64,000 nucleotides of DNA from Cutibacterium modestum (GTDB lineage: Bacteria; Actinomycetota; Actinomycetes; Propionibacteriales; Propionibacteriaceae), in contig NZ_BJEN01000002.1 in the NCBI RefSeq assembly GCF_008326345.1, positions 248,001-312,000 on the forward strand. Direction: 5' to 3'. The position numbers and the translations under genes are program-made. Under the pieces are notes generated by a model. The model searched no databases. It had not been told where the DNA came from and was given only the letters and a program-made list of their open reading frames with translations. Position 1 is the stretch's first letter. Each line of letters begins with the position of its first letter. Of this stretch, positions 1 through 64,000 are shown piece by piece.

Positions 1-1238
1 ACGAAACCGGGGGCGATGCCGGGTCGGTCCGCCAGGCCGAAACCGATGTACCCAGCGAGGGCAGGTAGCAGGAAGCCGAAGGCGGCCTGCCCGACGGCGA
101 AAAGGACCGCGCCGATGTAGGTCATGGTGGCTGATCCACCTAGAGCGTGGGCGGTTGGTGACGGCAGGTTGCTGAAGGTGTTGTGCAGGGCGATGTCCAT
201 GCCGTTCTTGGCGATCTCATAGCCGCCGAAGAGGAATCCTAGGGCGATGAGCAGACCACCTGCGGCGACGAACGGGATCATGTAGGACACGCCCGTCATA
301 AGGGCCTGTTGGATGCGCTTACCCCAACCAAGGTGAGATTCGGCCTGCTCGGGCTCCTGCTGTTCACTGTGGCCAGCGGGGACCCGATGAGCGTGCGGGT
401 CCTTCGAGGCCGCGACGGCCTCAGAGACCATCTTCTCGGGCTCGTTGACGGCCCGCTTAACCCCGGATTCAATGAGCGGCTTGCCGGTGAAACGCTCCCG
501 GCCCTTGACGCCGACGTCGGTGGCAAAGATAACAGCGTCGGCAGTCTCGATGTCGGCGGCGCTGAGGGGTTCGGTGGTGGTGGATCCTTGGGCCTCGACT
601 TTGACGTCAATACCCATCTTCTTTCCAGCGGCTGTCAGATAGTCAGCTGCCATGTAGGTGTGGGCGATGCCGGTGGGACAGGCCGTGATGGCGACGATGT
701 GGGTCGTGTCGGTGGCAGCGTTGGTCACCCCGGTATGCGGCGGAGCAGGGGCGGTGGTTGCAGACGCGGTCGAGGTAGCCTTTTTCTCTGACTCGACGAC
801 CCCGCTGATGAGGTCGACGACGGTCTGAGCGTCGGGGGCTTGACGCAACTGCTCGACGAATTCAGGCTTGACGAGGGCGCGAGCCAGCTTGGTAAGAAGC
901 TTCATATGGTCGGCGCCCCCATCTTCGGAGGCTGCAATCATAAAGACCAGGTCAGCTGGGCCGTCAGGTCCATTGAAGTCGACGGCGGGGGATAGCCGAG
1001 CGAATCCCAGCGAGGGCTGGGACACTGCGGCTGAGCGGCAATGGGGGATAGCGAACCCTCCAGGCATACCGGTTGGGCTCTTGGACTCGCGGTCCAGCGC
1101 GTCATGGGTGAGGCCGTCAGCGTCGGCGCGTCCAGCGGCGGCAATGATTCTGGCGACCGAGGAGATGACCTCGGCCTTGGTCGAGCCGAGGTTGGCGTCA
1201 AGTGATACCAGTTCTGGGGTGATGAGAGGGGCGTTCAT
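1..1238 (-). CDS. fruA: PTS fructose transporter subunit IIABC, C-terminus cut by window start
   Basis: Membrane phosphotransferase that imports fructose as fructose 1-phosphate. About 412 residues are visible. An EIIA domain comes first, with the phospho-His around residue 66 in GGFAIPHCRS. The EIIB domain follows, with the phospho-Cys around residue 187 in ITACPTGIAHTY, and then the start of the EIIC membrane domain (VSYMIPFVAAGGLLIALGF), which runs off the window. The ATG at 1238 is preceded by AAGGAG, and this Shine-Dalgarno overlaps the TAA of the upstream fruK, so the two are probably translationally coupled in one fruR-fruK-fruA unit. The A-B-C domain order matches fused fructose-family permeases. 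Seen: motifs and order. Inferred: fructose as substrate, supported by the adjacent 1-phosphofructokinase. Confidence 0.93.
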   Translation of the reverse strand, partial: MNAPLITPELVSLDANLGSTKAEVISSVARIIAAAGRADADGLTHDALDRESKSPTGMPGGFAIPHCRSAAVSQPSLGFARLSPAVDFNGPDGPADLVFMIAASEDGGADHMKLLTKLARALVKPEFVEQLRQAPDAQTVVDLISGVVESEKKATSTASATTAPAPPHTGVTNAATDTTHIVAITACPTGIAHTYMAADYLTAAGKKMGIDVKVEAQGSTTTEPLSAADIETADAVIFATDVGVKGRERFTGKPLIESGVKRAVNEPEKMVSEAVAASKDPHAHRVPAGHSEQQEPEQAESHLGWGKRIQQALMTGVSYMIPFVAAGGLLIALGFLFGGYEIAKNGMDIALHNTFSNLPSPTAHALGGSATMTYIGAVLFAVGQAAFGFLLPALAGYIGFGLADRPGIAPGF

Positions 1239-1247
1239 CGGTTCTCC

Positions 1248-2198
1248 TTATAGGTGGGTGAGGCTGACGCGGATGGCGTCGGCCTGAGACGGGACTGGCA
1301 TAGTTGATCCTGGAAGGGCTGCGGCTGCTGTGCCCCAGGCAACGGCGGCGCGCAGACAGTTCTTGGGCTGGTCGCCGCGAGTGCGCGCCAGCAGGAATCC
1401 CGCGAGGGAGGAGTCTCCGGCGCCGACAGTCGATTTCACTTCGACCGGTTCTGGCCACGCGTGCCAGGCGTCGTGTTCGGTGATGAGCAGAGCGCCAGCC
1501 CCGCCCAAAGTGACGATCACCTCGCCGATGCCGTGCAGACCCCGGGCGGCGGCGACAATATCGTCGAATTGTCCCTGCTTGGCGGCAGACTCGAGGGAGT
1601 CGCCGTCGGCTCCGCAGAGCTGGCCGAGCTCGACGGAGTTCGGCTTGACGAGGTCGGGGGCAAGGTCGGGGAGGCGAGCTGCCAGTTCCTTGAGGGGCTG
1701 ATCGGAGGTGTCGACGGCGACCTTGCGGCCGGCGTCATGGAGACGGCCGGTCATGGTGGCATACCAATGTGTGGGTACGCCCGGGGGCAGAGATCCTGAC
1801 AGGACGACCCACTGCGCGCCGGATGACCTCTCGATGGCGGCCTTCTCGACGGCATTCAGCTCCTCGGGGTTGAGGTAGGCCCCGGGCTGGTTGATCTTGG
1901 TTGTGGTGCCGTCGGGCTCGGTGATGGTGAGGTTGGCCCTTACCGCCGCTGCAATGGGCACAGCTAGGTGCGGGATATCGTCGTGGTTTAGGCCGAGAGT
2001 AAGGCGATCCTCAGCTCCGGCTGGCACTATGGCGCAGGTGTCAATTCCGGCACCTTGAAGGACTCGGGAGATGTTGACCCCTTTACCGGCGGCAACCTCA
2101 TTGGAACTGCCTAATCGGTTCACCTGGCCGCGCTGCAGCGGCTCAGCTATGGGCGCTGTGCGGTCGATGCTCGGGTTGAGCGTGACGGTGACGATCAC
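1248..2198 (-). CDS. fruK: 1-phosphofructokinase
   Basis: PfkB-family sugar kinase of 316 aa that converts fructose 1-phosphate, the product of the neighbouring PTS, to fructose 1,6-bisphosphate. The N-terminal NPSIDRT, the GKGVNISRVLQ segment and the C-terminal GAGDSSLAGFLLA (anion hole and catalytic Asp) are all present. The reading frame is open upstream to 2321, but the GTG at 2198 is chosen because GAAGGAG lies five bases before it and the protein then begins directly at the family's first strand, VIVTVTLNPS. Nine bases separate it from fruA. Length is typical of the family. Tagatose-6-phosphate kinase is a less likely alternative given the PTS partner. Confidence 0.92.
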   Translation of the reverse strand: MIVTVTLNPSIDRTAPIAEPLQRGQVNRLGSSNEVAAGKGVNISRVLQGAGIDTCAIVPAGAEDRLTLGLNHDDIPHLAVPIAAAVRANLTITEPDGTTTKINQPGAYLNPEELNAVEKAAIERSSGAQWVVLSGSLPPGVPTHWYATMTGRLHDAGRKVAVDTSDQPLKELAARLPDLAPDLVKPNSVELGQLCGADGDSLESAAKQGQFDDIVAAARGLHGIGEVIVTLGGAGALLITEHDAWHAWPEPVEVKSTVGAGDSSLAGFLLARTRGDQPKNCLRAAVAWGTAAAALPGSTMPVPSQADAIRVSLTHL

Positions 2199-2551
2199 GT
2201 GGACTCCTTCGTCGCGTTGCCCAACGGTCTTGCGGGTTTGAGAGCACCATCGGTGTTGGACTGTGTGACACTTTAGACCACAAGTACAGGGGAAAAGACA
2301 TGAACACACTAATTCAGACATTTATGGTGTGGGTTCCTCTGGATGAGGGCTGGCGCGGGTGACTCAGACATCGGTGTGGTAATCCGGGTTATGACGGTCG
2401 CCCCTGCCATGGACGGTGGTTGTTGGTGCGGTTGTCACCCAGATTTCCACACTGTGCGATGGAACCTCTCGAGGCGATGTTCACGGGGTCCGGTGTGGGG
2501 CTGCCCCGTGGTGGCAAACGGGCCTGTGACGCCGGCGAGCCGCGATCGATA
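2199..2551. other. Intergenic region between fruR and fruK
   Basis: 353 bases without a convincing gene; the short plus-strand frames here have no domain and no ribosome binding site. Because fruR, fruK and fruA all lie on the minus strand, this gap probably holds the promoter and control region of fruKA. I could not identify a clean operator palindrome or a confident -35/-10 pair by eye. Confidence 0.4.
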
Positions 2552-3313
2552 TCAGGCGATAACGATTTCGATGCCGGTTTTGTGCAGCATCTCGACTTGG
2601 TGAGAGGTCACCCCAGAGTCGGTGATGATGACATCAACGTCGCTTAGTTCTGCGAACCTCATTGTCGATTCCGCGCCCATCTTCCGGGAGTCGGCCAGAA
2701 CCACGACGTGATGGGCACTCGCTATCATTGCCGCTTTGGTTGCAACCTCGTCGGCGTCGGGAGTGGATAGGCCGTGCGCCGGGGAAATGCCGTTGGTGCC
2801 CATGAACGCGACGTCGACGCGGAGTCGTGAAATGGCGTCGACGTTACCGACGGTGGCCTGGGTGGTGGGGCGCAGCCGTCCTCCTAGCAGGTGGACGTCA
2901 CAGTTGCTGTGGGTAGCCACCGTACTGGCGATAGGTGATGAGTTCGTAAAAACAGTGAATCGCCTTGCAGATGGCATGATTGACGCTAACCGACCGGTCG
3001 TCGACCCGGCGTCGAGGATGATTGACCCCATGTCGCTAGGTAGATGGGCTAGCGCGGCCCGAGCGATTTGTTCCTTCTGTGTCACGGCTGAGGAGTCCCG
3101 AGTGTCGAGGGGCTGGTCGCCCAGCAAGTCGAACTCGATCGGGATGGCGCCACCATGCACTCGCCGCAGCATCTTTTGATTGCACAACTGGTCGAGGTCA
3201 CGGCGGATGGTCTCGGGGACGACTCCCAGCGCAGTAGATGCCTCGGCGACCGATATCCGACCAGTCTCGCGGGCAATATCGATCAGCCACTTGTGTCTTT
3301 CAGCGGGATACAT
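2552..3313 (-). CDS. fruR: DeoR/GlpR-family transcriptional regulator, likely fructose operon repressor
   Basis: 253-aa regulator of the DeoR class. An N-terminal helix-turn-helix (GRISVAEASTALGVVPETIR, about residues 18-37) is followed by the RRDLDQL recognition segment and a C-terminal sugar-phosphate sensor domain of the ISOCOT type (DAGSTTGRLA, FTNSSPIA, LLGGRLR, ADSRKMG). The open frame reaches 3685, but the ATG at 3313 is preceded by AGGAGG at ideal spacing and gives the standard N-terminus MYPAERHKWLIDI. It lies directly upstream of fruKA on the same strand, so it probably responds to fructose 1-phosphate or fructose bisphosphate. Family assignment is firm; the specific effector is inferred from neighbours. 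Confidence 0.88.
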   Translation of the reverse strand: MYPAERHKWLIDIARETGRISVAEASTALGVVPETIRRDLDQLCNQKMLRRVHGGAIPIEFDLLGDQPLDTRDSSAVTQKEQIARAALAHLPSDMGSIILDAGSTTGRLASIMPSARRFTVFTNSSPIASTVATHSNCDVHLLGGRLRPTTQATVGNVDAISRLRVDVAFMGTNGISPAHGLSTPDADEVATKAAMIASAHHVVVLADSRKMGAESTMRFAELSDVDVIITDSGVTSHQVEMLHKTGIEIVIA

Positions 3314-3479
3314 GGGCCCTCCTTGGAGAATTCCATATCGACGCAACCGCAGACTGCGGAAGGCCTTGTCGGGGCCTAGTGTGAGCATCTTTGCGATGGC
3401 GTGAGCATAACACGGACTCGTCTGGGTGCCGTGCCCGGATAGACTGACGGGGTATCCGCGTATTCCAAGGAGTTCAGGA

Positions 3480-4778
3480 ATGAAAATTGCCGTCGTCGCC
3501 ATGGGTAAGATCGGGCTTCCCCTGGCCGTGCAGTTCGCCGAGAAGGGCCATGACGTCATCGGCGTCGACGTGCAACAGCGCGTCGTGGACGAGATCAACA
3601 AGGGTAACGAGCCCTTCCCCGGTGAGGCTTTTCTCGACGAGAAGTTGAAAAAGCTCGTCCCGGCAGGCAGGCTCACCGCCACCACCGATTACTCCAAGGC
3701 CATCCCCGGCGCAGACGCGATTGTTCTCGTCGTCCCGCTCTTCGTTAACGACGAGACCTGGGAGCCGGACTTTGGCTGGATGGAAGACGCCACCAAGTCG
3801 CTGGCCGAGCATCTAACCCCCGATACCCTCATTTCCTACGAGACCACTCTGCCGGTCGGCACCACCCGCAATCGCTGGAAGCCCATGATCGAGGAGATCT
3901 CCGGCTTGACCGAGGGCAAGGACTTCCACCTAGTCTTTTCTCCGGAACGCGTTCTCACTGGTCGCGTCTTCGCTGACCTGCGCCGTTACCCAAAGCTCGT
4001 CGGTGGCTTGAATGACGAGGGCACTGCCAAAGGCATCGAGTTCTACCAACAGGTTCTCGACTTCGACGACCGCGACGACCTTCCACGCGCCAACGGCGTC
4101 TGGGACATGGGCACCGCCGAGGCTGCCGAGATGGCCAAGCTCGCCGAGACCACCTACCGTGACGTCAACATCGGCCTGGCCAACCAGTTTGGTAAGTACG
4201 CTGCGGCCAACGGTATTGACGTTTACAAGGTTATTGACGCCTGCAACTCGCAGCCTTACTCCCACATCCACCGGCCTGGTATCGCCGTTGGCGGTCACTG
4301 CATCCCCGTCTACCCGCGCCTCTACCTGTGGACCGACCCGGACGCCACTATCGTTCGCACCGCTCGTGAAGCCAACATGACGATGCCGCAGTACTGCGTC
4401 GATCAGGCTGCCTCGGTACTCGGTGACCTGTCCGGCAAGAAGGTTGTCGTCCTCGGCGCGTCCTACCGAGGCAAGGTTCAGGAAACTGCTTTCTCCGGTG
4501 TCTTCCAGACTGTTGACATCCTTGCCAAGGCTGGCGCCGACGTCAGCGTCCACGATCCGATGTTCACCGACGAGGAGCTCGGCAAGTTCGGCTTCAAGGC
4601 GTATCACATGGGCGAGCCTGTCGACGGCGCCCTGCTTCAGGCAGACCACCCTGAGTACGCCGAACTGGCCCCGGCCGACCTGCCAGGTATTAAGGTGCTC
4701 GTCGATGGTCGTCACGTCGTCAATCCGGCCGCGTGGGGAGACGTCGAGGTCATCGTCGTTGGTGACGGAGAGGCCTGA
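3480..4778 (+). CDS. UDP-glucose/GDP-mannose dehydrogenase family protein, probable UDP-ManNAc dehydrogenase
   Basis: 432-aa NAD-dependent nucleotide-sugar dehydrogenase. It has an N-terminal Rossmann motif (VAMGKIGLPLAVQFAEKG; the family usually has GLGYIGLP), a central substrate segment, and the catalytic Cys in GGHCIPVYP. A second Rossmann-like C-terminal domain follows (VVVLGASYRGKVQETA). The ATG at 3480 has AAGGAG seven bases upstream, which favours it over the in-frame start at 3426. The UDP-GlcNAc 2-epimerase gene further down the same cluster makes UDP-ManNAc, so oxidation of that sugar to the uronate (a WecC-like role) is the best guess; UDP-glucose dehydrogenase is an alternative. 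Its end overlaps the next gene by 17 bases. Confidence 0.85.
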   Translation: MKIAVVAMGKIGLPLAVQFAEKGHDVIGVDVQQRVVDEINKGNEPFPGEAFLDEKLKKLVPAGRLTATTDYSKAIPGADAIVLVVPLFVNDETWEPDFGWMEDATKSLAEHLTPDTLISYETTLPVGTTRNRWKPMIEEISGLTEGKDFHLVFSPERVLTGRVFADLRRYPKLVGGLNDEGTAKGIEFYQQVLDFDDRDDLPRANGVWDMGTAEAAEMAKLAETTYRDVNIGLANQFGKYAAANGIDVYKVIDACNSQPYSHIHRPGIAVGGHCIPVYPRLYLWTDPDATIVRTAREANMTMPQYCVDQAASVLGDLSGKKVVVLGASYRGKVQETAFSGVFQTVDILAKAGADVSVHDPMFTDEELGKFGFKAYHMGEPVDGALLQADHPEYAELAPADLPGIKVLVDGRHVVNPAAWGDVEVIVVGDGEA

Positions 4779-6024
4779 GCACCCCGGCAGCTTCCTCAGC
4801 AGGACTGTCGAGGGGCTGCTGGTGCTGTTACCCTCAGCAGCCCTTTTGGGCCCCTGGGTTGGCGTTGGGGGCGTATTTGGCTACCGCATCCTGGTGGTGC
4901 TGCTAGCCGGGTGCGCATTGACGGGATGGATTCGCCCCGTGCAGGTGCGACGATTCAGCTGCGCAGCCTGCGCCATCGTGATTATTGCGGTGGCGTGGGC
5001 CGTGATCGGCACGGTAGGCGCCATTCGGTTGGGCACGTCTCGGGATCTCTCGAGCCTGATGGGGGCCGGTCTAGCCTTGGCGGGGGCATGGTCGGTGGCG
5101 AGACTCATGTCAGACGGATACCTGCGCCGTGAGCGTGCTCTGCGCGGCGTTGCGATCGGGTGGGCAGTTGCGGTCTGGATGGGGGTGCCGCTGGCCGTCT
5201 GGGAAATCCTGACCGCCCGACACTTGGGCACTTATACCGATGGGGCATGGCGGAACCATTTGGGGCTTTACCGTCAGCCGGCAACATGGCTCACTAACCC
5301 CAACCTCTACGCGGTATTCCTGGCCGTAGGCTCCCTGTGGGTCGGTGTGATTGGCGTACGAAGCGCTGCCCGGTGGGTGCGGATCGCAGCCGTGGTCACG
5401 ACAGCGGTCGGTTTGGGTCTGTTATTTGCGACAGACGGTCGCGTGGTCTACGCGGCGCTGCTGTTGGCTGTCTTGGTGCGGTTGTGGGCGGTTCGACGAT
5501 GGCGATGGGTGCTACTTGGTGTGGTCGTGGGCGGCGCTGTGGTAATCGTGGTGACACACCTCCCCCAAGCTGAGTTGACATGGCACAGGTTCATCGGTGT
5601 GGTGACTCACCACAACAACGAGGGCCCATCCTCCTTCGCGGTGAGGACTACGTTGTTGGCTTGGGGTCTTGCGCTCGTCGTGGACCACCCTCTGCTAGGG
5701 GCAGGTCCGGGAGGGTACCGGGCCAGTATCCTGGCTATGCCACGGCGATGGTTTCCGCATGGCAAGACCGATCCCCATAATGGAGTCCTGGAGATCGCCT
5801 CCCAATACGGTTTAGTCGTCACTGCCCTCTTGGCAGTTTGTTGGTGCGTGGCCATTGGTCGATGCTGGCGGTTACGACGATGGTGGGGGGCGGCTTTCAT
5901 TACTGCGATGCCGCTGCTCTCCTTGGCCAATAGTACCTACTTGGTACAGTCGGTGAGCCAGCTTGGGTGGCTAGTGTGTGTCCTAGTAGCGAGTTTGTCC
6001 CGTCAGGAAACGCGTCGTAGTTGA
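4762..6024 (+). CDS. O-antigen ligase / polymerase-like (Wzy_C) membrane protein
   Basis: Integral membrane protein of about 420 aa with roughly ten hydrophobic segments, for example LLVLLPSAALLG, VALAVWEIL-like and VVLGLLFATDGRV stretches, plus arginine-rich cytoplasmic turns. The segments GAGPGGYRAS and HNGVLEIASQYGLVV match the conserved periplasmic-loop pattern of O-antigen ligases and polymerases. The gene lies in a polysaccharide cluster between a nucleotide-sugar dehydrogenase and a glycosyltransferase, so a role in polymerising or ligating surface glycan repeats fits. The start is uncertain: GTG at 4762 overlaps the upstream gene and has only a distant GAGG; no better ATG exists before the first membrane helix. 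Confidence 0.75.
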   Translation: MTERPEHPGSFLSRTVEGLLVLLPSAALLGPWVGVGGVFGYRILVVLLAGCALTGWIRPVQVRRFSCAACAIVIIAVAWAVIGTVGAIRLGTSRDLSSLMGAGLALAGAWSVARLMSDGYLRRERALRGVAIGWAVAVWMGVPLAVWEILTARHLGTYTDGAWRNHLGLYRQPATWLTNPNLYAVFLAVGSLWVGVIGVRSAARWVRIAAVVTTAVGLGLLFATDGRVVYAALLLAVLVRLWAVRRWRWVLLGVVVGGAVVIVVTHLPQAELTWHRFIGVVTHHNNEGPSSFAVRTTLLAWGLALVVDHPLLGAGPGGYRASILAMPRRWFPHGKTDPHNGVLEIASQYGLVVTALLAVCWCVAIGRCWRLRRWWGAAFITAMPLLSLANSTYLVQSVSQLGWLVCVLVASLSRQETRRS

Positions 6025-6129
6025 CTAATCCCCGCCGGTCGCGATGTGGGTCACGGTAGAGTGGAGGGATACCGGCGCCTTGAGGGGGAAATGGGTATCC
6101 GTGTGCAGCGCGGTATGAAAGGGGGAGGT

Positions 6130-7245
6130 GTGCGAGTACTTATCGTCAGTGCGGCATTGTCCATCCACACCGTTCGATGGGTCAATGGACTGGTCAAGCG
6201 AGGTCACGAGGTTCACCTGGCTTCAGTTCACCCGGTGGGTCGTCACTCCATTGATCCCCGAGTTCAGATCCATTTGGCCCCCCATAGCGGAAAGGCAAAA
6301 TACGTCGTCAATGCCGGCTGGCTGCGCTCGGTGGCGGTCAAGGTGCAACCTGACATCGTCAACGTGCACTATGCGACCGGTTATGGTCTGCTTACTCGTC
6401 TCGCCCATATCGGTGCTCCGACTCTGCTTTCGGTGTGGGGAAGTGACGTCTACGATTCCCCCCGCGCAAACCCCTTTATGTGTCACATAGTCCAATCCAA
6501 TCTGGCCTCGGCTACTCGGATCGCGTCAACAAGCCACTGCATGGCGCGTGTCACCCGTGGTCTGACGGACAAACCCATATCCATCACCCCCTTCGGCGTC
6601 GATACGGAAACCCTCACGCCCCCTGATGAGCGGCGTGACGCGAATGATGGTGACGGAGTGGTGCAAATCGGGACTATCAAGGCCCTCCACTCCAAGTACG
6701 GGATCGGCGAACTCATCCGCGCTTTCAGTCGGGTTCATGACGAGCGGCCCAATACCGTCCTTCGTATCTGGGGTGATGGCCCAGACGAGAACCCCCTCAA
6801 AGTCTTGGCTCGCCGCCTCGTCCCGGATAACTCAGTGGAATTCTGTGGGGCCATTGATCACTCTGGCGTCAGAGATGCTTTGGGGAGTTCGGACATCTTT
6901 GCCGCATTGTCGACCCTGGACTCGGAGTCCTTCGGGGTGGCGATCATTGAGGCGGGGGCTTGTGGGCTCCCAGTAGTTGTCAGCGATGTGGATGGTCCGG
7001 CGGAGGTTGTCGAGAACGGTGTTACCGGCCTGATCGTCCCCCGTGGTGACGTCATTACCAGCGCTGCTGCACTGATGCGGTTGGTTGATGATGCCGAGTT
7101 GCGTCGGCGCATGGGCGGGGCTGGTCGCGACCACGTCGTCGAGACGTATTCGTGGGGGCATAGCCTCGATCTCATGGAGCAGGCGTATCGAGAGACCATC
7201 GATGATGCGGCGCGCCAGCGTCGTTCGGGTCGTCACGGCGGGTAG
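6130..7245 (+). CDS. Glycosyltransferase family 4 (GT-B) protein
   Basis: About 371 aa, two Rossmann-like domains. The N-terminal strand VRVLIVSAALSIHTVRW, a central ITPFGVDTETLTP hinge and the C-terminal ESFGVAIIEAGACGLPVVVS donor-binding signature with its E-x7-E pattern place it among retaining GT4 transferases. It probably adds a sugar from a nucleotide donor to a lipid-linked surface-polysaccharide intermediate at the cytoplasmic face. In-frame starts at 6046, 6091, 6115 and 6130 are possible. The GTG at 6130 is chosen because it begins at the family's first beta strand after a purine-rich AAAGGGGGAGG tract, although that tract lies very close. Donor and acceptor cannot be read from sequence. 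Confidence 0.82.
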   Translation: MRVLIVSAALSIHTVRWVNGLVKRGHEVHLASVHPVGRHSIDPRVQIHLAPHSGKAKYVVNAGWLRSVAVKVQPDIVNVHYATGYGLLTRLAHIGAPTLLSVWGSDVYDSPRANPFMCHIVQSNLASATRIASTSHCMARVTRGLTDKPISITPFGVDTETLTPPDERRDANDGDGVVQIGTIKALHSKYGIGELIRAFSRVHDERPNTVLRIWGDGPDENPLKVLARRLVPDNSVEFCGAIDHSGVRDALGSSDIFAALSTLDSESFGVAIIEAGACGLPVVVSDVDGPAEVVENGVTGLIVPRGDVITSAAALMRLVDDAELRRRMGGAGRDHVVETYSWGHSLDLMEQAYRETIDDAARQRRSGRHGG

Positions 7246-7342
7246 CGGAAGGTAGAGTGCCAGCGGTGCGCCCAGTCCCCGATTCGGGCGCTGTCATGTG
7301 GCCTCGGGGAGAGGCTGACCATCTCATCGAGAGGATTGCGTC

Positions 7343-8416
7343 GTGCGCGTCGTGAGCATCGTCGGGGCTCGTCCCCAGTTCGTGAAGTTGGCCCCGGTGG
7401 CCAAAGCTTTCTCGGCCGAGGGGATCGACCACAAGATCATCCACACCGGGCAGCACTACGACGTCAACATGTCTGACTCTTTTTTCATCGAACTCGGGAT
7501 CCCGAACCCGGACCTGCATCTCGGTGTAGGTGGTGGCTCCCACGGCGTGATGACTGGTCGGATGCTTGAGCAGCTCGATCCGGTGTTTGAGGAGATGGAC
7601 CCAGATTGGGTGCTTGTTTATGGCGACACCAACTCGACCATTGCTGGCACGCTCTCGGCGGTCAAGATGCACCTGCCTGTGGCCCATTTGGAGGCTGGTT
7701 TACGCTCCTTCAACCGCCGCATGCCCGAGGAGCATAACCGCGTCCTCACGGACCACGCTGCCGACCTGTGTCTTGCCCCAACCAAGGTGGCCATGGATCA
7801 TCTTGCCGAGGAGGGGCTGGCCTCCCGTACGGTTCTCGTCGGGGACGTCATGACCGACGTGTGCCTGCAGGTGCGCGATTCCGTCCTCGCCAATCCGCGC
7901 CCGGTGCCCGGAGTCGAGGAGGGTGAGGGGTACGTCATGGCGACGATCCACCGTGCCGACAACACTGACGACCCCGAGCGCCTGGCCCACATCCTTGACG
8001 CCCTCGGGAGCCTGGATTGCAAGGTCATCTTGCCGGTGCATCCGCGTCTGCGCGCCCGTGCCGAGGCCGACGGCATCACCATCGCCCGAGGCAACCTCAC
8101 TACCATCGACCCGTTGGCCTACCCCGACATGGTCAACGCCGTCATCAACGCCGCTGGCGTCGTCACCGACTCGGGTGGCTTGCAGAAAGAAGCCTTCTTA
8201 CTCGGCACCATCTGCACGACGGTGCGTACCGAGACCGAGTGGGTGGAGACCGTCGAGAACGGCTGGAACGTACTCGATCCTGACGCCGAGCGCCTGGGCG
8301 AGTACGCCACGCGTCCACAGCCTAAGGGCGATCCGGGGCATCCTTACGGTGACGGCAAGGCCGCTCGCAGCGTCGCCGCAGTGTTGTTGAAAGCCGGCGA
8401 GCGAGACCGCTCCTGA
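7343..8416 (+). CDS. wecB: UDP-N-acetylglucosamine 2-epimerase (non-hydrolysing)
   Basis: 357-aa enzyme interconverting UDP-GlcNAc and UDP-ManNAc. Family signatures are complete: SIVGARPQFVKLAPV at the N-terminus, HTGQHYDVNMSDSFF, the GDTNSTIAG loop, HLEAGLRSFNRRMPEEHNR, and the C-terminal TDSGGLQKEAFLLG. The GTG start at 7343 has AGAGG about eight bases upstream. Together with the dehydrogenase at 3480 it would supply UDP-ManNAcA, a uronic acid found in many Gram-positive envelope polysaccharides. Its TGA overlaps the ATG of the next gene, so the two are translationally coupled. Confidence 0.93.
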   Translation: MRVVSIVGARPQFVKLAPVAKAFSAEGIDHKIIHTGQHYDVNMSDSFFIELGIPNPDLHLGVGGGSHGVMTGRMLEQLDPVFEEMDPDWVLVYGDTNSTIAGTLSAVKMHLPVAHLEAGLRSFNRRMPEEHNRVLTDHAADLCLAPTKVAMDHLAEEGLASRTVLVGDVMTDVCLQVRDSVLANPRPVPGVEEGEGYVMATIHRADNTDDPERLAHILDALGSLDCKVILPVHPRLRARAEADGITIARGNLTTIDPLAYPDMVNAVINAAGVVTDSGGLQKEAFLLGTICTTVRTETEWVETVENGWNVLDPDAERLGEYATRPQPKGDPGHPYGDGKAARSVAAVLLKAGERDRS

Positions 8417-9537
8417 TGGCGAATTCCTCCCGGACCGGCAGGGTCGTCTCCCTTTCGACAGTTCATCACGGCCACGACAACCGGGTCTTCAACAAGGAAG
8501 CCAAGGCGCTTGTTGCGGCCGGTCATGACTACCACCTCGTCATTTCCGCCGATCATGACGGGATTGACCAAGGGGTCCCTGTCATCGCTCTGCACCGCGA
8601 GGAAGGCCGGATCCGCCGACTTGCCGTCAGTCAGTGGGAGGCATGGCGTCACCTGCAAGCCCTCCAGCCGGAGGTGTTGCATATTCACGACCCGGAACTC
8701 ATTCCGCTAGCACTGGCGTGGCGTCGGCGACACCACTGTAAGGTGATTTACGATGCTCACGAGGACCTCATCGGCCAGGTCGACACTAAGCCATACCTGG
8801 GCGTGGTGACGCGGCCGCTGGCCAGAATGGCCGCTCGCGGGCTCGTGGGGTTGGCCGAGCGTAGCGCCGACGCCGTCGTTGCTGCCACGCCGACCGTGGC
8901 AGAGAGGTTTCACCACGCCCAGGTGGCCGTAGTGCGCAATTACCCGTGGCTGGGCAACTACGATGCAGCGCCGACCCCGGTGTCCGGGCGTCTGGCGTAC
9001 GTTGGGGACCTGTCAGAGGAGCGCAAGCTTTCCTTCATGATCGAGGTGACGCGCAAGGTCCGCCAGCAGGTGCCACAAGCGCATTTGGTGCTTGCAGGAC
9101 GGGTGTTGCCGCGCTGTCAAGAGACAGTAGAGCGTGCTGTGGTGGAAGGGTTCGTGGAACATCTCGGGCTGGTGGCTCCTACTGAGGTGCCGCAGGTGTT
9201 AGCTAGCGCGGAGGTGGGGCTGGTTTTCCTCAAACCGCTGCCGAATTATGTGGCGTCGTTGCCGACGAAGCTGTTCGAGTATATGGCTTCCCGAGTGCCG
9301 TTTGCGGCCTCAGACTTTCCGGCCTGGCGCGAGATGTTCGACGGTTACGGGGCTGGGGTCTTTGTGGATACCGAGGACACTGCCGCTACGGCGAATACCC
9401 TGAGCGAGCTGTTGGCTGACCCGCAGCGGTGCCGGGAGATGGGCAGTGCCGGGCGGCGGGCGATTGAGTCGGGGCTCAACTTCGAGTCTCAGGCTAAGGC
9501 CTTGACTGATCTGGTAGCCGGTCTGCTCGCGGGCTGA
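8416..9537 (+). CDS. Glycosyltransferase family 4 protein
   Basis: 373-aa GT-B fold protein. The N-terminal domain holds VVSLSTVHHGHDNRVFNKEA and the acidic HIHDPELIPLAL and YDAHEDL segments often seen in GT4 enzymes that build surface glycans. The C-terminal domain contains SLPTKLFEYMASRVPFAASD, the donor-binding region. The ATG overlaps the TGA of wecB (ATGA), so it is the last gene of the cluster and probably acts on a glycan containing ManNAc or ManNAcA. The exact linkage is unknown. Confidence 0.83.
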   Translation: MANSSRTGRVVSLSTVHHGHDNRVFNKEAKALVAAGHDYHLVISADHDGIDQGVPVIALHREEGRIRRLAVSQWEAWRHLQALQPEVLHIHDPELIPLALAWRRRHHCKVIYDAHEDLIGQVDTKPYLGVVTRPLARMAARGLVGLAERSADAVVAATPTVAERFHHAQVAVVRNYPWLGNYDAAPTPVSGRLAYVGDLSEERKLSFMIEVTRKVRQQVPQAHLVLAGRVLPRCQETVERAVVEGFVEHLGLVAPTEVPQVLASAEVGLVFLKPLPNYVASLPTKLFEYMASRVPFAASDFPAWREMFDGYGAGVFVDTEDTAATANTLSELLADPQRCREMGSAGRRAIESGLNFESQAKALTDLVAGLLAG

Positions 9538-9890
9538 TTGCCGGTTTCGGACCTGGGCCAACGACTGGTGGCATCCCCGCCGCTGACCTTCCCGGCTTTT
9601 GCTTGCCATCGTTACCAGCATCCTCCGTGCGTCTAGCCCCAGCTTCTTTACACATAGCTTCCCCTCTTGACTTAGTACTCTGCTACCACTTTCCACTCGA
9701 TACACAGCCTCCCCTTTCTCCAGCTTCCGTGTGGTGATCGGGATAATAATCGGTCCCAGAGCCATTCCCGGTGGTAGGTGCCGGGGTCACGAGATGATTT
9801 TCCACAGGCTGGTTGAGTACCGTGACTGGGGTTATCCACAGAACCGAAAATAGTTGGCGGAAATCAGCTCTTCCGACGACAACTTTTGGC
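9538..9890. other. Intergenic region after the polysaccharide cluster
   Basis: About 350 bases with no supportable gene. The pyrimidine-rich stretch around 9640-9730 and two TCCACAG motifs (near 9800 and 9835) are the only notable features. A start for the next gene further upstream (TTG at 9813) cannot be excluded. Confidence 0.35.
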
Positions 9891-10835
9891 ATGAGGAATC
9901 TTGGAGAACAACTCGACCGACGCGGCGTTGCCCGTATCCACCGGCACAGCTTTGTCCGAGGCCAGGCTGACCGGGCGGTAACTCGAGGGGACGCCGTCCG
10001 CATCCTGCCGGGGGTTGTCGTCGTGACCGCTCTGGCCCGAGACCCGAGGATCATTATCCGGGCGTTATTGCTGTGGCACCGTGACGTTGTGCTAGTCGGA
10101 AAGGCTGCCCTCATCATGCTCGGGATGAAAGCCCCGGGTACACACCGGCCCATGGACTTCCATGGCGTTAACGAGGTGGAAGCTTTCTCCACAACTCGTC
10201 GTCTCACTCGTCCGAGAATTCGGGTGCATCGGTGGCATATGCCTCACCCGTTTATTACCGAGCGGGAGCAAGTCCGCATCGCCGCTGCTGAAGTGTCGGT
10301 TCTCATACTGGCCATTCAGGGCGAGTGGGAATGGGTGTGTGAGGCCCTCCGGCAACGAGTCGTGACGCCCGAGTCATGCCGACAAACTCGTAAGAGCCTT
10401 ACAGGCCGGTATCCCAAGGCCAAGGTTGATGCTGCTGTGGCGGATATTTGTCTGGCCGCGTGGTCGATTCCAGAGCTAGAGATGGGTAGGGTGCTGCGTG
10501 CTACTGGGATCACGGGGCACAAACCGAATCACAAGGTTCGTGTGGGTGAGCACTACTACTACCTGGACCAGGCTTTCGAGGCTGAGAAGGTTGCTTTGGA
10601 AATCGATGGCGGATCAGTACATGGGACTATCGACGGGTTTGAGGCGACTATGATGCGCTCAGCGCATTTGGATCGTCACGGTTGGAAGGTGCTTCACGTC
10701 ACCCCAACGATGCTCCGTGAGAACCCGAGGTTTGTCCTGGACTGGCTTGCTTCCCACCTTCACCGGCGTCATCGACCCAAAACAATGTTCACCGAGTCCG
10801 TTCTGCGATGGATCATGAACGGCGCCTCAGTTTGA
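9891..10835 (+). CDS. Hypothetical protein with AbiEi-like N-terminus and DUF559-type C-terminal domain
   Basis: About 314 aa. The N-terminal segment LGEQLDRRGVARIHRHSF with RAVTRGDAVRILPGVVVV resembles the winged-helix AbiEi-antitoxin-like domain common in actinobacterial orphan proteins. The C-terminal part, YYLDQAFEAEKVALEIDG through HLDRHGWKVLHVTP, resembles a DUF559/Vsr-like endonuclease fold with a conserved E-x-D-G and a late WxVLxVT strand. It is monocistronic. ATG at 9891 is chosen to match the domain start; no good ribosome binding site is visible and the frame opens at 9813. Function is unknown; nuclease activity is only a possibility. Confidence 0.6.
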   Translation: MRNLGEQLDRRGVARIHRHSFVRGQADRAVTRGDAVRILPGVVVVTALARDPRIIIRALLLWHRDVVLVGKAALIMLGMKAPGTHRPMDFHGVNEVEAFSTTRRLTRPRIRVHRWHMPHPFITEREQVRIAAAEVSVLILAIQGEWEWVCEALRQRVVTPESCRQTRKSLTGRYPKAKVDAAVADICLAAWSIPELEMGRVLRATGITGHKPNHKVRVGEHYYYLDQAFEAEKVALEIDGGSVHGTIDGFEATMMRSAHLDRHGWKVLHVTPTMLRENPRFVLDWLASHLHRRHRPKTMFTESVLRWIMNGASV

Positions 10836-10842
10836 GGGGCGC
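10821..10842 (+). terminator. Possible hairpin terminator overlapping the stop of the preceding gene
   Basis: GGCGCCTCA and TGAGGGGCGCC can pair across a three-base loop with a small bulge, placing a GC-rich stem over the stop codon. There is no run of T afterwards, so intrinsic termination is uncertain. Confidence 0.3.
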
Positions 10843-11198
10843 CGCCTAACACATGATTTACGTGTTGGAACAAGACCTGACTCTGGCCTGTCCTCTGTAT
10901 TCCCCCTGACCTGCTGTGGAAATCAGGGTGATGATCAACCCAGCTGCAACTTCACGAAGCATGGCCGACATACAGATACCCGATTGCCACAGGACATGAG
11001 AAGATCTCGGGGAGAATAGCGCAGAGCCAGCTAGGTCAAACCAGGAAGCGGTGGGGTCTGGCCCCTTTCCGGGAGCCCCGACGGGTGGCGCCACCGTGAA
11101 TCGATGATTGTGCTGCTCCCCCGGTCACGTCTCACTACGGTGAACGGTGGGGCGACACTCTCGCATCAGCCCACCGAATCGTCACTGATAGCGAATTG
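10843..11198. other. Intergenic region between two convergent genes
   Basis: About 355 bases between the DUF559-like gene and the small membrane protein gene that converge here. No open frame with domain content, no RNA gene and no repeat was recognised. Confidence 0.35.
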
Positions 11199-11495
11199 TC
11201 ACTTGTAGGAGTAGAAATCCGGAGCTGTTGACACTCGCCCGGTGCCACCCATCGGGGTCGCGTGGCCATCAGCTCGCGGATCGCGGCGTTGGGTCACTCG
11301 GCCTCCGGAGGGTTTGCGCTGAGCGAGATTCTCGAACAAGGACGGATCTTGAGAACCCGTCTTCTTGTCTTTCGGGCCCTTGCGCAGAGCCACTAGCGCG
11401 ATCCCGACCATGGCGACAACGGCCACCGTGACGGCAATCAAGGTGCCCTTGTCGATCTCTTCAGGGTTGGTTTCGGTTCTTCTCATGCTCCTCAC
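11199..11495 (-). CDS. Small single-pass membrane protein downstream of ndh
   Basis: 98 aa (95 if the ATG at 11486 is used). A short charged N-terminus is followed by one transmembrane helix (GTLIAVTVAVVAMVGIALVA, about residues 18-37), then a basic KGPKDKK stretch and a polar, probably disordered tail. The GTG at 11495 overlaps the TGA of ndh in a GTGA arrangement, and GAGGAG precedes the alternative ATG. It is probably cotranscribed with ndh. I do not recognise a family, and no function is assigned. Confidence 0.6.
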   Translation of the reverse strand: MRSMRRTETNPEEIDKGTLIAVTVAVVAMVGIALVALRKGPKDKKTGSQDPSLFENLAQRKPSGGRVTQRRDPRADGHATPMGGTGRVSTAPDFYSYK

Positions 11496-12874
11496 TTCTT
11501 CCCGTCGATGGGCTTGGCGCCCTTCTCATCATCGTCGCGAAGGGCATTCTTGTTCATGTCCTCTTTACCCTCCTCGGTGAGGACATCGCCAACGATGGCT
11601 CCGGCCTCGCGGTGGAAGGCGATGTAGCGGGCGCCGAGGTTAATCATGGCCTGCAGACGGTTGCGTCCGCCTAGCAGGGTGTAGATGTGCACAGTGACCC
11701 ACGTCAGCCATGCACCTATCCCGGTGAACTTGAGTTTCTCGGACAGCTGGACTACGGCTGAGTTGCGGCCGATCGTCGCCATGGTGCCCTTGTCGTTGTA
11801 CTCGAACTTCTCCAGCGGCTCGCCGAGTTCGAGGTGAATGATCTGGCGAGCAACGCACTCACCACCCTGGATGGCGGGCTGGGCGAGCTGGGGCGTGGGA
11901 TCCTCGGTGTTGATGGCACCGTCGCCAACAGCGAAGACGCGATCCTGGCCGTTGACGAGGAGGGTGCCGTTGGTGGCGATGCGGCCACCGTGGCCCTGCT
12001 CAAATCCCCAATTCGCAACGGACTCGTGGGCGCCGACGCCGGCGGCCCAGATGACCATGTCGGCCGGGAGGGTCTGGCCATCCTTGAGGAGCACGGAGTC
12101 GTCGCGTACTTCGGCGATAGCGGTTTTGGTGCGCACGTCCACGCCGCGCTTCTGTAGCTGACGGCGAGTGTAGTGGCGCAGCGCCGGGTCGAAAGGCATA
12201 AGGAGGTGGTCGGCCATTTCGACGAGGGTCACGTGGACTCGGTCGGTGGACACATTCGGGAAGATCGCCGGGATGCCGATGGACTTCATCTCGGCGAGAG
12301 TGCCGGCCATCTCAACGCCGGTCGGACCGCCACCAACGATGATGACATCGACGGTCTTGTCACGCTGGGTGTCGAGATCCTCAAGATAGGTGAAGATGGC
12401 GTCGCGAGCGCGCAGCGAGGAGGCACGGGTGTAGATGGTGTACGAATTCTCGGCGGCGCCAGGGGTCCCGAAGAAGTTGGCCCCCACACCTTGAGATAGG
12501 ACGAGGTAGTCGTAGGGGAGCGGGTCGCCGTTGTCGACCTCGACAATCCGGTTTTCGGTGTCGATGCCAGTCACGGAAGCACGACGGAAGTGGGTGCCAG
12601 GACCGTTTTGGGCAGCAAAGGAGCGAAGTCGGTAGGTGACATCACCAGGGTTGAGACCACCGGTTGCAACCTGGTACAGCAGCGGCTGGAATGTGGTGTA
12701 AGGGTTGCGGTCGATGAGGGTGACGTCGCACCCTGCTTCGGCAGTCTTCTCAGCAGCAGCCAAACCGCCGAATCCGGCGCCGACGATGACTACCCGAGGC
12801 TTGGAGTCTGCCAGAACCGGTTTGCGACCCAGTCCCGGCAGACCGATGTCCGACAACAGAGCATTGATGTCCAT
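11492..12874 (-). CDS. ndh: Type II NADH dehydrogenase (NAD(P)/FAD-dependent oxidoreductase)
   Basis: 460-aa peripheral membrane flavoprotein that passes electrons from NADH to quinone without proton pumping. Two dinucleotide-binding motifs are visible: FAD-binding VVIVGAGFGGLAAAEKTAEA near residue 28 and NADH-binding VIIVGGGPTGVEMAGTLAE near residue 178. The FAD-contacting VFAVGDGA and the quinone-side AQPAIQGG follow. The C-terminal amphipathic region (LTWVTVHIYTLLGGRNR) anchors it to the membrane. ATG at 12874 has GGAGG seven bases upstream. It could feed quinol to the bd oxidase encoded at 46333-48940. Confidence 0.92.
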   Translation of the reverse strand: MDINALLSDIGLPGLGRKPVLADSKPRVVIVGAGFGGLAAAEKTAEAGCDVTLIDRNPYTTFQPLLYQVATGGLNPGDVTYRLRSFAAQNGPGTHFRRASVTGIDTENRIVEVDNGDPLPYDYLVLSQGVGANFFGTPGAAENSYTIYTRASSLRARDAIFTYLEDLDTQRDKTVDVIIVGGGPTGVEMAGTLAEMKSIGIPAIFPNVSTDRVHVTLVEMADHLLMPFDPALRHYTRRQLQKRGVDVRTKTAIAEVRDDSVLLKDGQTLPADMVIWAAGVGAHESVANWGFEQGHGGRIATNGTLLVNGQDRVFAVGDGAINTEDPTPQLAQPAIQGGECVARQIIHLELGEPLEKFEYNDKGTMATIGRNSAVVQLSEKLKFTGIGAWLTWVTVHIYTLLGGRNRLQAMINLGARYIAFHREAGAIVGDVLTEEGKEDMNKNALRDDDEKGAKPIDGKK

Positions 12875-13000
12875 CTGATCCTCCGAATGATGTTGTAATG
12901 TGACAATCCTCCCAAAGATGTGTGGTAACTCGCAATGAATTAGGTCTCATTAAAGGGTATGGAAGGGGCACTTCCGCTTCCAGCGTGACAGGCTGGGGTC

Positions 13001-13648
13001 ATGCCACACCTCCACATTCAGCCGCACGGACATGACGTGACGATCAGTGCATGGATTCTCAGACAATTTCCGTCTGACGGCCCGCATCGTCGGCAGTGGA
13101 AAGCACTAGTGCACAAGCACCGCAAGATGAACCTGTGGATTCAGCCGGGGGGACACATCGAACATACCGAGAATCCCTGGCAGGCTCTGACACACGAACT
13201 CCATGAGGAGACGGGCTACCACGTCGACCAATTGAGTGTTTTGCAGCCCTGGAACCGGCTGCCCGATGGTGTGCACGACCTCATGCACCCCACCCCGGTG
13301 CTCCTCAACACCCATAGCCCTTATCCGGGCCATTTCCACTCCGACATTGTCATGGCTATGGTCGCCTATGGTGATCCGGCGGAGAAACCGCGTCCAGGGG
13401 AGTCTCAGGAGCTGCAATGGGTCAGCCCAGACGAATTTGCCACGCTTCCGGGCGCCGAACCTGACGCTGTCATGATCATGACGATGATCGTTGAGAGGGT
13501 GGCTGACTCGTGGCTGCAGATTCCTGCGACGCAGTGGTCACTGGCTGACGCTCCCGCTGAGGCGATGACCGATCGTTCCGTTGCCGAGGCCACCGCCCCT
13601 GATCCCCTCGATGACAGGGAGACGCTGGGGTGGGGGACCGCTCAGTGA
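13001..13648 (+). CDS. Nudix hydrolase
   Basis: 215-aa protein with a Nudix box beginning GGHIEHTENPWQALTHELHE and ending ETGY, around residues 50-73. The usual Arg of the R-E-U-x-E-E core is replaced by His, while the metal-binding glutamates are kept. A nucleoside diphosphate-linked substrate is expected, but it cannot be named. The C-terminal 50 residues are low-complexity and acidic. It is transcribed divergently from ndh, and its end overlaps the start of the hrpB-like pseudogene, suggesting an operon. Start ATG 13001 has only a weak GGCTGGGG upstream. Confidence 0.8.
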   Translation: MPHLHIQPHGHDVTISAWILRQFPSDGPHRRQWKALVHKHRKMNLWIQPGGHIEHTENPWQALTHELHEETGYHVDQLSVLQPWNRLPDGVHDLMHPTPVLLNTHSPYPGHFHSDIVMAMVAYGDPAEKPRPGESQELQWVSPDEFATLPGAEPDAVMIMTMIVERVADSWLQIPATQWSLADAPAEAMTDRSVAEATAPDPLDDRETLGWGTAQ

Positions 13649-16143
13649 CGTGGGACTGTAGCCCAGACCTTGCAAGAGTGGGGGCTGGCCATCCGGTTGC
13701 CGCATACCGTGACGAGATCACCACGGTTTTACACCGTGGACGAGCGATCATCATTGCGCCGCCGGGCACCGGTAAGACAACATTCGTCCCACCCCTGGTG
13801 GCCTCGAGGTGTTCTGGCCGGGTTATCGTCACCCAGCCACGCCGAGTGGCAGCGAGGGCCGCTGCTCGCCGACTTGCCACACTGACCGGAACCCACCCTG
13901 GAGAATTCGCCTCACACACCGTGCGCGGCGAGTCGACGATGACCCGCGACACCAAGGTAGAGTTCGTCACCACCGGGGTGTTGCTGCGCCGCCTACTTAA
14001 CGACCCCGACCTGACTGGGGTGGATGCCGTCATCCTCGACGAGATCCACGAGCGTCACCTCGACGCTGACCTTGTCGTGGCAATGGTGTGCGAGGTCGCC
14101 CAATTGCGCGACGATCTGATCATTGTCGCGATGTCGGCGACCGTTGACAGTTCTGGGTGGGCGACCCTTCTCGGTGGCGCTGAGCCAGCCCCAGTCGTCG
14201 AGGTGGCCTCCGCTTTGCACGAACTCGAGGTGGAGTGGGCACCGGCGGCTGGTACCGCTGTGGAATCTTGGGGAGTGAGTCGCGAATTTCTCGGCCATCT
14301 TGGCACCGTGACCGTTAACGCGCTTAATCACCACACCGAAGGCTCGGCACTTGTTTTTGTTCCGGGTGCTCGCGAGGTCGACCACGTTGTTACGGATCTG
14401 CGTTCCCGCCTCTCTGAGACGTGCATCGAGGTGGTCGGGTTGTCCGGGTCGATGTCGACACGAGAACAGGACCACGCCTTGTCAGATCCGGGGAACGTGC
14501 GTCGCGTCATCGTCTCGACGGCTGCCGCGGAATCTTCCTTGACGGTACCTGGCGTGAGGCTTGTCGTCGATTCCGGGCTGTCCCGGGAACCGAGACTTGA
14601 TCGTGGTCGAGACATGACGGGTCTAGTGACGGTCCGGGAATCCCGCGCCTCAGCGGTGCAGCGGGCCGGACGTGCAGCTCGTCTGGGCCCGGGGGTGGCA
14701 GTGCGCTGCCTGTGTGCCCAGGACTGGGCGGCTATGGACGCCGACCCTGCTCCCGAGGTCGACCACGCCGACCTTGTGGCACCCCTGCTGTCCTTAGCGA
14801 TGTGGGGCTCTCCTCGTGGCGAGGGGATGGCACTGCCAACACCATTGCCACAAGATCGGGTGGCGGCGGCCGAAGCAGAATTGCGAGATCTGGGGGGCCG
14901 TCGACGCGGAGGGGCGAATCACGGCCAGGGGACGTTATCTTGCCACGTTTCCCCTGGATCCGCGTCTGGCAAGGGCTTTGACCGACAGTGCCGCCATCGT
15001 CGGTTCGCGCCGCTGTGCTGAGATAGCCGCCATGCTTGGTCTGGATGACGGTCAGGTCGACCTCGTCGGGCAATGGCGTCAGTTGCGGTCCGAGCGACAC
15101 CCACAGGCCACGATGTGGCGCCGCGAAGCTGATCGGCTGGCTCGACTTATTGGCGAAGTTCCCCTACCGGCATTACCGATGACGATGCTGTCGCCACCGT
15201 CATCTCCCTCGCCCGCCCGGGATGGATCGCTCGCAGCCGAGGGGAGGGCGCCACGTCATATTTGCTGGCCTGCGGCACGGGGGTAGAACTGCCTCGTCAT
15301 TGCCCGCCAGAGTTGCTTGACCAGTCGTGGCTAGCGGTGGCACGTACCTCTCGCGTTACCAACGGTGCCCTCATTCGGGCCGCTGCCCCGCTCTCGGAGT
15401 CGGCTGCCCTGGATTCCGGTGCGACGATGCTGACGAACGACACGACGGTGACCTGGGACGGTCGGGAAGTACGGGGTAGGCGGGTGTCGCGGCTCGGTGC
15501 CATCGAGTTATCGTCGACCCCAGTTCGCCCGGACCCGGTGCAGGCACGCCACGCGGTCCTAGATGCGGTGCAGTCGCGGGGGCTCGATGCGGTGGGATGG
15601 ACGAAGAACGGTGAAGCTCTGCGACGCCGTCTCGCCCTCGCCCATCGGATACTTGGCGATCCCTGGCCCGATGTCAGTGAGGAGGCCCTGCTAGCGCGCG
15701 CCGAGGAGTGGCTTGACTTCGACGCGCTGGCGGCAGGACGGGGAAGTGACGCAACTTCGGGTTTGCGGGGGCTGCTGGGTTGGCAAGAGTCCGCGCGTTT
15801 CGACGAGGTCGACCCCGAGACCATCACTGTCCCGAGCGGATCGCGGATCCGCGTCGACTACCCCGAGCCTGACAGCGACACCTTCCCGGTTCTTGCAGTC
15901 AAACTCCAGGAGTGTTTTGGCTGGACCGACGGCCCGACGGTTTGTGATGGCCAGGTGAGGGTGGTCCTCCATCTGCTATCTCCAGCTCGGCGACCATTGG
16001 CCGTCACTGACGACCTGGCGAGTTTCTGGGCCAATGTGTATCCCACGGTGAGAGCTGAGAACCGTGGACGCTACTCCAAACACCCCTGGCCGGAGGACCC
16101 CATGACGGCGATCCCTACCAAGCGCACCAACCGTTCTTTGTAG
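13645..16143 (+). pseudogene. hrpB: ATP-dependent helicase HrpB, interrupted by two compensating frameshifts
   Basis: DEAH-box helicase split over two frames. The first frame carries Walker A (APPGTGKTTFVPP), DEIHERHLDADL and MSATVDSS, then the helicase C-terminal region, and ends at a TGA at 15019-15021. Homology jumps to the +2 frame near 14892-14897, where a run of six G would need to be five (…RDLG then AVDAEGRITARGRY). It returns to the original frame near 15161-15164, where a run of four C would need to be five (GEVPPTGITDDDAV). The C-terminal HrpB domain then runs intact to 16143. As read, the protein would be truncated to about 460 residues. Both indels lie in homopolymers, so sequencing error is possible. 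The start overlaps the Nudix stop (GTGA); GTG at 13630 is an alternative. Confidence 0.85.
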
Positions 16144-16199
16144 GTGGACTGACGTGGCGTCGTTTGGGGCTGGGCGCGTGTGGTGAATTGGTTTTCGAT

Positions 16200-16242
16200 G
16201 TCATGAACAACCACCTGGAGAGGTTCTCAGGTAGTTCATGAC
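16200..16242 (+). terminator. Imperfect inverted repeat downstream of hrpB
   Basis: GTCATGAAC plus ACCTG on the left pair with CAGGT plus GTTCATGAC on the right, giving a long stem with a small asymmetric bulge and a loop around GAGAGGTT. It sits between the hrpB stop and the TPP riboswitch and could end hrpB transcription. No T-run follows, so a processing or protein-binding site is also possible. Confidence 0.4.
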
Positions 16243-16343
16243 CATGATTGCCACAGATGGTCCGAGGACATCGAGTGCCTTCGGGCGGTGGTTCGACGCG
16301 GGTGGTGGACTCCCGACCCCGTGGCTATGATCGGGGACAACGA

Positions 16344-16424
16344 CAGGGGAGCATCGTTGGATGCTGAGAGTGGGCACCGCCCAGACCCTCGAACCTGAAC
16401 CGGTTAGGACCGGCGTAGGGAGTC
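16344..16424 (+). promoter_or_regulatory. TPP (THI-box) riboswitch
   Basis: The sequence carries the hallmark thi-box elements in order: GGGGAGC, ATGCTGAGAG, ACCCTCGAACCTGA, and GGTTAGGACCGGCGTAGGGA. Thiamine pyrophosphate binding would shut off the downstream ykoE and ykoDC genes for thiamine-precursor import. Position and orientation fit: about 50 bases separate it from the ykoE start. Confidence 0.95.
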
Positions 16425-16446
16425 GGGCTCTTCGCGCTTTCGCGCC

Positions 16447-16466
16447 CCTTCCGAATGAGCGGAAGG
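16447..16466 (+). promoter_or_regulatory. Ribosome-binding-site sequestering hairpin of the TPP riboswitch
   Basis: CCTTCCG pairs perfectly with CGGAAGG across a six-base AATGAG loop. The 3' arm contains the GGAAGGA Shine-Dalgarno of ykoE, whose ATG lies at 16473, and the loop holds an in-frame decoy ATG. This looks like the expression platform that blocks translation when TPP is bound. Pairing is seen; the switching role is inferred. Confidence 0.7.
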
Positions 16467-16472
16467 ACTTCC

Positions 16473-17102
16473 ATGACCAATAATAACCTCGCCGTGCGGT
16501 ACCGCACCATCGACATCGTCACCCCGGTGATGATTGCCGTGGCATTTGGCGTCATCTTCCTCGGCTACGGAGCGGTATATAGCTTCCTCAAGCCGCTCAC
16601 CTCGGTATATCTACCCGTCGAGGGCATCCTTTCCGGCATCTGGTTTCTGCCAGCACTTCTTGCCGGACTCATCGTCCGTAAACCCGGCGCAGCCTTACTC
16701 TCCGAGATTCTGGCAGCCTCCATCGAGGCGGCTCTTGGCGGCCAGTGGGGAGCTGGCACCATCATCTCCGGTGTCATTCAAGGTCTGCCGATGGAACTGT
16801 GCTTATTAGTCGTCGCCTACCGCAAGGCCGGTCCAAAGCTCGCCATGGTGGCCGGAGCTCTCACCGGTGTCGCCGAAGGTATCTACGAGCGCATCTCCTA
16901 CTACCCAATGTTCCGCTTCGGCGACACCATCGTCTACTTCATTTTCATGGTCGCTTCTGGGGCGCTGCTCGGCGGCTTAGTGGCGTCAGGCATCGTCCGC
17001 GGCCTCGCGGCTGCTGGCGCCCTCAACCCCTTCGCGGTTTCTCGCGAGCTGCGAGGTGGGAAGTCAACCCGGAGTACAACATCAGCTCGGAACCTGTCAT
17101 GA
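16473..17102 (+). CDS. ykoE: ECF transporter S component, YkoE family (thiamine precursor/HMP)
   Basis: 209-aa membrane protein with about five to six hydrophobic helices (IDIVTPVMIAVAFGVIFLGY, LLAGLIVRKPGAALLSEILA, FIFMVASGALLGGLVASGI) and a conserved GQWGAGTIISGVIQGLPMEL segment typical of YkoE. It is the substrate-binding subunit of an energy-coupling factor transporter for hydroxymethylpyrimidine or thiamine. The start at 16473 is set by GGAAGGA six bases upstream, not by the ATG at 16455 inside the hairpin loop. It is controlled by the TPP riboswitch just upstream, and its stop overlaps the next start (ATGA). Confidence 0.92.
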   Translation: MTNNNLAVRYRTIDIVTPVMIAVAFGVIFLGYGAVYSFLKPLTSVYLPVEGILSGIWFLPALLAGLIVRKPGAALLSEILAASIEAALGGQWGAGTIISGVIQGLPMELCLLVVAYRKAGPKLAMVAGALTGVAEGIYERISYYPMFRFGDTIVYFIFMVASGALLGGLVASGIVRGLAAAGALNPFAVSRELRGGKSTRSTTSARNLS

Positions 17103-19198
17103 CTGATGTCTTGACCCGTGCAGAGCAGGCTGACGAGGTCTCCGGCCACCAGGCGGTGCCAGTGGATGTCGAGGGGTTGATGGTCGGCGTCCCCGATCGT
17201 GACGAACCTATCCTTGGCCCCATCAACCTTTATTTGGCGGCGGGGGCCCGAGTACTTGTTGCTGGACCGTCGGGGGCTGGTAAAACGACTCTGCTGCACG
17301 CTATCGGCGGCTTACTCGAGGAAGAGAGCCACGACCTGGCCGGACGGGTGAACACGTGGTCTAGTGACGTGAACGTCGGCCTGCTGCAGCAGGAGCCGAT
17401 CCACTCCGTCGTCGCTGCCACATGCGGACGAGACATCGCTTTTGGCCCAGAAAACCATCGTGTCCCGCGAGAGGACATCTGGCCGATTGTCGAGGATTCC
17501 CGGCGACGAGCCCGGTTCACCATGCTCAAGGACCACTCGACTACAAAGATGTCCGGAGGACAAATGCAGCGTCTGGCTATCGCGGGGATTCTCGCTACCA
17601 ATCCTGGCCTGTTGCTGCTCGACGAGCCTGTCTCCATGCTCGACGACGAGTCAGCTACGGCAATCCGTGACGAGGTTGCCAGAATGGTCCACGACCGGAC
17701 GGTGCTCGTCGTCGATCACCATCCCAACCGATGGCGGGGCGTCCTCGACCAAGTTGTTGAGCTGACCGATCATGGCACCCTTAAGAAGATCTGGGATTTT
17801 GAGGACTTCCTGGATTCGCGTGAGGCAACGTCGTTGCCGCCGCACACCTCTACCGCCGGCGAGACGGTTGCCTGGGTCAGCGCTCTTGATGCTCACCGTC
17901 CCCAGTCCGACGACGTGCTGCTGCGCGGCGTCACTATGTCTGCCCGGCGCGGTCACATCACCGTCCTGTCGGGCCCAAGTGGGGTCGGCAAATCCACCCT
18001 ACTGAGGCTGCTCGCCGGCCTTGACGCCCCCGCATCCGGCGAACTCACTCTGCCGGGTCAGGCCGCCTGGGTACCGCAGAACCCAGAGAACTACCTGGTC
18101 GCCCGGACGGTTGCCGATGAATTGTTTGCCTCGCCCATGGTCCCTGAAGATGCCGATCTCAGGGACCTGGTGAGGACCTTCGGGCTCAAGCCGATTCTGA
18201 ACTCGCACCCCATGACATGCTCCGGGGGTGAGAAGCGGCGACTTGCCATTGCGGCAGCCCTGGCCCAGCGCCCCGACCTTCTCCTCGTCGATGAGCCGAC
18301 TGTCGGCCTCGACGACGACCGCGGCGCGAGCGTGCTATCAGCGATCCGTGCTGCGGCCGATTCGGGTGTCGCCGTCGTCGTTTCCTCTCACGATCGTCAG
18401 GTCATCGACATGGCCGACGAGGTCGTCAACGTCGCCTCCTACCGCGTCCCGGATCTCCCTCCGGAAGAGCATCCGGAGGAAAAACCAGCCTTCATGGCGA
18501 CGATCAACCCCCTTGTTGCCCTTCTCATTGCCATTGCTGGCATTTTTGGGTCCCTTTTGGTGCGCTCCCCTCTTATTGGGGCTATTAGTCTGGTCCCTGC
18601 CGCCGTGATGGCCCCGATGTGCTCCCGCCACATCAAACCCCTCGTGGTGCGGACAGTGCCCGTTCTCATCGCTGCGGTGATGCTGGTGTGGACGACGCTG
18701 CTATTGCACAGCGGGTTTACCGACCCAGCAGCGTGGAGCGAAGCGACCCGTCAGGGGTTGAGGATCCTGGTCTTCGTTCTGCCGGGCGCACTGGCCTCAG
18801 CGGCCGTCGACCCCACTCGGTTGGGTGACGCGTTGGCCCAGCAAACTCACCTGCCGCAACGTCCGGTGGTGGCCTCGGTGGCTGGTGTAGTGCGGATGGG
18901 ACACCTCGGTGACCAGTGGCGCATCCAGTCTGATGTACGCAACCTGCGTGGGTTGGGCCCCAAGCGGTCCCTGACTTCGCGGATCAAGTACTTGTCGTCA
19001 ATGACCTTCGCGATGATGCTGTATGCCATGAGGTCCTCGGAAGTCCTGAGTCGGGCGATGGATTCCCGCGGATTTGCGACGGCAACCCGCCGAACCTACG
19101 CGGTAGAGTCGCGTTGGCGTGCCCGTGACCTGTGGGGAGCGGGGCTTGCAGCCTTCGTCGTTGCGGTTCCAGCCTTGGCGGCCGCGCTGCTCGGCTGA
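17099..19198 (+). CDS. Fused ECF transporter ATPase-ATPase-EcfT protein (YkoD-YkoC type)
   Basis: 699-aa fusion. The first ABC ATPase has Walker A GPSGAGKTT (near residue 58), signature MSGGQMQRLAI and Walker B LLLLDEP. The second has Walker A GPSGVGKST (near 295), signature CSGGEKRRLAI and LLLVDEPTVGLDDD. A C-terminal EcfT-like membrane domain (about residues 460-699) holds several helices and the coupling-like region AMRSSEVLSRAMDSRGF. It would power uptake through YkoE. In many bacteria the ATPases and the T subunit are separate genes; here they are joined, so the whole transporter needs only two genes. The ATG overlaps the ykoE TGA. Confidence 0.92.
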   Translation: MTDVLTRAEQADEVSGHQAVPVDVEGLMVGVPDRDEPILGPINLYLAAGARVLVAGPSGAGKTTLLHAIGGLLEEESHDLAGRVNTWSSDVNVGLLQQEPIHSVVAATCGRDIAFGPENHRVPREDIWPIVEDSRRRARFTMLKDHSTTKMSGGQMQRLAIAGILATNPGLLLLDEPVSMLDDESATAIRDEVARMVHDRTVLVVDHHPNRWRGVLDQVVELTDHGTLKKIWDFEDFLDSREATSLPPHTSTAGETVAWVSALDAHRPQSDDVLLRGVTMSARRGHITVLSGPSGVGKSTLLRLLAGLDAPASGELTLPGQAAWVPQNPENYLVARTVADELFASPMVPEDADLRDLVRTFGLKPILNSHPMTCSGGEKRRLAIAAALAQRPDLLLVDEPTVGLDDDRGASVLSAIRAAADSGVAVVVSSHDRQVIDMADEVVNVASYRVPDLPPEEHPEEKPAFMATINPLVALLIAIAGIFGSLLVRSPLIGAISLVPAAVMAPMCSRHIKPLVVRTVPVLIAAVMLVWTTLLLHSGFTDPAAWSEATRQGLRILVFVLPGALASAAVDPTRLGDALAQQTHLPQRPVVASVAGVVRMGHLGDQWRIQSDVRNLRGLGPKRSLTSRIKYLSSMTFAMMLYAMRSSEVLSRAMDSRGFATATRRTYAVESRWRARDLWGAGLAAFVVAVPALAAALLG

Positions 19199-19251
19199 AC
19201 GTGTTTGTGGCCTCCCCGCCAGGTGGCGATCTCTCCCGGCCGTTCACGCAC

Positions 19252-20427
19252 TCAGCGATACAATGCTTTCTCCAGCACCGTCGCCAGCTTGTCGACGGAT
19301 GCCTGAAGGGAAAACCTGTTCGTCATGAGCTCGCGGGCCCGGTCGTGCCAGCGCTTCATGGTGGCCTCATCGGCGTCACGTACCCGCTCAATGCCGGCGA
19401 CCAGATCGGTCGGATTGACGCAGGCGCCCACCTCGTCGTCGCTGATGACATCGCGAATCGGTACCTTAGCGTTGGAGACGACGGCTAGCCCGGCAGCCAT
19501 GTAGTCGTAGAGCTTGTTGGGGCTCATGCCCTTGTCAAAGACCGACTGCGGAGACACCGTGTGCAGGCCCACGTCGCAGGCCGACAGGATGCGCACCAAC
19601 TCTGACTTCGGCACTTGGTTGTGGAAGGTGACGTTGGTCAGGCCTAGCCTGGCGACTTCGTCGATGGCCCACTGCTTACGCGCCCCGGCTCCGACCAGCA
19701 GAAAGTTGACGTCGGGCAGGCGACGGGCGGCGTCAATGATGAGGTCCAGCCCGACGTAGTTGGCGTGGGTCCCTGAGAATACCGCGGTGAATCCGGAAAT
19801 GCCGTACTCCTTGCGCAGTTCCTCGCGAGACTCTTCGACCTCATATTCGGTCAGGTCGGCACCATTTGGGACGACGGTGACCTTGTCGACGTTGATGCCG
19901 AGTTCGCGGAAGTGGTCCTCCCAGCCCTTCGTCACGACGACGATCTGGCGAGCGTGGGCGTAAATGGTTTTCTCCAACCCCTGCAGCACCTTATGCAGGG
20001 CTGACCCTTCCTTGAGGGCGCCGCCTGATACCAAAGATTCCGGCCACAGGTCGCGGACTTCAACGACGAATGGCTTGCGACGTAGAGCGGCGACGACCAT
20101 TCCGGCGGCGGGAGCCAAAATCTGTGGGGAGGAAGCGAAAATGACGTCGGCTGGGCGGACTAGGGCGCGCGCTCCGGCACCAGCGGCGAAGGCGATCCAG
20201 CCGAGGACCCGCTTGCCCCCGTTGCCCTTGTACTCCGGGATCGGAACGAGGGTGTAGCGCGGGTCGTCGACCGTCATACGCTCACCGGAGGTGTGATTGA
20301 TGTTGGCGGCGTAGAAATGGGGCTGCCAGCCGTGCAGCCGGGAAAACATGTCGAAATTACGGGTGATGCCACCCGATCCCGGTGGAAAGGCGTAGTGGTT
20401 GATAACGCTGACCTTGCGTTGCGGCAT
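19252..20427 (-). CDS. Glycosyltransferase family 4 protein
   Basis: 391-aa GT-B enzyme of the WcaI/WbuB-like class. The N-terminus SVINHYAFPPGSGGITRNF, an aromatic-acidic VEVRDLWPESL motif, VVPNGADLTEYE and the C-terminal GMSPNKLYDYMAAGLAVVSN donor site are present. ATG at 20427 is chosen over the open frame to 20469 because AGGAGG lies five bases upstream. It stands alone, convergent with the ECF transporter gene. It probably works on a cell-envelope polysaccharide; donor and acceptor are unknown. Confidence 0.83.
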   Translation of the reverse strand: MPQRKVSVINHYAFPPGSGGITRNFDMFSRLHGWQPHFYAANINHTSGERMTVDDPRYTLVPIPEYKGNGGKRVLGWIAFAAGAGARALVRPADVIFASSPQILAPAAGMVVAALRRKPFVVEVRDLWPESLVSGGALKEGSALHKVLQGLEKTIYAHARQIVVVTKGWEDHFRELGINVDKVTVVPNGADLTEYEVEESREELRKEYGISGFTAVFSGTHANYVGLDLIIDAARRLPDVNFLLVGAGARKQWAIDEVARLGLTNVTFHNQVPKSELVRILSACDVGLHTVSPQSVFDKGMSPNKLYDYMAAGLAVVSNAKVPIRDVISDDEVGACVNPTDLVAGIERVRDADEATMKRWHDRARELMTNRFSLQASVDKLATVLEKALYR

Positions 20428-20519
20428 CTTTCCTCCTGGGTTTGGGCGCAAACCAACCTTACCGGGCACGGCTGCTGTCCGTGGGCAGTGCCGCGACCAG
20501 AGCCGCAGCCCGCGGAAGA

Positions 20520-20939
20520 TCAGTCCTCGCGGGTGCCCTCCAGGGCCAGACCCACCAGGATGGGCTGGAAGAGCAAGCGAATCGCGCGTTTGTGGTCATC
20601 GTTGAGGCCGAATCCGTCCTTGTGCTCGACGAACTGGGCGACGTTGCCAGGGAAAATCGCGGCGAAGAAAGCGGCTGCGCCACGTCCCCAGAATTTCTTG
20701 TGACGGCCCGACAACAAGGCGGCCCCGAGGACGATCTCGGCGACGCCAGACAGCAGGACAACCGTATCGTCGTCCATGGGTACCCAATCGGGTACCTGAG
20801 CTTGGAACTCTTCACGGACGAAGGTGAGGTGACCGACACCGGCGTAGGCCAGTAGACCGCCCACGCCGAGGCGGCTCAGGGTGCGCAGCGGGTGGCGCTT
20901 TGACGGCGAAGGAGTGGTGAAGTGTGATGGGTGGGACAT
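20520..20939 (-). CDS. DoxX-family membrane protein
   Basis: 139-aa protein with four hydrophobic helices, including LGVGGLLAYAGVGHLTF, VLLSGVAEIVLGAALL, AAAFFAAIFPGNVAQF and LLFQPILVGLALEG, the usual DoxX layout. The ATG at 20939 follows AGGAGG at good spacing; the frame open to 21059 adds a low-quality extension. DoxX-like proteins are linked to redox or thiosulfate/quinone functions in some bacteria, but no role can be fixed here. Confidence 0.78.
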   Translation of the reverse strand: MSHPSHFTTPSPSKRHPLRTLSRLGVGGLLAYAGVGHLTFVREEFQAQVPDWVPMDDDTVVLLSGVAEIVLGAALLSGRHKKFWGRGAAAFFAAIFPGNVAQFVEHKDGFGLNDDHKRAIRLLFQPILVGLALEGTRED

Positions 20940-21052
20940 CGATCCTCCTGACGACTGGAAGTGGTACCCAATCGATGATAACTCGTGGAAATCCTGGTTC
21001 CTTATCGCCACGGGGCCAGTTAAGGTAGCGCGAGACCCGATCTGGAACCCGT

Positions 21053-21697
21053 TTACCACGGCTGGTCATCAAGACCCCCGATTAGTCGTTTGACCGAGTC
21101 CGGTAGCGGCGCATTCGACCATGGCGCCCGGACCGGTTCCCCGAGGGTGTGGTTGACCGGGATCAATCCAGCCCAGGCGTCAGTCTCCTCCTGAGGTTCG
21201 TTCGCGCCGTGGCTGCGTGCCTTGTACAACCAGTTATCGGAGGTGATTGGTAACGCGCAGATGCGGGTGGCGGCGAACTCTTTGCGAGAGTGGTGCCTTA
21301 CTTCCGTGCTCCGGCCCGGGAAGATGCTTTCGAGGAATGCGGTAAGAGCGTCCTCTTTCTCATGACCGCCCAGGTCGGCGAGGCTGCCGTGGACGGTTGC
21401 TGAGCGGTACATGGCGCTGGAGTGGAACCGGGTGTGGCCCACGACCCAGCCGTCAAGGACGAAGACCGTGTACACCGTTGGTGCTCCGGCAACCAGGTGG
21501 GAGAGCAATCCGGCTCCGGTCGATCCGTGGAAGAGAATGCGATCCCCGTCGAGGGCATGGAGTATGGGGACAGCCCAAGGTTCGCCGTTGTCAGAGATGC
21601 TGGATAAGACACCACAAGATTGGGTTTCCAGTAGACCGTTGAGGAGATCGCGGTCGTGGCTTGCTCGTTCAGGATGACGTCGAATAGTGGCGATCAT
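21053..21697 (-). CDS. Pyridoxamine 5'-phosphate oxidase family (FMN-binding split barrel) protein
   Basis: 214 aa. The pattern LLETQSCGVLSSISDNGEPW, AVPILHALDGDRILFHGSTG, then HSSAMYRSATVHGSL matches flavin-binding split-barrel proteins of the HugZ/PNPOx-like class that often carry FMN. It is divergent from a MocR-type regulator gene 78 bases away, a pairing common for PLP- or flavin-linked genes, so it may be the regulator's target. True PdxH activity is not implied; the active-site layout was not checked. Confidence 0.8.
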   Translation of the reverse strand: MIATIRRHPERASHDRDLLNGLLETQSCGVLSSISDNGEPWAVPILHALDGDRILFHGSTGAGLLSHLVAGAPTVYTVFVLDGWVVGHTRFHSSAMYRSATVHGSLADLGGHEKEDALTAFLESIFPGRSTEVRHHSRKEFAATRICALPITSDNWLYKARSHGANEPQEETDAWAGLIPVNHTLGEPVRAPWSNAPLPDSVKRLIGGLDDQPW

Positions 21698-21775
21698 GCG
21701 ACGACCCTTGCGCGATACCGGCCTGCTAAGAAGATCCAGAACCTGGAGAAATCACGAGTCCAGTAACCTGATGTC

Positions 21776-23155
21776 GTGCGGCACCCGGTTTCTGACCTCG
21801 TCCTCACCCCTGACGCCGTCACGATCCCTGGGATTGTGGATGCCATTGTGGCCGCGATCTCCGACGGTCGTCTGGCGGAGTCCGACCCCTTGCCCAGCAC
21901 TCGTGGGCTTGCAGCTCAACTGGGGTGTTCGCGTACCACGACTGTAGCCGCGTACGACGAGCTGGCTGCTGCCGGTTACGCGGTTGCCGTCGCGGGCTCG
22001 CGGACGGTGGTAGCTCCTGGGGCCACTTCGGCCGCACGTGAGCGGATCGCCACCCGTGTCACCCCCACGGAATCAGCGACCCCTAGTACCGCCATTCAGG
22101 GTCTTGACGACCCCTTTCCTTTGCGCGCTGGCAGGCCCGACGCCACTCTCATCAACTCGGCAGACTGGAGGCGATCTTGGCGATTTGCCGCCCGACAACC
22201 CATCTCGGGTGACACGTCCTGGGAGTGCCCTAGTACCGCTTTGGAGTCGGCCATCATCGACCACGTACGACGCCACCGTGGAATTGTCACCGACCGGGTG
22301 TTGCTGGCTGCTGGAACGAGCGCAGCAATTACGACGATGGGAGCTGCCACTGGCCTTCCCGCCGTCATCGAAGACCCCGGCTACCGTCGTGCCCGAGACG
22401 CCTTTCAACTAGCCGGTTCGCCACCGCTTCCCTGCCCCGTCGACGATGATGGCCTGTGCGTTGACCCCCTGCCGGACCACGCCTGTGTAGTGTACCTGAG
22501 TCCTGCCCATCAGTTTCCGATGGGGACTCGTATGAGTCTTCCTCGGCGTCAGCGGATTATTGAATGGGCTCACGACACTGGGTCTCAACTCATTGAAGAC
22601 GATTACGACGGCGAGTTCCGATATGGCGTTGCCCCTCTGCCGGCTCTGCGTTCTCTGCCCGGGGCTGCCGACGTTGTCACATACGTCGGCACTTCCTCTA
22701 AAATCCTCACTCCATCTCTTCAGGCCGCCTGGATCATTTCTCCGGCAGCCATCGCCGATTCGTTGCGTCATGAGCTAGCTCTGCGTCGATCTGGGGTTGC
22801 AACTATGACCGCGACGGCCCTTGCCCACTTCGTCTCCACGGGTTGCCTTGACCGGCACCTTGCCCGTGCCGCACGGACCTATTCGGCTCGTCGCATCGCC
22901 CTCATTGCTGCATTGCGACGCACAATGCCCCGGGTGGTGGTCGGCGGGATTGATGCCGGCCTTCACGTGCGGGTTGACCTTCCGGATGATCGCCGGGTGG
23001 CCCAGAAGCTTGTTGGCCGTGGTTATCAGGTGGATCCGGTCAGCGACAGCTGCCTGTCCGCAACAGCGAGCGGTCTGGTCATTGGATACGGCTGTTTGCC
23101 TGAGACGCGGGCTCGAGATGTTGCTGTGGCAATTCGGTCGGTGATCAACGAGTGA
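21776..23155 (+). CDS. MocR/PdxR-like transcriptional regulator with aminotransferase domain
   Basis: 459 aa. An N-terminal GntR-type winged helix (LPSTRGLAAQLGCSRTTTVA followed by AYDELAAAGY) is joined by a linker to a fold-type I aminotransferase domain: LLAAGTSAAITTMGAATG, EDDYDGEFRYG and the PLP-lysine region SSKILTPSLQAAWI. Such regulators sense PLP and control vitamin B6 or linked amine metabolism. GTG at 21776 has no Shine-Dalgarno, while TAACCT sits 21765-21770, so the message may be leaderless. The divergent FMN-type gene is the obvious candidate target. Confidence 0.87.
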   Translation: MRHPVSDLVLTPDAVTIPGIVDAIVAAISDGRLAESDPLPSTRGLAAQLGCSRTTTVAAYDELAAAGYAVAVAGSRTVVAPGATSAARERIATRVTPTESATPSTAIQGLDDPFPLRAGRPDATLINSADWRRSWRFAARQPISGDTSWECPSTALESAIIDHVRRHRGIVTDRVLLAAGTSAAITTMGAATGLPAVIEDPGYRRARDAFQLAGSPPLPCPVDDDGLCVDPLPDHACVVYLSPAHQFPMGTRMSLPRRQRIIEWAHDTGSQLIEDDYDGEFRYGVAPLPALRSLPGAADVVTYVGTSSKILTPSLQAAWIISPAAIADSLRHELALRRSGVATMTATALAHFVSTGCLDRHLARAARTYSARRIALIAALRRTMPRVVVGGIDAGLHVRVDLPDDRRVAQKLVGRGYQVDPVSDSCLSATASGLVIGYGCLPETRARDVAVAIRSVINE

Positions 23156-23344
23156 GCAACCTGAGGTGGCACCGGACATCATCGTCACCTCGATTACCAC
23201 ACGCGGTTGGGGAAAGCTGGGAAGAGCGTGGGGTTGGGGAGATCATGCTTGAAGAAAGACAGAGAGGAAATGTTCTTCCGGACGGATCGCGTCGCTTTCC
23301 AGCCGGTGTGCTCCTCGACCAGCGATATGTGACAGACACGGTAA

Positions 23345-23372
23345 GGGGCCGGTGACGATCGCCACCGGCCCC
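23345..23372. terminator. Bidirectional hairpin terminator between convergent genes
   Basis: GGGGCCGGTG and CACCGGCCCC are perfect complements with an eight-base loop, sitting between the MocR gene end (23155) and the end of the DHOD-like gene (23389). Symmetric GC-rich stem, short T content on either side. It probably ends the pyruvate oxidoreductase operon. Confidence 0.7.
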
Positions 23373-23388
23373 TCTGCGAATTCGAGGA

Positions 23389-24396
23389 TCAGGATCCGTA
23401 GGTCGTTTTGGCCTTCTCAAGAGCCGCGACGTAACCGTTGCGCTCGTACTCGGCGGTTGACGCATCATTCGGGACGGCGAGCATGCCACGTAACGTGTCG
23501 AGGTTGACCTCCTTGCGCTGCAGGTAGGATTCCAGCCCCTTCTGTAGCTCGATCGCGTACCCCGTGCCGTGACGCACTAACGCCGACGTGGTCATGACGA
23601 CGTCGGCTCCGGCGAGGAGATACTTGACGACTTCGTCGGAGCTCTCAACACCCGAGGACGCGGCCAGCGAGGCGTTAATGCGGCCCGACAGTGCAGCAAT
23701 CCACGTCAATGGCAGCCGAGCGTCAGCCGGAGACGACAGCCACACTCCGGGCTCCACCTGCATCGTCTCGACGTTGATGTCGGGCTGCAGAAACCGGTTG
23801 AACATTACCAGGGCGTCGGCACCGGCGGCATCCAGACGGGTGGCCATATTACCCAGGGCCGAGAAGAACGGCGAGAGCTTGACGGCAACCGGCACACTCA
23901 CAGCGTCCTTGACGGCCTGGACGATCTCGACATGTCGGTCCTCGACCTCCTCAGCCGATTGTTCAAGATCACCGGGCACCATGTAGACGTTGCACTCGAT
24001 GCCTGCCGCGCCGGCCCTTTCCATGCGTTTGGCAGTATTGACCCATCCGCCGTTCGTCGCCCCGTTGAGGGATGCAATGACGGGGATGTCAACGGCATTG
24101 GCGCTGGCCTCCAGATGGGCGAGGTAGCGCTCGGTGATACCACCCTGGTTGCTGGCCACGATCGGGAAGAAGCTCAGCGACTCGGCGAACGAGTCCATGT
24201 ACTCGAGCTCGATCTCTGCCTGCCGGGCCTCCTCGTGCCTCACCTGCTCCTCGAACAGGGAGTACATGACGATGGCTCCGACCCCGGCGTCGGCGAGGGC
24301 CTTGACCCCGTCGACTTTCTGCTGGATGGGGCCAGCGGAGGCAACCAGTGGCGACCTCAGGCTTAGCCCCATGTAGTTGGTGTGAAGATCACTCAT
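23389..24396 (-). CDS. Dihydroorotate dehydrogenase-like FMN protein
   Basis: 335 aa with a TIM-barrel flavin oxidoreductase fold of the DHOD/PreA superfamily: NYMGLSLRSPLVASAGPIQQ at the start, ASLNGATNGGWVNTAKRME, VPVAVKLSPFFSALG and the phosphate-binding C-terminal region SGVESSDEVVKYLLAGADVV. The usual N-x-S-x-P-N active-site signature of true DHODs is replaced by ECNVYMVPGD, so orotate synthesis is doubtful. It is the last gene of an operon after the pyruvate:ferredoxin oxidoreductase gene (23-base gap) and a GltD-like gene, which suggests an electron-transfer role. ATG at 24396 has GAAGGAA nine bases upstream. Confidence 0.82.
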   Translation of the reverse strand: MSDLHTNYMGLSLRSPLVASAGPIQQKVDGVKALADAGVGAIVMYSLFEEQVRHEEARQAEIELEYMDSFAESLSFFPIVASNQGGITERYLAHLEASANAVDIPVIASLNGATNGGWVNTAKRMERAGAAGIECNVYMVPGDLEQSAEEVEDRHVEIVQAVKDAVSVPVAVKLSPFFSALGNMATRLDAAGADALVMFNRFLQPDINVETMQVEPGVWLSSPADARLPLTWIAALSGRINASLAASSGVESSDEVVKYLLAGADVVMTTSALVRHGTGYAIELQKGLESYLQRKEVNLDTLRGMLAVPNDASTAEYERNGYVAALEKAKTTYGS

Positions 24397-24419
24397 GACA
24401 CGTCATTCCTTCGTGGCTG

Positions 24420-27400
24420 TCAGGCGCGGTTGGATGAAGCGGCGAATTCGGACATACGGGCATCGACAGCAAAGTCCTCGGCGGCGCGAGATGCCATCTC
24501 GGCATACTCGGCGTAGCGGCGCTCTACCTGGCGCTGGCCCAGGTCCAGCATACGTTCGGCCTCTTCCGGATGAGCCTTCTGGAGCATCCGGTAGCGCAGC
24601 TCGAGCTTGGTGTACTCCCGCCACGTCTCGTCGGGCTTCGGGGAGTCGAGCAGGAATGGGTTGCGTCCTTCGTCGGCTAGCACCGGGTTGTAACGCATCA
24701 GCGGCCAGTGCCCACAGTGGACCGCCTTGTACTGCTGGTCCAGGCCGTTGCGCAGATCGTAGCCGTGGGCGATGCAGTGGCTGTAGGCGATGATGAGGCT
24801 CGGGCCAGGGTAGGCCTCGGCCTCGCGGAAGGCTCGCAGGGTTTGCTGTGGATCGGCGCCCAGGGCCACGCGGGCGACATATACCGACCCGTAGGCGATG
24901 GCTTGCAGAGCGATATCCTTCTTGGCGGTGGGCTTGCCAGCCGAGGCGAATTTGGCGACGGCGCCTAGCGGTGTCGACTTCGACGCCTGACCACCGGTAT
25001 TGGAGTACACCTCGGTATCGAGGACCAGGACGTTGACGTCGCGGCCGGAGGCAAGCACGTGGTCGACGCCGCCGGAACCAATGTCGTAGGCCCAACCGTC
25101 ACCGCCGATGATCCACACCGACCGGCGTAGCAAGTGGTCGGCGACACTCATGAGGTCGCGCACTGCCGGGGTCTGCTCCATATCGGCGAGCTTGGCTTGC
25201 AGCTCTTTGACGCGGTGCTGCTGGCTCTGCAGGTCGTGCTCGGTCAGCTGCGGGGCGTGTAGCAGATCCTTGACGAGTTCCGGGTCGAGCTGACTGGAGA
25301 CCTCCTGGAGGCGACGTTTGGCCAGGTCGGTCTGGACGTTGGCGGCCATCCGCATGCCCAGGCCAAACTCGGCGTTGTCCTCGAATAGTGAGTTCGACCA
25401 TGCCGGGCCACGTCCCGACGCATTCTTGCCCCACGGTGTCGTCGGTAGGTTGCCGCCGTAGATAGAGGAGCAGCCGGTGGCATTGGCAACTTCGGCGCGG
25501 TCGCCGAAGAGCTGGGTAATGAGCTTGACGTACGGCGTCTCGCCACATCCCGAGCAGGCCCCGGAGAACTCGAAGAGGGGCTCCAGGAACTGGGTGCCGC
25601 GCACGGTGGCGAAGTCGACGCGGGAGCGATCGTTAACGGGAATCGTCTCGAAGAACTTCACGTTCTCGCGCTGGACGGTCTTGTCAAGGTGTTCCTCAAG
25701 GTTGATGGCCTTGCGGTCAGGCTCGCCGATCGGGTGCGCCGGGCAAGCCTCGACGCACAGTCCGCAGCCGGTGCACTGGTCGGGGACGATCTGCAGGGTG
25801 TAGCAGGACTCTGGCAAGCCGGCGGCATTGAGCTCTGCGGACTGGAAGGATTCCGGGGCACCCTCGAGCTGAGACTGCGGGTAGTATTTGGCGCGGATAA
25901 CGCCGTGCGGGCAGACGAAGGCGCAGTTGCCGCACTGGATGCAGGCGTTGGGCTCCCAAGTGGCAATGACGTCCGACAGCGTCCGCTGCTCGTACTTTGT
26001 AGTCCCGGCGGGGTAGGTGCCGTCGTCAGGCAGGGCCGAGACGGGCAGCAGGTCGCCGAAGCCTTCGATCATCCGAGCGGTGACATTCTTGACGAACTCA
26101 GGGGAGTCCTTGCGCACCGCTGGGATGAGGCTGTGGTTGGCAGTCATCTGGTCAGGAACCTTGACCTGGTGCAGATGCTCTAGGGAGGCATCGACGGCCG
26201 CGTGGTTCATCTCGACGATCTTCTGAGACTTCTTGCCGTATGTCTTCTGGATCGAGTCCTTGATCTTCGCGATGGCCTCATCCTTGGGCAGCACCCCAGA
26301 GATCGCGAAGAAGCACGTCTGCAGGATGGTGTTGGTGCGGTTACGCAAACCCACCTTGCGGGCAACGGACAGGGCGTCGATGGTCCACAGGTCGAGGTGC
26401 TTGTCGAGGACCTGACGTTGCATGGTGTCGGGCAGCTTGTCCCACACCTCGTAGGCGTTGTAGGGAGAGTTCAGCAGCACTGTGGTGCCCTCGCGAGCCA
26501 TCGTTAGAACGTCGATGGACTCCAGAATCCCCCAAGCATGAATGCCGATGAATCCGGCCTGGCTGACCAGATAAGGGGCCTCGATCGGCTTGGGGCCGAA
26601 ACGCAGGTGGGAGGTGGTCCTTGACCCGGACTTCTTGGAGTCGTAGACGAAGTAGCCCTGGGCATAGGTGTCGGGGTCCGATCCGAGGATCTTGATGGTG
26701 TTTTTGTTGGCGCCGACGGTGCCGTCGGAACCCATACCGTAGAACACCGCGCGGATCGTCTTGGGATCCTCGATGTCGAGGGGCTCCCATGGCAAGGATA
26801 TGCCGGTGATGTCGTCGTCGATGCCGATGGTGAAGCGGGGACGCGGGCTTTCCAACTCGAGTTCGGCGGCGATCCCGGCCACCATGCCGGGGGTGAACTC
26901 CTTCGATGAAATGCCGTAGCGACCACCCGAGACGATCGGCATGGAGTTACGGGTACCGCGGGAATGCGCCTCGGAAAGGGCGGCCAGCACGTCGAGGAAG
27001 AGAGGCTCGCCGCTCGAACCGGGCTCCTTGGTGCGGTCCAGAATGGCGACGGTGCGAGCCGTCTCCGGGATGGCCTTGACGACCTCGACGGCCGGGAAGG
27101 GGCGAAACAGGTGCAACTCGACGAGGCCGAGCTTGTGTCCCTGGGCGTTGAGGTGGTCGATGGTGTGCTCGATAGTGCGGGCGCCGGAGCCCATGCAGAC
27201 CATAACCTCGGTGGCCTCGGGATCACCGTGGTACTCGACGAGGTGGTACTGGCGTCCGACGACCTGGGCGAACTCGTCCATAAGGGACTGGACGATGCCC
27301 GGCACCTTCGCGTAGTACTTGTTTGCGGCCTCACGAGCCTGGAAATGAGTGTCCGGGTTCTGGGCGGTGCCGCGAATGAATGGGTGAGCCGGAGACAAGG

Positions 27401-28034
27401 CACGATCCCGGTGGGCGTGGACAAGGTCGTCGGTGATGAAGTGACGGATGTCGTCGTCTGAGAGCATCTCAAGCACGTTGAGTTCGTGGGAGGTGCGGAA
27501 GCCCTCAAAAAAGTGCATAAAGGGTACGCGGGAGTGCATCGTCGCGGCCTGGCTGATGAGGGCCAAGTCGTGACATTCCTGCACCGTCGACGAGCACAAC
27601 ATGGCGAAGCCGGTCTGACGGCAGGCCATGACGTCCTGGTGATCGCCGAAGATGGATAGGCCTTGGGCGGCCAGCGAACGGGCGGCCACATGGAAGACCG
27701 TGCTGGTGAGTTCACCAGCGATCTTGTACATATTCGGGATCATGAGCAGCAGGCCTTGGGAGGCGGTGAAGGTGGTGCTCAAGGCGCCACCTTGCAGAGC
27801 GCCGTGCATGGCCCCGGCGGCTCCACCCTCGGACTGCATTTCCATGACTGTGGGGATGTCTCCCCAGATGTTCTTGCGTCCGGCGGCAGACCACTCGTCG
27901 GCGGTCTCAGCCATGGGGGAGGACGGGGTGATCGGATAGATCGAGCACAGTTCGTTACAGCGGTAGGCGACCGAGGCAGCGGCGGTGTTACCGTCGGCAA
28001 TGGTGCGGACGCGGGAGTTAGAGCTATTCGCCAT
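24420..28034 (-). CDS. nifJ: Pyruvate:ferredoxin (flavodoxin) oxidoreductase
   Basis: 1204-aa single-chain enzyme oxidising pyruvate with CoA to acetyl-CoA and CO2 while reducing a ferredoxin or flavodoxin. Domains appear in order: N-terminal pyrimidine-binding domain (YPITPSSPMAE), transketolase C-like region, PFOR linker, two 4Fe-4S motifs near residues 693 and 753 (CIQCGNCAFVCPHG and CTGCGLCVEACPAHP), then the TPP-binding domain with ACSGCGETPYVKL, GCSSIYGGNLPTTPWG and GGDGWAYDIGSGG. Full family length. ATG at 28034 is preceded by GGAGG at seven bases; a TTG at 28040 would sit on the ribosome binding site. Cotranscribed with the GltD-like gene 15 bases upstream. Confidence 0.96.
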   Translation of the reverse strand: MANSSNSRVRTIADGNTAAASVAYRCNELCSIYPITPSSPMAETADEWSAAGRKNIWGDIPTVMEMQSEGGAAGAMHGALQGGALSTTFTASQGLLLMIPNMYKIAGELTSTVFHVAARSLAAQGLSIFGDHQDVMACRQTGFAMLCSSTVQECHDLALISQAATMHSRVPFMHFFEGFRTSHELNVLEMLSDDDIRHFITDDLVHAHRDRALSPAHPFIRGTAQNPDTHFQAREAANKYYAKVPGIVQSLMDEFAQVVGRQYHLVEYHGDPEATEVMVCMGSGARTIEHTIDHLNAQGHKLGLVELHLFRPFPAVEVVKAIPETARTVAILDRTKEPGSSGEPLFLDVLAALSEAHSRGTRNSMPIVSGGRYGISSKEFTPGMVAGIAAELELESPRPRFTIGIDDDITGISLPWEPLDIEDPKTIRAVFYGMGSDGTVGANKNTIKILGSDPDTYAQGYFVYDSKKSGSRTTSHLRFGPKPIEAPYLVSQAGFIGIHAWGILESIDVLTMAREGTTVLLNSPYNAYEVWDKLPDTMQRQVLDKHLDLWTIDALSVARKVGLRNRTNTILQTCFFAISGVLPKDEAIAKIKDSIQKTYGKKSQKIVEMNHAAVDASLEHLHQVKVPDQMTANHSLIPAVRKDSPEFVKNVTARMIEGFGDLLPVSALPDDGTYPAGTTKYEQRTLSDVIATWEPNACIQCGNCAFVCPHGVIRAKYYPQSQLEGAPESFQSAELNAAGLPESCYTLQIVPDQCTGCGLCVEACPAHPIGEPDRKAINLEEHLDKTVQRENVKFFETIPVNDRSRVDFATVRGTQFLEPLFEFSGACSGCGETPYVKLITQLFGDRAEVANATGCSSIYGGNLPTTPWGKNASGRGPAWSNSLFEDNAEFGLGMRMAANVQTDLAKRRLQEVSSQLDPELVKDLLHAPQLTEHDLQSQQHRVKELQAKLADMEQTPAVRDLMSVADHLLRRSVWIIGGDGWAYDIGSGGVDHVLASGRDVNVLVLDTEVYSNTGGQASKSTPLGAVAKFASAGKPTAKKDIALQAIAYGSVYVARVALGADPQQTLRAFREAEAYPGPSLIIAYSHCIAHGYDLRNGLDQQYKAVHCGHWPLMRYNPVLADEGRNPFLLDSPKPDETWREYTKLELRYRMLQKAHPEEAERMLDLGQRQVERRYAEYAEMASRAAEDFAVDARMSEFAASSNRA

Positions 28035-28049
28035 GGTCAATCCTCCTTC

Positions 28050-29837
28050 TCAGTTCTCGGAGTCGACGGTGAACTTCAGCGAAGCTGACCGTTGTGGATT
28101 GGGTTCAGGACGCACCGCCCAGCCGGGTGTGGGGTTACCGGATCCTGGAACGGTGGCTGGATCCACGCCTTCGGGGATCATCTCGATGGCATGAACTGGG
28201 CACTGGTCGAAGCAGGTGGCGCATCCGATGCATTTGTCGTAGTTGAATTCGTAGCGGTGGCCTTTACCGAGCTTGATGATGGCGTCCTCGGGGCAAGATC
28301 CGTAGCAACCATCACACTCGAAGCAGTTACCGCAGGACAGGCATCGTCCAGCCTCGAAGTGGGCCTGTTCGTCGGTAAGTCCACCGACGACCTCGTCGAA
28401 TCCGACGCGCTGGGTTGGGTCGAGTTCGGGCTGGTGACGACGCAGGTGGTCCCCGAAGTACCAGAGGTTGAGGTCGTTGAAGCTCACCGTGGTGTTCTTA
28501 GCGGCGGGGTAGCCGGACTGACGGTTCAGCCACAGGTCGATCTGGCGGGCGGCGCGCTTGCCGTGGCCAACGCCGATCGTCACAGTGCGCTCGGAGGGAA
28601 CGGTGTCGCCACCGGCGAAGATACCGGGGACATCGGTCATGAGGGTTGAGGGGTTGACGTCGACGACGTCGTTGCGGAACCTCATACCGGGCATCTTGTG
28701 CAGGAAGCTAGTGTCGGCGTCCTGGCCGACGGCGAGGATGACGGTGTCAGCCTCGAGTTTCTCGTAGCGTCCGGTACCGTGCGGCTTGCCGTCCTCGTCG
28801 AGCTCCATGACCTCGACAGTGAGGTCGTCACCGACGTCAGTAATGGTGCGTAGCCAGTTCATCTGAACGCCCTCACGCTCGGCTTCCTTGCGCTCCTCGG
28901 CATGGGCCGGCATCTGTTCGGCGGTGCGCCGGTATACGACGATGGACTCCTCGGCGCCCAGACGCTTGGCCACGCGGGCGGCGTCCATGGCGGTGTTACC
29001 GCCACCATAAACAGCGACGCGTCGTCCAATGATCGGTTTCTCGCCGGCAGCGACATTGTGCAAGAAACTGACGGCGTCGACCATTCGGGAGGCATCGACG
29101 GTCGGAATGTCGACGCGCTTGGACAGATGGGCACCGATGGCCACGAAGACGGCGTCAAAACGTCCCTTGGCCTTCTCTTCCATGAGGTCGTTGACGGGGT
29201 GGTTGAGGACGATTTTGATGCCGAGGTCGGTGAGGCGTGCCACCTCTGCGTCGAGGACCTCGCGCGGTAGCCGATACTCGGGGATGCCGTAGCGCATCAT
29301 GCCGCCAACTTTGTCGCCCGCGTCATGGATCTCGACGTCATGGCCAAGCATCGCCAGGTGATAGGCAGCGGACAAGCCTGCCGGGCCAGCACCGATGACG
29401 AGGACGCGATGTCCGGAGGGCTCGGTGGGTTTGGTGAACTTCCAACCCTTTTCAATGCCGAGGTCACCGAGGTAGCGCTCGACGGAGTGGATGGACACGG
29501 CACCATCGAGGTCGGCGCGGTTACAGGCGACTTCGCAGGGGTGGTAACAGACGCGGCCGTGGATGGCAGGGAAGGGGTTGTCGGCGGTCAGTTGACGCCA
29601 TGCCTTCTCTTCTTCGTGGGCCTTGATGAGGCGCAGCCATTCCTGAATGTTTTCGCCGGCCGGACACCCAGCATTACAGGGAGGGAGCATGTCGAGGTAG
29701 ACGGGTCTGCGGGTACGGGTGGGGGTGACGCGACCGGTAGTGCGGGCTAGATCAGGACGTGCAGTAATGTCCTGGTTTTCCCTGATGACGTACCCATTTA
29801 GGTCGGTGGTGTCACTCGTCGTAGTCTCGGCGCTCAT
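28050..29837 (-). CDS. GltD/NfnB-like NAD(P)-dependent Fe-S flavoprotein
   Basis: 595 aa. An N-terminal Fe-S domain of glutamate-synthase small-subunit type (CNAGCPAGENIQEWL at about residue 54, then CYHPCEVACNR) is followed by an FAD motif (VIGAGPAGLSAAYHL, near 150) and an NAD(P)H motif (VYGGGNTAMDAARVAKRLG, near 280). A C-terminal two-cluster ferredoxin domain holds CLSCGNCFECDGCYGSCP and CIGCATCFDQCPVHAIE. No GltB partner is nearby; the next gene is nifJ, so it probably links NAD(P)H with ferredoxin from pyruvate oxidation rather than making glutamate. The start at 29837 is set by AGGAAGAG; the open frame extends to 29894. Confidence 0.88.
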   Translation of the reverse strand: MSAETTTSDTTDLNGYVIRENQDITARPDLARTTGRVTPTRTRRPVYLDMLPPCNAGCPAGENIQEWLRLIKAHEEEKAWRQLTADNPFPAIHGRVCYHPCEVACNRADLDGAVSIHSVERYLGDLGIEKGWKFTKPTEPSGHRVLVIGAGPAGLSAAYHLAMLGHDVEIHDAGDKVGGMMRYGIPEYRLPREVLDAEVARLTDLGIKIVLNHPVNDLMEEKAKGRFDAVFVAIGAHLSKRVDIPTVDASRMVDAVSFLHNVAAGEKPIIGRRVAVYGGGNTAMDAARVAKRLGAEESIVVYRRTAEQMPAHAEERKEAEREGVQMNWLRTITDVGDDLTVEVMELDEDGKPHGTGRYEKLEADTVILAVGQDADTSFLHKMPGMRFRNDVVDVNPSTLMTDVPGIFAGGDTVPSERTVTIGVGHGKRAARQIDLWLNRQSGYPAAKNTTVSFNDLNLWYFGDHLRRHQPELDPTQRVGFDEVVGGLTDEQAHFEAGRCLSCGNCFECDGCYGSCPEDAIIKLGKGHRYEFNYDKCIGCATCFDQCPVHAIEMIPEGVDPATVPGSGNPTPGWAVRPEPNPQRSASLKFTVDSEN

Positions 29838-29880
29838 ACCTAGCTCTTCCTGTTGGAAATGCGGCATTTTAGATTGCGAA

Positions 29881-29893
29881 TGTGGGGTCCACA
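29881..29893. promoter_or_regulatory. Small palindrome in the promoter region of the GltD-nifJ operon
   Basis: TGTGG-GGT-CCACA forms a perfect inverted repeat with a three-base centre about 45 bases before the GltD-like start. It could be an operator; no regulator is encoded next to it. Only the palindrome is observed. Confidence 0.3.
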
Positions 29894-30095
29894 AGCGAAC
29901 CTGGAACCGATGTTAGACCACATCTGAAAGAGCGTGCAGGGGAGGGTATGGGGGATGAAATTTGGTGCAGGAATATTTGTCTAAACCTCGTCCGAGATTC
30001 TGGAATTATGAACCATTTTGTTATCGAAATATGATGGTGCGTTCCCCGGCGCTGGACCCCGCGGGGTTGCTAGCTGATGGTGCAAGACTGGAACC

Positions 30096-30413
30096 ATGAT
30101 TGTTGCCTTCAGTCTTGTTCCCAGTGGTGGTCGAGCTTCACGGGAGGACGGTGGCGTCGCCGACGCCGTTGCCGCTGCCGTAAGGGTGATTCGCGATTCC
30201 GGGCTGCCCAACCACACTTCGTCGATGTTCACCGAGATTGAAGGCTCATGGGATGAGGTCATGGACGTCGTCAAACGGGCCACTGAAGCGGTTGCGCAGT
30301 ATGGCACCCGAGTGTCACTGGTGCTCAAGGCCGATATTCGTCCCGGGCATACTAGTGAGATGACCGCTAAGCTGGAGCGGCTCCAGGGGGAGTTGGACAA
30401 GCAGCAGGGTTGA
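30096..30413 (+). CDS. MTH1187 family thiamine-binding protein
   Basis: 105 aa matching the small ferredoxin-like-fold family that binds thiamine (MTH1187/YqgV, DUF77): MIVAFSLVPSGG at the N-terminus, VRVIRDSGLPNHTSSMFTEI, then a C-terminal VSLVLKADIRPGH strand. The full family length is present. It is a single gene divergent from the GltD-nifJ operon. The pairing with thiamine-diphosphate-dependent NifJ nearby is suggestive but unproven. Start ATG 30096 has a weak GGAACC upstream. Confidence 0.83.
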   Translation: MIVAFSLVPSGGRASREDGGVADAVAAAVRVIRDSGLPNHTSSMFTEIEGSWDEVMDVVKRATEAVAQYGTRVSLVLKADIRPGHTSEMTAKLERLQGELDKQQG

Positions 30414-31879
30414 AGCCGGGGGTCGCTTGCCGTGCTATCGATGCCTTAGCCACCTTGGCCCCGCTTTCTGTGGCGGCATGCGACTTCGTTCCCGAAATGG
30501 CCGGTACCTGATGTCATCTTGCTCCTGAAGCAGAGGGAGAGGGATGGGCGTCGTGCATCACCACATTTAAGACGGGCGCCTCTCATGACTTCTGTGAATT
30601 TGTAGGTGGTTTAGTAGTTGATGACGAGCGCTAGGTTGTAGGGGCTATTTCGCGGCAAAATATTTCGTGGTAGGTGGCCAGGGATGATGTGGCGATGTGG
30701 GGCACGTGCAAACCGAACACCTCACCTGCCCCAGCCGCCGGCCGGGCGCGGCCGCATTGAGAAGGTGCGCAACACTGCTTGCCCGGGCCGGCCGATCGGC
30801 TCTCACCTTCAGCTAGCTACGGAGCACCGCTCGCGCTCATAAAGAACGGGAAGAACGCGAACGGTAGCACGGCTACTGCTGGCCTCCGGAATTACCTCCG
30901 CACGGCGGAATCCGGGCGTATTATTCACCTGCGCTCTCGATGTGTTTATTTTTCGGAAACTACTGAATTCGCGGAAGAGATTCTTGATGCCGAGGAAAGC
31001 GAGTATAGGTGCCAGAAGTCCTAAAAGTAATGATCCCAGTAGGTAGACTGGATCATGCGTCCTGTGATAACCCATTCGAGGATAGGTATCCCAATGGCGA
31101 CAGCGGCGGGTAGCCGTGTTAAAGTCTTGGAAATAATGCGCATATTTTGTTTCCGGATTGCTTATCAGAGATTGATGAGTCGTATGAAGAATCAAAGTCC
31201 CATGACTGCTTTGCAGGGCTTCAAGAAGTCGAGACCAACGATCGCTGCAACCGATTCTGCTGCATCCTTCGCCTCGGCGCCCCTCAGGCTACGACATTTT
31301 GAGGATATCAATGGCCCTTTTACTGCCACGCCCCTTTACGATGATCACCGTCTTGACGGCCACGACTCCTGCCTTTCTAGTGAACGAACTCACAACAAAT
31401 GCTGCAAATTAGGTAGCGCGCCTAGCCCAGCCCCATGTGCTGCACGCATGAATATCCGAATAGATCGCCATCTGTTTATGTTTCGTATGGGCTCGTGTAG
31501 CAGTATTTATTCGGTAAGCCGCGATCTGCCCTGAGGGGTCTCTATCCGCAGTGAATACAAGGAAATGTAATCCTTAGACAGATGCATATTCCACATCAAT
31601 TTTGGTGATGTGATTCAGGAGATCGATATCACTTGTCTGTAGTTTTTCTGATGGCAAGTCTATGTGTATTGGAATGGTGGATGAAAGCTCCGCCTATTGG
31701 GTGTCTAGGCTGCCTGTCTTTGACAGATAAATACTGAACGCAAGGGTGTTGATGACCTTTTCGTATACACGCGATATCCATCTCGTTAATGGTGTACTGT
31801 CATCGCTATAAACAAAACACCACATACATAGCGCTGGTGGTTGATGAAGTAGGGATTCCTTCACCCTAAACCAGGCGCG
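30414..31879. other. AT-richer intergenic region with possible small-gene remnants
   Basis: About 1.5 kb that is visibly lower in GC than its surroundings, most strongly 31500-31850. No complete recognisable gene. On the minus strand a 40-aa frame at 31021-31143 (ATG after GGAAA; RLPAAVAIGIPILEWVITG) is hydrophobic, and an overlapping frame just downstream encodes another membrane-like stretch (LLGSLLLGLLAPILAFLGIK, about 30980-31045). A further short frame, GVVAVKTVIIVKGRG near 31320-31365, follows AGGAG. These may be fragments of a decayed small membrane or peptide gene. The longer plus-strand frame at 31055-31534 has no domain-like content. Confidence 0.4.
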
Positions 31880-32236
31880 CTAGCAAGATCGTAACTTCGG
31901 AGGCTCAGTGCAAGTTGAGAGAAATTCTGGCTCAAGGCCGATCCGGACGTCCTGGTGGATTGCGTGGGCCTCGCTCATGAGAGCGGGGAAGTAGTCGCAC
32001 GCGTCCGGCTGGCTCGTGGCGGGGCCCAGGGCAGAGTGGCCGCTGGGGCCGATGAGTCGAAACGGGGACTCGATGGTCTGCTCACCGTTACCGAGAGCGC
32101 CCGCAGTAGATGGGTCGAGGATATAGAGGTTGTCGCCCCGAACGCCGACGAAAAAGCCGTGGTAGACACGGCAAACGCGATCGTCGCTGTTATGGATGGG
32201 CTGCAAATAGTGGCTCATGAGTCCTGATGACGTCAC
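31880..32236 (-). CDS. Hypothetical protein or gene fragment
   Basis: Up to 118 aa (GTG 32236; ATG 32218 possible after AGGA). The stretch YHGFFVGVRGDNLYILDPST and the segment GEQTIESPFRLIGPSGHSAL look like real protein, with balanced composition, but I recognise no family. It lies 93 bases downstream of the GntR regulator on the same strand. It borders the AT-rich region and may be the remnant of a longer gene. Confidence 0.4.
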   Translation of the reverse strand: MTSSGLMSHYLQPIHNSDDRVCRVYHGFFVGVRGDNLYILDPSTAGALGNGEQTIESPFRLIGPSGHSALGPATSQPDACDYFPALMSEAHAIHQDVRIGLEPEFLSTCTEPPKLRSC

Positions 32237-32329
32237 CCTCGGGCGAGCCAGCGCGTGGACGATGGAGACCTGGGTGACTCGGTTGGAGGCTGACCAGAGC
32301 GTGCATTGCCAAGACGGAAGGAAAGCTGT

Positions 32330-33106
32330 TCAATCTCTGCCGACGAGCAGGGTTTTGTAAGTATTGCGGATGTGCGCTTCGGTGACCTCGGCAGCTCGCT
32401 CGGCATCGCCCTTCTCGATCGCAGCGAGCATTTCCTTATGATCGCGGACGAGACCGTCACGCCAGACTTTCCACCCGATAAGAGAATGCTCTGCCTCCAG
32501 GATGGGTAGGTGTACCGCCTCGCGAATGGCCACCGTCAGGTTGCTCATGAGGCGATTGTCTCCGGCCTCGGCTAAAGCGACGTGGAAGGCGGTGTCGAGG
32601 GCGTTAAAAGAATCAGGCTGCATTGCGTCGTGCATTTGAGTGAGGAGGTCTGTCGCTCGGGCTAAGGGCCCAGAGGCACGTACCTTCGCGGCTGCAGCGC
32701 AGGCTGCTCTTTCGAGCGCCACACGAGTTTCGGTGAGATCGGCGAACGAGACGACGTTAAGGGCCAATCGCAGCCGCAGAATGCGTCCGATGGCGTCTGA
32801 GGGGCGGGCATCGACGCGGGTTCCATTGCCACGTCCGGTGCCTGAGGACAAGATCCCTTGGGCCTCCAGAGCCCGAATGGCTTCCCGGACCGCCCCTCGA
32901 CTGACGCCGAGGGAAGTCGCGAGTTCGCGCTCGGGGGGAAGGCGAGAACCGTTAACCCACCGTCCCGTGAGGATCTCGTCGTCAATGTGGCGTATGGCGA
33001 CCGAGAACCCTCCCGATTTCGAGGCGGCACTCGACTGCGCCGCTAATGCCCGATGTCCAGCATGTGAGTCCGACCGACCGGAGCCGGCGTCGCGGGTCTG
33101 TGTCAT
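32330..33106 (-). CDS. GntR-family (FadR/LldR-like) transcriptional regulator
   Basis: 258-aa regulator. The N-terminal winged helix contains RLPPERELATSLGVSRGAVR followed by EAIRALEAQGIL; the C-terminal all-helical FCD domain has the metal- or ligand-binding pattern DTAFHVALAEAGDNRL and DHKEMLAAIEKGDAERA. It is divergent from the lactate permease and lutABC genes, so it is probably an LldR-type repressor relieved by lactate; the TTGGTC-GACCAA site near 33398 fits that family. ATG at 33106 with GAGGA upstream is chosen over the open frame to 33154. Confidence 0.87.
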   Translation of the reverse strand: MTQTRDAGSGRSDSHAGHRALAAQSSAASKSGGFSVAIRHIDDEILTGRWVNGSRLPPERELATSLGVSRGAVREAIRALEAQGILSSGTGRGNGTRVDARPSDAIGRILRLRLALNVVSFADLTETRVALERAACAAAAKVRASGPLARATDLLTQMHDAMQPDSFNALDTAFHVALAEAGDNRLMSNLTVAIREAVHLPILEAEHSLIGWKVWRDGLVRDHKEMLAAIEKGDAERAAEVTEAHIRNTYKTLLVGRD

Positions 33107-33358
33107 GGCTGGGGTCCTCGTCAGTGAGTTGATGTATAGGGGCCAAGCGACCATTTTATGCCCGCCTCGTGGGTTCTCCGGAGGAGATCTGATGGTGTTT
33201 CAGTTCCGGGGGTGGGGCGCACACCACGACGTGCCTGTGAGTCGGCGGATGGGTTCCAGGGAAACGATGAGAATACCTATAAAGACATAAAGAGGTTAGG
33301 TAAACCTCAATTTATGCACAAATGATTGTGAAATTAGCTACGAATTGAACGGAAGTGC

Positions 33359-33406
33359 TTGACGGACACCTAAAACGGGCCTACCGTATTATTGGTCGGA
33401 CCAAAT
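33359..33406 (+). promoter_or_regulatory. Lactate operon promoter with overlapping GntR-type operator
   Basis: TTGACG (33359-33364) and TACCGT (33382-33387) are separated by 17 bases and form a plausible -35/-10 pair. Immediately after, ATTGGTCGGACCAAAT (33391-33406) is a near-perfect palindrome TTGGTC-G-GACCAA of the kind bound by FadR/LldR-type repressors. It would cover the transcription start, so bound repressor should block the permease-lutABC operon. The 33107-33358 remainder of this divergent region shows no gene. Confidence 0.72.
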
Positions 33407-33467
33407 CGGTTCGATCTCGCCAGCGGTTAGCCGACCGTAGGCAGTAGTTGAACAACGGAGTTCTTCG

Positions 33468-35156
33468 ATGGTTCTTCTCCAGACCTTCACCCCATCGGCC
33501 AATCCGCTGGGGGCGCAGTGGCTGTCGGCTCTCTTGGCCGTCTTGCCGGTGCTGGCCATGCTCATTATCCTTGGCGCGCTGCGTTGGAAGGCTCACCTGG
33601 CCGGCCTCGTTTCGTGGGGTGTCGCCCTTATCGTGGCGATCACCGCCTTCCATATGCCGATCGGCATGGCGTTCTCCTCAAGTGTCCAAGGCTTCCTGTA
33701 CGGCCTCTTCCCGATCTCGTGGATCCTGCTGGGTGCCATCTGGATGTACCAGGTGACCGTCATTTCCGGCCGTTTCGACGACCTGCGTCGCACCTTCTTC
33801 CTCATCAGTGACGACCCACGTGTGCTGGGCATCCTCATTGCGTTCTGCTTCGGCGGTCTGTTGGAGGCCCTGGCCGGTTTCGGCGCTCCCGTCGCTATCG
33901 CCGCCGCGATGTTGATCGCCATTGGTTTCGGCAAGCTACGCGGTGCCGTCACAGCTCTGGTCGCTAATACCGTCCCGGTGGCCTTCGGTGCCGTCGGTCT
34001 TCCGGTCCTTATGGCCGCCAAGACTGGTGGCCTGGACGTCGCTATGGTGGCCCCGGTCACCGCCCGCGTCTGCGCGGTGCTCTGCCTCGTGGTCCCCTTC
34101 CTCATGCTGGCGATCATGGACGGCCGTAAAGGTGTTCGCGAATGCTGGCCCTTCGGTCTGTTTGTCGGCGTTGTCTTCGGTGTGACGAAAGTCATCATCG
34201 GTGGCACCCCGGTCTACAACCTCACCGAGATTTTCGCCGCTGTTGTCACCGTCGCCCTCTCCCTGCTCTTTCTCAAAATGTGGAAGCCCGAAGGCGGCCG
34301 CGAAGCTGCCGAGCGCATTGGCATCCCGATGGATCCGGCCGTTGAGACCGAGTGGGTCGAGGCTCAGGAAGTCGACACTTCTGACCTTTCTGGCAACCGC
34401 ATATTTATGGCCCTGGTTCCCTACATCCTGGTCATCATAGTCTTCGGTATCGCTGCTATCCCCGCTGTCAAGGAGGGTGTGAAGGCTGCTGATGTCAAGA
34501 TGACCTGGCCTGGTCTGTCCGGACTCATGGCCACCAGTGGTAAGGCTGCTGCCCACCAGGCCTACACCTGGCAGTGGTTGTCTCAGCCGGGCTTCCTGCT
34601 CGCTATCGTCGCAATTCTCGTTGGCCTCATCTATCGGGTATCCCTCTCCGACGTCTTCAAGGAACTGTGGGTCAACGCCAAGAAGATGAAGTTTTCGATG
34701 CTGACCATCGGGTTGGTCGTCGCCCTGGCCTATGTGATGGGTGATTCCGGTCAGACCCTTGCTCTTGGTATGTTCATTGCTGGGGCGGGGGCGGTCTACC
34801 CGTTCCTGGCTCCGATCCTCGGCTGGATCGGCACTTACGTCACCGGATCCGATACCTCCGCCAACATCCTGTTTTCCAGCCTGCAGAGCAGCGTCGGACA
34901 GCAAGTCGGTGCCGGGTCGTATCTTGCCGTTGACGGCATGCGGCACTTGTTGGTTGGTGCGGGCGCATCCGGTGGTGTCGTCGGCAAGATGATCTCCCCG
35001 CAATCGCTGACTATCGCGGCTACTGCCATCGGTCTGGCTGGCGGCGAGTCGGTTATTCTGCGCAAAGTTTTCAAGTTCTCGATCGTCCTTCTCGTCCTGA
35101 TGTGCATCATCGTCGGCCTCATGTCGACCCCGGTGCTCGGATGGATGGTCCCCTGA
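33468..35156 (+). CDS. lctP: L-lactate permease
   Basis: 562-aa LctP/LldP-family transporter with at least 12 hydrophobic segments. Family hallmarks include ALRWKAHLAGLVSWGVAL, the GGLLEALAGFGAPVAIAAAM motif near residue 130, and the C-terminal TGSDTSANILFSSLQ with GASGGVVGKMISPQSLTIA. It imports lactate by proton symport at the cytoplasmic membrane. ATG at 33468 has GGAG eight bases upstream. It heads the lutABC operon and lies downstream of a GntR operator, so expression is probably lactate-induced. Confidence 0.95.
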   Translation: MVLLQTFTPSANPLGAQWLSALLAVLPVLAMLIILGALRWKAHLAGLVSWGVALIVAITAFHMPIGMAFSSSVQGFLYGLFPISWILLGAIWMYQVTVISGRFDDLRRTFFLISDDPRVLGILIAFCFGGLLEALAGFGAPVAIAAAMLIAIGFGKLRGAVTALVANTVPVAFGAVGLPVLMAAKTGGLDVAMVAPVTARVCAVLCLVVPFLMLAIMDGRKGVRECWPFGLFVGVVFGVTKVIIGGTPVYNLTEIFAAVVTVALSLLFLKMWKPEGGREAAERIGIPMDPAVETEWVEAQEVDTSDLSGNRIFMALVPYILVIIVFGIAAIPAVKEGVKAADVKMTWPGLSGLMATSGKAAAHQAYTWQWLSQPGFLLAIVAILVGLIYRVSLSDVFKELWVNAKKMKFSMLTIGLVVALAYVMGDSGQTLALGMFIAGAGAVYPFLAPILGWIGTYVTGSDTSANILFSSLQSSVGQQVGAGSYLAVDGMRHLLVGAGASGGVVGKMISPQSLTIAATAIGLAGGESVILRKVFKFSIVLLVLMCIIVGLMSTPVLGWMVP

Positions 35157-35210
35157 ATCTGCTGACGGTTGACACCGCTTGGCATCCGTTCATCATCGAT
35201 GGAGGTCACC

Positions 35211-36005
35211 ATGACAACCACTACGAGCTTTGGCACCAGGGCCGCCTCGCCCGGCTTGCCGGGGGTGGGCATGACCGTTGGGCTGTTCATCACGTGCATC
35301 AATGACGTGATGTTCCCCCAGACGGGCGTGGCCGTCACCACCCTGTTGGAGCGACTGGGTTGCAAGGTCGAGTTCCCGCGAGAGCAAACCTGTTGCGGCC
35401 AGATGACGACCAACACCGGATACTTTGATGAGGGTATTCCCACCGTCCGCCAATACGTGCGAGCTTTTGGGGGCTACGACTACATCGTTGCCCCGTCGGG
35501 CTCCTGTGTCGCCGCGGTGCGTGATCAGCACCCGATGCTCGCCGAGCACGCCGGAGACTCCGGTCTGGCCAAGGAGGTCGAGCACACTAGCCGACGCACT
35601 TACGACCTGCCGGAATTCCTCATCGACATTCTCGGCGTCACAGACGTCGGCGCATACTTCCCGCACCGGGTGACGTACCACCCGTCCTGCCACGGCAAGC
35701 GGCTGCTCCACCTTGGCGATCGTCCTTACGAGTTGCTCAAGCACGTCAAGGGCATGACGTTGGTCGACCTGCCGATGGCCGAGCAATGCTGTGGCTTCGG
35801 CGGCACCTTCTGCATCAAGAACCCCGATATGAGCGCGGCGATGGCTAATGACAAGGCCCGTCACGTGCGCGAGACCGAGGCCGAGTATGTCATCGCCGGC
35901 GACAACTCGTGCCTCATGAATATTGGCGGTGTGTTGTCGCGTCAGAACTCGGGCGTTAAGCCGATCCACATCGCCGAAATCCTCGCTAACACTGAGGAGG
36001 ACTGA
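35211..36005 (+). CDS. lutA: Lactate utilisation protein A, (Fe-S)-binding oxidoreductase
   Basis: 264 aa with two cysteine-rich CCG domains: CCGQMTTNTGY near residue 62 and the second set at HPSCHGKRLL and CCGFGGTFC. It is one subunit of the LutABC complex that oxidises L-lactate to pyruvate and is thought to pass electrons to the respiratory chain. The open frame starts at 35169, but the ATG at 35211 has GGAGG five bases upstream. It follows lctP by 54 bases and precedes lutB by three. Confidence 0.93.
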   Translation: MTTTTSFGTRAASPGLPGVGMTVGLFITCINDVMFPQTGVAVTTLLERLGCKVEFPREQTCCGQMTTNTGYFDEGIPTVRQYVRAFGGYDYIVAPSGSCVAAVRDQHPMLAEHAGDSGLAKEVEHTSRRTYDLPEFLIDILGVTDVGAYFPHRVTYHPSCHGKRLLHLGDRPYELLKHVKGMTLVDLPMAEQCCGFGGTFCIKNPDMSAAMANDKARHVRETEAEYVIAGDNSCLMNIGGVLSRQNSGVKPIHIAEILANTEED

Positions 36006-36008
36006 CCC

Positions 36009-37544
36009 ATGAGTACCGAACTGCGTCGCGTCACATACGGAAATCACGGCGTCGCCCGGCTGACCCCAGCTCCCGACAAGCCCGGCCCGTACATGGGCAT
36101 GCCGAAGTTTTCGAAGGCCGTCAAAAGTGAGTTGAACCTGTCGGTGCAGCGCAAGAACATGCGCAATGCCACCATGACGATTCGTAACAAGCGCGCCATG
36201 CGGGTCTCTGAGTCACCGGATTGGCAGGAACTGCGCAATGCTGCCGAATCCATCAAGAGTCGCGTCGGCCGCCACCTCGACCACTATCTAGTTGAGGCGG
36301 AGAAGAACCTCACTGCGAACGGCGTTAACGTTCACTGGGCCCGCGATGGCGAGGAGGCTAACCACATCGTTGCCCAGATCGCCAAGGACAAAGGGGTTGA
36401 TGAGGTCGTCAAGATCAAGTCGATCACCAGTCAGGAGACCGACCTTAACGAGTACCTCGAAGAACAGGGCATCGCGGCATGGGAGACCGATCTGGCCGAG
36501 CTCATCGTGCAACTAGGCCACGACCGCCCCTCGCACATCGTCGTGCCGGCCATCCATCGCAACCGCTCCGAGGTCCGCGAGATCTTTCTCCACGAGATGA
36601 AGAACTACGGCCGGGCGGCTCCCGAGGATATCTCAGAGAACCCGCCGGAGCTGGCTAACGCGGCTCGTCTGCACCTGCGTGAGAAGTTCCTGCGTGCCGA
36701 GATGGCTGTCTCGGGTGGTAACTTCGTGCTCGCCGACACCGGGTCCCTGGTGATCGTCGAGTCTGAGGGCAATGGCCGGATGTGCCTGACCCTGCCGGAC
36801 ACCCTGGTGTCGATCGTCGGCGTCGAGAAGGTACTGCCGAGCTTCGACGACCTCGAGGTCTTTCTCAAACTGCTGCCACGCTCCGCGACTGGCGAGCGGA
36901 TGAACCCGTACAACTCGGTGTGGAGCGGTGTGACCGATGGCGACGGGCCGCAGGAGCAGCACGTCATCTTCCTCGACAACGGTCGTACCGATGTCCTAGC
37001 CGATACGCTCGGCCGCGAGGTACTACGGTGCATCCGGTGCGCTTCGTGTATCAACATTTGCCCGGTTTACGAGCGTGCCGGTGGCCACGCCTACGGTTCG
37101 GTGTATCCCGGGCCGATTGGAGCTGTCCTCAATCCACAGTTACGGGGGGTTGAGCATCCCGTCGATCGTGGCCTGCCCTATGCGTGTTCACTATGCGGTG
37201 CCTGCAACGAGGTATGCCCGGTGAAGATCCCCTTCACCGATATCCTCCTCAAGCTGCGCAACAAGGTGGTCGAGTCCGAGAAAGCCGACCGCATCCCGCA
37301 AGACTACGAAGTGGCCGGTGAGATGGGCCTTATGAAGACAGCCTCGTGGGCGTTTAGCGACCACAAGCACTTCGAGGCGATCCAGGTTGGCTCACGGGGT
37401 GTGGGACGTGTCCTGCGTGGCAAGAAGATGGGACCGGTCCCGGTGCCGGTGGCTGAGCGGTGGCTGAAGTACCGCGACGTCGATGCGCCGCCGACCGACA
37501 CGTTCCGCACCTGGTGGAAGAAGAACAGGGAGGAGAAGCGATGA
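36009..37544 (+). CDS. lutB: Lactate utilisation iron-sulfur protein LutB
   Basis: 511-aa LutB. The LUD-like N-terminal domain (FVLADTGSLVIVESEGNGRM) is followed by two 4Fe-4S ferredoxin motifs, CIRCASCINICPVY near residue 340 and CSLCGACNEVCPVKI near 395, and a C-terminal DUF3390-like tail. It is the central electron-transfer subunit of the lactate oxidation complex. GAGGAGG precedes the ATG. The end overlaps lutC by four bases (ATGA). Confidence 0.93.
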   Translation: MSTELRRVTYGNHGVARLTPAPDKPGPYMGMPKFSKAVKSELNLSVQRKNMRNATMTIRNKRAMRVSESPDWQELRNAAESIKSRVGRHLDHYLVEAEKNLTANGVNVHWARDGEEANHIVAQIAKDKGVDEVVKIKSITSQETDLNEYLEEQGIAAWETDLAELIVQLGHDRPSHIVVPAIHRNRSEVREIFLHEMKNYGRAAPEDISENPPELANAARLHLREKFLRAEMAVSGGNFVLADTGSLVIVESEGNGRMCLTLPDTLVSIVGVEKVLPSFDDLEVFLKLLPRSATGERMNPYNSVWSGVTDGDGPQEQHVIFLDNGRTDVLADTLGREVLRCIRCASCINICPVYERAGGHAYGSVYPGPIGAVLNPQLRGVEHPVDRGLPYACSLCGACNEVCPVKIPFTDILLKLRNKVVESEKADRIPQDYEVAGEMGLMKTASWAFSDHKHFEAIQVGSRGVGRVLRGKKMGPVPVPVAERWLKYRDVDAPPTDTFRTWWKKNREEKR

Positions 37545-38221
37545 CCACCATCAGCACTGATCCGGTGGCGCGTACCGAAATCCTTGCCCGGATTCGTCGC
37601 GCCAGCTCGGACATCACCACTTCTGACCCGGTCGCGGATGTGCCGATCGAGTGGGAGTACGGCACCGGTATCGAGATGGACGACGTCGTCGGAACCTTCG
37701 TCGAGAAGGTTATCGACTACAAGGCTACCGTTGTGCGAGTCAAGGGGGCTGACGTTCCCAATGCCGTCGCTGAGGGACTCAAGGCCACCGGGGCCGAGCA
37801 CAGTGTCGTCGTGCCGGTCGGTCTGGATAAGTCCTGGGTCGAGGCGATCAAGGGTGCCGGTATTGACGTCCGCGTTGACGATCCTCAGCTGTCCAAGGAG
37901 GAGCTCAACGGCACCGACGCCGTCGTCACCGCGGCAGCGTGCGGCATTGCCGACACCGGGTCGATCGTCCTGACCCACGTCGAGGACCAGGGGCGCAGGG
38001 CTATTACCCTCGTTCCCGATCGCCATGTCTGCGTCATGAACGCTAACCAGGTGGTCTCCGACGTCCCGGAGGCCATTCAGATCGTCAAACCGGCGGTGCA
38101 TGACGGTCACCCATTGACCTTCATCTCCGGTGGTTCGGCTACCTCCGACATTGAGTTGGCACGTGTCGATGGCGTCCATGGGCCCCGTCAGCTCTACGTC
38201 GTCGTTGTTGACGACCAGTGA
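37541..38221 (+). CDS. lutC: Lactate utilisation protein C (LUD domain)
   Basis: 226-aa LUD-domain protein: ATVVRVKGADVPNAVAEGLK, AAACGIADTGSIVLTH and the C-terminal FISGGSATSDIELARVDGVH with HGPRQLYVVVVD, which are the LutC signatures. It completes the LutABC set. The ATG at 37541 sits in the lutB stop and follows GGAGGAG; the longer frame from 37460 is a readthrough of lutB sequence. It ends the operon. Confidence 0.92.
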   Translation: MTTISTDPVARTEILARIRRASSDITTSDPVADVPIEWEYGTGIEMDDVVGTFVEKVIDYKATVVRVKGADVPNAVAEGLKATGAEHSVVVPVGLDKSWVEAIKGAGIDVRVDDPQLSKEELNGTDAVVTAAACGIADTGSIVLTHVEDQGRRAITLVPDRHVCVMNANQVVSDVPEAIQIVKPAVHDGHPLTFISGGSATSDIELARVDGVHGPRQLYVVVVDDQ

Positions 38222-38263
38222 AGTCCATTGCGGCGCGATAAGGAGCGCCAAGCGTCCAAGCTA

Positions 38264-38290
38264 GGCGGTTCCGGGTTCTCCGGGGCCGCC
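38264..38290 (+). terminator. Hairpin terminator after lutC
   Basis: GGCGG-TT-CCGG pairs with CCGG-GG-CCGCC across a GTTCT loop, a nine-pair GC stem with one internal mismatch pair, 42 bases after the lutC stop. It lacks a strong T-run. The rest of 38222-38518 shows no gene. Confidence 0.5.
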
Positions 38291-38518
38291 TGGTCGCGTT
38301 ATAAGGCCTGCCTACCCGCTCGTTCGTAGTTGCCAAAACAGCCGAAGTCGGCGATGGCAATGTTTCTATGACTAGTTTTTAGTGGCGGCGGCATGGATAG
38401 GGTGCGGAATGAGTCACGGTTGCTGCAGGTTCACCACCATTACTCCTGTCCCCAGGGAGTTCGACGTCGGCGTCCAGGACGATTACCGGAACTCCGCGAA
38501 GCTGGCTTCGTCGTCGGG

Positions 38519-38752
38519 TTGCAGGTGGGTGTGTGTTAGGTGTGCTCGGGGAAGAGTCGTTGAAGAGTAGTCAATGTGGCTGAGGGTGCGTGGTTGTATT
38601 GGCTGGTTTTCGGTGGTTTGGCGGTTGTGGGGTGGATTGGGTCTGTGGTGATTTGGTGGCTTTTCGGTTCTGTGGCTACGGAGGATGGTAGTGATCGGTC
38701 TTCCACACCGGATTACCACGTCTGGGGCAGGTTTCAGTGGTGATAGGCGGTT
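38519..38752. repeat. Left copy of a ~230-bp direct repeat flanking the 38.5-43 kb cassette
   Basis: 234 bases that recur almost unchanged at 42817-43041 in the same orientation. The copies differ by an 11-base insertion here (CTGTGGTGATT), a two-base gap near the right end and single substitutions. The plus strand is strongly rich in G and T. No transposase or integrase frame is inside; the proline-rich minus-strand frame looks like a by-product of the base bias. The repeat begins TTGCAGGTGGGTG and ends GGCGGTT. Confidence 0.95.
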
Positions 38753-38795
38753 GGCGTATTGTGCATCGTCAGGTTATGCTAAACTTTCACGCGCG

Positions 38796-38829
38796 GGTAT
38801 AACTCCAGCCTTTGCGAAGGATTTATACC
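38796..38829. promoter_or_regulatory. Hairpin upstream of the secreted-protein gene
   Basis: GGTATAA and TTATACC form the outer arms and CCTT/AAGG the inner arms of a nested inverted repeat in the AT-rich region about 100 bases before the secreted-protein start. TATAAG at 38836-38841 just after it resembles a -10 box. It may be an operator or leader structure; function is inferred only from position. Confidence 0.4.
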
Positions 38830-38928
38830 TCCCATTATAAGTCCAACAAGATAGCATGACATCATATCTCCGATATTTATTGATGATATGGTGCCATATA
38901 GAAATCCCTGATACGACGATGGTGTACT

Positions 38929-39333
38929 GTGTTCTCTCATAAAAATTTCAGGACGATAATGGTGGCCGCTGCTGCCGGTCTTGTTTTAACTGCATCGATG
39001 GCCGTTCCCGTGTTAGCCGAGGGTAAGATCGACTCTCATATATCGAATGGGAGGGTAGGGTTTGAAACTCGGAGTTGGCGGGATAACGACTCCGATAGAA
39101 CCTCAACGAGCGTTTCACATTACTCGAAGTGCAATGCCAAGTCGGTTAGCTATGAGCTTATGCACGAGTATTCGTGGCGTCCGGACGTCAAGTTGGGTAC
39201 CCTGACGCTTTCTTGTTCGAAGAGAGGTTCCGTATATTGGGGGCGTCAGGTTGAAGGCGGTTACCACGTGGTCATTCGGGGTATTGGCGGAAGGCCGTCG
39301 GTGTCGGTGAACGACTTCCGAATCGACTACTGA
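38929..39333 (+). CDS. Small secreted protein, possible bacteriocin-like peptide
   Basis: 134 aa with a clear signal peptide: basic start (MFSHKNFR), hydrophobic core VAAAAGLVLTASMAVP and a likely cleavage after VLA near residue 30. The mature part is about 104 aa, rich in Ser, Arg and aromatic residues, with two cysteines (HYSKCNAKSVSYEL and LTLSCSKRG) that could form a disulfide. GTG at 38929 gives the complete signal peptide; ATG at 38959 (after AGGA) would lose its basic end. It is followed after 14 bases by an ABC transporter set. This layout, and the H-x-S-K-C segment, recall lactococcin-972-like loci, but I cannot prove membership. Confidence 0.7.
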   Translation: MFSHKNFRTIMVAAAAGLVLTASMAVPVLAEGKIDSHISNGRVGFETRSWRDNDSDRTSTSVSHYSKCNAKSVSYELMHEYSWRPDVKLGTLTLSCSKRGSVYWGRQVEGGYHVVIRGIGGRPSVSVNDFRIDY

Positions 39334-39347
39334 CAACTAGCCACACC

Positions 39348-40064
39348 ATGATTATTGAGAATGTCGCGTATTCCTATCGACGGCACCATGAGGTCTTACA
39401 CGGGGTGAGTATTGAGTTTGCTCTGGGCAAGACCGCTTTGTTGGGCCCCAATGGAGCCGGAAAGTCCACCCTGTTCTCACTATGTTCGGGAGCCTCTGCT
39501 CCGAGATCAGGGAGGATCATACTGGGGACGGCCGAGGCGTCACCGCGGACATTGCGTCGCCGGGTGGGGCTCATGGCTCAGACTGTCCGAGCTATGGCTG
39601 GGTTGACGGTGCGCGAGCAGGTCGCCTATTGCGGATGGCTGATGGGACTGAGCACCCGTGAAGCTGTAGCCAGAGCAGATAAGATGATCGCGGACGTCGA
39701 TCTGGCCGACAAGGCCGATGACCGAGCCTCGCGGATTTCTGGTGGTCAGTTGCGCCGGGTGGGGCTGGCCCAGGTACTCATCGGACAGCCGGAGGTATTG
39801 CTGCTCGACGAGCCGACCGCCGGTCTCGACCCTGCTCAGAGAATGCGTTTCCGGGAGGTGCTCGAGCGGATTCCCGACAACCGGGTCACCGTCGTATCCA
39901 CCCACCAGGTCGATGATCTCACCGATGGATACGACAGAGTGATCGTGCTGTCGGCTGGGCGAATCGTCTTCGATGGCTCTCCCGAGGAGTTCCTCGACCT
40001 TGCCCCGGAGGATGCACCGCACCGCGCAGAGGCGGCCTACCTGAGTCTGATGGTCGACGAATGA
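39348..40064 (+). CDS. ABC transporter ATP-binding protein
   Basis: 238-aa ATPase. Walker A GPNGAGKSTLFSLCSG lies near residue 34, the signature ISGGQLRRVGLAQVLIG near 130, Walker B LLLDEPTAGLDP near 152 and the H-loop THQVDD near 185. It resembles the ATPases of two-component exporters of peptides or antibiotics. It lies between the secreted protein and two membrane proteins, and its stop overlaps the next ATG. No Shine-Dalgarno is visible, so translation may depend on coupling with the preceding gene. Confidence 0.9.
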   Translation: MIIENVAYSYRRHHEVLHGVSIEFALGKTALLGPNGAGKSTLFSLCSGASAPRSGRIILGTAEASPRTLRRRVGLMAQTVRAMAGLTVREQVAYCGWLMGLSTREAVARADKMIADVDLADKADDRASRISGGQLRRVGLAQVLIGQPEVLLLDEPTAGLDPAQRMRFREVLERIPDNRVTVVSTHQVDDLTDGYDRVIVLSAGRIVFDGSPEEFLDLAPEDAPHRAEAAYLSLMVDE

Positions 40065-41293
40065 GGTTCACGACTCGACTCCGGACTGCGCCGGGCGTGT
40101 GGCTTGCGCCTTTGGTTGCCGTGATTTTCGTGATGGTCGACCAGAACGCTTCCAGCGAGCCGTATTGGCTTTCCCAGGTTGTGGGCGACACTGCCAAGAC
40201 CATGGTCGCCAATGCCTTATGTGCCCTTGCCGGAGTCCTCGAGGGCCGACGACTCAAGGCGGTCTTGACATGTAATCGTGTCAGAGCGTGGGGGTGCGTC
40301 CTCCTCGGTCCTGTGGTGGCATCGGCTGCGGCAGCCACAGTGTTGACGATGGTCTTCATGGCGAGGCATGGATTTGCCTCGTACCCCTTGGGATGGGCCA
40401 TTCTTGGCGTCACCCTGTTGTCCGTATGGTCGTGGACCATCACCGGGGTTACGTTGGGTTTGTGGTTACACGTGGCTGTGGCGGCACCGTTGGCTTTGGC
40501 GGCGCCAATGGTGTGGATGATTTTTCCGCCCGGAATGTCGATCTACTGGTTGCGTCACCTCACTGGGACCTGGGTTGACTGTTGTGTCATCACCGACACG
40601 CTCAACCCCGTTGTTATCACTGGCACTTTGGCCGTCCAGCTCGGCCTGCTAGCAGCAGCCATCATTGCGGTCTCCGCCCGTACCACACCGCATCGGCGCC
40701 GGACGATGTTGTCCGTGGCTACCCTCCCCTTGATTGCGGGATCCATTGCGGGTGTCGCGCAGGTTCGGCATCTTGACGCGTTTTCGACTATTCCGCGGGG
40801 TATGGTCGTGGAATGTCATGCGGTTGTAGGTCGAGGCACTCAGCTATGTCTACTTCCCGAACACGAGTCGGAGCGGGCATTGCTGGATTCGACCGCAAAA
40901 CGGGTGCTTCCGATCTGGAAACGTGCAGGGGTTGATGTGCCGAGGTGGTATTCCGAGCAGGCCCTTCCCGGGCGGAGGGACGTTGCTGCGCTGAGCGTCG
41001 CCCCAGGGATGTCAGGGGAGTCGCTGGCCACCGCACGGCTCGCTGCTGCCACGGGTAATCATTTTTGTCCGGCTTCGAACGATAGGACGCAGCCGGCAGA
41101 GATCATGCAGTACGGCGGGCGTATTGACGCCTGGTTGCGGGAGGTGACCCGCGCCGGCGGGATCAAGGTCACTGGGGAAGGAGTGACTGGCGAGGACGCC
41201 ACATGGGCCAGGCAGACACGCACTAAAGGTGCGGCGGCGCAGACCGTCGAGATCAGGAAGATGCAGGAATACCTGCAAGGTTGTCCTCGATGA
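40061..41293 (+). CDS. ABC transporter-associated membrane protein with large C-terminal domain
   Basis: 410 aa. About six hydrophobic segments fill the first 240 residues (VWLAPLVAVIFVMV, VLLGPVVASAAAATVLTMVF, LGLWLHVAVAAPLALAAPM, AVQLGLLAAAIIAVSA, VATLPLIAGSIAGVAQV), followed by a roughly 165-residue soluble domain with three cysteines (VECHAVV, TQLCLLP, NHFCPAS). It probably forms the permease with the ATPase gene it overlaps (ATGA). I do not recognise a named family. Confidence 0.75.
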   Translation: MRFTTRLRTAPGVWLAPLVAVIFVMVDQNASSEPYWLSQVVGDTAKTMVANALCALAGVLEGRRLKAVLTCNRVRAWGCVLLGPVVASAAAATVLTMVFMARHGFASYPLGWAILGVTLLSVWSWTITGVTLGLWLHVAVAAPLALAAPMVWMIFPPGMSIYWLRHLTGTWVDCCVITDTLNPVVITGTLAVQLGLLAAAIIAVSARTTPHRRRTMLSVATLPLIAGSIAGVAQVRHLDAFSTIPRGMVVECHAVVGRGTQLCLLPEHESERALLDSTAKRVLPIWKRAGVDVPRWYSEQALPGRRDVAALSVAPGMSGESLATARLAAATGNHFCPASNDRTQPAEIMQYGGRIDAWLREVTRAGGIKVTGEGVTGEDATWARQTRTKGAAAQTVEIRKMQEYLQGCPR

Positions 41294-41859
41294 GGTATTG
41301 GGTACGCAATCGGCTGGTATGGATGCAGGTGGCGGCGGCATGTCTGTTTTCCGGGGTGTGCGCTCTTACCGATCCTGGGGGCTTGTCAGTGCCCGCCATC
41401 TTCGGCAGCATCGGCTCTTTGGTGGTGTTCAACAACCTGTTCGGACTGGTGCTGGCAATCATCTATGCCGTTGGTTTGTCGCGGGCAAACTTGGGTGTGG
41501 AGGACAGATCGCTACGCCATACCGGAATCCTCGATGCCGCCTTGGGGGTGGCCATCTCGGTGATTATGCTGCTGGGGTTGTTGGGTGGGCCGGGTAATTC
41601 CAGTGTTGTTCGCGACGTGCCGGTCTTCTTGGGAATCACAATGGTTGCGGCGCGTTGGATGCCGCGGAACCTTGCCGCGTTGCCGTCGATCGCATTTTTC
41701 TTTGTCGGTATTCTGGCTGGGCGTGCCTACGACGGGGAGGCGTGGTGGAACTGGCCAGTCGCCAAGCCATCGGGAGTGGTGAGCCGAGGGTGGGTCATTG
41801 CTTCAATGAGCCTTGGTATGCTGGCCTTGGCAATTCCGACTCGAGCGGGAGGAAACTGA
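41290..41859 (+). CDS. Hydrophobic membrane protein of the ABC cassette
   Basis: 189 aa, mostly hydrophobic with five to six helices, for example VWMQVAAACLFSGVCAL, LVVFNNLFGLVLAIIYAVGL, LGVAISVIMLLGLLGG and WVIASMSLGMLALAIP. The ATG at 41290 overlaps the upstream TGA, so it is the last gene of a four-gene operon. It may be a second permease subunit or an immunity protein. No family recognised. Confidence 0.7.
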   Translation: MRYWVRNRLVWMQVAAACLFSGVCALTDPGGLSVPAIFGSIGSLVVFNNLFGLVLAIIYAVGLSRANLGVEDRSLRHTGILDAALGVAISVIMLLGLLGGPGNSSVVRDVPVFLGITMVAARWMPRNLAALPSIAFFFVGILAGRAYDGEAWWNWPVAKPSGVVSRGWVIASMSLGMLALAIPTRAGGN

Positions 41860-41870
41860 ACTGAGTCGTA

Positions 41871-42761
41871 TTAAGGTTGAGAAGGCTCAAGGCCGCCACA
41901 GGGTCGGCACGGGGCCATCACCCGGGTGCCGATGAGCTGGCCCCGTTCTGCCCAAGTAAGCACGATTCCAGCGATGAACCTTTCCCCTACGATGTTGCGC
42001 AATCAGATCAGGTGCTTCGCATCGGCTAGTTGCATTGACGCGGCTGCCTTGACTTCGGTGGCGATTACCCGCTGATCGTCGAGTTCCACAGCCAAGTCGA
42101 TTTCTCGTCGGGACTTCAGCCCATGCGTCCGGTGCCCCACACTCAGCTGAGTTCTTGCACATCCTTGGTGGTCTGCGATCCAGGTAGGATGTGAACCACG
42201 CCTTGCGGATCCGCTCGGGTACCGCCGTACTTCGGGCATCGAGCCGGTGACCAGTATGTCGACGTAACCGGCGCGGGTGAGGGGGCGAGGTGACGGCTGC
42301 CGGACGCGGACCTTCTAATACCGGGTGGACGAAGCCTCCCGGACTCCTGCCAGTTCCTTTTGGCTCAAACCTCGGACCCAGCAGCCGACGATTCGTCCGG
42401 CCAGGTTGTCTGGCGATGCGTTTCCGGTGGCGGTGCGGGACCTTCTCGTGGACAGGAAACGGCCCGTGCCCCGATGCGTGTCGACCTCGGCTTTGGGCGG
42501 CAGGATGAAATCCGGAGCGCGCTGAAATTCGTCGATAACCATCAAGCCGTCGCCATGTTGATCCAGGAAGGCGATGGAATCGGTGAGGGCCGTATGTCGC
42601 GTCTGCGCGTCATCGAAGGAGTAGTGGTCGGCATCGGGATAATCCTGCGCCACCATGAACGCGAGAGTGGATTTACCGACTTGGCGGGCTCCTTCTAGCT
42701 CGACTGCGGGGACGTGTCGCAGTAACTCAGCGGCCTATGACTTCGTGCTCCGCGGGATCAG
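41871..42761 (-). pseudogene. Decayed AAA-family ATPase with DUF4143 C-terminus
   Basis: Remnant of an ATPase of about 400 aa. Walker A region ELEGARQVGKSTLAFMVAQD (near 42670), Walker B LMVIDEFQRAPDFI, then AGYVDILVTGSMPEVRR and REIDLAVELDDQRVIATEVK of the DUF4143 nuclease-like end are seen in different frames. In-frame stops include TAG at 42735-42737 just before the ATPase core, a stop after VREASSTRY near 42315, and a TGA near 42003 where CGA is expected (KHLI then LRNIVGERF). It is inside the repeat-flanked cassette but on the opposite strand, and is clearly non-functional. Confidence 0.85.
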
Positions 42762-42816
42762 AGCATGGATGCAGAATAGCGGTTCCTGTTGCTCTGCGGT
42801 CGAGGTGGCTGTTGGT

Positions 42817-43041
42817 TTGCAGGTGGGTGTGTGTTAGGTGTGCTCGGGGAAGAGTCGTTGAAGAGTAGTCAATGTGGCTGAGGGTGCGTGGTTGTATTGG
42901 CTGGTTTTCGGTGGTTTGGCGGTTGTGGGGTGGATTGGGTTGGTGGCTTTTCGGTTCTGTGGCTACGGAGGATGGTAGTGATCGGTCTTCCACACCGGAT
43001 TACCACGTCTGGGGCAGGTGATTCAGTGGTGACAGGCGGTT
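42817..43041. repeat. Right copy of the ~230-bp direct repeat
   Basis: 225 bases matching 38519-38752 in direct orientation, lacking the 11-base insertion and carrying two extra bases (GA) near the right end. It abuts the 3' end of cydC, 46 bases away. Recombination between the copies would delete about 4.3 kb and leave one copy between lutC and cydC. Confidence 0.95.
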
Positions 43042-43087
43042 CGTGGAGTGGTGCACTACGGCACGGGTTAAATGATCCTTACGATTC

Positions 43088-44692
43088 TTACCCGATTCGC
43101 CATACCCGGTCGCAGCGTGCCATGACGAGGGGATCGTGGGTGATGACGACTTTTGCTGCATTGGTCGTTGTCGCCCACAGGTCGTCCATGAGGGCCTCGG
43201 AGGTCTCGACGTCGAGGTGTTCGGTGGGTTCGTCGAGGATGAGTAGGTCGTGCGCCGCTGGATCGACAGTGGCGTCGTGGCTGACGAGTACCCGGGCCAG
43301 GGCGAGGCGCTGAGCCTCCCCGCCGGACAATGTCCCACCGTCCTCGGCAATAACTCGCCCCGGGGGCATGGAGAGTCCGGCCCGATCCAGGGCCGCGAGC
43401 ACCTCCGACTCGGTGGCCTCCTTGCAGCCGATCCGCACGTTTTCGCTGATTGACGTCGCGAAGACGTGGGCGTTCTGGGCCAGATACCTCACCCGTCCGG
43501 TCGTCTTCACCGTGCCACCTAGCGGTGGGATGAGCCCCATGACGGTTGCGGCCAAGGTTGTCTTCCCGATACCTGACCGCCCGACGATGGCCACCGATTC
43601 CCCAGCTGCCACACTCAGACTCACCTCGGACAGCACCAGTTTACCACCTGGCCATCCGACAACCAACTTCTCGATAACCAAGGACGGTTCTTCCTGAGAA
43701 CCACCGGCCGTGGGGGAGTCCCCCACCCCGATTTGTGGAGCATCCAACACCTCTGCCACCCGTAACAGGGCAGCCTTGGCCCGGGTGTGAGTCTGGGCGG
43801 CCCCAGTGAATGCTCCGAAGACCTCGTGGAGGGCCAGCGGGGTGAGCACCAACACAGCCAGTATTCGCCCGCCGATCCGGCCGTCGGCAACAGCATTGCC
43901 GCCGATCCACAGGGCCGAGACGACTGCTAACCCGGCCGCCAGAATCTGACCTGCAGTACCGAGGCCGCGCCCCCAAGCCGCCTTGCGTTCTGCGGTACGA
44001 AGCCGGGCGTCGACGTCCAGTACATCGGCCAGGATCGCATCCTGAGCACCGTAGGCCACCAGATCCGGCGCGCAATGGGCCAGCTCGCGGGTGCGGTCGG
44101 CCAGCTCACCACGCAGTGGCACTAAAGAAGAGTCGGCAGTCCGGGATAAGCGTTGAGTGATTGCCGGCATGACGACGGCCGCCAGCAGGGCCGATAACAG
44201 CAGGATTGCAGCCGAGGCCAATGAGAACCGGGCGAGCAGGGCCGTCGTCCCGATGATGACGAGGCTCGACGCACACGCTGGAACGATTACCCGCACGACC
44301 ATGTCCAGCACCGCGTCGACGTCGGCGGTAACCCGTACTAGCAGGTCACCGCGGCGATGTCCCAGTAGGGTGGTGCGGGACAGCCGATCGTAGACCCGCA
44401 TCCGCAATGCCCCCTGCATCCGCAGCGCCAGGTTATGGCCGACCAGACGCTCGGCGTAGCGAAAGACACCGCGGGAGATACCGAAGAATCGCACCCCGAC
44501 GGCCGCGGCCTCCAGGTACAGCACCGGTGGCATCTCTGCTGCTCGTGACAGTAACCAGGCTGACACACCCATGAGGGCTACCGACGCCCCAGACGCACAC
44601 GCAGCGAGCAGGGTTGAGATGACCAGCAGCCAGCGGCCGCGCGGGACATCCCGCAACAGAGTCCTGAGCAACTGGGTGGCTCGCGCGTTCAT
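43088..44692 (-). CDS. cydC: Thiol reductant ABC exporter subunit CydC
   Basis: 534-aa half ABC exporter. Six membrane helices in the N-terminal part (LLVISTLLAACASGASVALM, AAAVGVRFFGISRGVFRYAE which is typical of CydC) are followed by an ATPase with Walker A GRSGIGKTTLAATVMG, signature LSGGEAQRLALARVLV and Walker B LLILDEPTEHLD. With CydD it exports glutathione or cysteine-type thiols needed to assemble cytochrome bd. Its ATG overlaps the cydD stop. Last gene of cydABDC. Confidence 0.93.
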   Translation of the reverse strand: MNARATQLLRTLLRDVPRGRWLLVISTLLAACASGASVALMGVSAWLLSRAAEMPPVLYLEAAAVGVRFFGISRGVFRYAERLVGHNLALRMQGALRMRVYDRLSRTTLLGHRRGDLLVRVTADVDAVLDMVVRVIVPACASSLVIIGTTALLARFSLASAAILLLSALLAAVVMPAITQRLSRTADSSLVPLRGELADRTRELAHCAPDLVAYGAQDAILADVLDVDARLRTAERKAAWGRGLGTAGQILAAGLAVVSALWIGGNAVADGRIGGRILAVLVLTPLALHEVFGAFTGAAQTHTRAKAALLRVAEVLDAPQIGVGDSPTAGGSQEEPSLVIEKLVVGWPGGKLVLSEVSLSVAAGESVAIVGRSGIGKTTLAATVMGLIPPLGGTVKTTGRVRYLAQNAHVFATSISENVRIGCKEATESEVLAALDRAGLSMPPGRVIAEDGGTLSGGEAQRLALARVLVSHDATVDPAAHDLLILDEPTEHLDVETSEALMDDLWATTTNAAKVVITHDPLVMARCDRVWRIG

Positions 44693-46329
44693 GCCATCAC
44701 CTCCAGGTCGACGACCACGTCGGCCGCGTCGATGACATTGCGACGATGGGTCACGACGAGCACCGATGCACCTAACGCACGTACTGCCTCCAACACGACC
44801 GCCTCGGTGCTGGCATCAAGGCCTGCGGTCGGCTCATCAAGGACCAGCAGACCAGCTTTGGTTTGTCCCACCCGCACCAGAGCGCGCGCCAAAGCTACAC
44901 GACGACGCTCCCCGGCGGACAGACCCTCGGCGTCGTCGTCGACTCGTTTACCCAACGAGATTGATGCGGCCCCACAGCGGTCCAAGGCGTCGCGCAGCAC
45001 GGAGTCGGGTGCGTCCGGGCACCCCAGACGAATGTTCTCGGCCACCGTCCCGGCCATCATCGCAGGCACTTGGGGTACGTACGCTAACTGACGCCGCCAC
45101 GCCTGCCACACCGACTCGTCGGCCCCGATGAGTTCGCGATCGCCGACGAGGATCGACCCGGAATCGGGGTCGATGAACCCGAGCAAGCAAGACAGGGCGG
45201 TGGTCTTGCCGCCACCGGAGTGCCCGACGAGAGCGACGAGGCTCCCGGGGTCGATGCGTAGGGATAACCCGTCGGGGGCGGGACGATCGGCGTCCTCATA
45301 GGTGTGCGTCAACCCATTGACGACCACCGGCACCTCGCGAGGCGAGGCGATCTTGACGTCGGTGCTGGAGGCTGCCGCCCGTCCGGACTCAATAAGCTCG
45401 AAGGAGACCTCTGCGGCGGCCATTCCGTCAGCGGCATCGTGGAAGAGCACTCCCACCTGTCGCACTGGCAGGAAAACCTCGGGGGCGAGGATGAGGACGA
45501 ACAGAGAGGTCCGCAGGTTCATCTCGCCGGCAGCTACCCGGAAACCGACGGTCACGGCCACCAGGGCCACCGAGAGGGTCGCCAGCAGTTCGAGCACGAA
45601 AGAGGACAGGAAGCTAATGCGCAGGGTGCGCATTGTCTCGGATCGGTTGGCTGCCTCGGTGCGGCGCAGCCCCTCAAGTTGGGCGCGAGCTCGTCCGAAG
45701 ACCTGCAATGTTGGCAGTCCAGCGACCAGATCGGCGAAGTGATTGGCCAGTCGGGTGGCCACCTTGAATCGCTTCGTCACTGCCGCCTCGGTCCGCCAGC
45801 CGATGAGTGCCATGAAGATAGGGATGAGCGGGATCGTCACGACAACGATGACGAGGCTGGTGAGATTGCTCAAGCCAATCGCGGTGGCCAGCACCACTGG
45901 CACGATGACGGCAAGCACAAGTTGGGGAAGGTATTTCGAGTAATAACCGTCGAGGGCGTCCAGGCCCGTTGTCACCAAGCTAATGAGGGTTCCCGACGGC
46001 ATAGTGGCGTCAGTGGGACGCGACAACCTGGCTTGCAGGATGTCGCGTCGCAACTGTGACTTGACTGACGCTGAAGCCCGATGTGCCAGGGAGTCCTGCA
46101 ACCAGGTGAGGCAGGCTCGGCCACAGAATACTGCTGCAAGCAGCCCGCACCAGATCGCCACACCGGCGAGACGATGGGTGGCGAAGACCGACGAGATGCC
46201 ACAGGACAACAACCAGGCCTGTGCGAGGATAAGCAAGGCTACAGCCACACCCACCACACACAGACCTACGAGGAAGGGAAGAGTGACCCGCGCCCGGCGA
46301 ACCAGGCGCGGGTCAAGTGGAGCTGCCAC
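44689..46329 (-). CDS. cydD: Thiol reductant ABC exporter subunit CydD
   Basis: 546-aa half ABC exporter: six hydrophobic segments (VVGVAVALLILAQAWLLSCG, LVLAVIVPVVLATAIGL, SFVLELLATLSVALVAVTVG), then the ATPase with Walker A GHSGGGKTTALSCLLGF, signature LSAGERRRVALARALV and Walker B LLVLDEPTAGLD. GTG at 46329 lies three bases after the cydB stop, with only a weak GGTGG upstream, so it is probably translated by coupling. It pairs with CydC in the cytoplasmic membrane. Confidence 0.93.
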   Translation of the reverse strand: MAAPLDPRLVRRARVTLPFLVGLCVVGVAVALLILAQAWLLSCGISSVFATHRLAGVAIWCGLLAAVFCGRACLTWLQDSLAHRASASVKSQLRRDILQARLSRPTDATMPSGTLISLVTTGLDALDGYYSKYLPQLVLAVIVPVVLATAIGLSNLTSLVIVVVTIPLIPIFMALIGWRTEAAVTKRFKVATRLANHFADLVAGLPTLQVFGRARAQLEGLRRTEAANRSETMRTLRISFLSSFVLELLATLSVALVAVTVGFRVAAGEMNLRTSLFVLILAPEVFLPVRQVGVLFHDAADGMAAAEVSFELIESGRAAASSTDVKIASPREVPVVVNGLTHTYEDADRPAPDGLSLRIDPGSLVALVGHSGGGKTTALSCLLGFIDPDSGSILVGDRELIGADESVWQAWRRQLAYVPQVPAMMAGTVAENIRLGCPDAPDSVLRDALDRCGAASISLGKRVDDDAEGLSAGERRRVALARALVRVGQTKAGLLVLDEPTAGLDASTEAVVLEAVRALGASVLVVTHRRNVIDAADVVVDLEVMA

Positions 46330-46332
46330 GGA

Positions 46333-47406
46333 TCAAGCAGCCACCGCAGTGTCCGGGATGGCCTCCCGGGTGAGGCGCTTGCGGAACACCCAGTAGCTCC
46401 AGATCTGGTAGGCCAGCACGATCGGCACGAAGACGCATGCGCTGATCGTCATGATCTTCAGTGTCATGGGGGTTGCGGCGGCGATCCACATGTCGAAGGG
46501 GATCCCCGACGGGCGGTACCCCAGATTGCCGTACATGGCGACCATGCACGCCACGATCATGAGGGCGATACCCAAACCCGTGCACAGGAAGGCCAAGCCC
46601 TCGCGTCCCTTGTCAACGACTGCCGAGCCGGCGGCCAGTAGCACGACGACGAGCAGGCAGAAGGCCCAGGTAAGCGCCTGACGCCCGTCATCGGTGACGT
46701 ACATGATGTTAAACATCAAAGCCCACACGAGGGCGATGACGGTGGCGGTCCAACCTAGCCTGGCCGAGGTCTTGCGAGCGCGATCGTGCATGGCGCCCAT
46801 CGTCTTGAGCGCGATGAAGTTAGCGCCGTGTGCGCAGAAGAGCACCACGAACAGGACGCCGCCGATGAGGGCGAACGGGGTGAAGAGGCCCCAGAAGGAG
46901 GTTGTCACCAGCGGTGCGGTGCTGCCGTCAGGGGTCAGATGTGGGCCGACGGCCAAGCCGCGGACGAAGTTCGCGAAGCCGACGCCAAGCACGAGGGTGG
47001 GTAGGAAGGATCCGATGGTGGCCATCCAGTCGAAGGTGTTACGCCACGAGGAGGACGGGTGCTTCGAGCGGTACTCGAAGGAGACACCACGAATGATGAG
47101 GCCGAGTAGTACGAGCAGCAGCGGCAGATAAAGACCCGAGAACATCGTTGCGTACCAGCCGGGGAAGGCGGCGAAGGTGGCACCACCGGCGGTCAGCAGC
47201 CACACCTCGTTGCCGTCCCAGGTCGGGCCGATGGTGTTGACCATGAGGCGACGGTCCTTGTCGTCACGTCCCAGGAAGGGAAGCAGCATGGCGACGCCGA
47301 AGTCGAAGCCCTCCAAGAAGAAGAACCCAACCCACAGGACGGTGATGAGGATGAACCAGACGATTGTCAGCGGCGAGTGAGCAGCGGTTTCAAGAATGGG
47401 AAGCAT
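46333..47406 (-). CDS. cydB: Cytochrome bd ubiquinol oxidase subunit II
   Basis: 357-aa membrane subunit. The N-terminal WFILITVLWVGFFFLEGFDF with GVAMLLPFLGRDDKDRR, NTIGPTWDGNEVWLLTAGG, and the C-terminal PFDMWIAAATPMTLKIM are the family signatures. It forms the quinol oxidase with CydA, reducing O2 to water at high affinity. ATG at 47406 has GAGGAGG eight bases upstream; the frame open to 47529 reads through the end of cydA. Gap of 13 bases to cydA. Confidence 0.95.
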   Translation of the reverse strand: MLPILETAAHSPLTIVWFILITVLWVGFFFLEGFDFGVAMLLPFLGRDDKDRRLMVNTIGPTWDGNEVWLLTAGGATFAAFPGWYATMFSGLYLPLLLVLLGLIIRGVSFEYRSKHPSSSWRNTFDWMATIGSFLPTLVLGVGFANFVRGLAVGPHLTPDGSTAPLVTTSFWGLFTPFALIGGVLFVVLFCAHGANFIALKTMGAMHDRARKTSARLGWTATVIALVWALMFNIMYVTDDGRQALTWAFCLLVVVLLAAGSAVVDKGREGLAFLCTGLGIALMIVACMVAMYGNLGYRPSGIPFDMWIAAATPMTLKIMTISACVFVPIVLAYQIWSYWVFRKRLTREAIPDTAVAA

Positions 47407-47419
47407 GTCGATGACCTCC

Positions 47420-48940
47420 TCAGTACGCGAAGGACAACGGAGTGTCCTCGCCCTCGATAACAGGTTGGCTACCGGTGGGGAGCTCGGGCAGTCCTGCCTT
47501 GAGGGCCTTCCAGAACAGGCCCACCTCAACGACAGCTAGGATGCCGTAAATCACCGTGTAGGCGATGGTCGAGAAAAGCACGCTCCCGGCTGAGACACCG
47601 GGGGATACGGCTGCCGTAGTGGGCAACACACCCGCGACGATCCAAGGCTGGCGTCCCATCTCTGTAAAGATCCAGCCGAAAGAAATGCCGAACAGTGGCA
47701 GCAGGGGCAGGACGATCATAGAGAAGGTCAACCAGCCGTGCGGTTTCGGGTTGCGGCCACCACGCATCGCGATGAGCATGATGATGCCGATGACGGCGCC
47801 GATCATGCCGAAGGCGATCATGATGCGGAAGGTCCAATAGGACAGCGGGACGTTCGGTTCGAGCTTGATGCCGTTGGCGTCGATCTTCTGGCGCAGCACA
47901 TTCTGGTAAGAGGATTGCAGGGAGGTTTGCGAGCCGTCCTTGCGGTGGTAGATGTACTCGTGAACCTGGTAGTTCTTGAGCTCGTTGATGCCCGCGATTT
48001 GCGAGCCCCACTTGCCGTTTCCAAGGAAACCGAGCATACCGGGGATCTTGAGGGCCCACACCTCTTCCGTGCCTTCCTTGTTGCCAATAGTCAGCACCGA
48101 AAGATCCGACGTCTTATGGTAGGCGCCCTCGGCGGCGGCCATCTTCATGGGCTGCGCGTCGGTCATGACCTTGCCTTGGTAGTCGCCACTCAGTACGACG
48201 CCGACACAGGCGACAATGAGCACCCAGGCGCCGAACTTCGAAGCCCAGCGCCAGGTGCGCACGCCCTCGACCTCTTCGGCGTCGGAGATCTGTGAGGTGG
48301 AGCGTCCCCGTGCGACCTTGGCCAAATGCCAGAACGCGATCGCAGCAATGAGGGCTCCGGCCACCATGTAGGAGGAGGAGATCTGGTGTAGGAAGGTCGC
48401 CTTGAAGACCGGATTGGTGAGAACAGCACCGAAGTCGGTCAACTCGGCCCGGTGGGTTGTGGGGTTGTACGTAGCACCGACGGGGTTTTGCATCCACGAA
48501 TTGGCCGCAAGGATGAATACCGCGGAGATCATCGTGCCGATCGCAGTCAGGTAGATGCAGGCCAGATGTACTCCCTTGGGTAGCTTCTCCCAGCCGAAGA
48601 TCCACAGGCCGATGAAGGTCGACTCCATGAAGAAAGCTACCAAGGCCTCGAGGGCCAGTGGAGCGCCGAAGATGTCGCCGACGAATCGCGAGTACTCGGA
48701 CCAGTTCATGCCGAACTGGAATTCCTGCACGATTCCGGTGACGAGGCCGAGAGCGAAGTTGATGAGGAAGAGCTTGCCGTAGAACTTGGTGAGACGGAGG
48801 TAGCGGTCGTTGCGGGTCTTAAGCCACACCGTCTCCATCACTGCCACGAGCATCGACAATGCGATCGTGATCGGGACGAAGAAGAAGTGGTAGACCGTCG
48901 TGATCCCGAATTGCCATCGGGCGATCAGTTGGGCATCCAT
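47420..48940 (-). CDS. cydA: Cytochrome bd ubiquinol oxidase subunit I
   Basis: 506-aa haem-carrying subunit. The N-terminus MDAQLIARWQFGITTVYHFF contains the conserved His near residue 18; MNWSEYSRFVGDIFGAPLA, a GWEKLPKGVH turn and the quinol-loop segment EMGRQPWIVAGVLPTT are all present. The region between the main helices corresponds to a short Q-loop version. ATG at 48940 gives the standard start; an ATG at 48952 is possible. It heads cydABDC and has an inverted-repeat-rich leader. Confidence 0.95.
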   Translation of the reverse strand: MDAQLIARWQFGITTVYHFFFVPITIALSMLVAVMETVWLKTRNDRYLRLTKFYGKLFLINFALGLVTGIVQEFQFGMNWSEYSRFVGDIFGAPLALEALVAFFMESTFIGLWIFGWEKLPKGVHLACIYLTAIGTMISAVFILAANSWMQNPVGATYNPTTHRAELTDFGAVLTNPVFKATFLHQISSSYMVAGALIAAIAFWHLAKVARGRSTSQISDAEEVEGVRTWRWASKFGAWVLIVACVGVVLSGDYQGKVMTDAQPMKMAAAEGAYHKTSDLSVLTIGNKEGTEEVWALKIPGMLGFLGNGKWGSQIAGINELKNYQVHEYIYHRKDGSQTSLQSSYQNVLRQKIDANGIKLEPNVPLSYWTFRIMIAFGMIGAVIGIIMLIAMRGGRNPKPHGWLTFSMIVLPLLPLFGISFGWIFTEMGRQPWIVAGVLPTTAAVSPGVSAGSVLFSTIAYTVIYGILAVVEVGLFWKALKAGLPELPTGSQPVIEGEDTPLSFAY

Positions 48941-49016
48941 GACGCGCACCATACTATCTGGCGTCCCCAGTTTGGTTGGAATAAGGGGTGTTGAGTGAAA
49001 ACTGTCCAATAGTCCA

Positions 49017-49068
49017 GTTGCGATGTCGAGTAGCGAGTGGTGGTCGGATCGCAACCGTAAGGACATCG
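49017..49068 (-). promoter_or_regulatory. Overlapping inverted repeats in the cydA leader
   Basis: On the minus strand one segment, GACATCGCAAC, can pair either with an upstream CGATGTC (7 pairs) or with GTTGCGAT (8 pairs), so two stems are mutually exclusive. They lie about 75-130 bases before the cydA start. This could be an attenuator-like leader or a chance overlap of short repeats. Confidence 0.3.
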
Positions 49069-49102
49069 GAGGCACTTGACGGTATATCGGTTCACGCCCC
49101 GA

Positions 49103-50608
49103 TCACGGCTCGGTGGGGATATGCGCTTGACGTAGTGGAGCTCCACGCCAGTAGCCGAGTAGTGCCATGACGACGATGAACGCCAGGGTGCCGAGCGTCA
49201 GTGCTTCGAAGGAGGCATAGGAGACCCCCTGAGCCTGAGAGAAGTCGTGCGGCATTCCGACAAGGGCTTCCAGGGTGCCTGGAAAGATGCTCACCCATGA
49301 CCCCAAGGCGACAAATGCCGTCGTCACTACGCACATGAGGATGAAGAACCAGTTCGGCCCGGCTCGGAAAGGCCGTTCGACATCGGGCTCGCTTAGCCGC
49401 AATTTGGCCGCGGAAGGAATGATAAGCAGATAGCTGAACAAGTAAGTCGTCACCGCCACCCCAAGGACGACATTAAAGAGGTCAGCACTGGAACCCGTCA
49501 GCTCCATCGCGGCGAGCATGAAAAAGGTAGAAACGATACCTGATAGCAGATTGACGTGTACCGGCGTCCCGAGCCGGGGGTGGAACTTCCCGAAGAATCC
49601 ACCGAAGAAGGAACCGTCAGCAGCGGCCATGGCTTGCATACGATCGGACATGATCATCCACGCCGCGCCTTGACCGATATTCGCCAAGGTGAACATGACG
49701 ACGGCTAGCACCATCATCGGCTCTGCCGCCGGGCCATATACCGAGAAGACGGTGTTGACGGCGTTTAGCAATCCGGAGACTCCGTCAATATCGGAGGGAG
49801 GCAGGACGAGCAGAATTGTCGCTACCGGAAGCAGGTAAAAGACGCCTGCCATAGTGGCTGAGCGGAGTATTGAGACCGAAACGTCGTGCTGGGCGTTGTG
49901 CATCTCTCCCGACGCGCTTGATCCGCCCTCAAAACCAAGGAAAGCGAAGAGTAGCAAAGGCGTCAGGGTGATGAATCCACTCAGGGTGGGAGAGAAGCTG
50001 CCAAGTCCGAGGGGTTGGACGCCGTGTTGGACCGCATACACGGTTGCAGTGACTAAGAACAGGCACAGGAAAGAAATCTTAAAGAAAGCACCAGCGGTCG
50101 GAATCCACTTGGCCTTAGCCAGGGAAAGGATAGCGGCGAACACCGTCAACCAGATGAAGGCCAGCTTAAACAGGTAGTCACCGGCAGATCCTGGGGAAAA
50201 GTGGACGAGGTGGTTGCGGGCAGCTTCTGCGTTGAGGAAGGCCATCGAGCCGCCCACCCACACCGGTTGGGTGATCCAGGTGAAGATGCTGGTGATAGCG
50301 GCAGCCGGTCGCCCAAAGGCACGTCGGGTCCATAGGTACACCCCTCCCTCTCCGACGAAAGCCGAGCCGGTCTCGGCAAAGATCAGGGAATAGGGGATGA
50401 GGAAGACGATGATGAGGAAGACCAGCCAGGTGAAGGTTTCAGGGCCTTCAGCTGAAACCGATCCCAGCATCTCCAACCCGACCACCGCCGAGACGATGAG
50501 GAAGACGATGTCGAATCGGTTGAGGGTGCGTTGTAGGACCTTCGTCTGGTCCTTCGCCATGTCGGTGTCGTTGTGGGCAGTGAGCTGGAAATTCTTGACC
50601 TCGGCCAT
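49103..50608 (-). CDS. APC-family amino acid permease
   Basis: 501-aa transporter with about 12 hydrophobic segments. The N-terminal FLIVSAVVGLEMLGSVSAEG, FAETGSAFVGEGGVYLWTRR, LLFAFLGFEGGSSASGEMHN and the C-terminal FRAGPNWFFILMCVVTTA fit APC amino acid/antiporter proteins related to the glutamate:GABA-antiporter group. The substrate cannot be read. ATG at 50608 starts MAEVKNFQ; the open frame to 50677 adds an unlikely arginine-rich extension. It ends 162 bases upstream of cydA. Confidence 0.85.
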   Translation of the reverse strand: MAEVKNFQLTAHNDTDMAKDQTKVLQRTLNRFDIVFLIVSAVVGLEMLGSVSAEGPETFTWLVFLIIVFLIPYSLIFAETGSAFVGEGGVYLWTRRAFGRPAAAITSIFTWITQPVWVGGSMAFLNAEAARNHLVHFSPGSAGDYLFKLAFIWLTVFAAILSLAKAKWIPTAGAFFKISFLCLFLVTATVYAVQHGVQPLGLGSFSPTLSGFITLTPLLLFAFLGFEGGSSASGEMHNAQHDVSVSILRSATMAGVFYLLPVATILLVLPPSDIDGVSGLLNAVNTVFSVYGPAAEPMMVLAVVMFTLANIGQGAAWMIMSDRMQAMAAADGSFFGGFFGKFHPRLGTPVHVNLLSGIVSTFFMLAAMELTGSSADLFNVVLGVAVTTYLFSYLLIIPSAAKLRLSEPDVERPFRAGPNWFFILMCVVTTAFVALGSWVSIFPGTLEALVGMPHDFSQAQGVSYASFEALTLGTLAFIVVMALLGYWRGAPLRQAHIPTEP

Positions 50609-50716
50609 GGGTCTCTTTCGTCGATGAGAACGACCGGCTGGGGGCTGGCCGGGCGCTGTGCCCTGGTGGACACCCAACTCACCTTAGAGCTTGGCGCTGA
50701 CAACGGGTGCAGTGTC

Positions 50717-52717
50717 TCATTCGTGACTCGCCGCGTCGAACTGCGCTTGGTAGAGCTCGTAGTAGTGACCCTTGCGTTCCAGCAACTGACTATGGCTTCC
50801 CTGCTCGACAATGTTGCCGTGCTCCATGACGAGGATGAGATCGGCGTCCCGGATCGTGGAGAGGCGATGTGCGATGACGAAGCTGGTGCGTCCCTTGCGC
50901 AGGTTTGCCATGGCCTCTTGGACGAGCATTTCAGTTCGGGTGTCCACCGAACTCGTGGCTTCGTCAAGGATGAGTAGGTCCGGGGCCGTTAGGAAGGCCC
51001 TAGCGATGGTGATGAGCTGCTTTTGACCCACCGAAACATTGGATCCGTCCTCATCAATAACGGTGTCATAACCGTCGGGCAAGGTGTGGACGAAGTGGTC
51101 GACGTGGGCGGCCCGAGCGGCGTCAAGGATGTCGTCTTCGGGGGCGTCAGGGCAGCCGTAGGCGATGTTGTCGTGGATCGTTCCGCTGAATAGCCAGGTG
51201 TCTTGTAGCACCATGCCGAGTCGGGAGCGCAGTTCGGCGCGAGGGACGGTGGAAATATCGACGCCGTCGAGGGTGATGGCTCCGCCGTCAATCTCGTAAA
51301 ACCTCATGAGGAGATTAACTAGCGTTGTCTTGCCGGCCCCGGTGGGTCCGACGATTGCAATCGTCTGCCCCGGTTCTGCGACCAGGGATAGGTCGGTGAT
51401 GAGGGGATTGTTCGGGTTGTAGGAGAAGTGAACGCGGTCGAAGACGACGCGTCCCCTGGTGGCTGGGAGGCTCCCGTTGGCCTCGGCGGATAATTCGTCG
51501 GCGTCAAGGACCTGGAACACCCGTTCTGCGGAGGCAACCCCGGACTGCAGCAGATTTGCCATGGATGCGATCTGGGTGATCGGCTGGGTGAACATTCGGG
51601 AATATTGGATGAAGGCCTGCACATTGCCTAGCGGCATTTGGCCCTTCGCCACCCGTAGGCATCCGATGAGGACGATGATGGCGTAGTTGGCGTTGCCGAG
51701 CAGGAACATCACCGGGTGGATGAGACCGGAGACAAATTGGGCTTTGGCGGTCGCCCGACGCAATTCTTCGTTCCGCTCGTGGAATTCCTGGGCAACGGCC
51801 CGGCTGCGGCCGAAAGTCTTGACGAGGGCATAGCCGGAGTACGCCTCCTCCACCCGGGCGTTGAGCTCGCCGGTGGCCTTCCACATCTGGGCAAATTGCC
51901 CCTGGGCTTTTTTACCGATGAGTCCCGCGACGACCCCGGCGATCGGGATCACAACTAGGGAAATGACGGCTAGCAGCGGTGAGATCCAGAACATCATGAT
52001 CAACACGCCGATGACCGTCAGCAGGGCGTTGAGAAGCTGCTGCAAGGTTTGCAACAAGGCTTGGGAGACATTGTCGATGTCGTTGGTCATGCGGCTCATG
52101 AGTTCGCCGTGGGGCTGGCCGTCAAAGTAGGACAGCGGCAGCTTTTCCAACTTGGCACTGACCTGACGGCGCAGGTCGTACATGGATCGTTGGATGGCGG
52201 TGTTGAGCAGGAACCCTTGCAGGAACATTAAGAAGGCTGCGCAGGCGTACAGGCCCAGAGCCCAACCCATGATGACGCCGAGTCGGTGGAAATCGACGCC
52301 GGAACCGATGACGACGTCAGGGTATTGCTGCAATAGGGTGATGATCTTCCCTCGATCCCCACCTTGGCCGGCCTGTCCGAGCTTGTTGATGAATTCGGCA
52401 GCTGTCATGCCCCGGGCCTCGGGAACGTGCCTGCCCAGTTGCTTTCCGACGATGCCACCGAAAATGACGTCGGTGGCGCGTCCCAGGATCTTCGGACCAA
52501 TGACATTGAAGGCCACTGAAACCGCTGCCATGATAACGACGAGCGTCAGGGTGACGCGATGGGGTTTGAGTTGGCCGAGCAGTCGTTTGAGGGAGGGCCC
52601 AAAGGAAATGGGTTTTTCGGCAACCCGACCACCACTGTGGCCTCGTCGTGACGAGGCTCGGGCGATCTCGGCGTGTTCGTTCCTGGTTGGTGCCTGTGGG
52701 GAGCCTTTGCCGGTCAT
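50717..52717 (-). CDS. Heterodimeric ABC exporter, ATP-binding/permease protein (canonical Glu subunit)
   Basis: 666 aa with an extra N-terminal cytosolic stretch of about 45 residues, six transmembrane helices (VTLTLVVIMAAVSVAFNVIG, VIGVLIMMFWISPLLAVISL) and an ATPase carrying Walker A GPTGAGKTTLVNLLMRF and Walker B LLILDEATSSVD with the catalytic Glu. Its signature reads VSVGQKQLITIA instead of the usual SGGQ. The ATG overlaps the stop of the upstream partner gene, and GAGGAGG precedes it. It probably forms a multidrug or lipid exporter heterodimer with that partner. Confidence 0.9.
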   Translation of the reverse strand: MTGKGSPQAPTRNEHAEIARASSRRGHSGGRVAEKPISFGPSLKRLLGQLKPHRVTLTLVVIMAAVSVAFNVIGPKILGRATDVIFGGIVGKQLGRHVPEARGMTAAEFINKLGQAGQGGDRGKIITLLQQYPDVVIGSGVDFHRLGVIMGWALGLYACAAFLMFLQGFLLNTAIQRSMYDLRRQVSAKLEKLPLSYFDGQPHGELMSRMTNDIDNVSQALLQTLQQLLNALLTVIGVLIMMFWISPLLAVISLVVIPIAGVVAGLIGKKAQGQFAQMWKATGELNARVEEAYSGYALVKTFGRSRAVAQEFHERNEELRRATAKAQFVSGLIHPVMFLLGNANYAIIVLIGCLRVAKGQMPLGNVQAFIQYSRMFTQPITQIASMANLLQSGVASAERVFQVLDADELSAEANGSLPATRGRVVFDRVHFSYNPNNPLITDLSLVAEPGQTIAIVGPTGAGKTTLVNLLMRFYEIDGGAITLDGVDISTVPRAELRSRLGMVLQDTWLFSGTIHDNIAYGCPDAPEDDILDAARAAHVDHFVHTLPDGYDTVIDEDGSNVSVGQKQLITIARAFLTAPDLLILDEATSSVDTRTEMLVQEAMANLRKGRTSFVIAHRLSTIRDADLILVMEHGNIVEQGSHSQLLERKGHYYELYQAQFDAASHE

Positions 52718-54450
52718 GCCGCCTCCTCGATCGATAGCTGGGAGTCGACAATCTCGATATAGGTGGGGCATGACCTAATAAGCTCGTCGTGAGTTCCCTT
52801 ACCAACGATGCGTCCGGCGTCGAGGACCAGGATCTGATCGGCATTGCGGATCGTCGAGACCCGCTGGGCGACGATGAGCATCGCGGCGTCACCGCAGTTG
52901 GCTTCGAGAGCGGCTCTGAGTCGGGAATCGGTGGCCACGTCAAGGGCGCTGAAGGAGTCGTCAAAAATATAAATTTGGGGGTCTTTGACCAAAGCACGGG
53001 CGATGGATAGGCGTTGCCGTTGACCGCCGGAGACATTGGTGCCACCTTGGGTGATGGTGGCACCAATGTCTCCGTTCATCTGGGAGACGAAATCGTCAGA
53101 TTGTGCGACGCGCAGGGCGTCCCAGAGCTCCTCGTCGGTAGCGTCAGAGCGGCCGTCACGCAGGTTCGACGCCACCGTGCCACTGAAGAGATAGGGTCGC
53201 TGCGGCACCAGGCCGATGCAGTTCCACAGGGTTTCGGGATCATAGCGGCGGACGTCAGTTCCCCTGACGAGTACTTGTCCGCCAGTGACGTCAACAAGCC
53301 TGGGGATGAGGTTAACCAGGGTGGATTTCCCCGACCCAGTGGATCCGATGATGGCTGTCGTCGTGCCACGGGCCAAGGTGAAGGAGATGTTGTGGAGGAC
53401 CGGTTCAGAAGCGCCGGGGTAGCTGAATGTCACGTCGTGGAATTCCAGCAGGGTGGGATCATCGGGCAAGGCCGTCACGGGTTCGGGATCAATGGTGAGA
53501 GACGAGGAGGTGTGCAACACTTCCTCGATGCGGTTCGCGCATACCGAGGCTCGTGGCCACATGACGACAAGTACAACCGCCATCATGACGCTGATGAGAA
53601 TCTGCATGAGGTATGTGGTGAATGAGGCTAAAACGCCGACTTCGGTCTGTCCGTTATCGATCCGCGTAGCCGCAAACCAGAACACCGCGATCTGGGACAG
53701 GTTCATGATGAGCATGACGAGGGGGAACATCGCCGCCATAGTGCGTCCGACGCTCACCTGGACGTCACGCAGGGAAGAGTTGGTGGCGTCGAAGCGGACT
53801 GCTTCGTGGCGTTCCCGGGCGAAGGCCCGCACGACGCGGATGCCGGTGACTTGCTCACGCACTACCCGGTTGAGGTCGTCAATGCGTTTTTGTTGACGCT
53901 TGAAAAGTGGCCCCATCCGGGAGACGATCAACCCCGCGCTAATGGCCAGTAGGATGACCGCTGCCACAATGATCCACGACAGGGCGATCTCGGCACGTAC
54001 TGCCATAATGACCCCGACCACCATCATGATCGGCGCCCCGATGAGCACCGCCAGAGTCATGAAGACCAGCATCTGCACCTGCTGGACGTCGTTGGTCGTC
54101 CGGGTGATGAGTGATGGTGCTCCGAATGTGTTGATCTCTCGGGCCGAGAAGTCAAGAGTGCGGGTAAATACGGCGTCGCGGATGTCACGGCCCATTCCCA
54201 TCGCTACCTGAGCGGCGAGGAAGACTGCACTGACCTGGCAGATAGTCTGTCCTAAAGCAACTGCCAGCATGAGAAGGGAATGGGAGGTGACATAGCTGGT
54301 GTCCACCTTCACGACACCCTTATTGATGATGTCTGCGTTGATGGTAGGCAAGGTCAGGGCCGCGATTTGGGCACAGACTTGCGTGACGATGATGATCGCT
54401 ACCTGCAGTCGGTAGGCCCTCAGGTGTCGGGCCACGAGTTTTGTCAGCAC
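52714..54450 (-). CDS. Heterodimeric ABC exporter, ATP-binding/permease protein (Asp subunit)
   Basis: 578 aa: six helices (LQVAIIIVTQVCAQIAAL, VFMTLAVLIGAPIMMVVGVI, WIIVAAVILLAISAGLIVS), then an ATPase with Walker A GSTGSGKSTLVNLIPRL, canonical signature VSGGQRQRLSIARALV and Walker B IYIFDDSFSALD. The catalytic glutamate after Walker B is Asp, so one ATP site of the heterodimer is degenerate, as in TM287/288-like exporters. GTG start at 54450 has AGGAG five bases upstream. It is the promoter-proximal gene of the pair. Confidence 0.9.
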   Translation of the reverse strand: MLTKLVARHLRAYRLQVAIIIVTQVCAQIAALTLPTINADIINKGVVKVDTSYVTSHSLLMLAVALGQTICQVSAVFLAAQVAMGMGRDIRDAVFTRTLDFSAREINTFGAPSLITRTTNDVQQVQMLVFMTLAVLIGAPIMMVVGVIMAVRAEIALSWIIVAAVILLAISAGLIVSRMGPLFKRQQKRIDDLNRVVREQVTGIRVVRAFARERHEAVRFDATNSSLRDVQVSVGRTMAAMFPLVMLIMNLSQIAVFWFAATRIDNGQTEVGVLASFTTYLMQILISVMMAVVLVVMWPRASVCANRIEEVLHTSSSLTIDPEPVTALPDDPTLLEFHDVTFSYPGASEPVLHNISFTLARGTTTAIIGSTGSGKSTLVNLIPRLVDVTGGQVLVRGTDVRRYDPETLWNCIGLVPQRPYLFSGTVASNLRDGRSDATDEELWDALRVAQSDDFVSQMNGDIGATITQGGTNVSGGQRQRLSIARALVKDPQIYIFDDSFSALDVATDSRLRAALEANCGDAAMLIVAQRVSTIRNADQILVLDAGRIVGKGTHDELIRSCPTYIEIVDSQLSIEEAA

Positions 54451-54610
54451 GAGTGCTCCTCAGACGGGGACGTGCGCAACCGCCACCAGTTTGCCGACGG
54501 AGCGTAAACGACACGACCTTCACCCTAGTGGAGTTCGAGGTCGGTCTCCTGCGTGGCCTGACAGGCCGGTAGACTATGCGCCGCAGGAAGCGGGGCTGTT
54601 GCGAGGAGAT

Positions 54611-54787
54611 ATGAGACCGAAGTCGGCCCTTCTGGTGGCGGGGACTCTGCTAGCAATCACAGCTGTTTGCGCGCAAATTTCGTCCCGGTTGACTCATCTC
54701 AGCTCTGACGGTTCCGTCAAGGTGTGGCCTCGGATGTCCGTGGCTCCTGGTCTATCTGATCTCGTCGCTTCTCCGCTTTTTCGATAG
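54611..54787 (+). CDS. Small hydrophobic membrane protein upstream of lysS
   Basis: 58 aa with a basic start, one transmembrane helix (ALLVAGTLLAITAVCAQIS, about residues 6-24) and a short polar tail. GAGGAG lies just before the ATG and TAGACT at 54570-54575 looks like a -10 element 36 bases upstream. It ends nine bases before lysS and may be cotranscribed with it. Family not recognised. The longer frame from 54491 is not favoured. Confidence 0.5.
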   Translation: MRPKSALLVAGTLLAITAVCAQISSRLTHLSSDGSVKVWPRMSVAPGLSDLVASPLFR

Positions 54788-54796
54788 AATTCCCCG

Positions 54797-56329
54797 GTGA
54801 ATTCTGACACCGCATCCAGCCAGTCTCCTGACGTCTCCGAGCAGATGCAGGTTCGCCTCGACAAGCGAGCCCGGATCATCGCTGATGGTGGTCAGGCCTA
54901 TCCGGTCGACTTGCTGCGCGACCACACCCTGGCGCAGATCCGTCAGAAATACACCGATGGTAACGGCAAGCTGATCTTGGCCCCCGGCGAGGAAACCGCC
55001 GATGAGGTCACTGTCGGCGGGCGCGTCGTCTTCGTTCGCAACACCGGCAAGCTCTGCTTCGCCAGTTTGCAAGACGGGTTTACTGAAACGTCCAATGGTG
55101 AGCGGCTGCAGGTCATGCTTTCCAAGGCTGAGGTGGGCGATGAGTCCCTGGCTGCGTGGAAGTCCGACGTTGACCTCGGAGATCATGTCTGGGTGCGCGG
55201 CCGGGTCGTTGTCTCGCGTCGCGGCGAGCTGTCCATCATGGCTGCTGAGTGGCGAATGGCCGCTAAGGCGCTGCGTCCGCTGCCGACTCTGCATAAAGAG
55301 CTCTCGGAGGAGACCCGAGTGCGCCGTCGTTACGTGGACCTCGTGGTTCGGGAGGAGTCCCGTCAGATGGTACGCACCCGTGCCGCCATCACCCGCGCGG
55401 TGCGTCGCGCCCTCGATGAGCGTGGTTTCCTTGAGATCGAAACTCCGATTCTGCAGCTGGTCCATGGCGGTGCCGCGGCCCGCCCCTTCAACACCCACCT
55501 CAACGCCTTCGACCTTGACATGAGCTTGCGCATCGCCCTTGAGCTTTATCTCAAGCGGGCGATGGTCGGTGGTACTGATCGGGTCTACGAGATGGGTCGG
55601 GTCTTTCGCAACGAAGGCATCGACTCCAGCCACTCGGCCGAGTTTTCCATGCTTGAGGCTTACATGAGCTGGGGTAACCAGTTCACCATTGCCGAGGTAA
55701 TCAAGGACATCATCATGGCGGTGGCTGACGCTCTTGACATCCACCAGATTGAGGCCCCCAAGGGCACTATTAATCTCGACGGCGAGTGGCGTTGGGTGAG
55801 CGTTTACCCAGGCCTATCCGAGAAGCTGGGACGCGAGGTCACCCTCGACACCCCGTTGGAGGAGCTTCAGGCCATCGCGGCTGAGCACGAGATCGAAATA
55901 GACCCGTCTTGGGAAGCCGGCAAGGTCGTCATGGAGCTGTTCGGCGAACTCGTCGAGCCTGACCTCATCAATCCCACCTTCGTCTGTGACTACCCGGCCA
56001 TCGCCCAGCCGCTGGCCCGCCCACACCGCGACGATCCCCGTATGGTTGAGGCCTGGGACCTCATCATTGGCGGCATGGAGCGCGGTACCGGGTTCTCCGA
56101 GCTCGTCGACCCGGTCATTCAGCGCGAGGTGCTGACCAAGCAGTCCCTCGCTGCTGCCGCAGGTGACCTTGAGGCCATGCAGCTTGATGAGGATTTTCTT
56201 GAGGCCCTGGAATTCGGCTGCCCACCTATGGGCGGTCTGGGACTTGGTGTTGACCGGCTGGTGATGCTCTTTACCAACGCGGGTATCCGCGAGACGATCC
56301 TCTTCCCGCTGCTCAAACCAGAACACTGA
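54797..56329 (+). CDS. lysS: Lysyl-tRNA synthetase (class II)
   Basis: 510-aa cytoplasmic enzyme that charges tRNA-Lys. The N-terminal OB-fold anticodon domain (VTVGGRVVFVRNTGKLCFAS) is followed by motif 1 (FLEIETPILQLVHGGAAARP), motif 2 (GRVFRNEGIDSSHSAEFSML) and motif 3 (GGLGLGVDRLVMLFTN). Full length for the family. The GTG start at 54797 lacks a good Shine-Dalgarno and may depend on readthrough from the small upstream gene. A strong bidirectional terminator follows. Confidence 0.95.
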   Translation: MNSDTASSQSPDVSEQMQVRLDKRARIIADGGQAYPVDLLRDHTLAQIRQKYTDGNGKLILAPGEETADEVTVGGRVVFVRNTGKLCFASLQDGFTETSNGERLQVMLSKAEVGDESLAAWKSDVDLGDHVWVRGRVVVSRRGELSIMAAEWRMAAKALRPLPTLHKELSEETRVRRRYVDLVVREESRQMVRTRAAITRAVRRALDERGFLEIETPILQLVHGGAAARPFNTHLNAFDLDMSLRIALELYLKRAMVGGTDRVYEMGRVFRNEGIDSSHSAEFSMLEAYMSWGNQFTIAEVIKDIIMAVADALDIHQIEAPKGTINLDGEWRWVSVYPGLSEKLGREVTLDTPLEELQAIAAEHEIEIDPSWEAGKVVMELFGELVEPDLINPTFVCDYPAIAQPLARPHRDDPRMVEAWDLIIGGMERGTGFSELVDPVIQREVLTKQSLAAAAGDLEAMQLDEDFLEALEFGCPPMGGLGLGVDRLVMLFTNAGIRETILFPLLKPEH

Positions 56330-56385
56330 CTCGAAGGTCCGCCGGGACTCCGGTAGACTCCTTGCTTCTTGTCGCCCAGGTGCCT

Positions 56386-56421
56386 GTGCCGGTTGTGTCG
56401 GGCCTGTGACACAACCGGCAC
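56386..56421. terminator. Bidirectional intrinsic terminator
   Basis: GTGCCGGTTGTGTC and GACACAACCGGCAC form a perfect 14-base-pair stem with an eight-base loop, followed by AACTTTGTGTTT. It lies between the convergent ends of lysS (56329) and crgA (56490) and can serve both. Confidence 0.88.
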
Positions 56422-56489
56422 AACTTTGTGTTTGTAGCTGATGTGTGGATGCGTCTAGGTACGGATGAAGGCGCCGATGGTTGGCCCGT

Positions 56490-56771
56490 TTACTTCCACA
56501 AGGTGGCGATGCCAAATCCGGCGGCCATGAGGCCCATGCCGATGAGAACGTTCCAATCGCCCAGGTCGCTTATGCCGGGGATCTGATTACCCGCGATGTA
56601 GTAGACGATCAGCCACAGCACTCCGAGCAGAAAGAGAGGGACGAAGACTTTCGGAACCCAGGCCCGATCTACCGAGGCAGTCTTCTTCTCGGCCCGGTGC
56701 TCGGCCATTGTGGCCCGGTTCTTGGCCTGGGCCTTCTTCTTAGCTTGCGGTCTGACCTTCGATTCGGGCAC
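56490..56771 (-). CDS. crgA: Cell division protein CrgA
   Basis: 93-aa actinobacterial division protein. A basic N-terminus (KVRPQAKKKAQAKNRATMAE) is followed by two transmembrane helices, VFVPLFLLGVLWLIVYYIAG and VLIGMGLMAAGFGIATLWK, joined by the conserved GNQIPGISDLGDWN loop. It helps recruit peptidoglycan enzymes to the division site. GTG at 56771 with AGGAG seven bases upstream gives the family length; the open frame to 56993 is not real. Neighbours match the Mycobacterium crgA region. Confidence 0.93.
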   Translation of the reverse strand: MPESKVRPQAKKKAQAKNRATMAEHRAEKKTASVDRAWVPKVFVPLFLLGVLWLIVYYIAGNQIPGISDLGDWNVLIGMGLMAAGFGIATLWK

Positions 56772-56891
56772 GGTGACTACTCCTGGGGTTCGAGGACACG
56801 CCCACCGAGCGTGATGGGACAAGTCTTGCTTGACTAGCCTAGAGGACGTTCGCCAATTCCGGCGACACGGGTCAGCCTGCCAGGAGGGACG

Positions 56892-57701
56892 ATGAGCGAC
56901 GATAACGACCCTGACGACGCCTCCTTCGATACCGACGAAGTGCAGGCTACGACAGACCCCTCTATTCAGAACATCCGGTCGGATTCGCGTCACCCCCGTC
57001 TGGCTAGACTCGCCACCGTGATTGTTATGGCCCTAGCTGGGCTCATGATGACGACAGCTGCTATCAATTCACGCGGTCGCGATCTCCGGCCCGAGCGTGA
57101 CACCGACATGGCCACCCTGGTGCGCTCCCAGGCCAGCCACAACGCAGCCTTACAGAAAGAGGCAGCCGGTCTGCGAGCCCGGGTAGACAACCTTTCTAAG
57201 GCCGATCAGACCCCGGGCGTCACCTCCTCGACCGTCTCGTCAGCGTCGGCCTTAGCGCCGTCCGTTGGCTTGGGAGCTGTCAGCGGGAAAGCCTTGCGCG
57301 TTACCCTCGACGACGCACCCCTCAGCGAGAATCTAGACGGAGTCGACGCCAACATGTTGGTTGTCCACCAGCAGGACATCCAGATGGTTGTCAACACTTT
57401 GTGGTCTGGGGGAGCAGAAGCCATGACCATCCAGGGGCAGCGTGTCGTTTCTACCACAGCTGTAAAGTGCGTCGGCAACACTATCGTCCTGCATGGTGTG
57501 GCCTACGCCCCGCCCTACGTCATCGAGGCAATTGGCGACCCCGATGCCGTGCAGAAGACTCTCGACACCTCGGAGGCGGTGCGCATTTACAAAGAGTATG
57601 TGGGAGCCTATCAGCTTGGGTGGTCGGTCGAGAGGGCTGGCGAAGTTACCATGCCCGCCTACACCGGTACTCTTGTCATGAACCACGCCACGCCGCGTTG
57701 A
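56892..57701 (+). CDS. DUF881 family membrane-anchored protein
   Basis: 269 aa: acidic N-terminal stretch, one transmembrane helix (LATVIVMALAGLMMTTAAIN, about residues 40-60), a predicted coiled-coil (LVRSQASHNAALQKEAAGLR) and a C-terminal DUF881 domain (LRVTLDDAPL, DIQMVVNTLWSGGAEAMTIQ, RVVSTTAVKCVGNTIVLHG). The same protein lies beside crgA in mycobacteria and corynebacteria; its role is unknown but context ties it to division and envelope growth. Divergent from crgA. Confidence 0.88.
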   Translation: MSDDNDPDDASFDTDEVQATTDPSIQNIRSDSRHPRLARLATVIVMALAGLMMTTAAINSRGRDLRPERDTDMATLVRSQASHNAALQKEAAGLRARVDNLSKADQTPGVTSSTVSSASALAPSVGLGAVSGKALRVTLDDAPLSENLDGVDANMLVVHQQDIQMVVNTLWSGGAEAMTIQGQRVVSTTAVKCVGNTIVLHGVAYAPPYVIEAIGDPDAVQKTLDTSEAVRIYKEYVGAYQLGWSVERAGEVTMPAYTGTLVMNHATPR

Positions 57702-57755
57702 GCCGGGGCACCGCACGCAGGCGCAACGCGGGAATGATGGAGTCTCGACGTCAAC

Positions 57756-58292
57756 TTGCGCCACAATGACCCCACGACAGCCAGGATCCTCGTCGTCGAC
57801 AACTATGACTCTTTCGTGTGGAACCTTGTCTCCTATCTAGGTCAGATCGGTGCCGGCACTACGGTCGTTCGTAATGATGACCCCCTCTTCGAAGATCCGC
57901 AGTGGTAGCAACCCTTTGATGGCATCCTGCTGTCACCCGGGCCGGGGCATCCAGAGGACGCTGGGGTATGCGTCGGCATCCTGCGCGGTGCCTGCCATCC
58001 TATCTTCGGCGTGTGTCTTGGAATGCAGGCCATGGCCCTGGCAGTGGATGAGGTTCCCGCCGAGTTGGAGGTGACGGCACGTACGGATACCGGCGTCATC
58101 ATGGGGTTGCGTCACCGCGGCCTGCCGGTCGAGGGAGTGCAATTCCATCCCGAGTCGGTTCTGTCCCAGCACGGTCACCAGATGCTCGCCACCTGGCTGG
58201 TGGAATGTGGAGATGTTGAGGCCCCGGCGCGCGCCAGTCAGATGAGCCCGCTGATGAGCGCGCCGGGCTTTAGCGGCTCGACGACGGGCTAG
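57756..58292 (+). pseudogene. Glutamine amidotransferase (PabA/TrpG) remnant
   Basis: Anthranilate/aminodeoxychorismate synthase component II, broken. The N-terminal ILVVDNYDSFVWNLVSYL and DGILLSPGPGHPEDAG, the nucleophile region GVCLGMQAMA and the end VEGVQFHPESVLSQHGHQML are all recognisable in one frame. A TAG at 57906-57908 interrupts it after about 50 codons. The stretch of about 40 to 50 residues that normally lies between the nucleophile and LAVDEVP is missing, so the helix and loops after the catalytic Cys are gone. The frame begins at TTG 57756. The same gene position carries an intact trpG in mycobacteria. Confidence 0.9.
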
Positions 58293-60186
58293 CCGTGGGC
58301 ATTACGGTCGTCGAGGGCACCGAGGTCGTCGGAACCGGAGCGATTGACGACGAGGTCGGTTCTTTGGACGGGATAGAGCTCGTCGGAGGCTCGCGAGTCG
58401 GTTCTGGCGGCGCCACGGCAACGAGTACCTTGATGGCCGTCGATCTGTTGGCGATAGCCCCGTAATCCGGATCCTGACTAAAGACCGTGCCCGGAGCGGC
58501 AGAGGACGTCCTCTCCCGCTCCACCGAGATGGAGAATCCACTCGATTCGGCGGCTGAATTAGCCTCTTCGACGCTCATGCCCTTGAGGTTCGGCACCACG
58601 GACTTGCCGGTAGCGATCGTCAAGGTGACCTGCTGATCCGGGGTCAGCGACGTTCCGGCCCCTGGGCTGACAGCGTCGACGGTTCCAGCCTTCGCTGAAC
58701 TCGACTCAGTCTTGGGGTCGTCGTTGGTCATCTTGATCTGGCCGTCTGAGAACCCGGCATCCTTGAGGGCTTTAATGGCGTCGCCTTTAGACGAGCCGAT
58801 GATACCTTGCGGGATCGTTAGCTGCTTCGGGCCATCGTTAACCGTGATCGTCACGTTGCTGCCCGCAGGAACCTTTTGATTAGCAGCGGGACTCTGCGAG
58901 ACAACCTGGTTGGCGGTTGACTCGTCTCTTTGAACGTGGTTGACCTTGACCTTCAGACCGGCATTTTCCAGGGTTGAGGTTGCTCCTTGCTGGCTCAAAC
59001 CGGTGACGGCCGGAACGTTGACCATCTTCACCGCGCGGGACGGCGTGGGAGGTGCAGACGGCTCCGAGGACGAATTAAACATTTTGTGTAACCCGAATCC
59101 GAGCAGGGCAAGCAACACCACGACCACGATCGTTACGACCACAACTGGCCAACGTCTACGACGCGGCTCCTCAGGCTCCTGGGGGCTGTCAGCGCGAGCG
59201 GGGCTGGCCTGGTCTTGCTGATCAGCAGTGGCAGGGACGGGACGGGTTGCAGCGGCAGCCGCCGTAGCGGTCGGAATGAGGTGAGTCTGCTCCTCGGTAT
59301 CAGCTTCAGGATCGGCGTTAGCCTGCATCGCAAACGGCTCGCGCCCCGAAAGCAGGCGATCGATGTCGTCACGCATCTGCTTGGCAGTCTGGTAGCGATC
59401 CGCCGGATCTTTGGCGAGCGCTTTGAGCGTGATGGCATCCATCTGAGAAGTGATCTCGGTGTCCAGAGAGGATGGCGGGGCTGGAACCTCGCGAACGTGC
59501 TGATAGGCTACCGAAACCGGAGAGTCACCGACGAACGGCGGGCGCCCCACCAGTAGCTCGTAGAGCAGACAGCCGGTGGCATAAATATCAGCGCGATTAT
59601 CGACGGTCTCGCCGCGAGCCTGCTCAGGGGAGAGGTACTGGGCGGTGCCAATGACAGCGGCCGTTTGGGTCATGGTGGCGGAGGTATCAGCTACCGCTCG
59701 TGCGATACCGAAGTCCATCACCTTGACGTAGCCTTCGCGGGTGAGCATGACGTTGGCTGGTTTAATGTCGCGATGGACGATGCCGGCCGCGTGGGAGTAG
59801 CTCAGTGCATCGAGCACACCTTGAGTGAATTCCAGGGCGCGACGGGGGAGGATCTTGCGACCGTCACGCAGCACGTCGCGCAGGGTATGACCGTCAATGA
59901 GCTCCATGACGATATACGGCACCTGCAGGCGGGTGGTCGGGTCCTTTGTTTCACCGGTGTCGTACACGGCGACGATATTGGGGTGATTGAGCCGCGCAGC
60001 CGACTGCGCCTCGCGCTGAAACCTCGCCTGGAAGGTGTCGTCACTGGCGAGGTCGGTGCGCAGCTTTTTGACCGCGACGTCGCGGCCGAGACGGTGGTCG
60101 CGGGCCTTCCAGACATCGGCCATGCCGCCACGACCGATGAGGTTTTGCAGTTCGTAACGCCCGGAGAGCCAACTCTCAGCGCTCAT
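58270..60186 (-). CDS. pknB: Serine/threonine protein kinase with PASTA repeats
   Basis: 638 aa. The cytoplasmic kinase domain (about residues 11-275) has the glycine-rich loop LIGRGGMADVWKARD, catalytic loop HRDIKPANVML and activation segment DFGIARAVADTSATMTQTAA. A proline/alanine-rich juxtamembrane stretch leads to one helix (WPVVVVTIVVVVLLALLGFG), then three extracellular PASTA repeats (VPAVTGLSQQGATSTLENAG, a middle one beginning IPQGIIGSSKGDAIKALKDA, and VVPNLKGMSVEEANSAAES) and a Ser/Thr/Pro tail. PASTA domains bind peptidoglycan fragments. ATG at 60186 has AAGGAG eight bases upstream. Fed by pbpA and rodA genes of the same operon. Confidence 0.95.
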   Translation of the reverse strand: MSAESWLSGRYELQNLIGRGGMADVWKARDHRLGRDVAVKKLRTDLASDDTFQARFQREAQSAARLNHPNIVAVYDTGETKDPTTRLQVPYIVMELIDGHTLRDVLRDGRKILPRRALEFTQGVLDALSYSHAAGIVHRDIKPANVMLTREGYVKVMDFGIARAVADTSATMTQTAAVIGTAQYLSPEQARGETVDNRADIYATGCLLYELLVGRPPFVGDSPVSVAYQHVREVPAPPSSLDTEITSQMDAITLKALAKDPADRYQTAKQMRDDIDRLLSGREPFAMQANADPEADTEEQTHLIPTATAAAAATRPVPATADQQDQASPARADSPQEPEEPRRRRWPVVVVTIVVVVLLALLGFGLHKMFNSSSEPSAPPTPSRAVKMVNVPAVTGLSQQGATSTLENAGLKVKVNHVQRDESTANQVVSQSPAANQKVPAGSNVTITVNDGPKQLTIPQGIIGSSKGDAIKALKDAGFSDGQIKMTNDDPKTESSSAKAGTVDAVSPGAGTSLTPDQQVTLTIATGKSVVPNLKGMSVEEANSAAESSGFSISVERERTSSAAPGTVFSQDPDYGAIANRSTAIKVLVAVAPPEPTREPPTSSIPSKEPTSSSIAPVPTTSVPSTTVMPTASPSSSR

Positions 60187-60238
60187 TGAGGGATCTCCTT
60201 TGTGTTGACGTAGTGGGTGCTGGGTGTTTGTCTGCTCG

Positions 60239-61666
60239 TCATCTCATCGCCTCGATGACATCTCTGGCGACGGGAGCCGCGAGTCGGCCTCCTGAGACTT
60301 CGTCGATGTCGGTGTCTGAAGACTGAATAAAGACCGCTACTGCGACGTGTGGGTTGTCCGACCACCCGACGAACCACGCGTACGGGGCCTTACCTTTCAC
60401 CGTCTGAGCGGTACCGGTCTTGCCGCCGACGTTGACGCCGTCAATGCGTGCCCTCTTGCCAGTGCCGTTGTTGACCACTGAGACCATCATCGACTTCAAC
60501 TGCTCGGCCGACTCCTTCGTCATCGGCTGAGACATCTGTTTCGGGTGATGCTCAGAGACTACTTGCAAGTTCGATGCTCGTACTTGTGCGGTGAGGTAGG
60601 GGGTCATGAGTTTGCCGTTATTGGCAATGCCGGCAGTCACCATCGCCATCTGCAGCGGAGAGGCCGCGACGTCAAACTGACCGATGGAACTTTGCGCCAA
60701 CTGGGCATCGGTGAGGTCCTGGGGGAACTTCGATGCGACTGACGAAATATCGGAGCCGACCGTCTTGCCAAACCCAAATCGCTCAGCTTGATCCCGAACC
60801 TTGTCCTGACCCAGACGTACACCGAGCTTGCCGAAGGCGGTATTGCACGAGACATCGAGGGCATGGGTCAGGGTGATCTGGCTGCCCCCGCAGTTGGAGT
60901 CGTTCGTCAGCGGGGTGCGAGTGCCCGGCAGAATCCAGTTTTCCGGTGCGTCGACTTTGGAATTCGGGTTATACCCGTTCTGGAGAGCTGCTGCGGCCGT
61001 CACTAGCTTAAATGTCGAGCCCGGAGCGTAGATCTCTCGGGTCGCCCGGTTCGACAATGGAGACGACTTATCCGCGACGAGGTCCTTCCAGGCCCGGGTG
61101 GTGTCATCGAGATAGTGGGAGGCAAGGTCGTTGGGATTATAAGAGGGGGAAGACGCCATAGCCAGCACTGCGCCGGTGGTGTAGTCCATCGCAACAACGG
61201 CGCCCTTCTTACCCTTGAGCCCGCTCCACGCGGCATCCTGCGCTTTAGCGTTAATCGTCGTAGTGATGGAGCCGCCCTCAGGCTTGTGACCAGATAAGGT
61301 ACCCGTGATGCGGGAGAGCCACTGGGCGTCGGAAGTTCCGGTGAGCTGGGCGTTTTGAGTTTGCTCCAGCATGGAGCGTCCGTAGTAGTAGGAGTAATAC
61401 CCAGTGATCGGGGCGTACTTCGGCCCCGAAGGGTACACGCGTTGATAGGCGAACTTGCCATTGCTTGACGTTGTGGTGGCGATCGGCATCGAGCCGACGA
61501 GGATATTTCCGCGGTTTTGGGAAAACTCCGCATCACGCACCCGAACGTTGCGGGGATCGTTGTTGAGACCGGCCTGGCGGAACATAGCCGAACCCGTGAG
61601 GTTAACCATGAGGGCCAGGAACATCAGCCCGGCAAGCAAAGAGACTGCGCGAATCTGCTTATTCAT
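60239..61666 (-). CDS. pbpA: Penicillin-binding protein 2 / PbpA transpeptidase
   Basis: 475-aa class B PBP. An N-terminal anchor (VSLLAGLMFLALMVNLTGSA) precedes the transpeptidase domain with the active-site motifs STFK (in APGSTFKLVTAAAAL), SCN (VSCNTAFGKLG) and KTG (GGKTGTAQTVKG). It cross-links peptidoglycan during elongation or division with the RodA partner encoded immediately upstream (ATGA overlap). Length is slightly short but all motifs are present. Confidence 0.94.
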   Translation of the reverse strand: MNKQIRAVSLLAGLMFLALMVNLTGSAMFRQAGLNNDPRNVRVRDAEFSQNRGNILVGSMPIATTTSSNGKFAYQRVYPSGPKYAPITGYYSYYYGRSMLEQTQNAQLTGTSDAQWLSRITGTLSGHKPEGGSITTTINAKAQDAAWSGLKGKKGAVVAMDYTTGAVLAMASSPSYNPNDLASHYLDDTTRAWKDLVADKSSPLSNRATREIYAPGSTFKLVTAAAALQNGYNPNSKVDAPENWILPGTRTPLTNDSNCGGSQITLTHALDVSCNTAFGKLGVRLGQDKVRDQAERFGFGKTVGSDISSVASKFPQDLTDAQLAQSSIGQFDVAASPLQMAMVTAGIANNGKLMTPYLTAQVRASNLQVVSEHHPKQMSQPMTKESAEQLKSMMVSVVNNGTGKRARIDGVNVGGKTGTAQTVKGKAPYAWFVGWSDNPHVAVAVFIQSSDTDIDEVSGGRLAAPVARDVIEAMR

Positions 61667-63060
61667 CGTGTGTCTCCATTCGAGGTGATTGCTTGTGGCG
61701 GATCAGATGCCGGGATGGTGGCGACAAAATCGTCGGCAGGCTTTCGGTTCCGGTGCGAGACAATCATGATGATTGCGACGATGACCCAGTTTGCGATCAA
61801 CGAGGAACCACCTTGGCTCATAAATGGCGTTGTTAGGCCGGTCAACGGCAGGAGACGAGTGACACCACCGATGATGGCGAAGACCTGTAGGGCGAGGGTG
61901 AAGGACAAGCCAGCAACCATGAGTTTGCCGAAGTCATCACGGCAACCGAGGCTGGTACGCATTCCGCGAGCGGTGAGGATGAAGAAGAGCACGATGACAG
62001 CCATGAGACCCGTGACCCCGAGTTCCTCGCCTATGGACGTAGCAATGAAGTCACTCCACGCCAGCGGAACCATACCGGGACGCCCCAACCCCCAGCCACG
62101 CCCGGCTAGCCCTCCCCAGGCGAGCCCGAATTGTGCCTGGATGATCTGGTAGTTCTGGCCGTAATTGGTGAAGGGATGTAGCCATGAGTCGAAGCGAATT
62201 CGTACGTGGCCGAAGAAGGCATAGGCCAGAACAGCCCCGCCGAAGAAGCTCACCGCTCCCAGAATGGCCCATCCAACTCGCTCGGTGGTGATGTAGAGCA
62301 TCACGACGAACATGCCGTAGAACAGCATTCCAGTGCCCAGGTCGTTTTGGTAGACGATGACGAGCATCGTCGCTACCCACATGACGGCAATCGGCCCAAG
62401 GTCGCGGGCTCTCGGCAGAGTAATTCCGACGATCTTGTGCCCGGCGCGGGACAGGACGTCACGATTATCGACGAGGTAGCCAGCAAATGCGATAGCTAGC
62501 ACGACCTTGGAAACCTCGGCTGGTTGGAAGGTATAGGAACTAACGTGGATCCATACCCGTGATCCCAATTTCTCCATGCCCAGGCCTGGTACCAGGGGTA
62601 ACATGAGGAAAGCGAGACCAATGATGAACAACACGTACGGGTATCGCTGCAAGTTGCGATGGTCACGCAGGATGAGCAACGTCGCCACGAAGAGGATAAT
62701 GCCCATGGCCGTCCACAAAGCCTGGGTTTCCATGCGGTGATGGTGCGGGTTAGGGATGTAGTCGATGCGATGAATCATCGCTAGCCCGAGCCCATTGAGA
62801 GCGAAGACGATGGGCAGGACTACCGGGTCGGCATAGGGGATGACAATCCTCACGAAGATGTGCGCGATGACTGCAACTGCTAACCACACACCACCGACGA
62901 TCGTCCAGGTAACTGGCAGAACGTGGTTGATGTTGAGTTCGGTGAGAACCCAACCGCCAAAGCCGATAGACCAGGCGATAAGGAGCATGAAGAGTTCTGT
63001 CCAGCGCCTCTTGGCCTGGACGACGACGGTGCCATCATCAAATTCCTGTCCGATGCTCAT
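61663..63060 (-). CDS. rodA: RodA/FtsW/SpoVE family peptidoglycan polymerase
   Basis: 465-aa SEDS protein with ten or more helices. The C-terminal half contains FGLAWGGLAGRGWGLGRPGM, VPLAWSDFIATSIGEELG and TGLTTPFMSQGGSSLIANWV, the family hallmark, including the conserved Gly-rich loop and S-x-G-G-S. It polymerises glycan strands with PbpA. ATG at 63060 overlaps the pstP TGA and has AGGGGATT upstream; a TTG at 63066 is less likely. Confidence 0.95.
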   Translation of the reverse strand: MSIGQEFDDGTVVVQAKRRWTELFMLLIAWSIGFGGWVLTELNINHVLPVTWTIVGGVWLAVAVIAHIFVRIVIPYADPVVLPIVFALNGLGLAMIHRIDYIPNPHHHRMETQALWTAMGIILFVATLLILRDHRNLQRYPYVLFIIGLAFLMLPLVPGLGMEKLGSRVWIHVSSYTFQPAEVSKVVLAIAFAGYLVDNRDVLSRAGHKIVGITLPRARDLGPIAVMWVATMLVIVYQNDLGTGMLFYGMFVVMLYITTERVGWAILGAVSFFGGAVLAYAFFGHVRIRFDSWLHPFTNYGQNYQIIQAQFGLAWGGLAGRGWGLGRPGMVPLAWSDFIATSIGEELGVTGLMAVIVLFFILTARGMRTSLGCRDDFGKLMVAGLSFTLALQVFAIIGGVTRLLPLTGLTTPFMSQGGSSLIANWVIVAIIMIVSHRNRKPADDFVATIPASDPPQAITSNGDTR

Positions 63061-64000
63061 TGGCAATCCCCTGAGTTGACGGCCGGGAGGTCGACCTCAT
63101 GATCTGATGCGCTTGGCGAGGGCATCGCGGAAGTCGGCGTCGGTATAGCCGGCGTTGGTACAGCAGACGGCTGGGTCGTGCGATAAGCGCTCGCAGCGGG
63201 CCCGTTGGCAGAAGGCCGGGGTACCGGGGGGGCCGTTGAGGGTTTAGCAGGAGTCGGCGCAGCGGTAGCCGCTTCCCTAATCGCCTTGCACTGCTGGGCC
63301 CCAGTATGCAGCTCAGCAACCGTGGCATGGGCTGAATCCATAGAAGAGACCCGTATGTTTCCCGAGACGCGGTCTCGGTAGTAGCGGGGAAGATCAGCAG
63401 TCTTGATGTTGGTTTTCTCGGCAACGTGGGATAGCCGGATCCAGGCTAGGTTGTCGGGTGACCCCTGGTAGATGGCTACTGTGTCGTCGTAGGTACCGAC
63501 GTAGTACTGCGTGTTGAGGTAGGCGCGAGTGCCGAAGACACCTCCGGCCACCACAGCGACGAGGGCCAGGATGACGACGGGCCACAACCAATGGCGGCGG
63601 TGACGGTGCGTGGAGTCAACCGGGGCATAACGCATCGACTCTTCGGCCTCGGAATCAAACAACACGGTTGACTTGCCGTCGTTCTTCGGCGCGGATGGAG
63701 GTTGATCGAGGGGCAACGGGGCGGTGGCCTCATGCTCGGGTACCTTGCGAGTCGTGGCTGCGCCAATGATGTGCGGTTCGGAAGCGTCCAGGGTGGGGTC
63801 AGCCTCGACGACCTCGGCAACAACGATGGTGATGTTGTCAGTCCCGCCGCCAGCGTGGGCATCTGTTGTGAGCAGATCGACGACGTCTTCGAGATTGGTG
63901 GTGCTGAGGTGCTCGGCGATCGTGTCGTCATTGACGAGACCGCATAGCCCGTCGGAGCAGAAGAGGATGCGGTCGCCCAGCCGAAGATCCACGATTTGGG
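63057..64000 (-). CDS. pstP: PP2C-family serine/threonine phosphatase PstP, N-terminus beyond window end
   Basis: The visible part holds the end of a PP2C domain (RILFCSDGLCGLVNDD and the GGGTDNITIVVAEV metal-binding motif), then a disordered linker, a transmembrane helix (WPVVILALVAVVAGGVFG) and a Ser/Thr/Pro-rich extracellular tail. It reverses phosphorylation by PknB-type kinases. The gene continues past 64000. It is followed by rodA, pbpA and pknB in one operon. Confidence 0.92.
   Translation of the reverse strand, partial: QIVDLRLGDRILFCSDGLCGLVNDDTIAEHLSTTNLEDVVDLLTTDAHAGGGTDNITIVVAEVVEADPTLDASEPHIIGAATTRKVPEHEATAPLPLDQPPSAPKNDGKSTVLFDSEAEESMRYAPVDSTHRHRRHWLWPVVILALVAVVAGGVFGTRAYLNTQYYVGTYDDTVAIYQGSPDNLAWIRLSHVAEKTNIKTADLPRYYRDRVSGNIRVSSMDSAHATVAELHTGAQQCKAIREAATAAPTPAKPSTAPPVPRPSANGPAASAYRTTQPSAVPTPAIPTPTSAMPSPSASDHEVDLPAVNSGDCQ

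Follow-up and report, generated by a model that had tools for sequence, protein, structure and literature searches.

The locus between the lutC-like gene and cydC in the DNA presented here raises the following question: what is the sequence of about 230 bp, unusually rich in G and T, that occurs there twice, and is it a small gene, a noncoding RNA, a recombination site or a relic of rearrangement? We analyzed the repeat within the whole 64-kb stretch of DNA (hereafter, the window), in the genome to which the window belongs and in related genomes; the coordinates of the relevant features are collected in Table 1. The repeat is very probably a short orphan sequence that was recently duplicated at a variable locus. 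That the unit encodes, or once encoded, a small membrane peptide with a single helix, in a frame intact in copy 1 and shifted in copy 2, is a tentative proposal to which we give somewhat less than an even chance. The statement as a whole, namely that a duplicated orphan unit, possibly a small membrane-protein gene, flanks a cassette at a variable locus, appears close to evenly balanced, with the doubt slightly outweighing the confidence.

Table 1. Repeat copies, candidate frames and neighboring genes (positions in the window)
Feature	Position	Strand	Evidence and remarks
LUD-domain gene (lutC-like), left neighbor	37541..38221	+	PF02589, E 6.1e-23
Repeat copy 1, G/T-rich on the plus strand	38516..38752	+	BLAST and alignment with copy 2; composition
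55-codon frame with GTG start in copy 1, candidate one-helix membrane peptide	38576..38743	+	ORF list; ends with TGA
134-aa protein, signal-peptide-like N-terminus, no known family	38929..39333	+	Profile searches
ABC transporter ATPase	39348..40064	+	PF00005, E 5.6e-28
410-aa membrane protein with DUF7224	40061..41293	+	PF23866, 35 bits against a 27-bit cut-off
192-aa hydrophobic protein, no family	41281..41859	+	ORF and profile scan
Broken AAA_14/DUF4143 gene, fragments	42003..42720	-	PF13173 and PF13635, both below cut-off; upper limit read by eye
Repeat copy 2, 11 bp shorter than copy 1 at one indel and 2 bp longer at another	42814..43041	+	BLAST within the window; genome-level search agrees
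49-codon ATG frame in copy 2	42872..43021	+	Arises at the 11-bp indel, which fuses a different N-terminal frame to the C-terminal frame shared with copy 1
cydC, right neighbor	43088..44692	-	TIGR02868, 576 bits against a cut-off of 329

A recently duplicated orphan sequence

The two copies align on the same strand with 93.7% identity over 239 columns (BLAST inside the window), and in the alignment copy 2 lacks 11 bases, copy 1 lacks 2 bases and two positions are mismatched, which agrees with the coordinates, the indels and the few substitutions reported in the earlier note. One mismatch is located at the extreme left edge of the alignment and the other one near its right end, so that there is a single mismatch inside 38519-38752. 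The plus strand is G/T-rich with few C bases in both copies, as had also been noticed (G+T of 0.743 in copy 1 and 0.733 in copy 2; C content of 13.0% and 13.6%, respectively). The copies indeed differ from the surrounding DNA, no other 234-bp stretch of the window, whichever strand is read, being as rich in G and T (0.756 and 0.752 for the copies, 0.692 for the next one); given that they rank third and fourth in 464 kb of their own genome, the bias, although strong, is not unique.

When direct repeats were counted with a minimum length of 100 bp, a minimum identity of 85% and a maximum spacing of 10 kb, 4 pairs were obtained in 464 kb of the same genome, the present pair included, and 3 pairs in 400 kb of the sister species G005; the duplication of the repeat is not due to chance. 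Given that the copies are nearly identical and that the sequences flanking them do not match each other, the comparison supports a recent duplication. Ongoing homogenisation, offered in the earlier note as the alternative, would look alike and is indistinguishable from recency with two copies in one genome.

A search of the genome (2.63 Mb in 9 contigs) for further copies, a check proposed in the earlier note, identified just these two, 4.3 kb apart and both at the lutC-like–cydC locus, with no third copy at E <= 0.001. The repeat sequence was found only at this locus, which is one half of the outcome (a unique, untranscribed sequence without conserved structure) that had been named as speaking against a noncoding RNA or a recombination site. 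A candidate third copy at G000:C1:497547 (49% protein identity, E 7e-4) was rejected, the DNA similarity consisting of one exact 15-mer and a G/T-rich background, which is within the estimated chance expectation. The repeat DNA was not found in the 36 other relatives searched, 8 of which belong to the same genus, and a 719-bp query comprising copy 1 and its flanks produced, across 57 genomes, other matches only as short stretches beside the lutC-like gene in G005 and G006. In a set of 394 genomes from the class, and leaving the own genome aside, G555 alone showed a match, of 31 bp (E 7.3e-4), which lies in unrelated-looking DNA, is expected by chance over 394 genomes and was not accepted as a relative. 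The plasmid and phage collections yielded no match to the repeat either by DNA or by protein, and no relative was confirmed in the scans of genomes and viral contigs, with the qualification that the collections searched may omit the window's own or very near records. In the literature, parts of which were accessible, nothing was noticed on the repeat or its locus, which does not show that either is unpublished.

A variable interval between two core genes

The copies bracket a 4.06-kb segment between cydC and the LUD-domain gene, for which the domain and the neighbors suggest the name lutC. The 134-aa protein encoded in this segment has a 77% identical relative in the same place in the sister species G004. 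Its assignment to lactococcin 972-type bacteriocins was considered and rejected, there being no match in Pfam, NCBIfam or PHROGs and no convincing match in PDB; the structure model (pLDDT 41.7) was too poor for a structure search. The broken AAA_14/DUF4143 gene resembles the PADLOC candidate defence family PDC-S01 (E 1.6e-22), and its relatives are open frames of 423-424 aa.

In seven of the eight sister loci, cydC comes after the LUD gene; the exception is G002, where 6 kb were analyzed and no cydC was found. Three of the eight sister species (G003, G004 and G007) carry the ABC genes in this interval without the repeat, and a DNA match to the 134-aa gene is present in G004 only. In G006, the interval contains other genes, including a cassette that encodes a secreted protein and a 65-aa hydrophobic membrane protein (L058 1100-2700), and pieces of its content recur in G005, G001 and G007. 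The piece shared by G006 and G007 (L055 3725-4178) is 93.6% identical over 455 bp, compared with 86.3% for lutC and 84.6% for cydC; this greater similarity than that of the neighboring core genes suggests exchange between species. The G005 interval contains a 165-bp direct repeat (93.3% identity; L059 1030-1194 and 1509-1671) that is built of sequence just downstream of the lutC-like gene and brackets a remnant of the G006-type cassette. Homology of this repeat to the G/T-rich one was rejected, as 197 of 500 shuffles matched the local score, and the two are unrelated. When each of the nine intervals was compared with itself, direct repeats of this kind were detected in the own genome and in G005 alone. 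Given the differences in content and the direct repeats in these two genomes, the interval is variable and has acquired direct duplications on at least two occasions.

Being long, nearly identical direct repeats, the two copies should be ordinary substrates for homologous recombination. The second copy would have arisen during a recombination-driven rearrangement of the lutC-like–cydC interval, and the direct copies would permit RecA-dependent loss of the secreted-peptide/ABC-transporter cassette. An interval that differs among sister species and twice carries direct repeats offers a testable model of local cassette turnover without a dedicated recombinase. It can be further imagined that this is a Cutibacterium cassette-exchange locus for secreted-protein/ABC modules, with direct repeats formed at each exchange, and that the repeat here contains a new immunity-like membrane-peptide gene that is kept on one side and is decaying on the other; we consider this extended scenario unlikely.

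A putative membrane-peptide gene or a noncoding relic

The 55-codon frame of copy 1 is shifted in copy 2 because of the 11-bp indel. Its putative product is predicted to form one helix, residues 5-42 (single-sequence AlphaFold2, mean pLDDT 80 and 96 over residues 11-30), and combines this hydrophobic helix with a polar tail (best 19-residue hydropathy 1.95). The frame has G or T at 47 of the 55 third positions, and the G/T bias might reflect codons for hydrophobic residues with G or T at the wobble position. The suggestion of the earlier note that the unit may be an RNA or a recombination site and not a gene goes too far on the last point given an open membrane-helix frame in copy 1, although the evidence of coding is weak. 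The frame has a codon score of 0.049, compared with -0.075 and -0.074 for the other frames, and is thus toward the lower end of what real genes show (-0.026 at the 5th percentile to 0.512 at the 95th). A second codon model was trained on the 20 most G/T-rich ORFs and its scores are rough, given that these ORFs were picked mechanically. Under this model, the first half of the frame scores 0.208, the second half -0.087 and the whole 0.061, a value close to what one wrong frame attains at its 95th percentile (0.046) and lower than the median for the best antisense frames (0.073); the 49-codon frame of copy 2 scores -0.049. Inspection by eye revealed no strong ribosome-binding site for the 55-codon frame.

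Small single-pass membrane proteins as a category include immunity-like peptides and type I toxins. The copy 1 frame is similar to these in its length of about 55 codons, one predicted helix and polar tail, and differs from them in that the putative peptide has no family match in Pfam, NCBIfam, PHROGs or PADLOC. Homologues of the peptide were detected in none of the 8 sister species at E <= 0.01. At the same threshold, 5 of 198 genomes of the family, including the own one, gave matches; the other four are 29-37% identical and were judged to be due to chance; three of them fall within longer open frames (454-650 codons), and the fourth, in G213, within a frame of 59 codons that contains a stop. 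Matches at E <= 1 in 28 of 57 genomes (the best one outside the own genome at 0.02) were judged to be probably due to chance as well.

These observations have to be weighed against the possibility that the repeat is functionless, noncoding, duplicated intergenic DNA, a relic of rearrangement with a G/T bias inherited from the source DNA, an explanation that we regard as serious although on balance doubtful. It is supported by the lack of homologues, by the fact that neither the 11-bp nor the 2-bp indel preserves the frame, by a fold no better than that of shuffled sequences (see below) and by the length of the frame, which is expected by chance: an ORF of at least 55 codons was present in 365 of 2000 dinucleotide shuffles, so that frame length is uninformative. 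Against it, codon scores in the first half of the GTG frame are comparable to those of real G/T-rich genes, and the frame yields a well-formed hydrophobic helix with a polar tail. The helix argument carries little weight, however, because G/T-rich DNA gives hydrophobic peptides in any frame, and any such frame would tend to yield a predicted membrane helix.

Composition is similarly ambiguous. Within the window, G+T of the coding strand correlates with hydropathy (r 0.53, 557 segments), and of the next 18 G/T peaks, the coding strand carries 11 and the strand opposite to it 4, whereas 3 fall outside any ORF of at least 150 aa; all six peaks with hydropathy of at least 1 are among the 11 on the coding strand. 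Outside the window, the 16 peaks examined in G000 (the own genome) and G005 are divided, relative to the longest ORF at each, into 2 on the coding strand, 11 opposite and 3 without an ORF, so that G/T richness is no proof of sense coding. The bias fits a membrane-peptide gene without proving one.

The 11 peaks opposite the longest ORF in G000 and G005 speak for a further, improbable explanation, namely that the minus strand carries a C/A-rich coding remnant, akin to C/A-rich genes elsewhere in these genomes, and that the G/T-rich strand is its antisense. Two open frames on the minus strand, one of 78 codons (38483-38719) and one of 88 (42727-42993), indeed cover most of the two copies and would encode peptides rich in Pro, Thr, His and Asn, but the minus-strand codon scores are -0.20, -0.18 and -0.05 vs 0.05 for the GTG frame under the first model, and -0.03, -0.06 and -0.02 vs 0.06 under the G/T-gene-trained one.

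RNA and recombination-site interpretations

The noncoding RNA suggested in the earlier note, or a cis-regulatory leader upstream of the secreted-peptide gene, appears quite improbable. Two features are in its favor: a promoter-like TTGGCG-18-TATGCT adjoining the end of copy 1 (seen by eye and unreported by a scan that required 9 of 12 positions), and a weak, terminator-like, G-U-rich hairpin with only three G-C pairs that is present in both copies, about one such hairpin being expected by chance in scans of this kind. However, no Rfam family reaches the gathering score over the repeat, the only one in the window being a TPP riboswitch at 16335-16438, and the fold of the repeat is not significantly stable, with z -1.44 on the plus strand (15 of 200 shuffles at least as stable) and +0.78 on the minus strand. 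Furthermore, G004 has the peptide gene without the repeat, no homologues are available for conservation analysis, and the two copies are too similar for covariation to show.

Very improbable is a dedicated recombination or transposition element, in which a mobile cassette would be bounded by attachment-like direct repeats or by a non-autonomous transposon. In its favor, the direct copies exactly bracket the cassette at a variable locus, and direct repeats occur in the same interval of G005. However, the G005 repeat is unrelated and derives from the flank there, the ABC genes occur in sister species with no repeat of this kind, copy 1 has no inverted repeat (38480-38800 scanned), and no integrase or transposase family was found among 10 nearby frames, two of them the repeat's own. 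One imperfect palindrome (43042-43065) lies just outside copy 2. In contrast to MITE-like non-autonomous transposons, copy 1 lacks terminal inverted repeats and the genome holds two copies rather than many dispersed ones; in contrast to sites of site-specific integration, there is no integrase in the frames scanned and no tRNA gene in the window, where no tandem array was found either. Neither the RNA nor the dedicated-site interpretation has positive support.

Relation to known systems

The locus resembles the variable intergenic cassette loci (hot spots) in that the content between the same two core genes varies among species, and differs from these in that no integrase or tRNA gene was found in the lutC-like–cydC interval. 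Taken in isolation, the repeat is ordinary. If the small-peptide reading is true, the repeat adds to the orphan membrane peptides one that is associated with a peptide/ABC cassette, in a bacterial genus living on skin; the gain would be modest if strains show the peptide to be under selection or the cassette to be lost through the copies.

The pair can be compared with recent direct (segmental) duplications in bacteria, the substrates of RecA-dependent deletion, with which it shares near-identical direct copies, a distance of a few kilobases and unmatched flanks; unlike in these, the copies here bracket a transporter cassette and are unusually G/T-rich. Other local duplications were noticed in these genomes, namely a perfect 340-bp tandem duplication at G000:C2:376064-376739 and, at G005:C1:205400-216300, repeated C/A-rich genes beside an 1855-codon frame that is presumably RHS-type, where duplicated small genes give local direct repeats.
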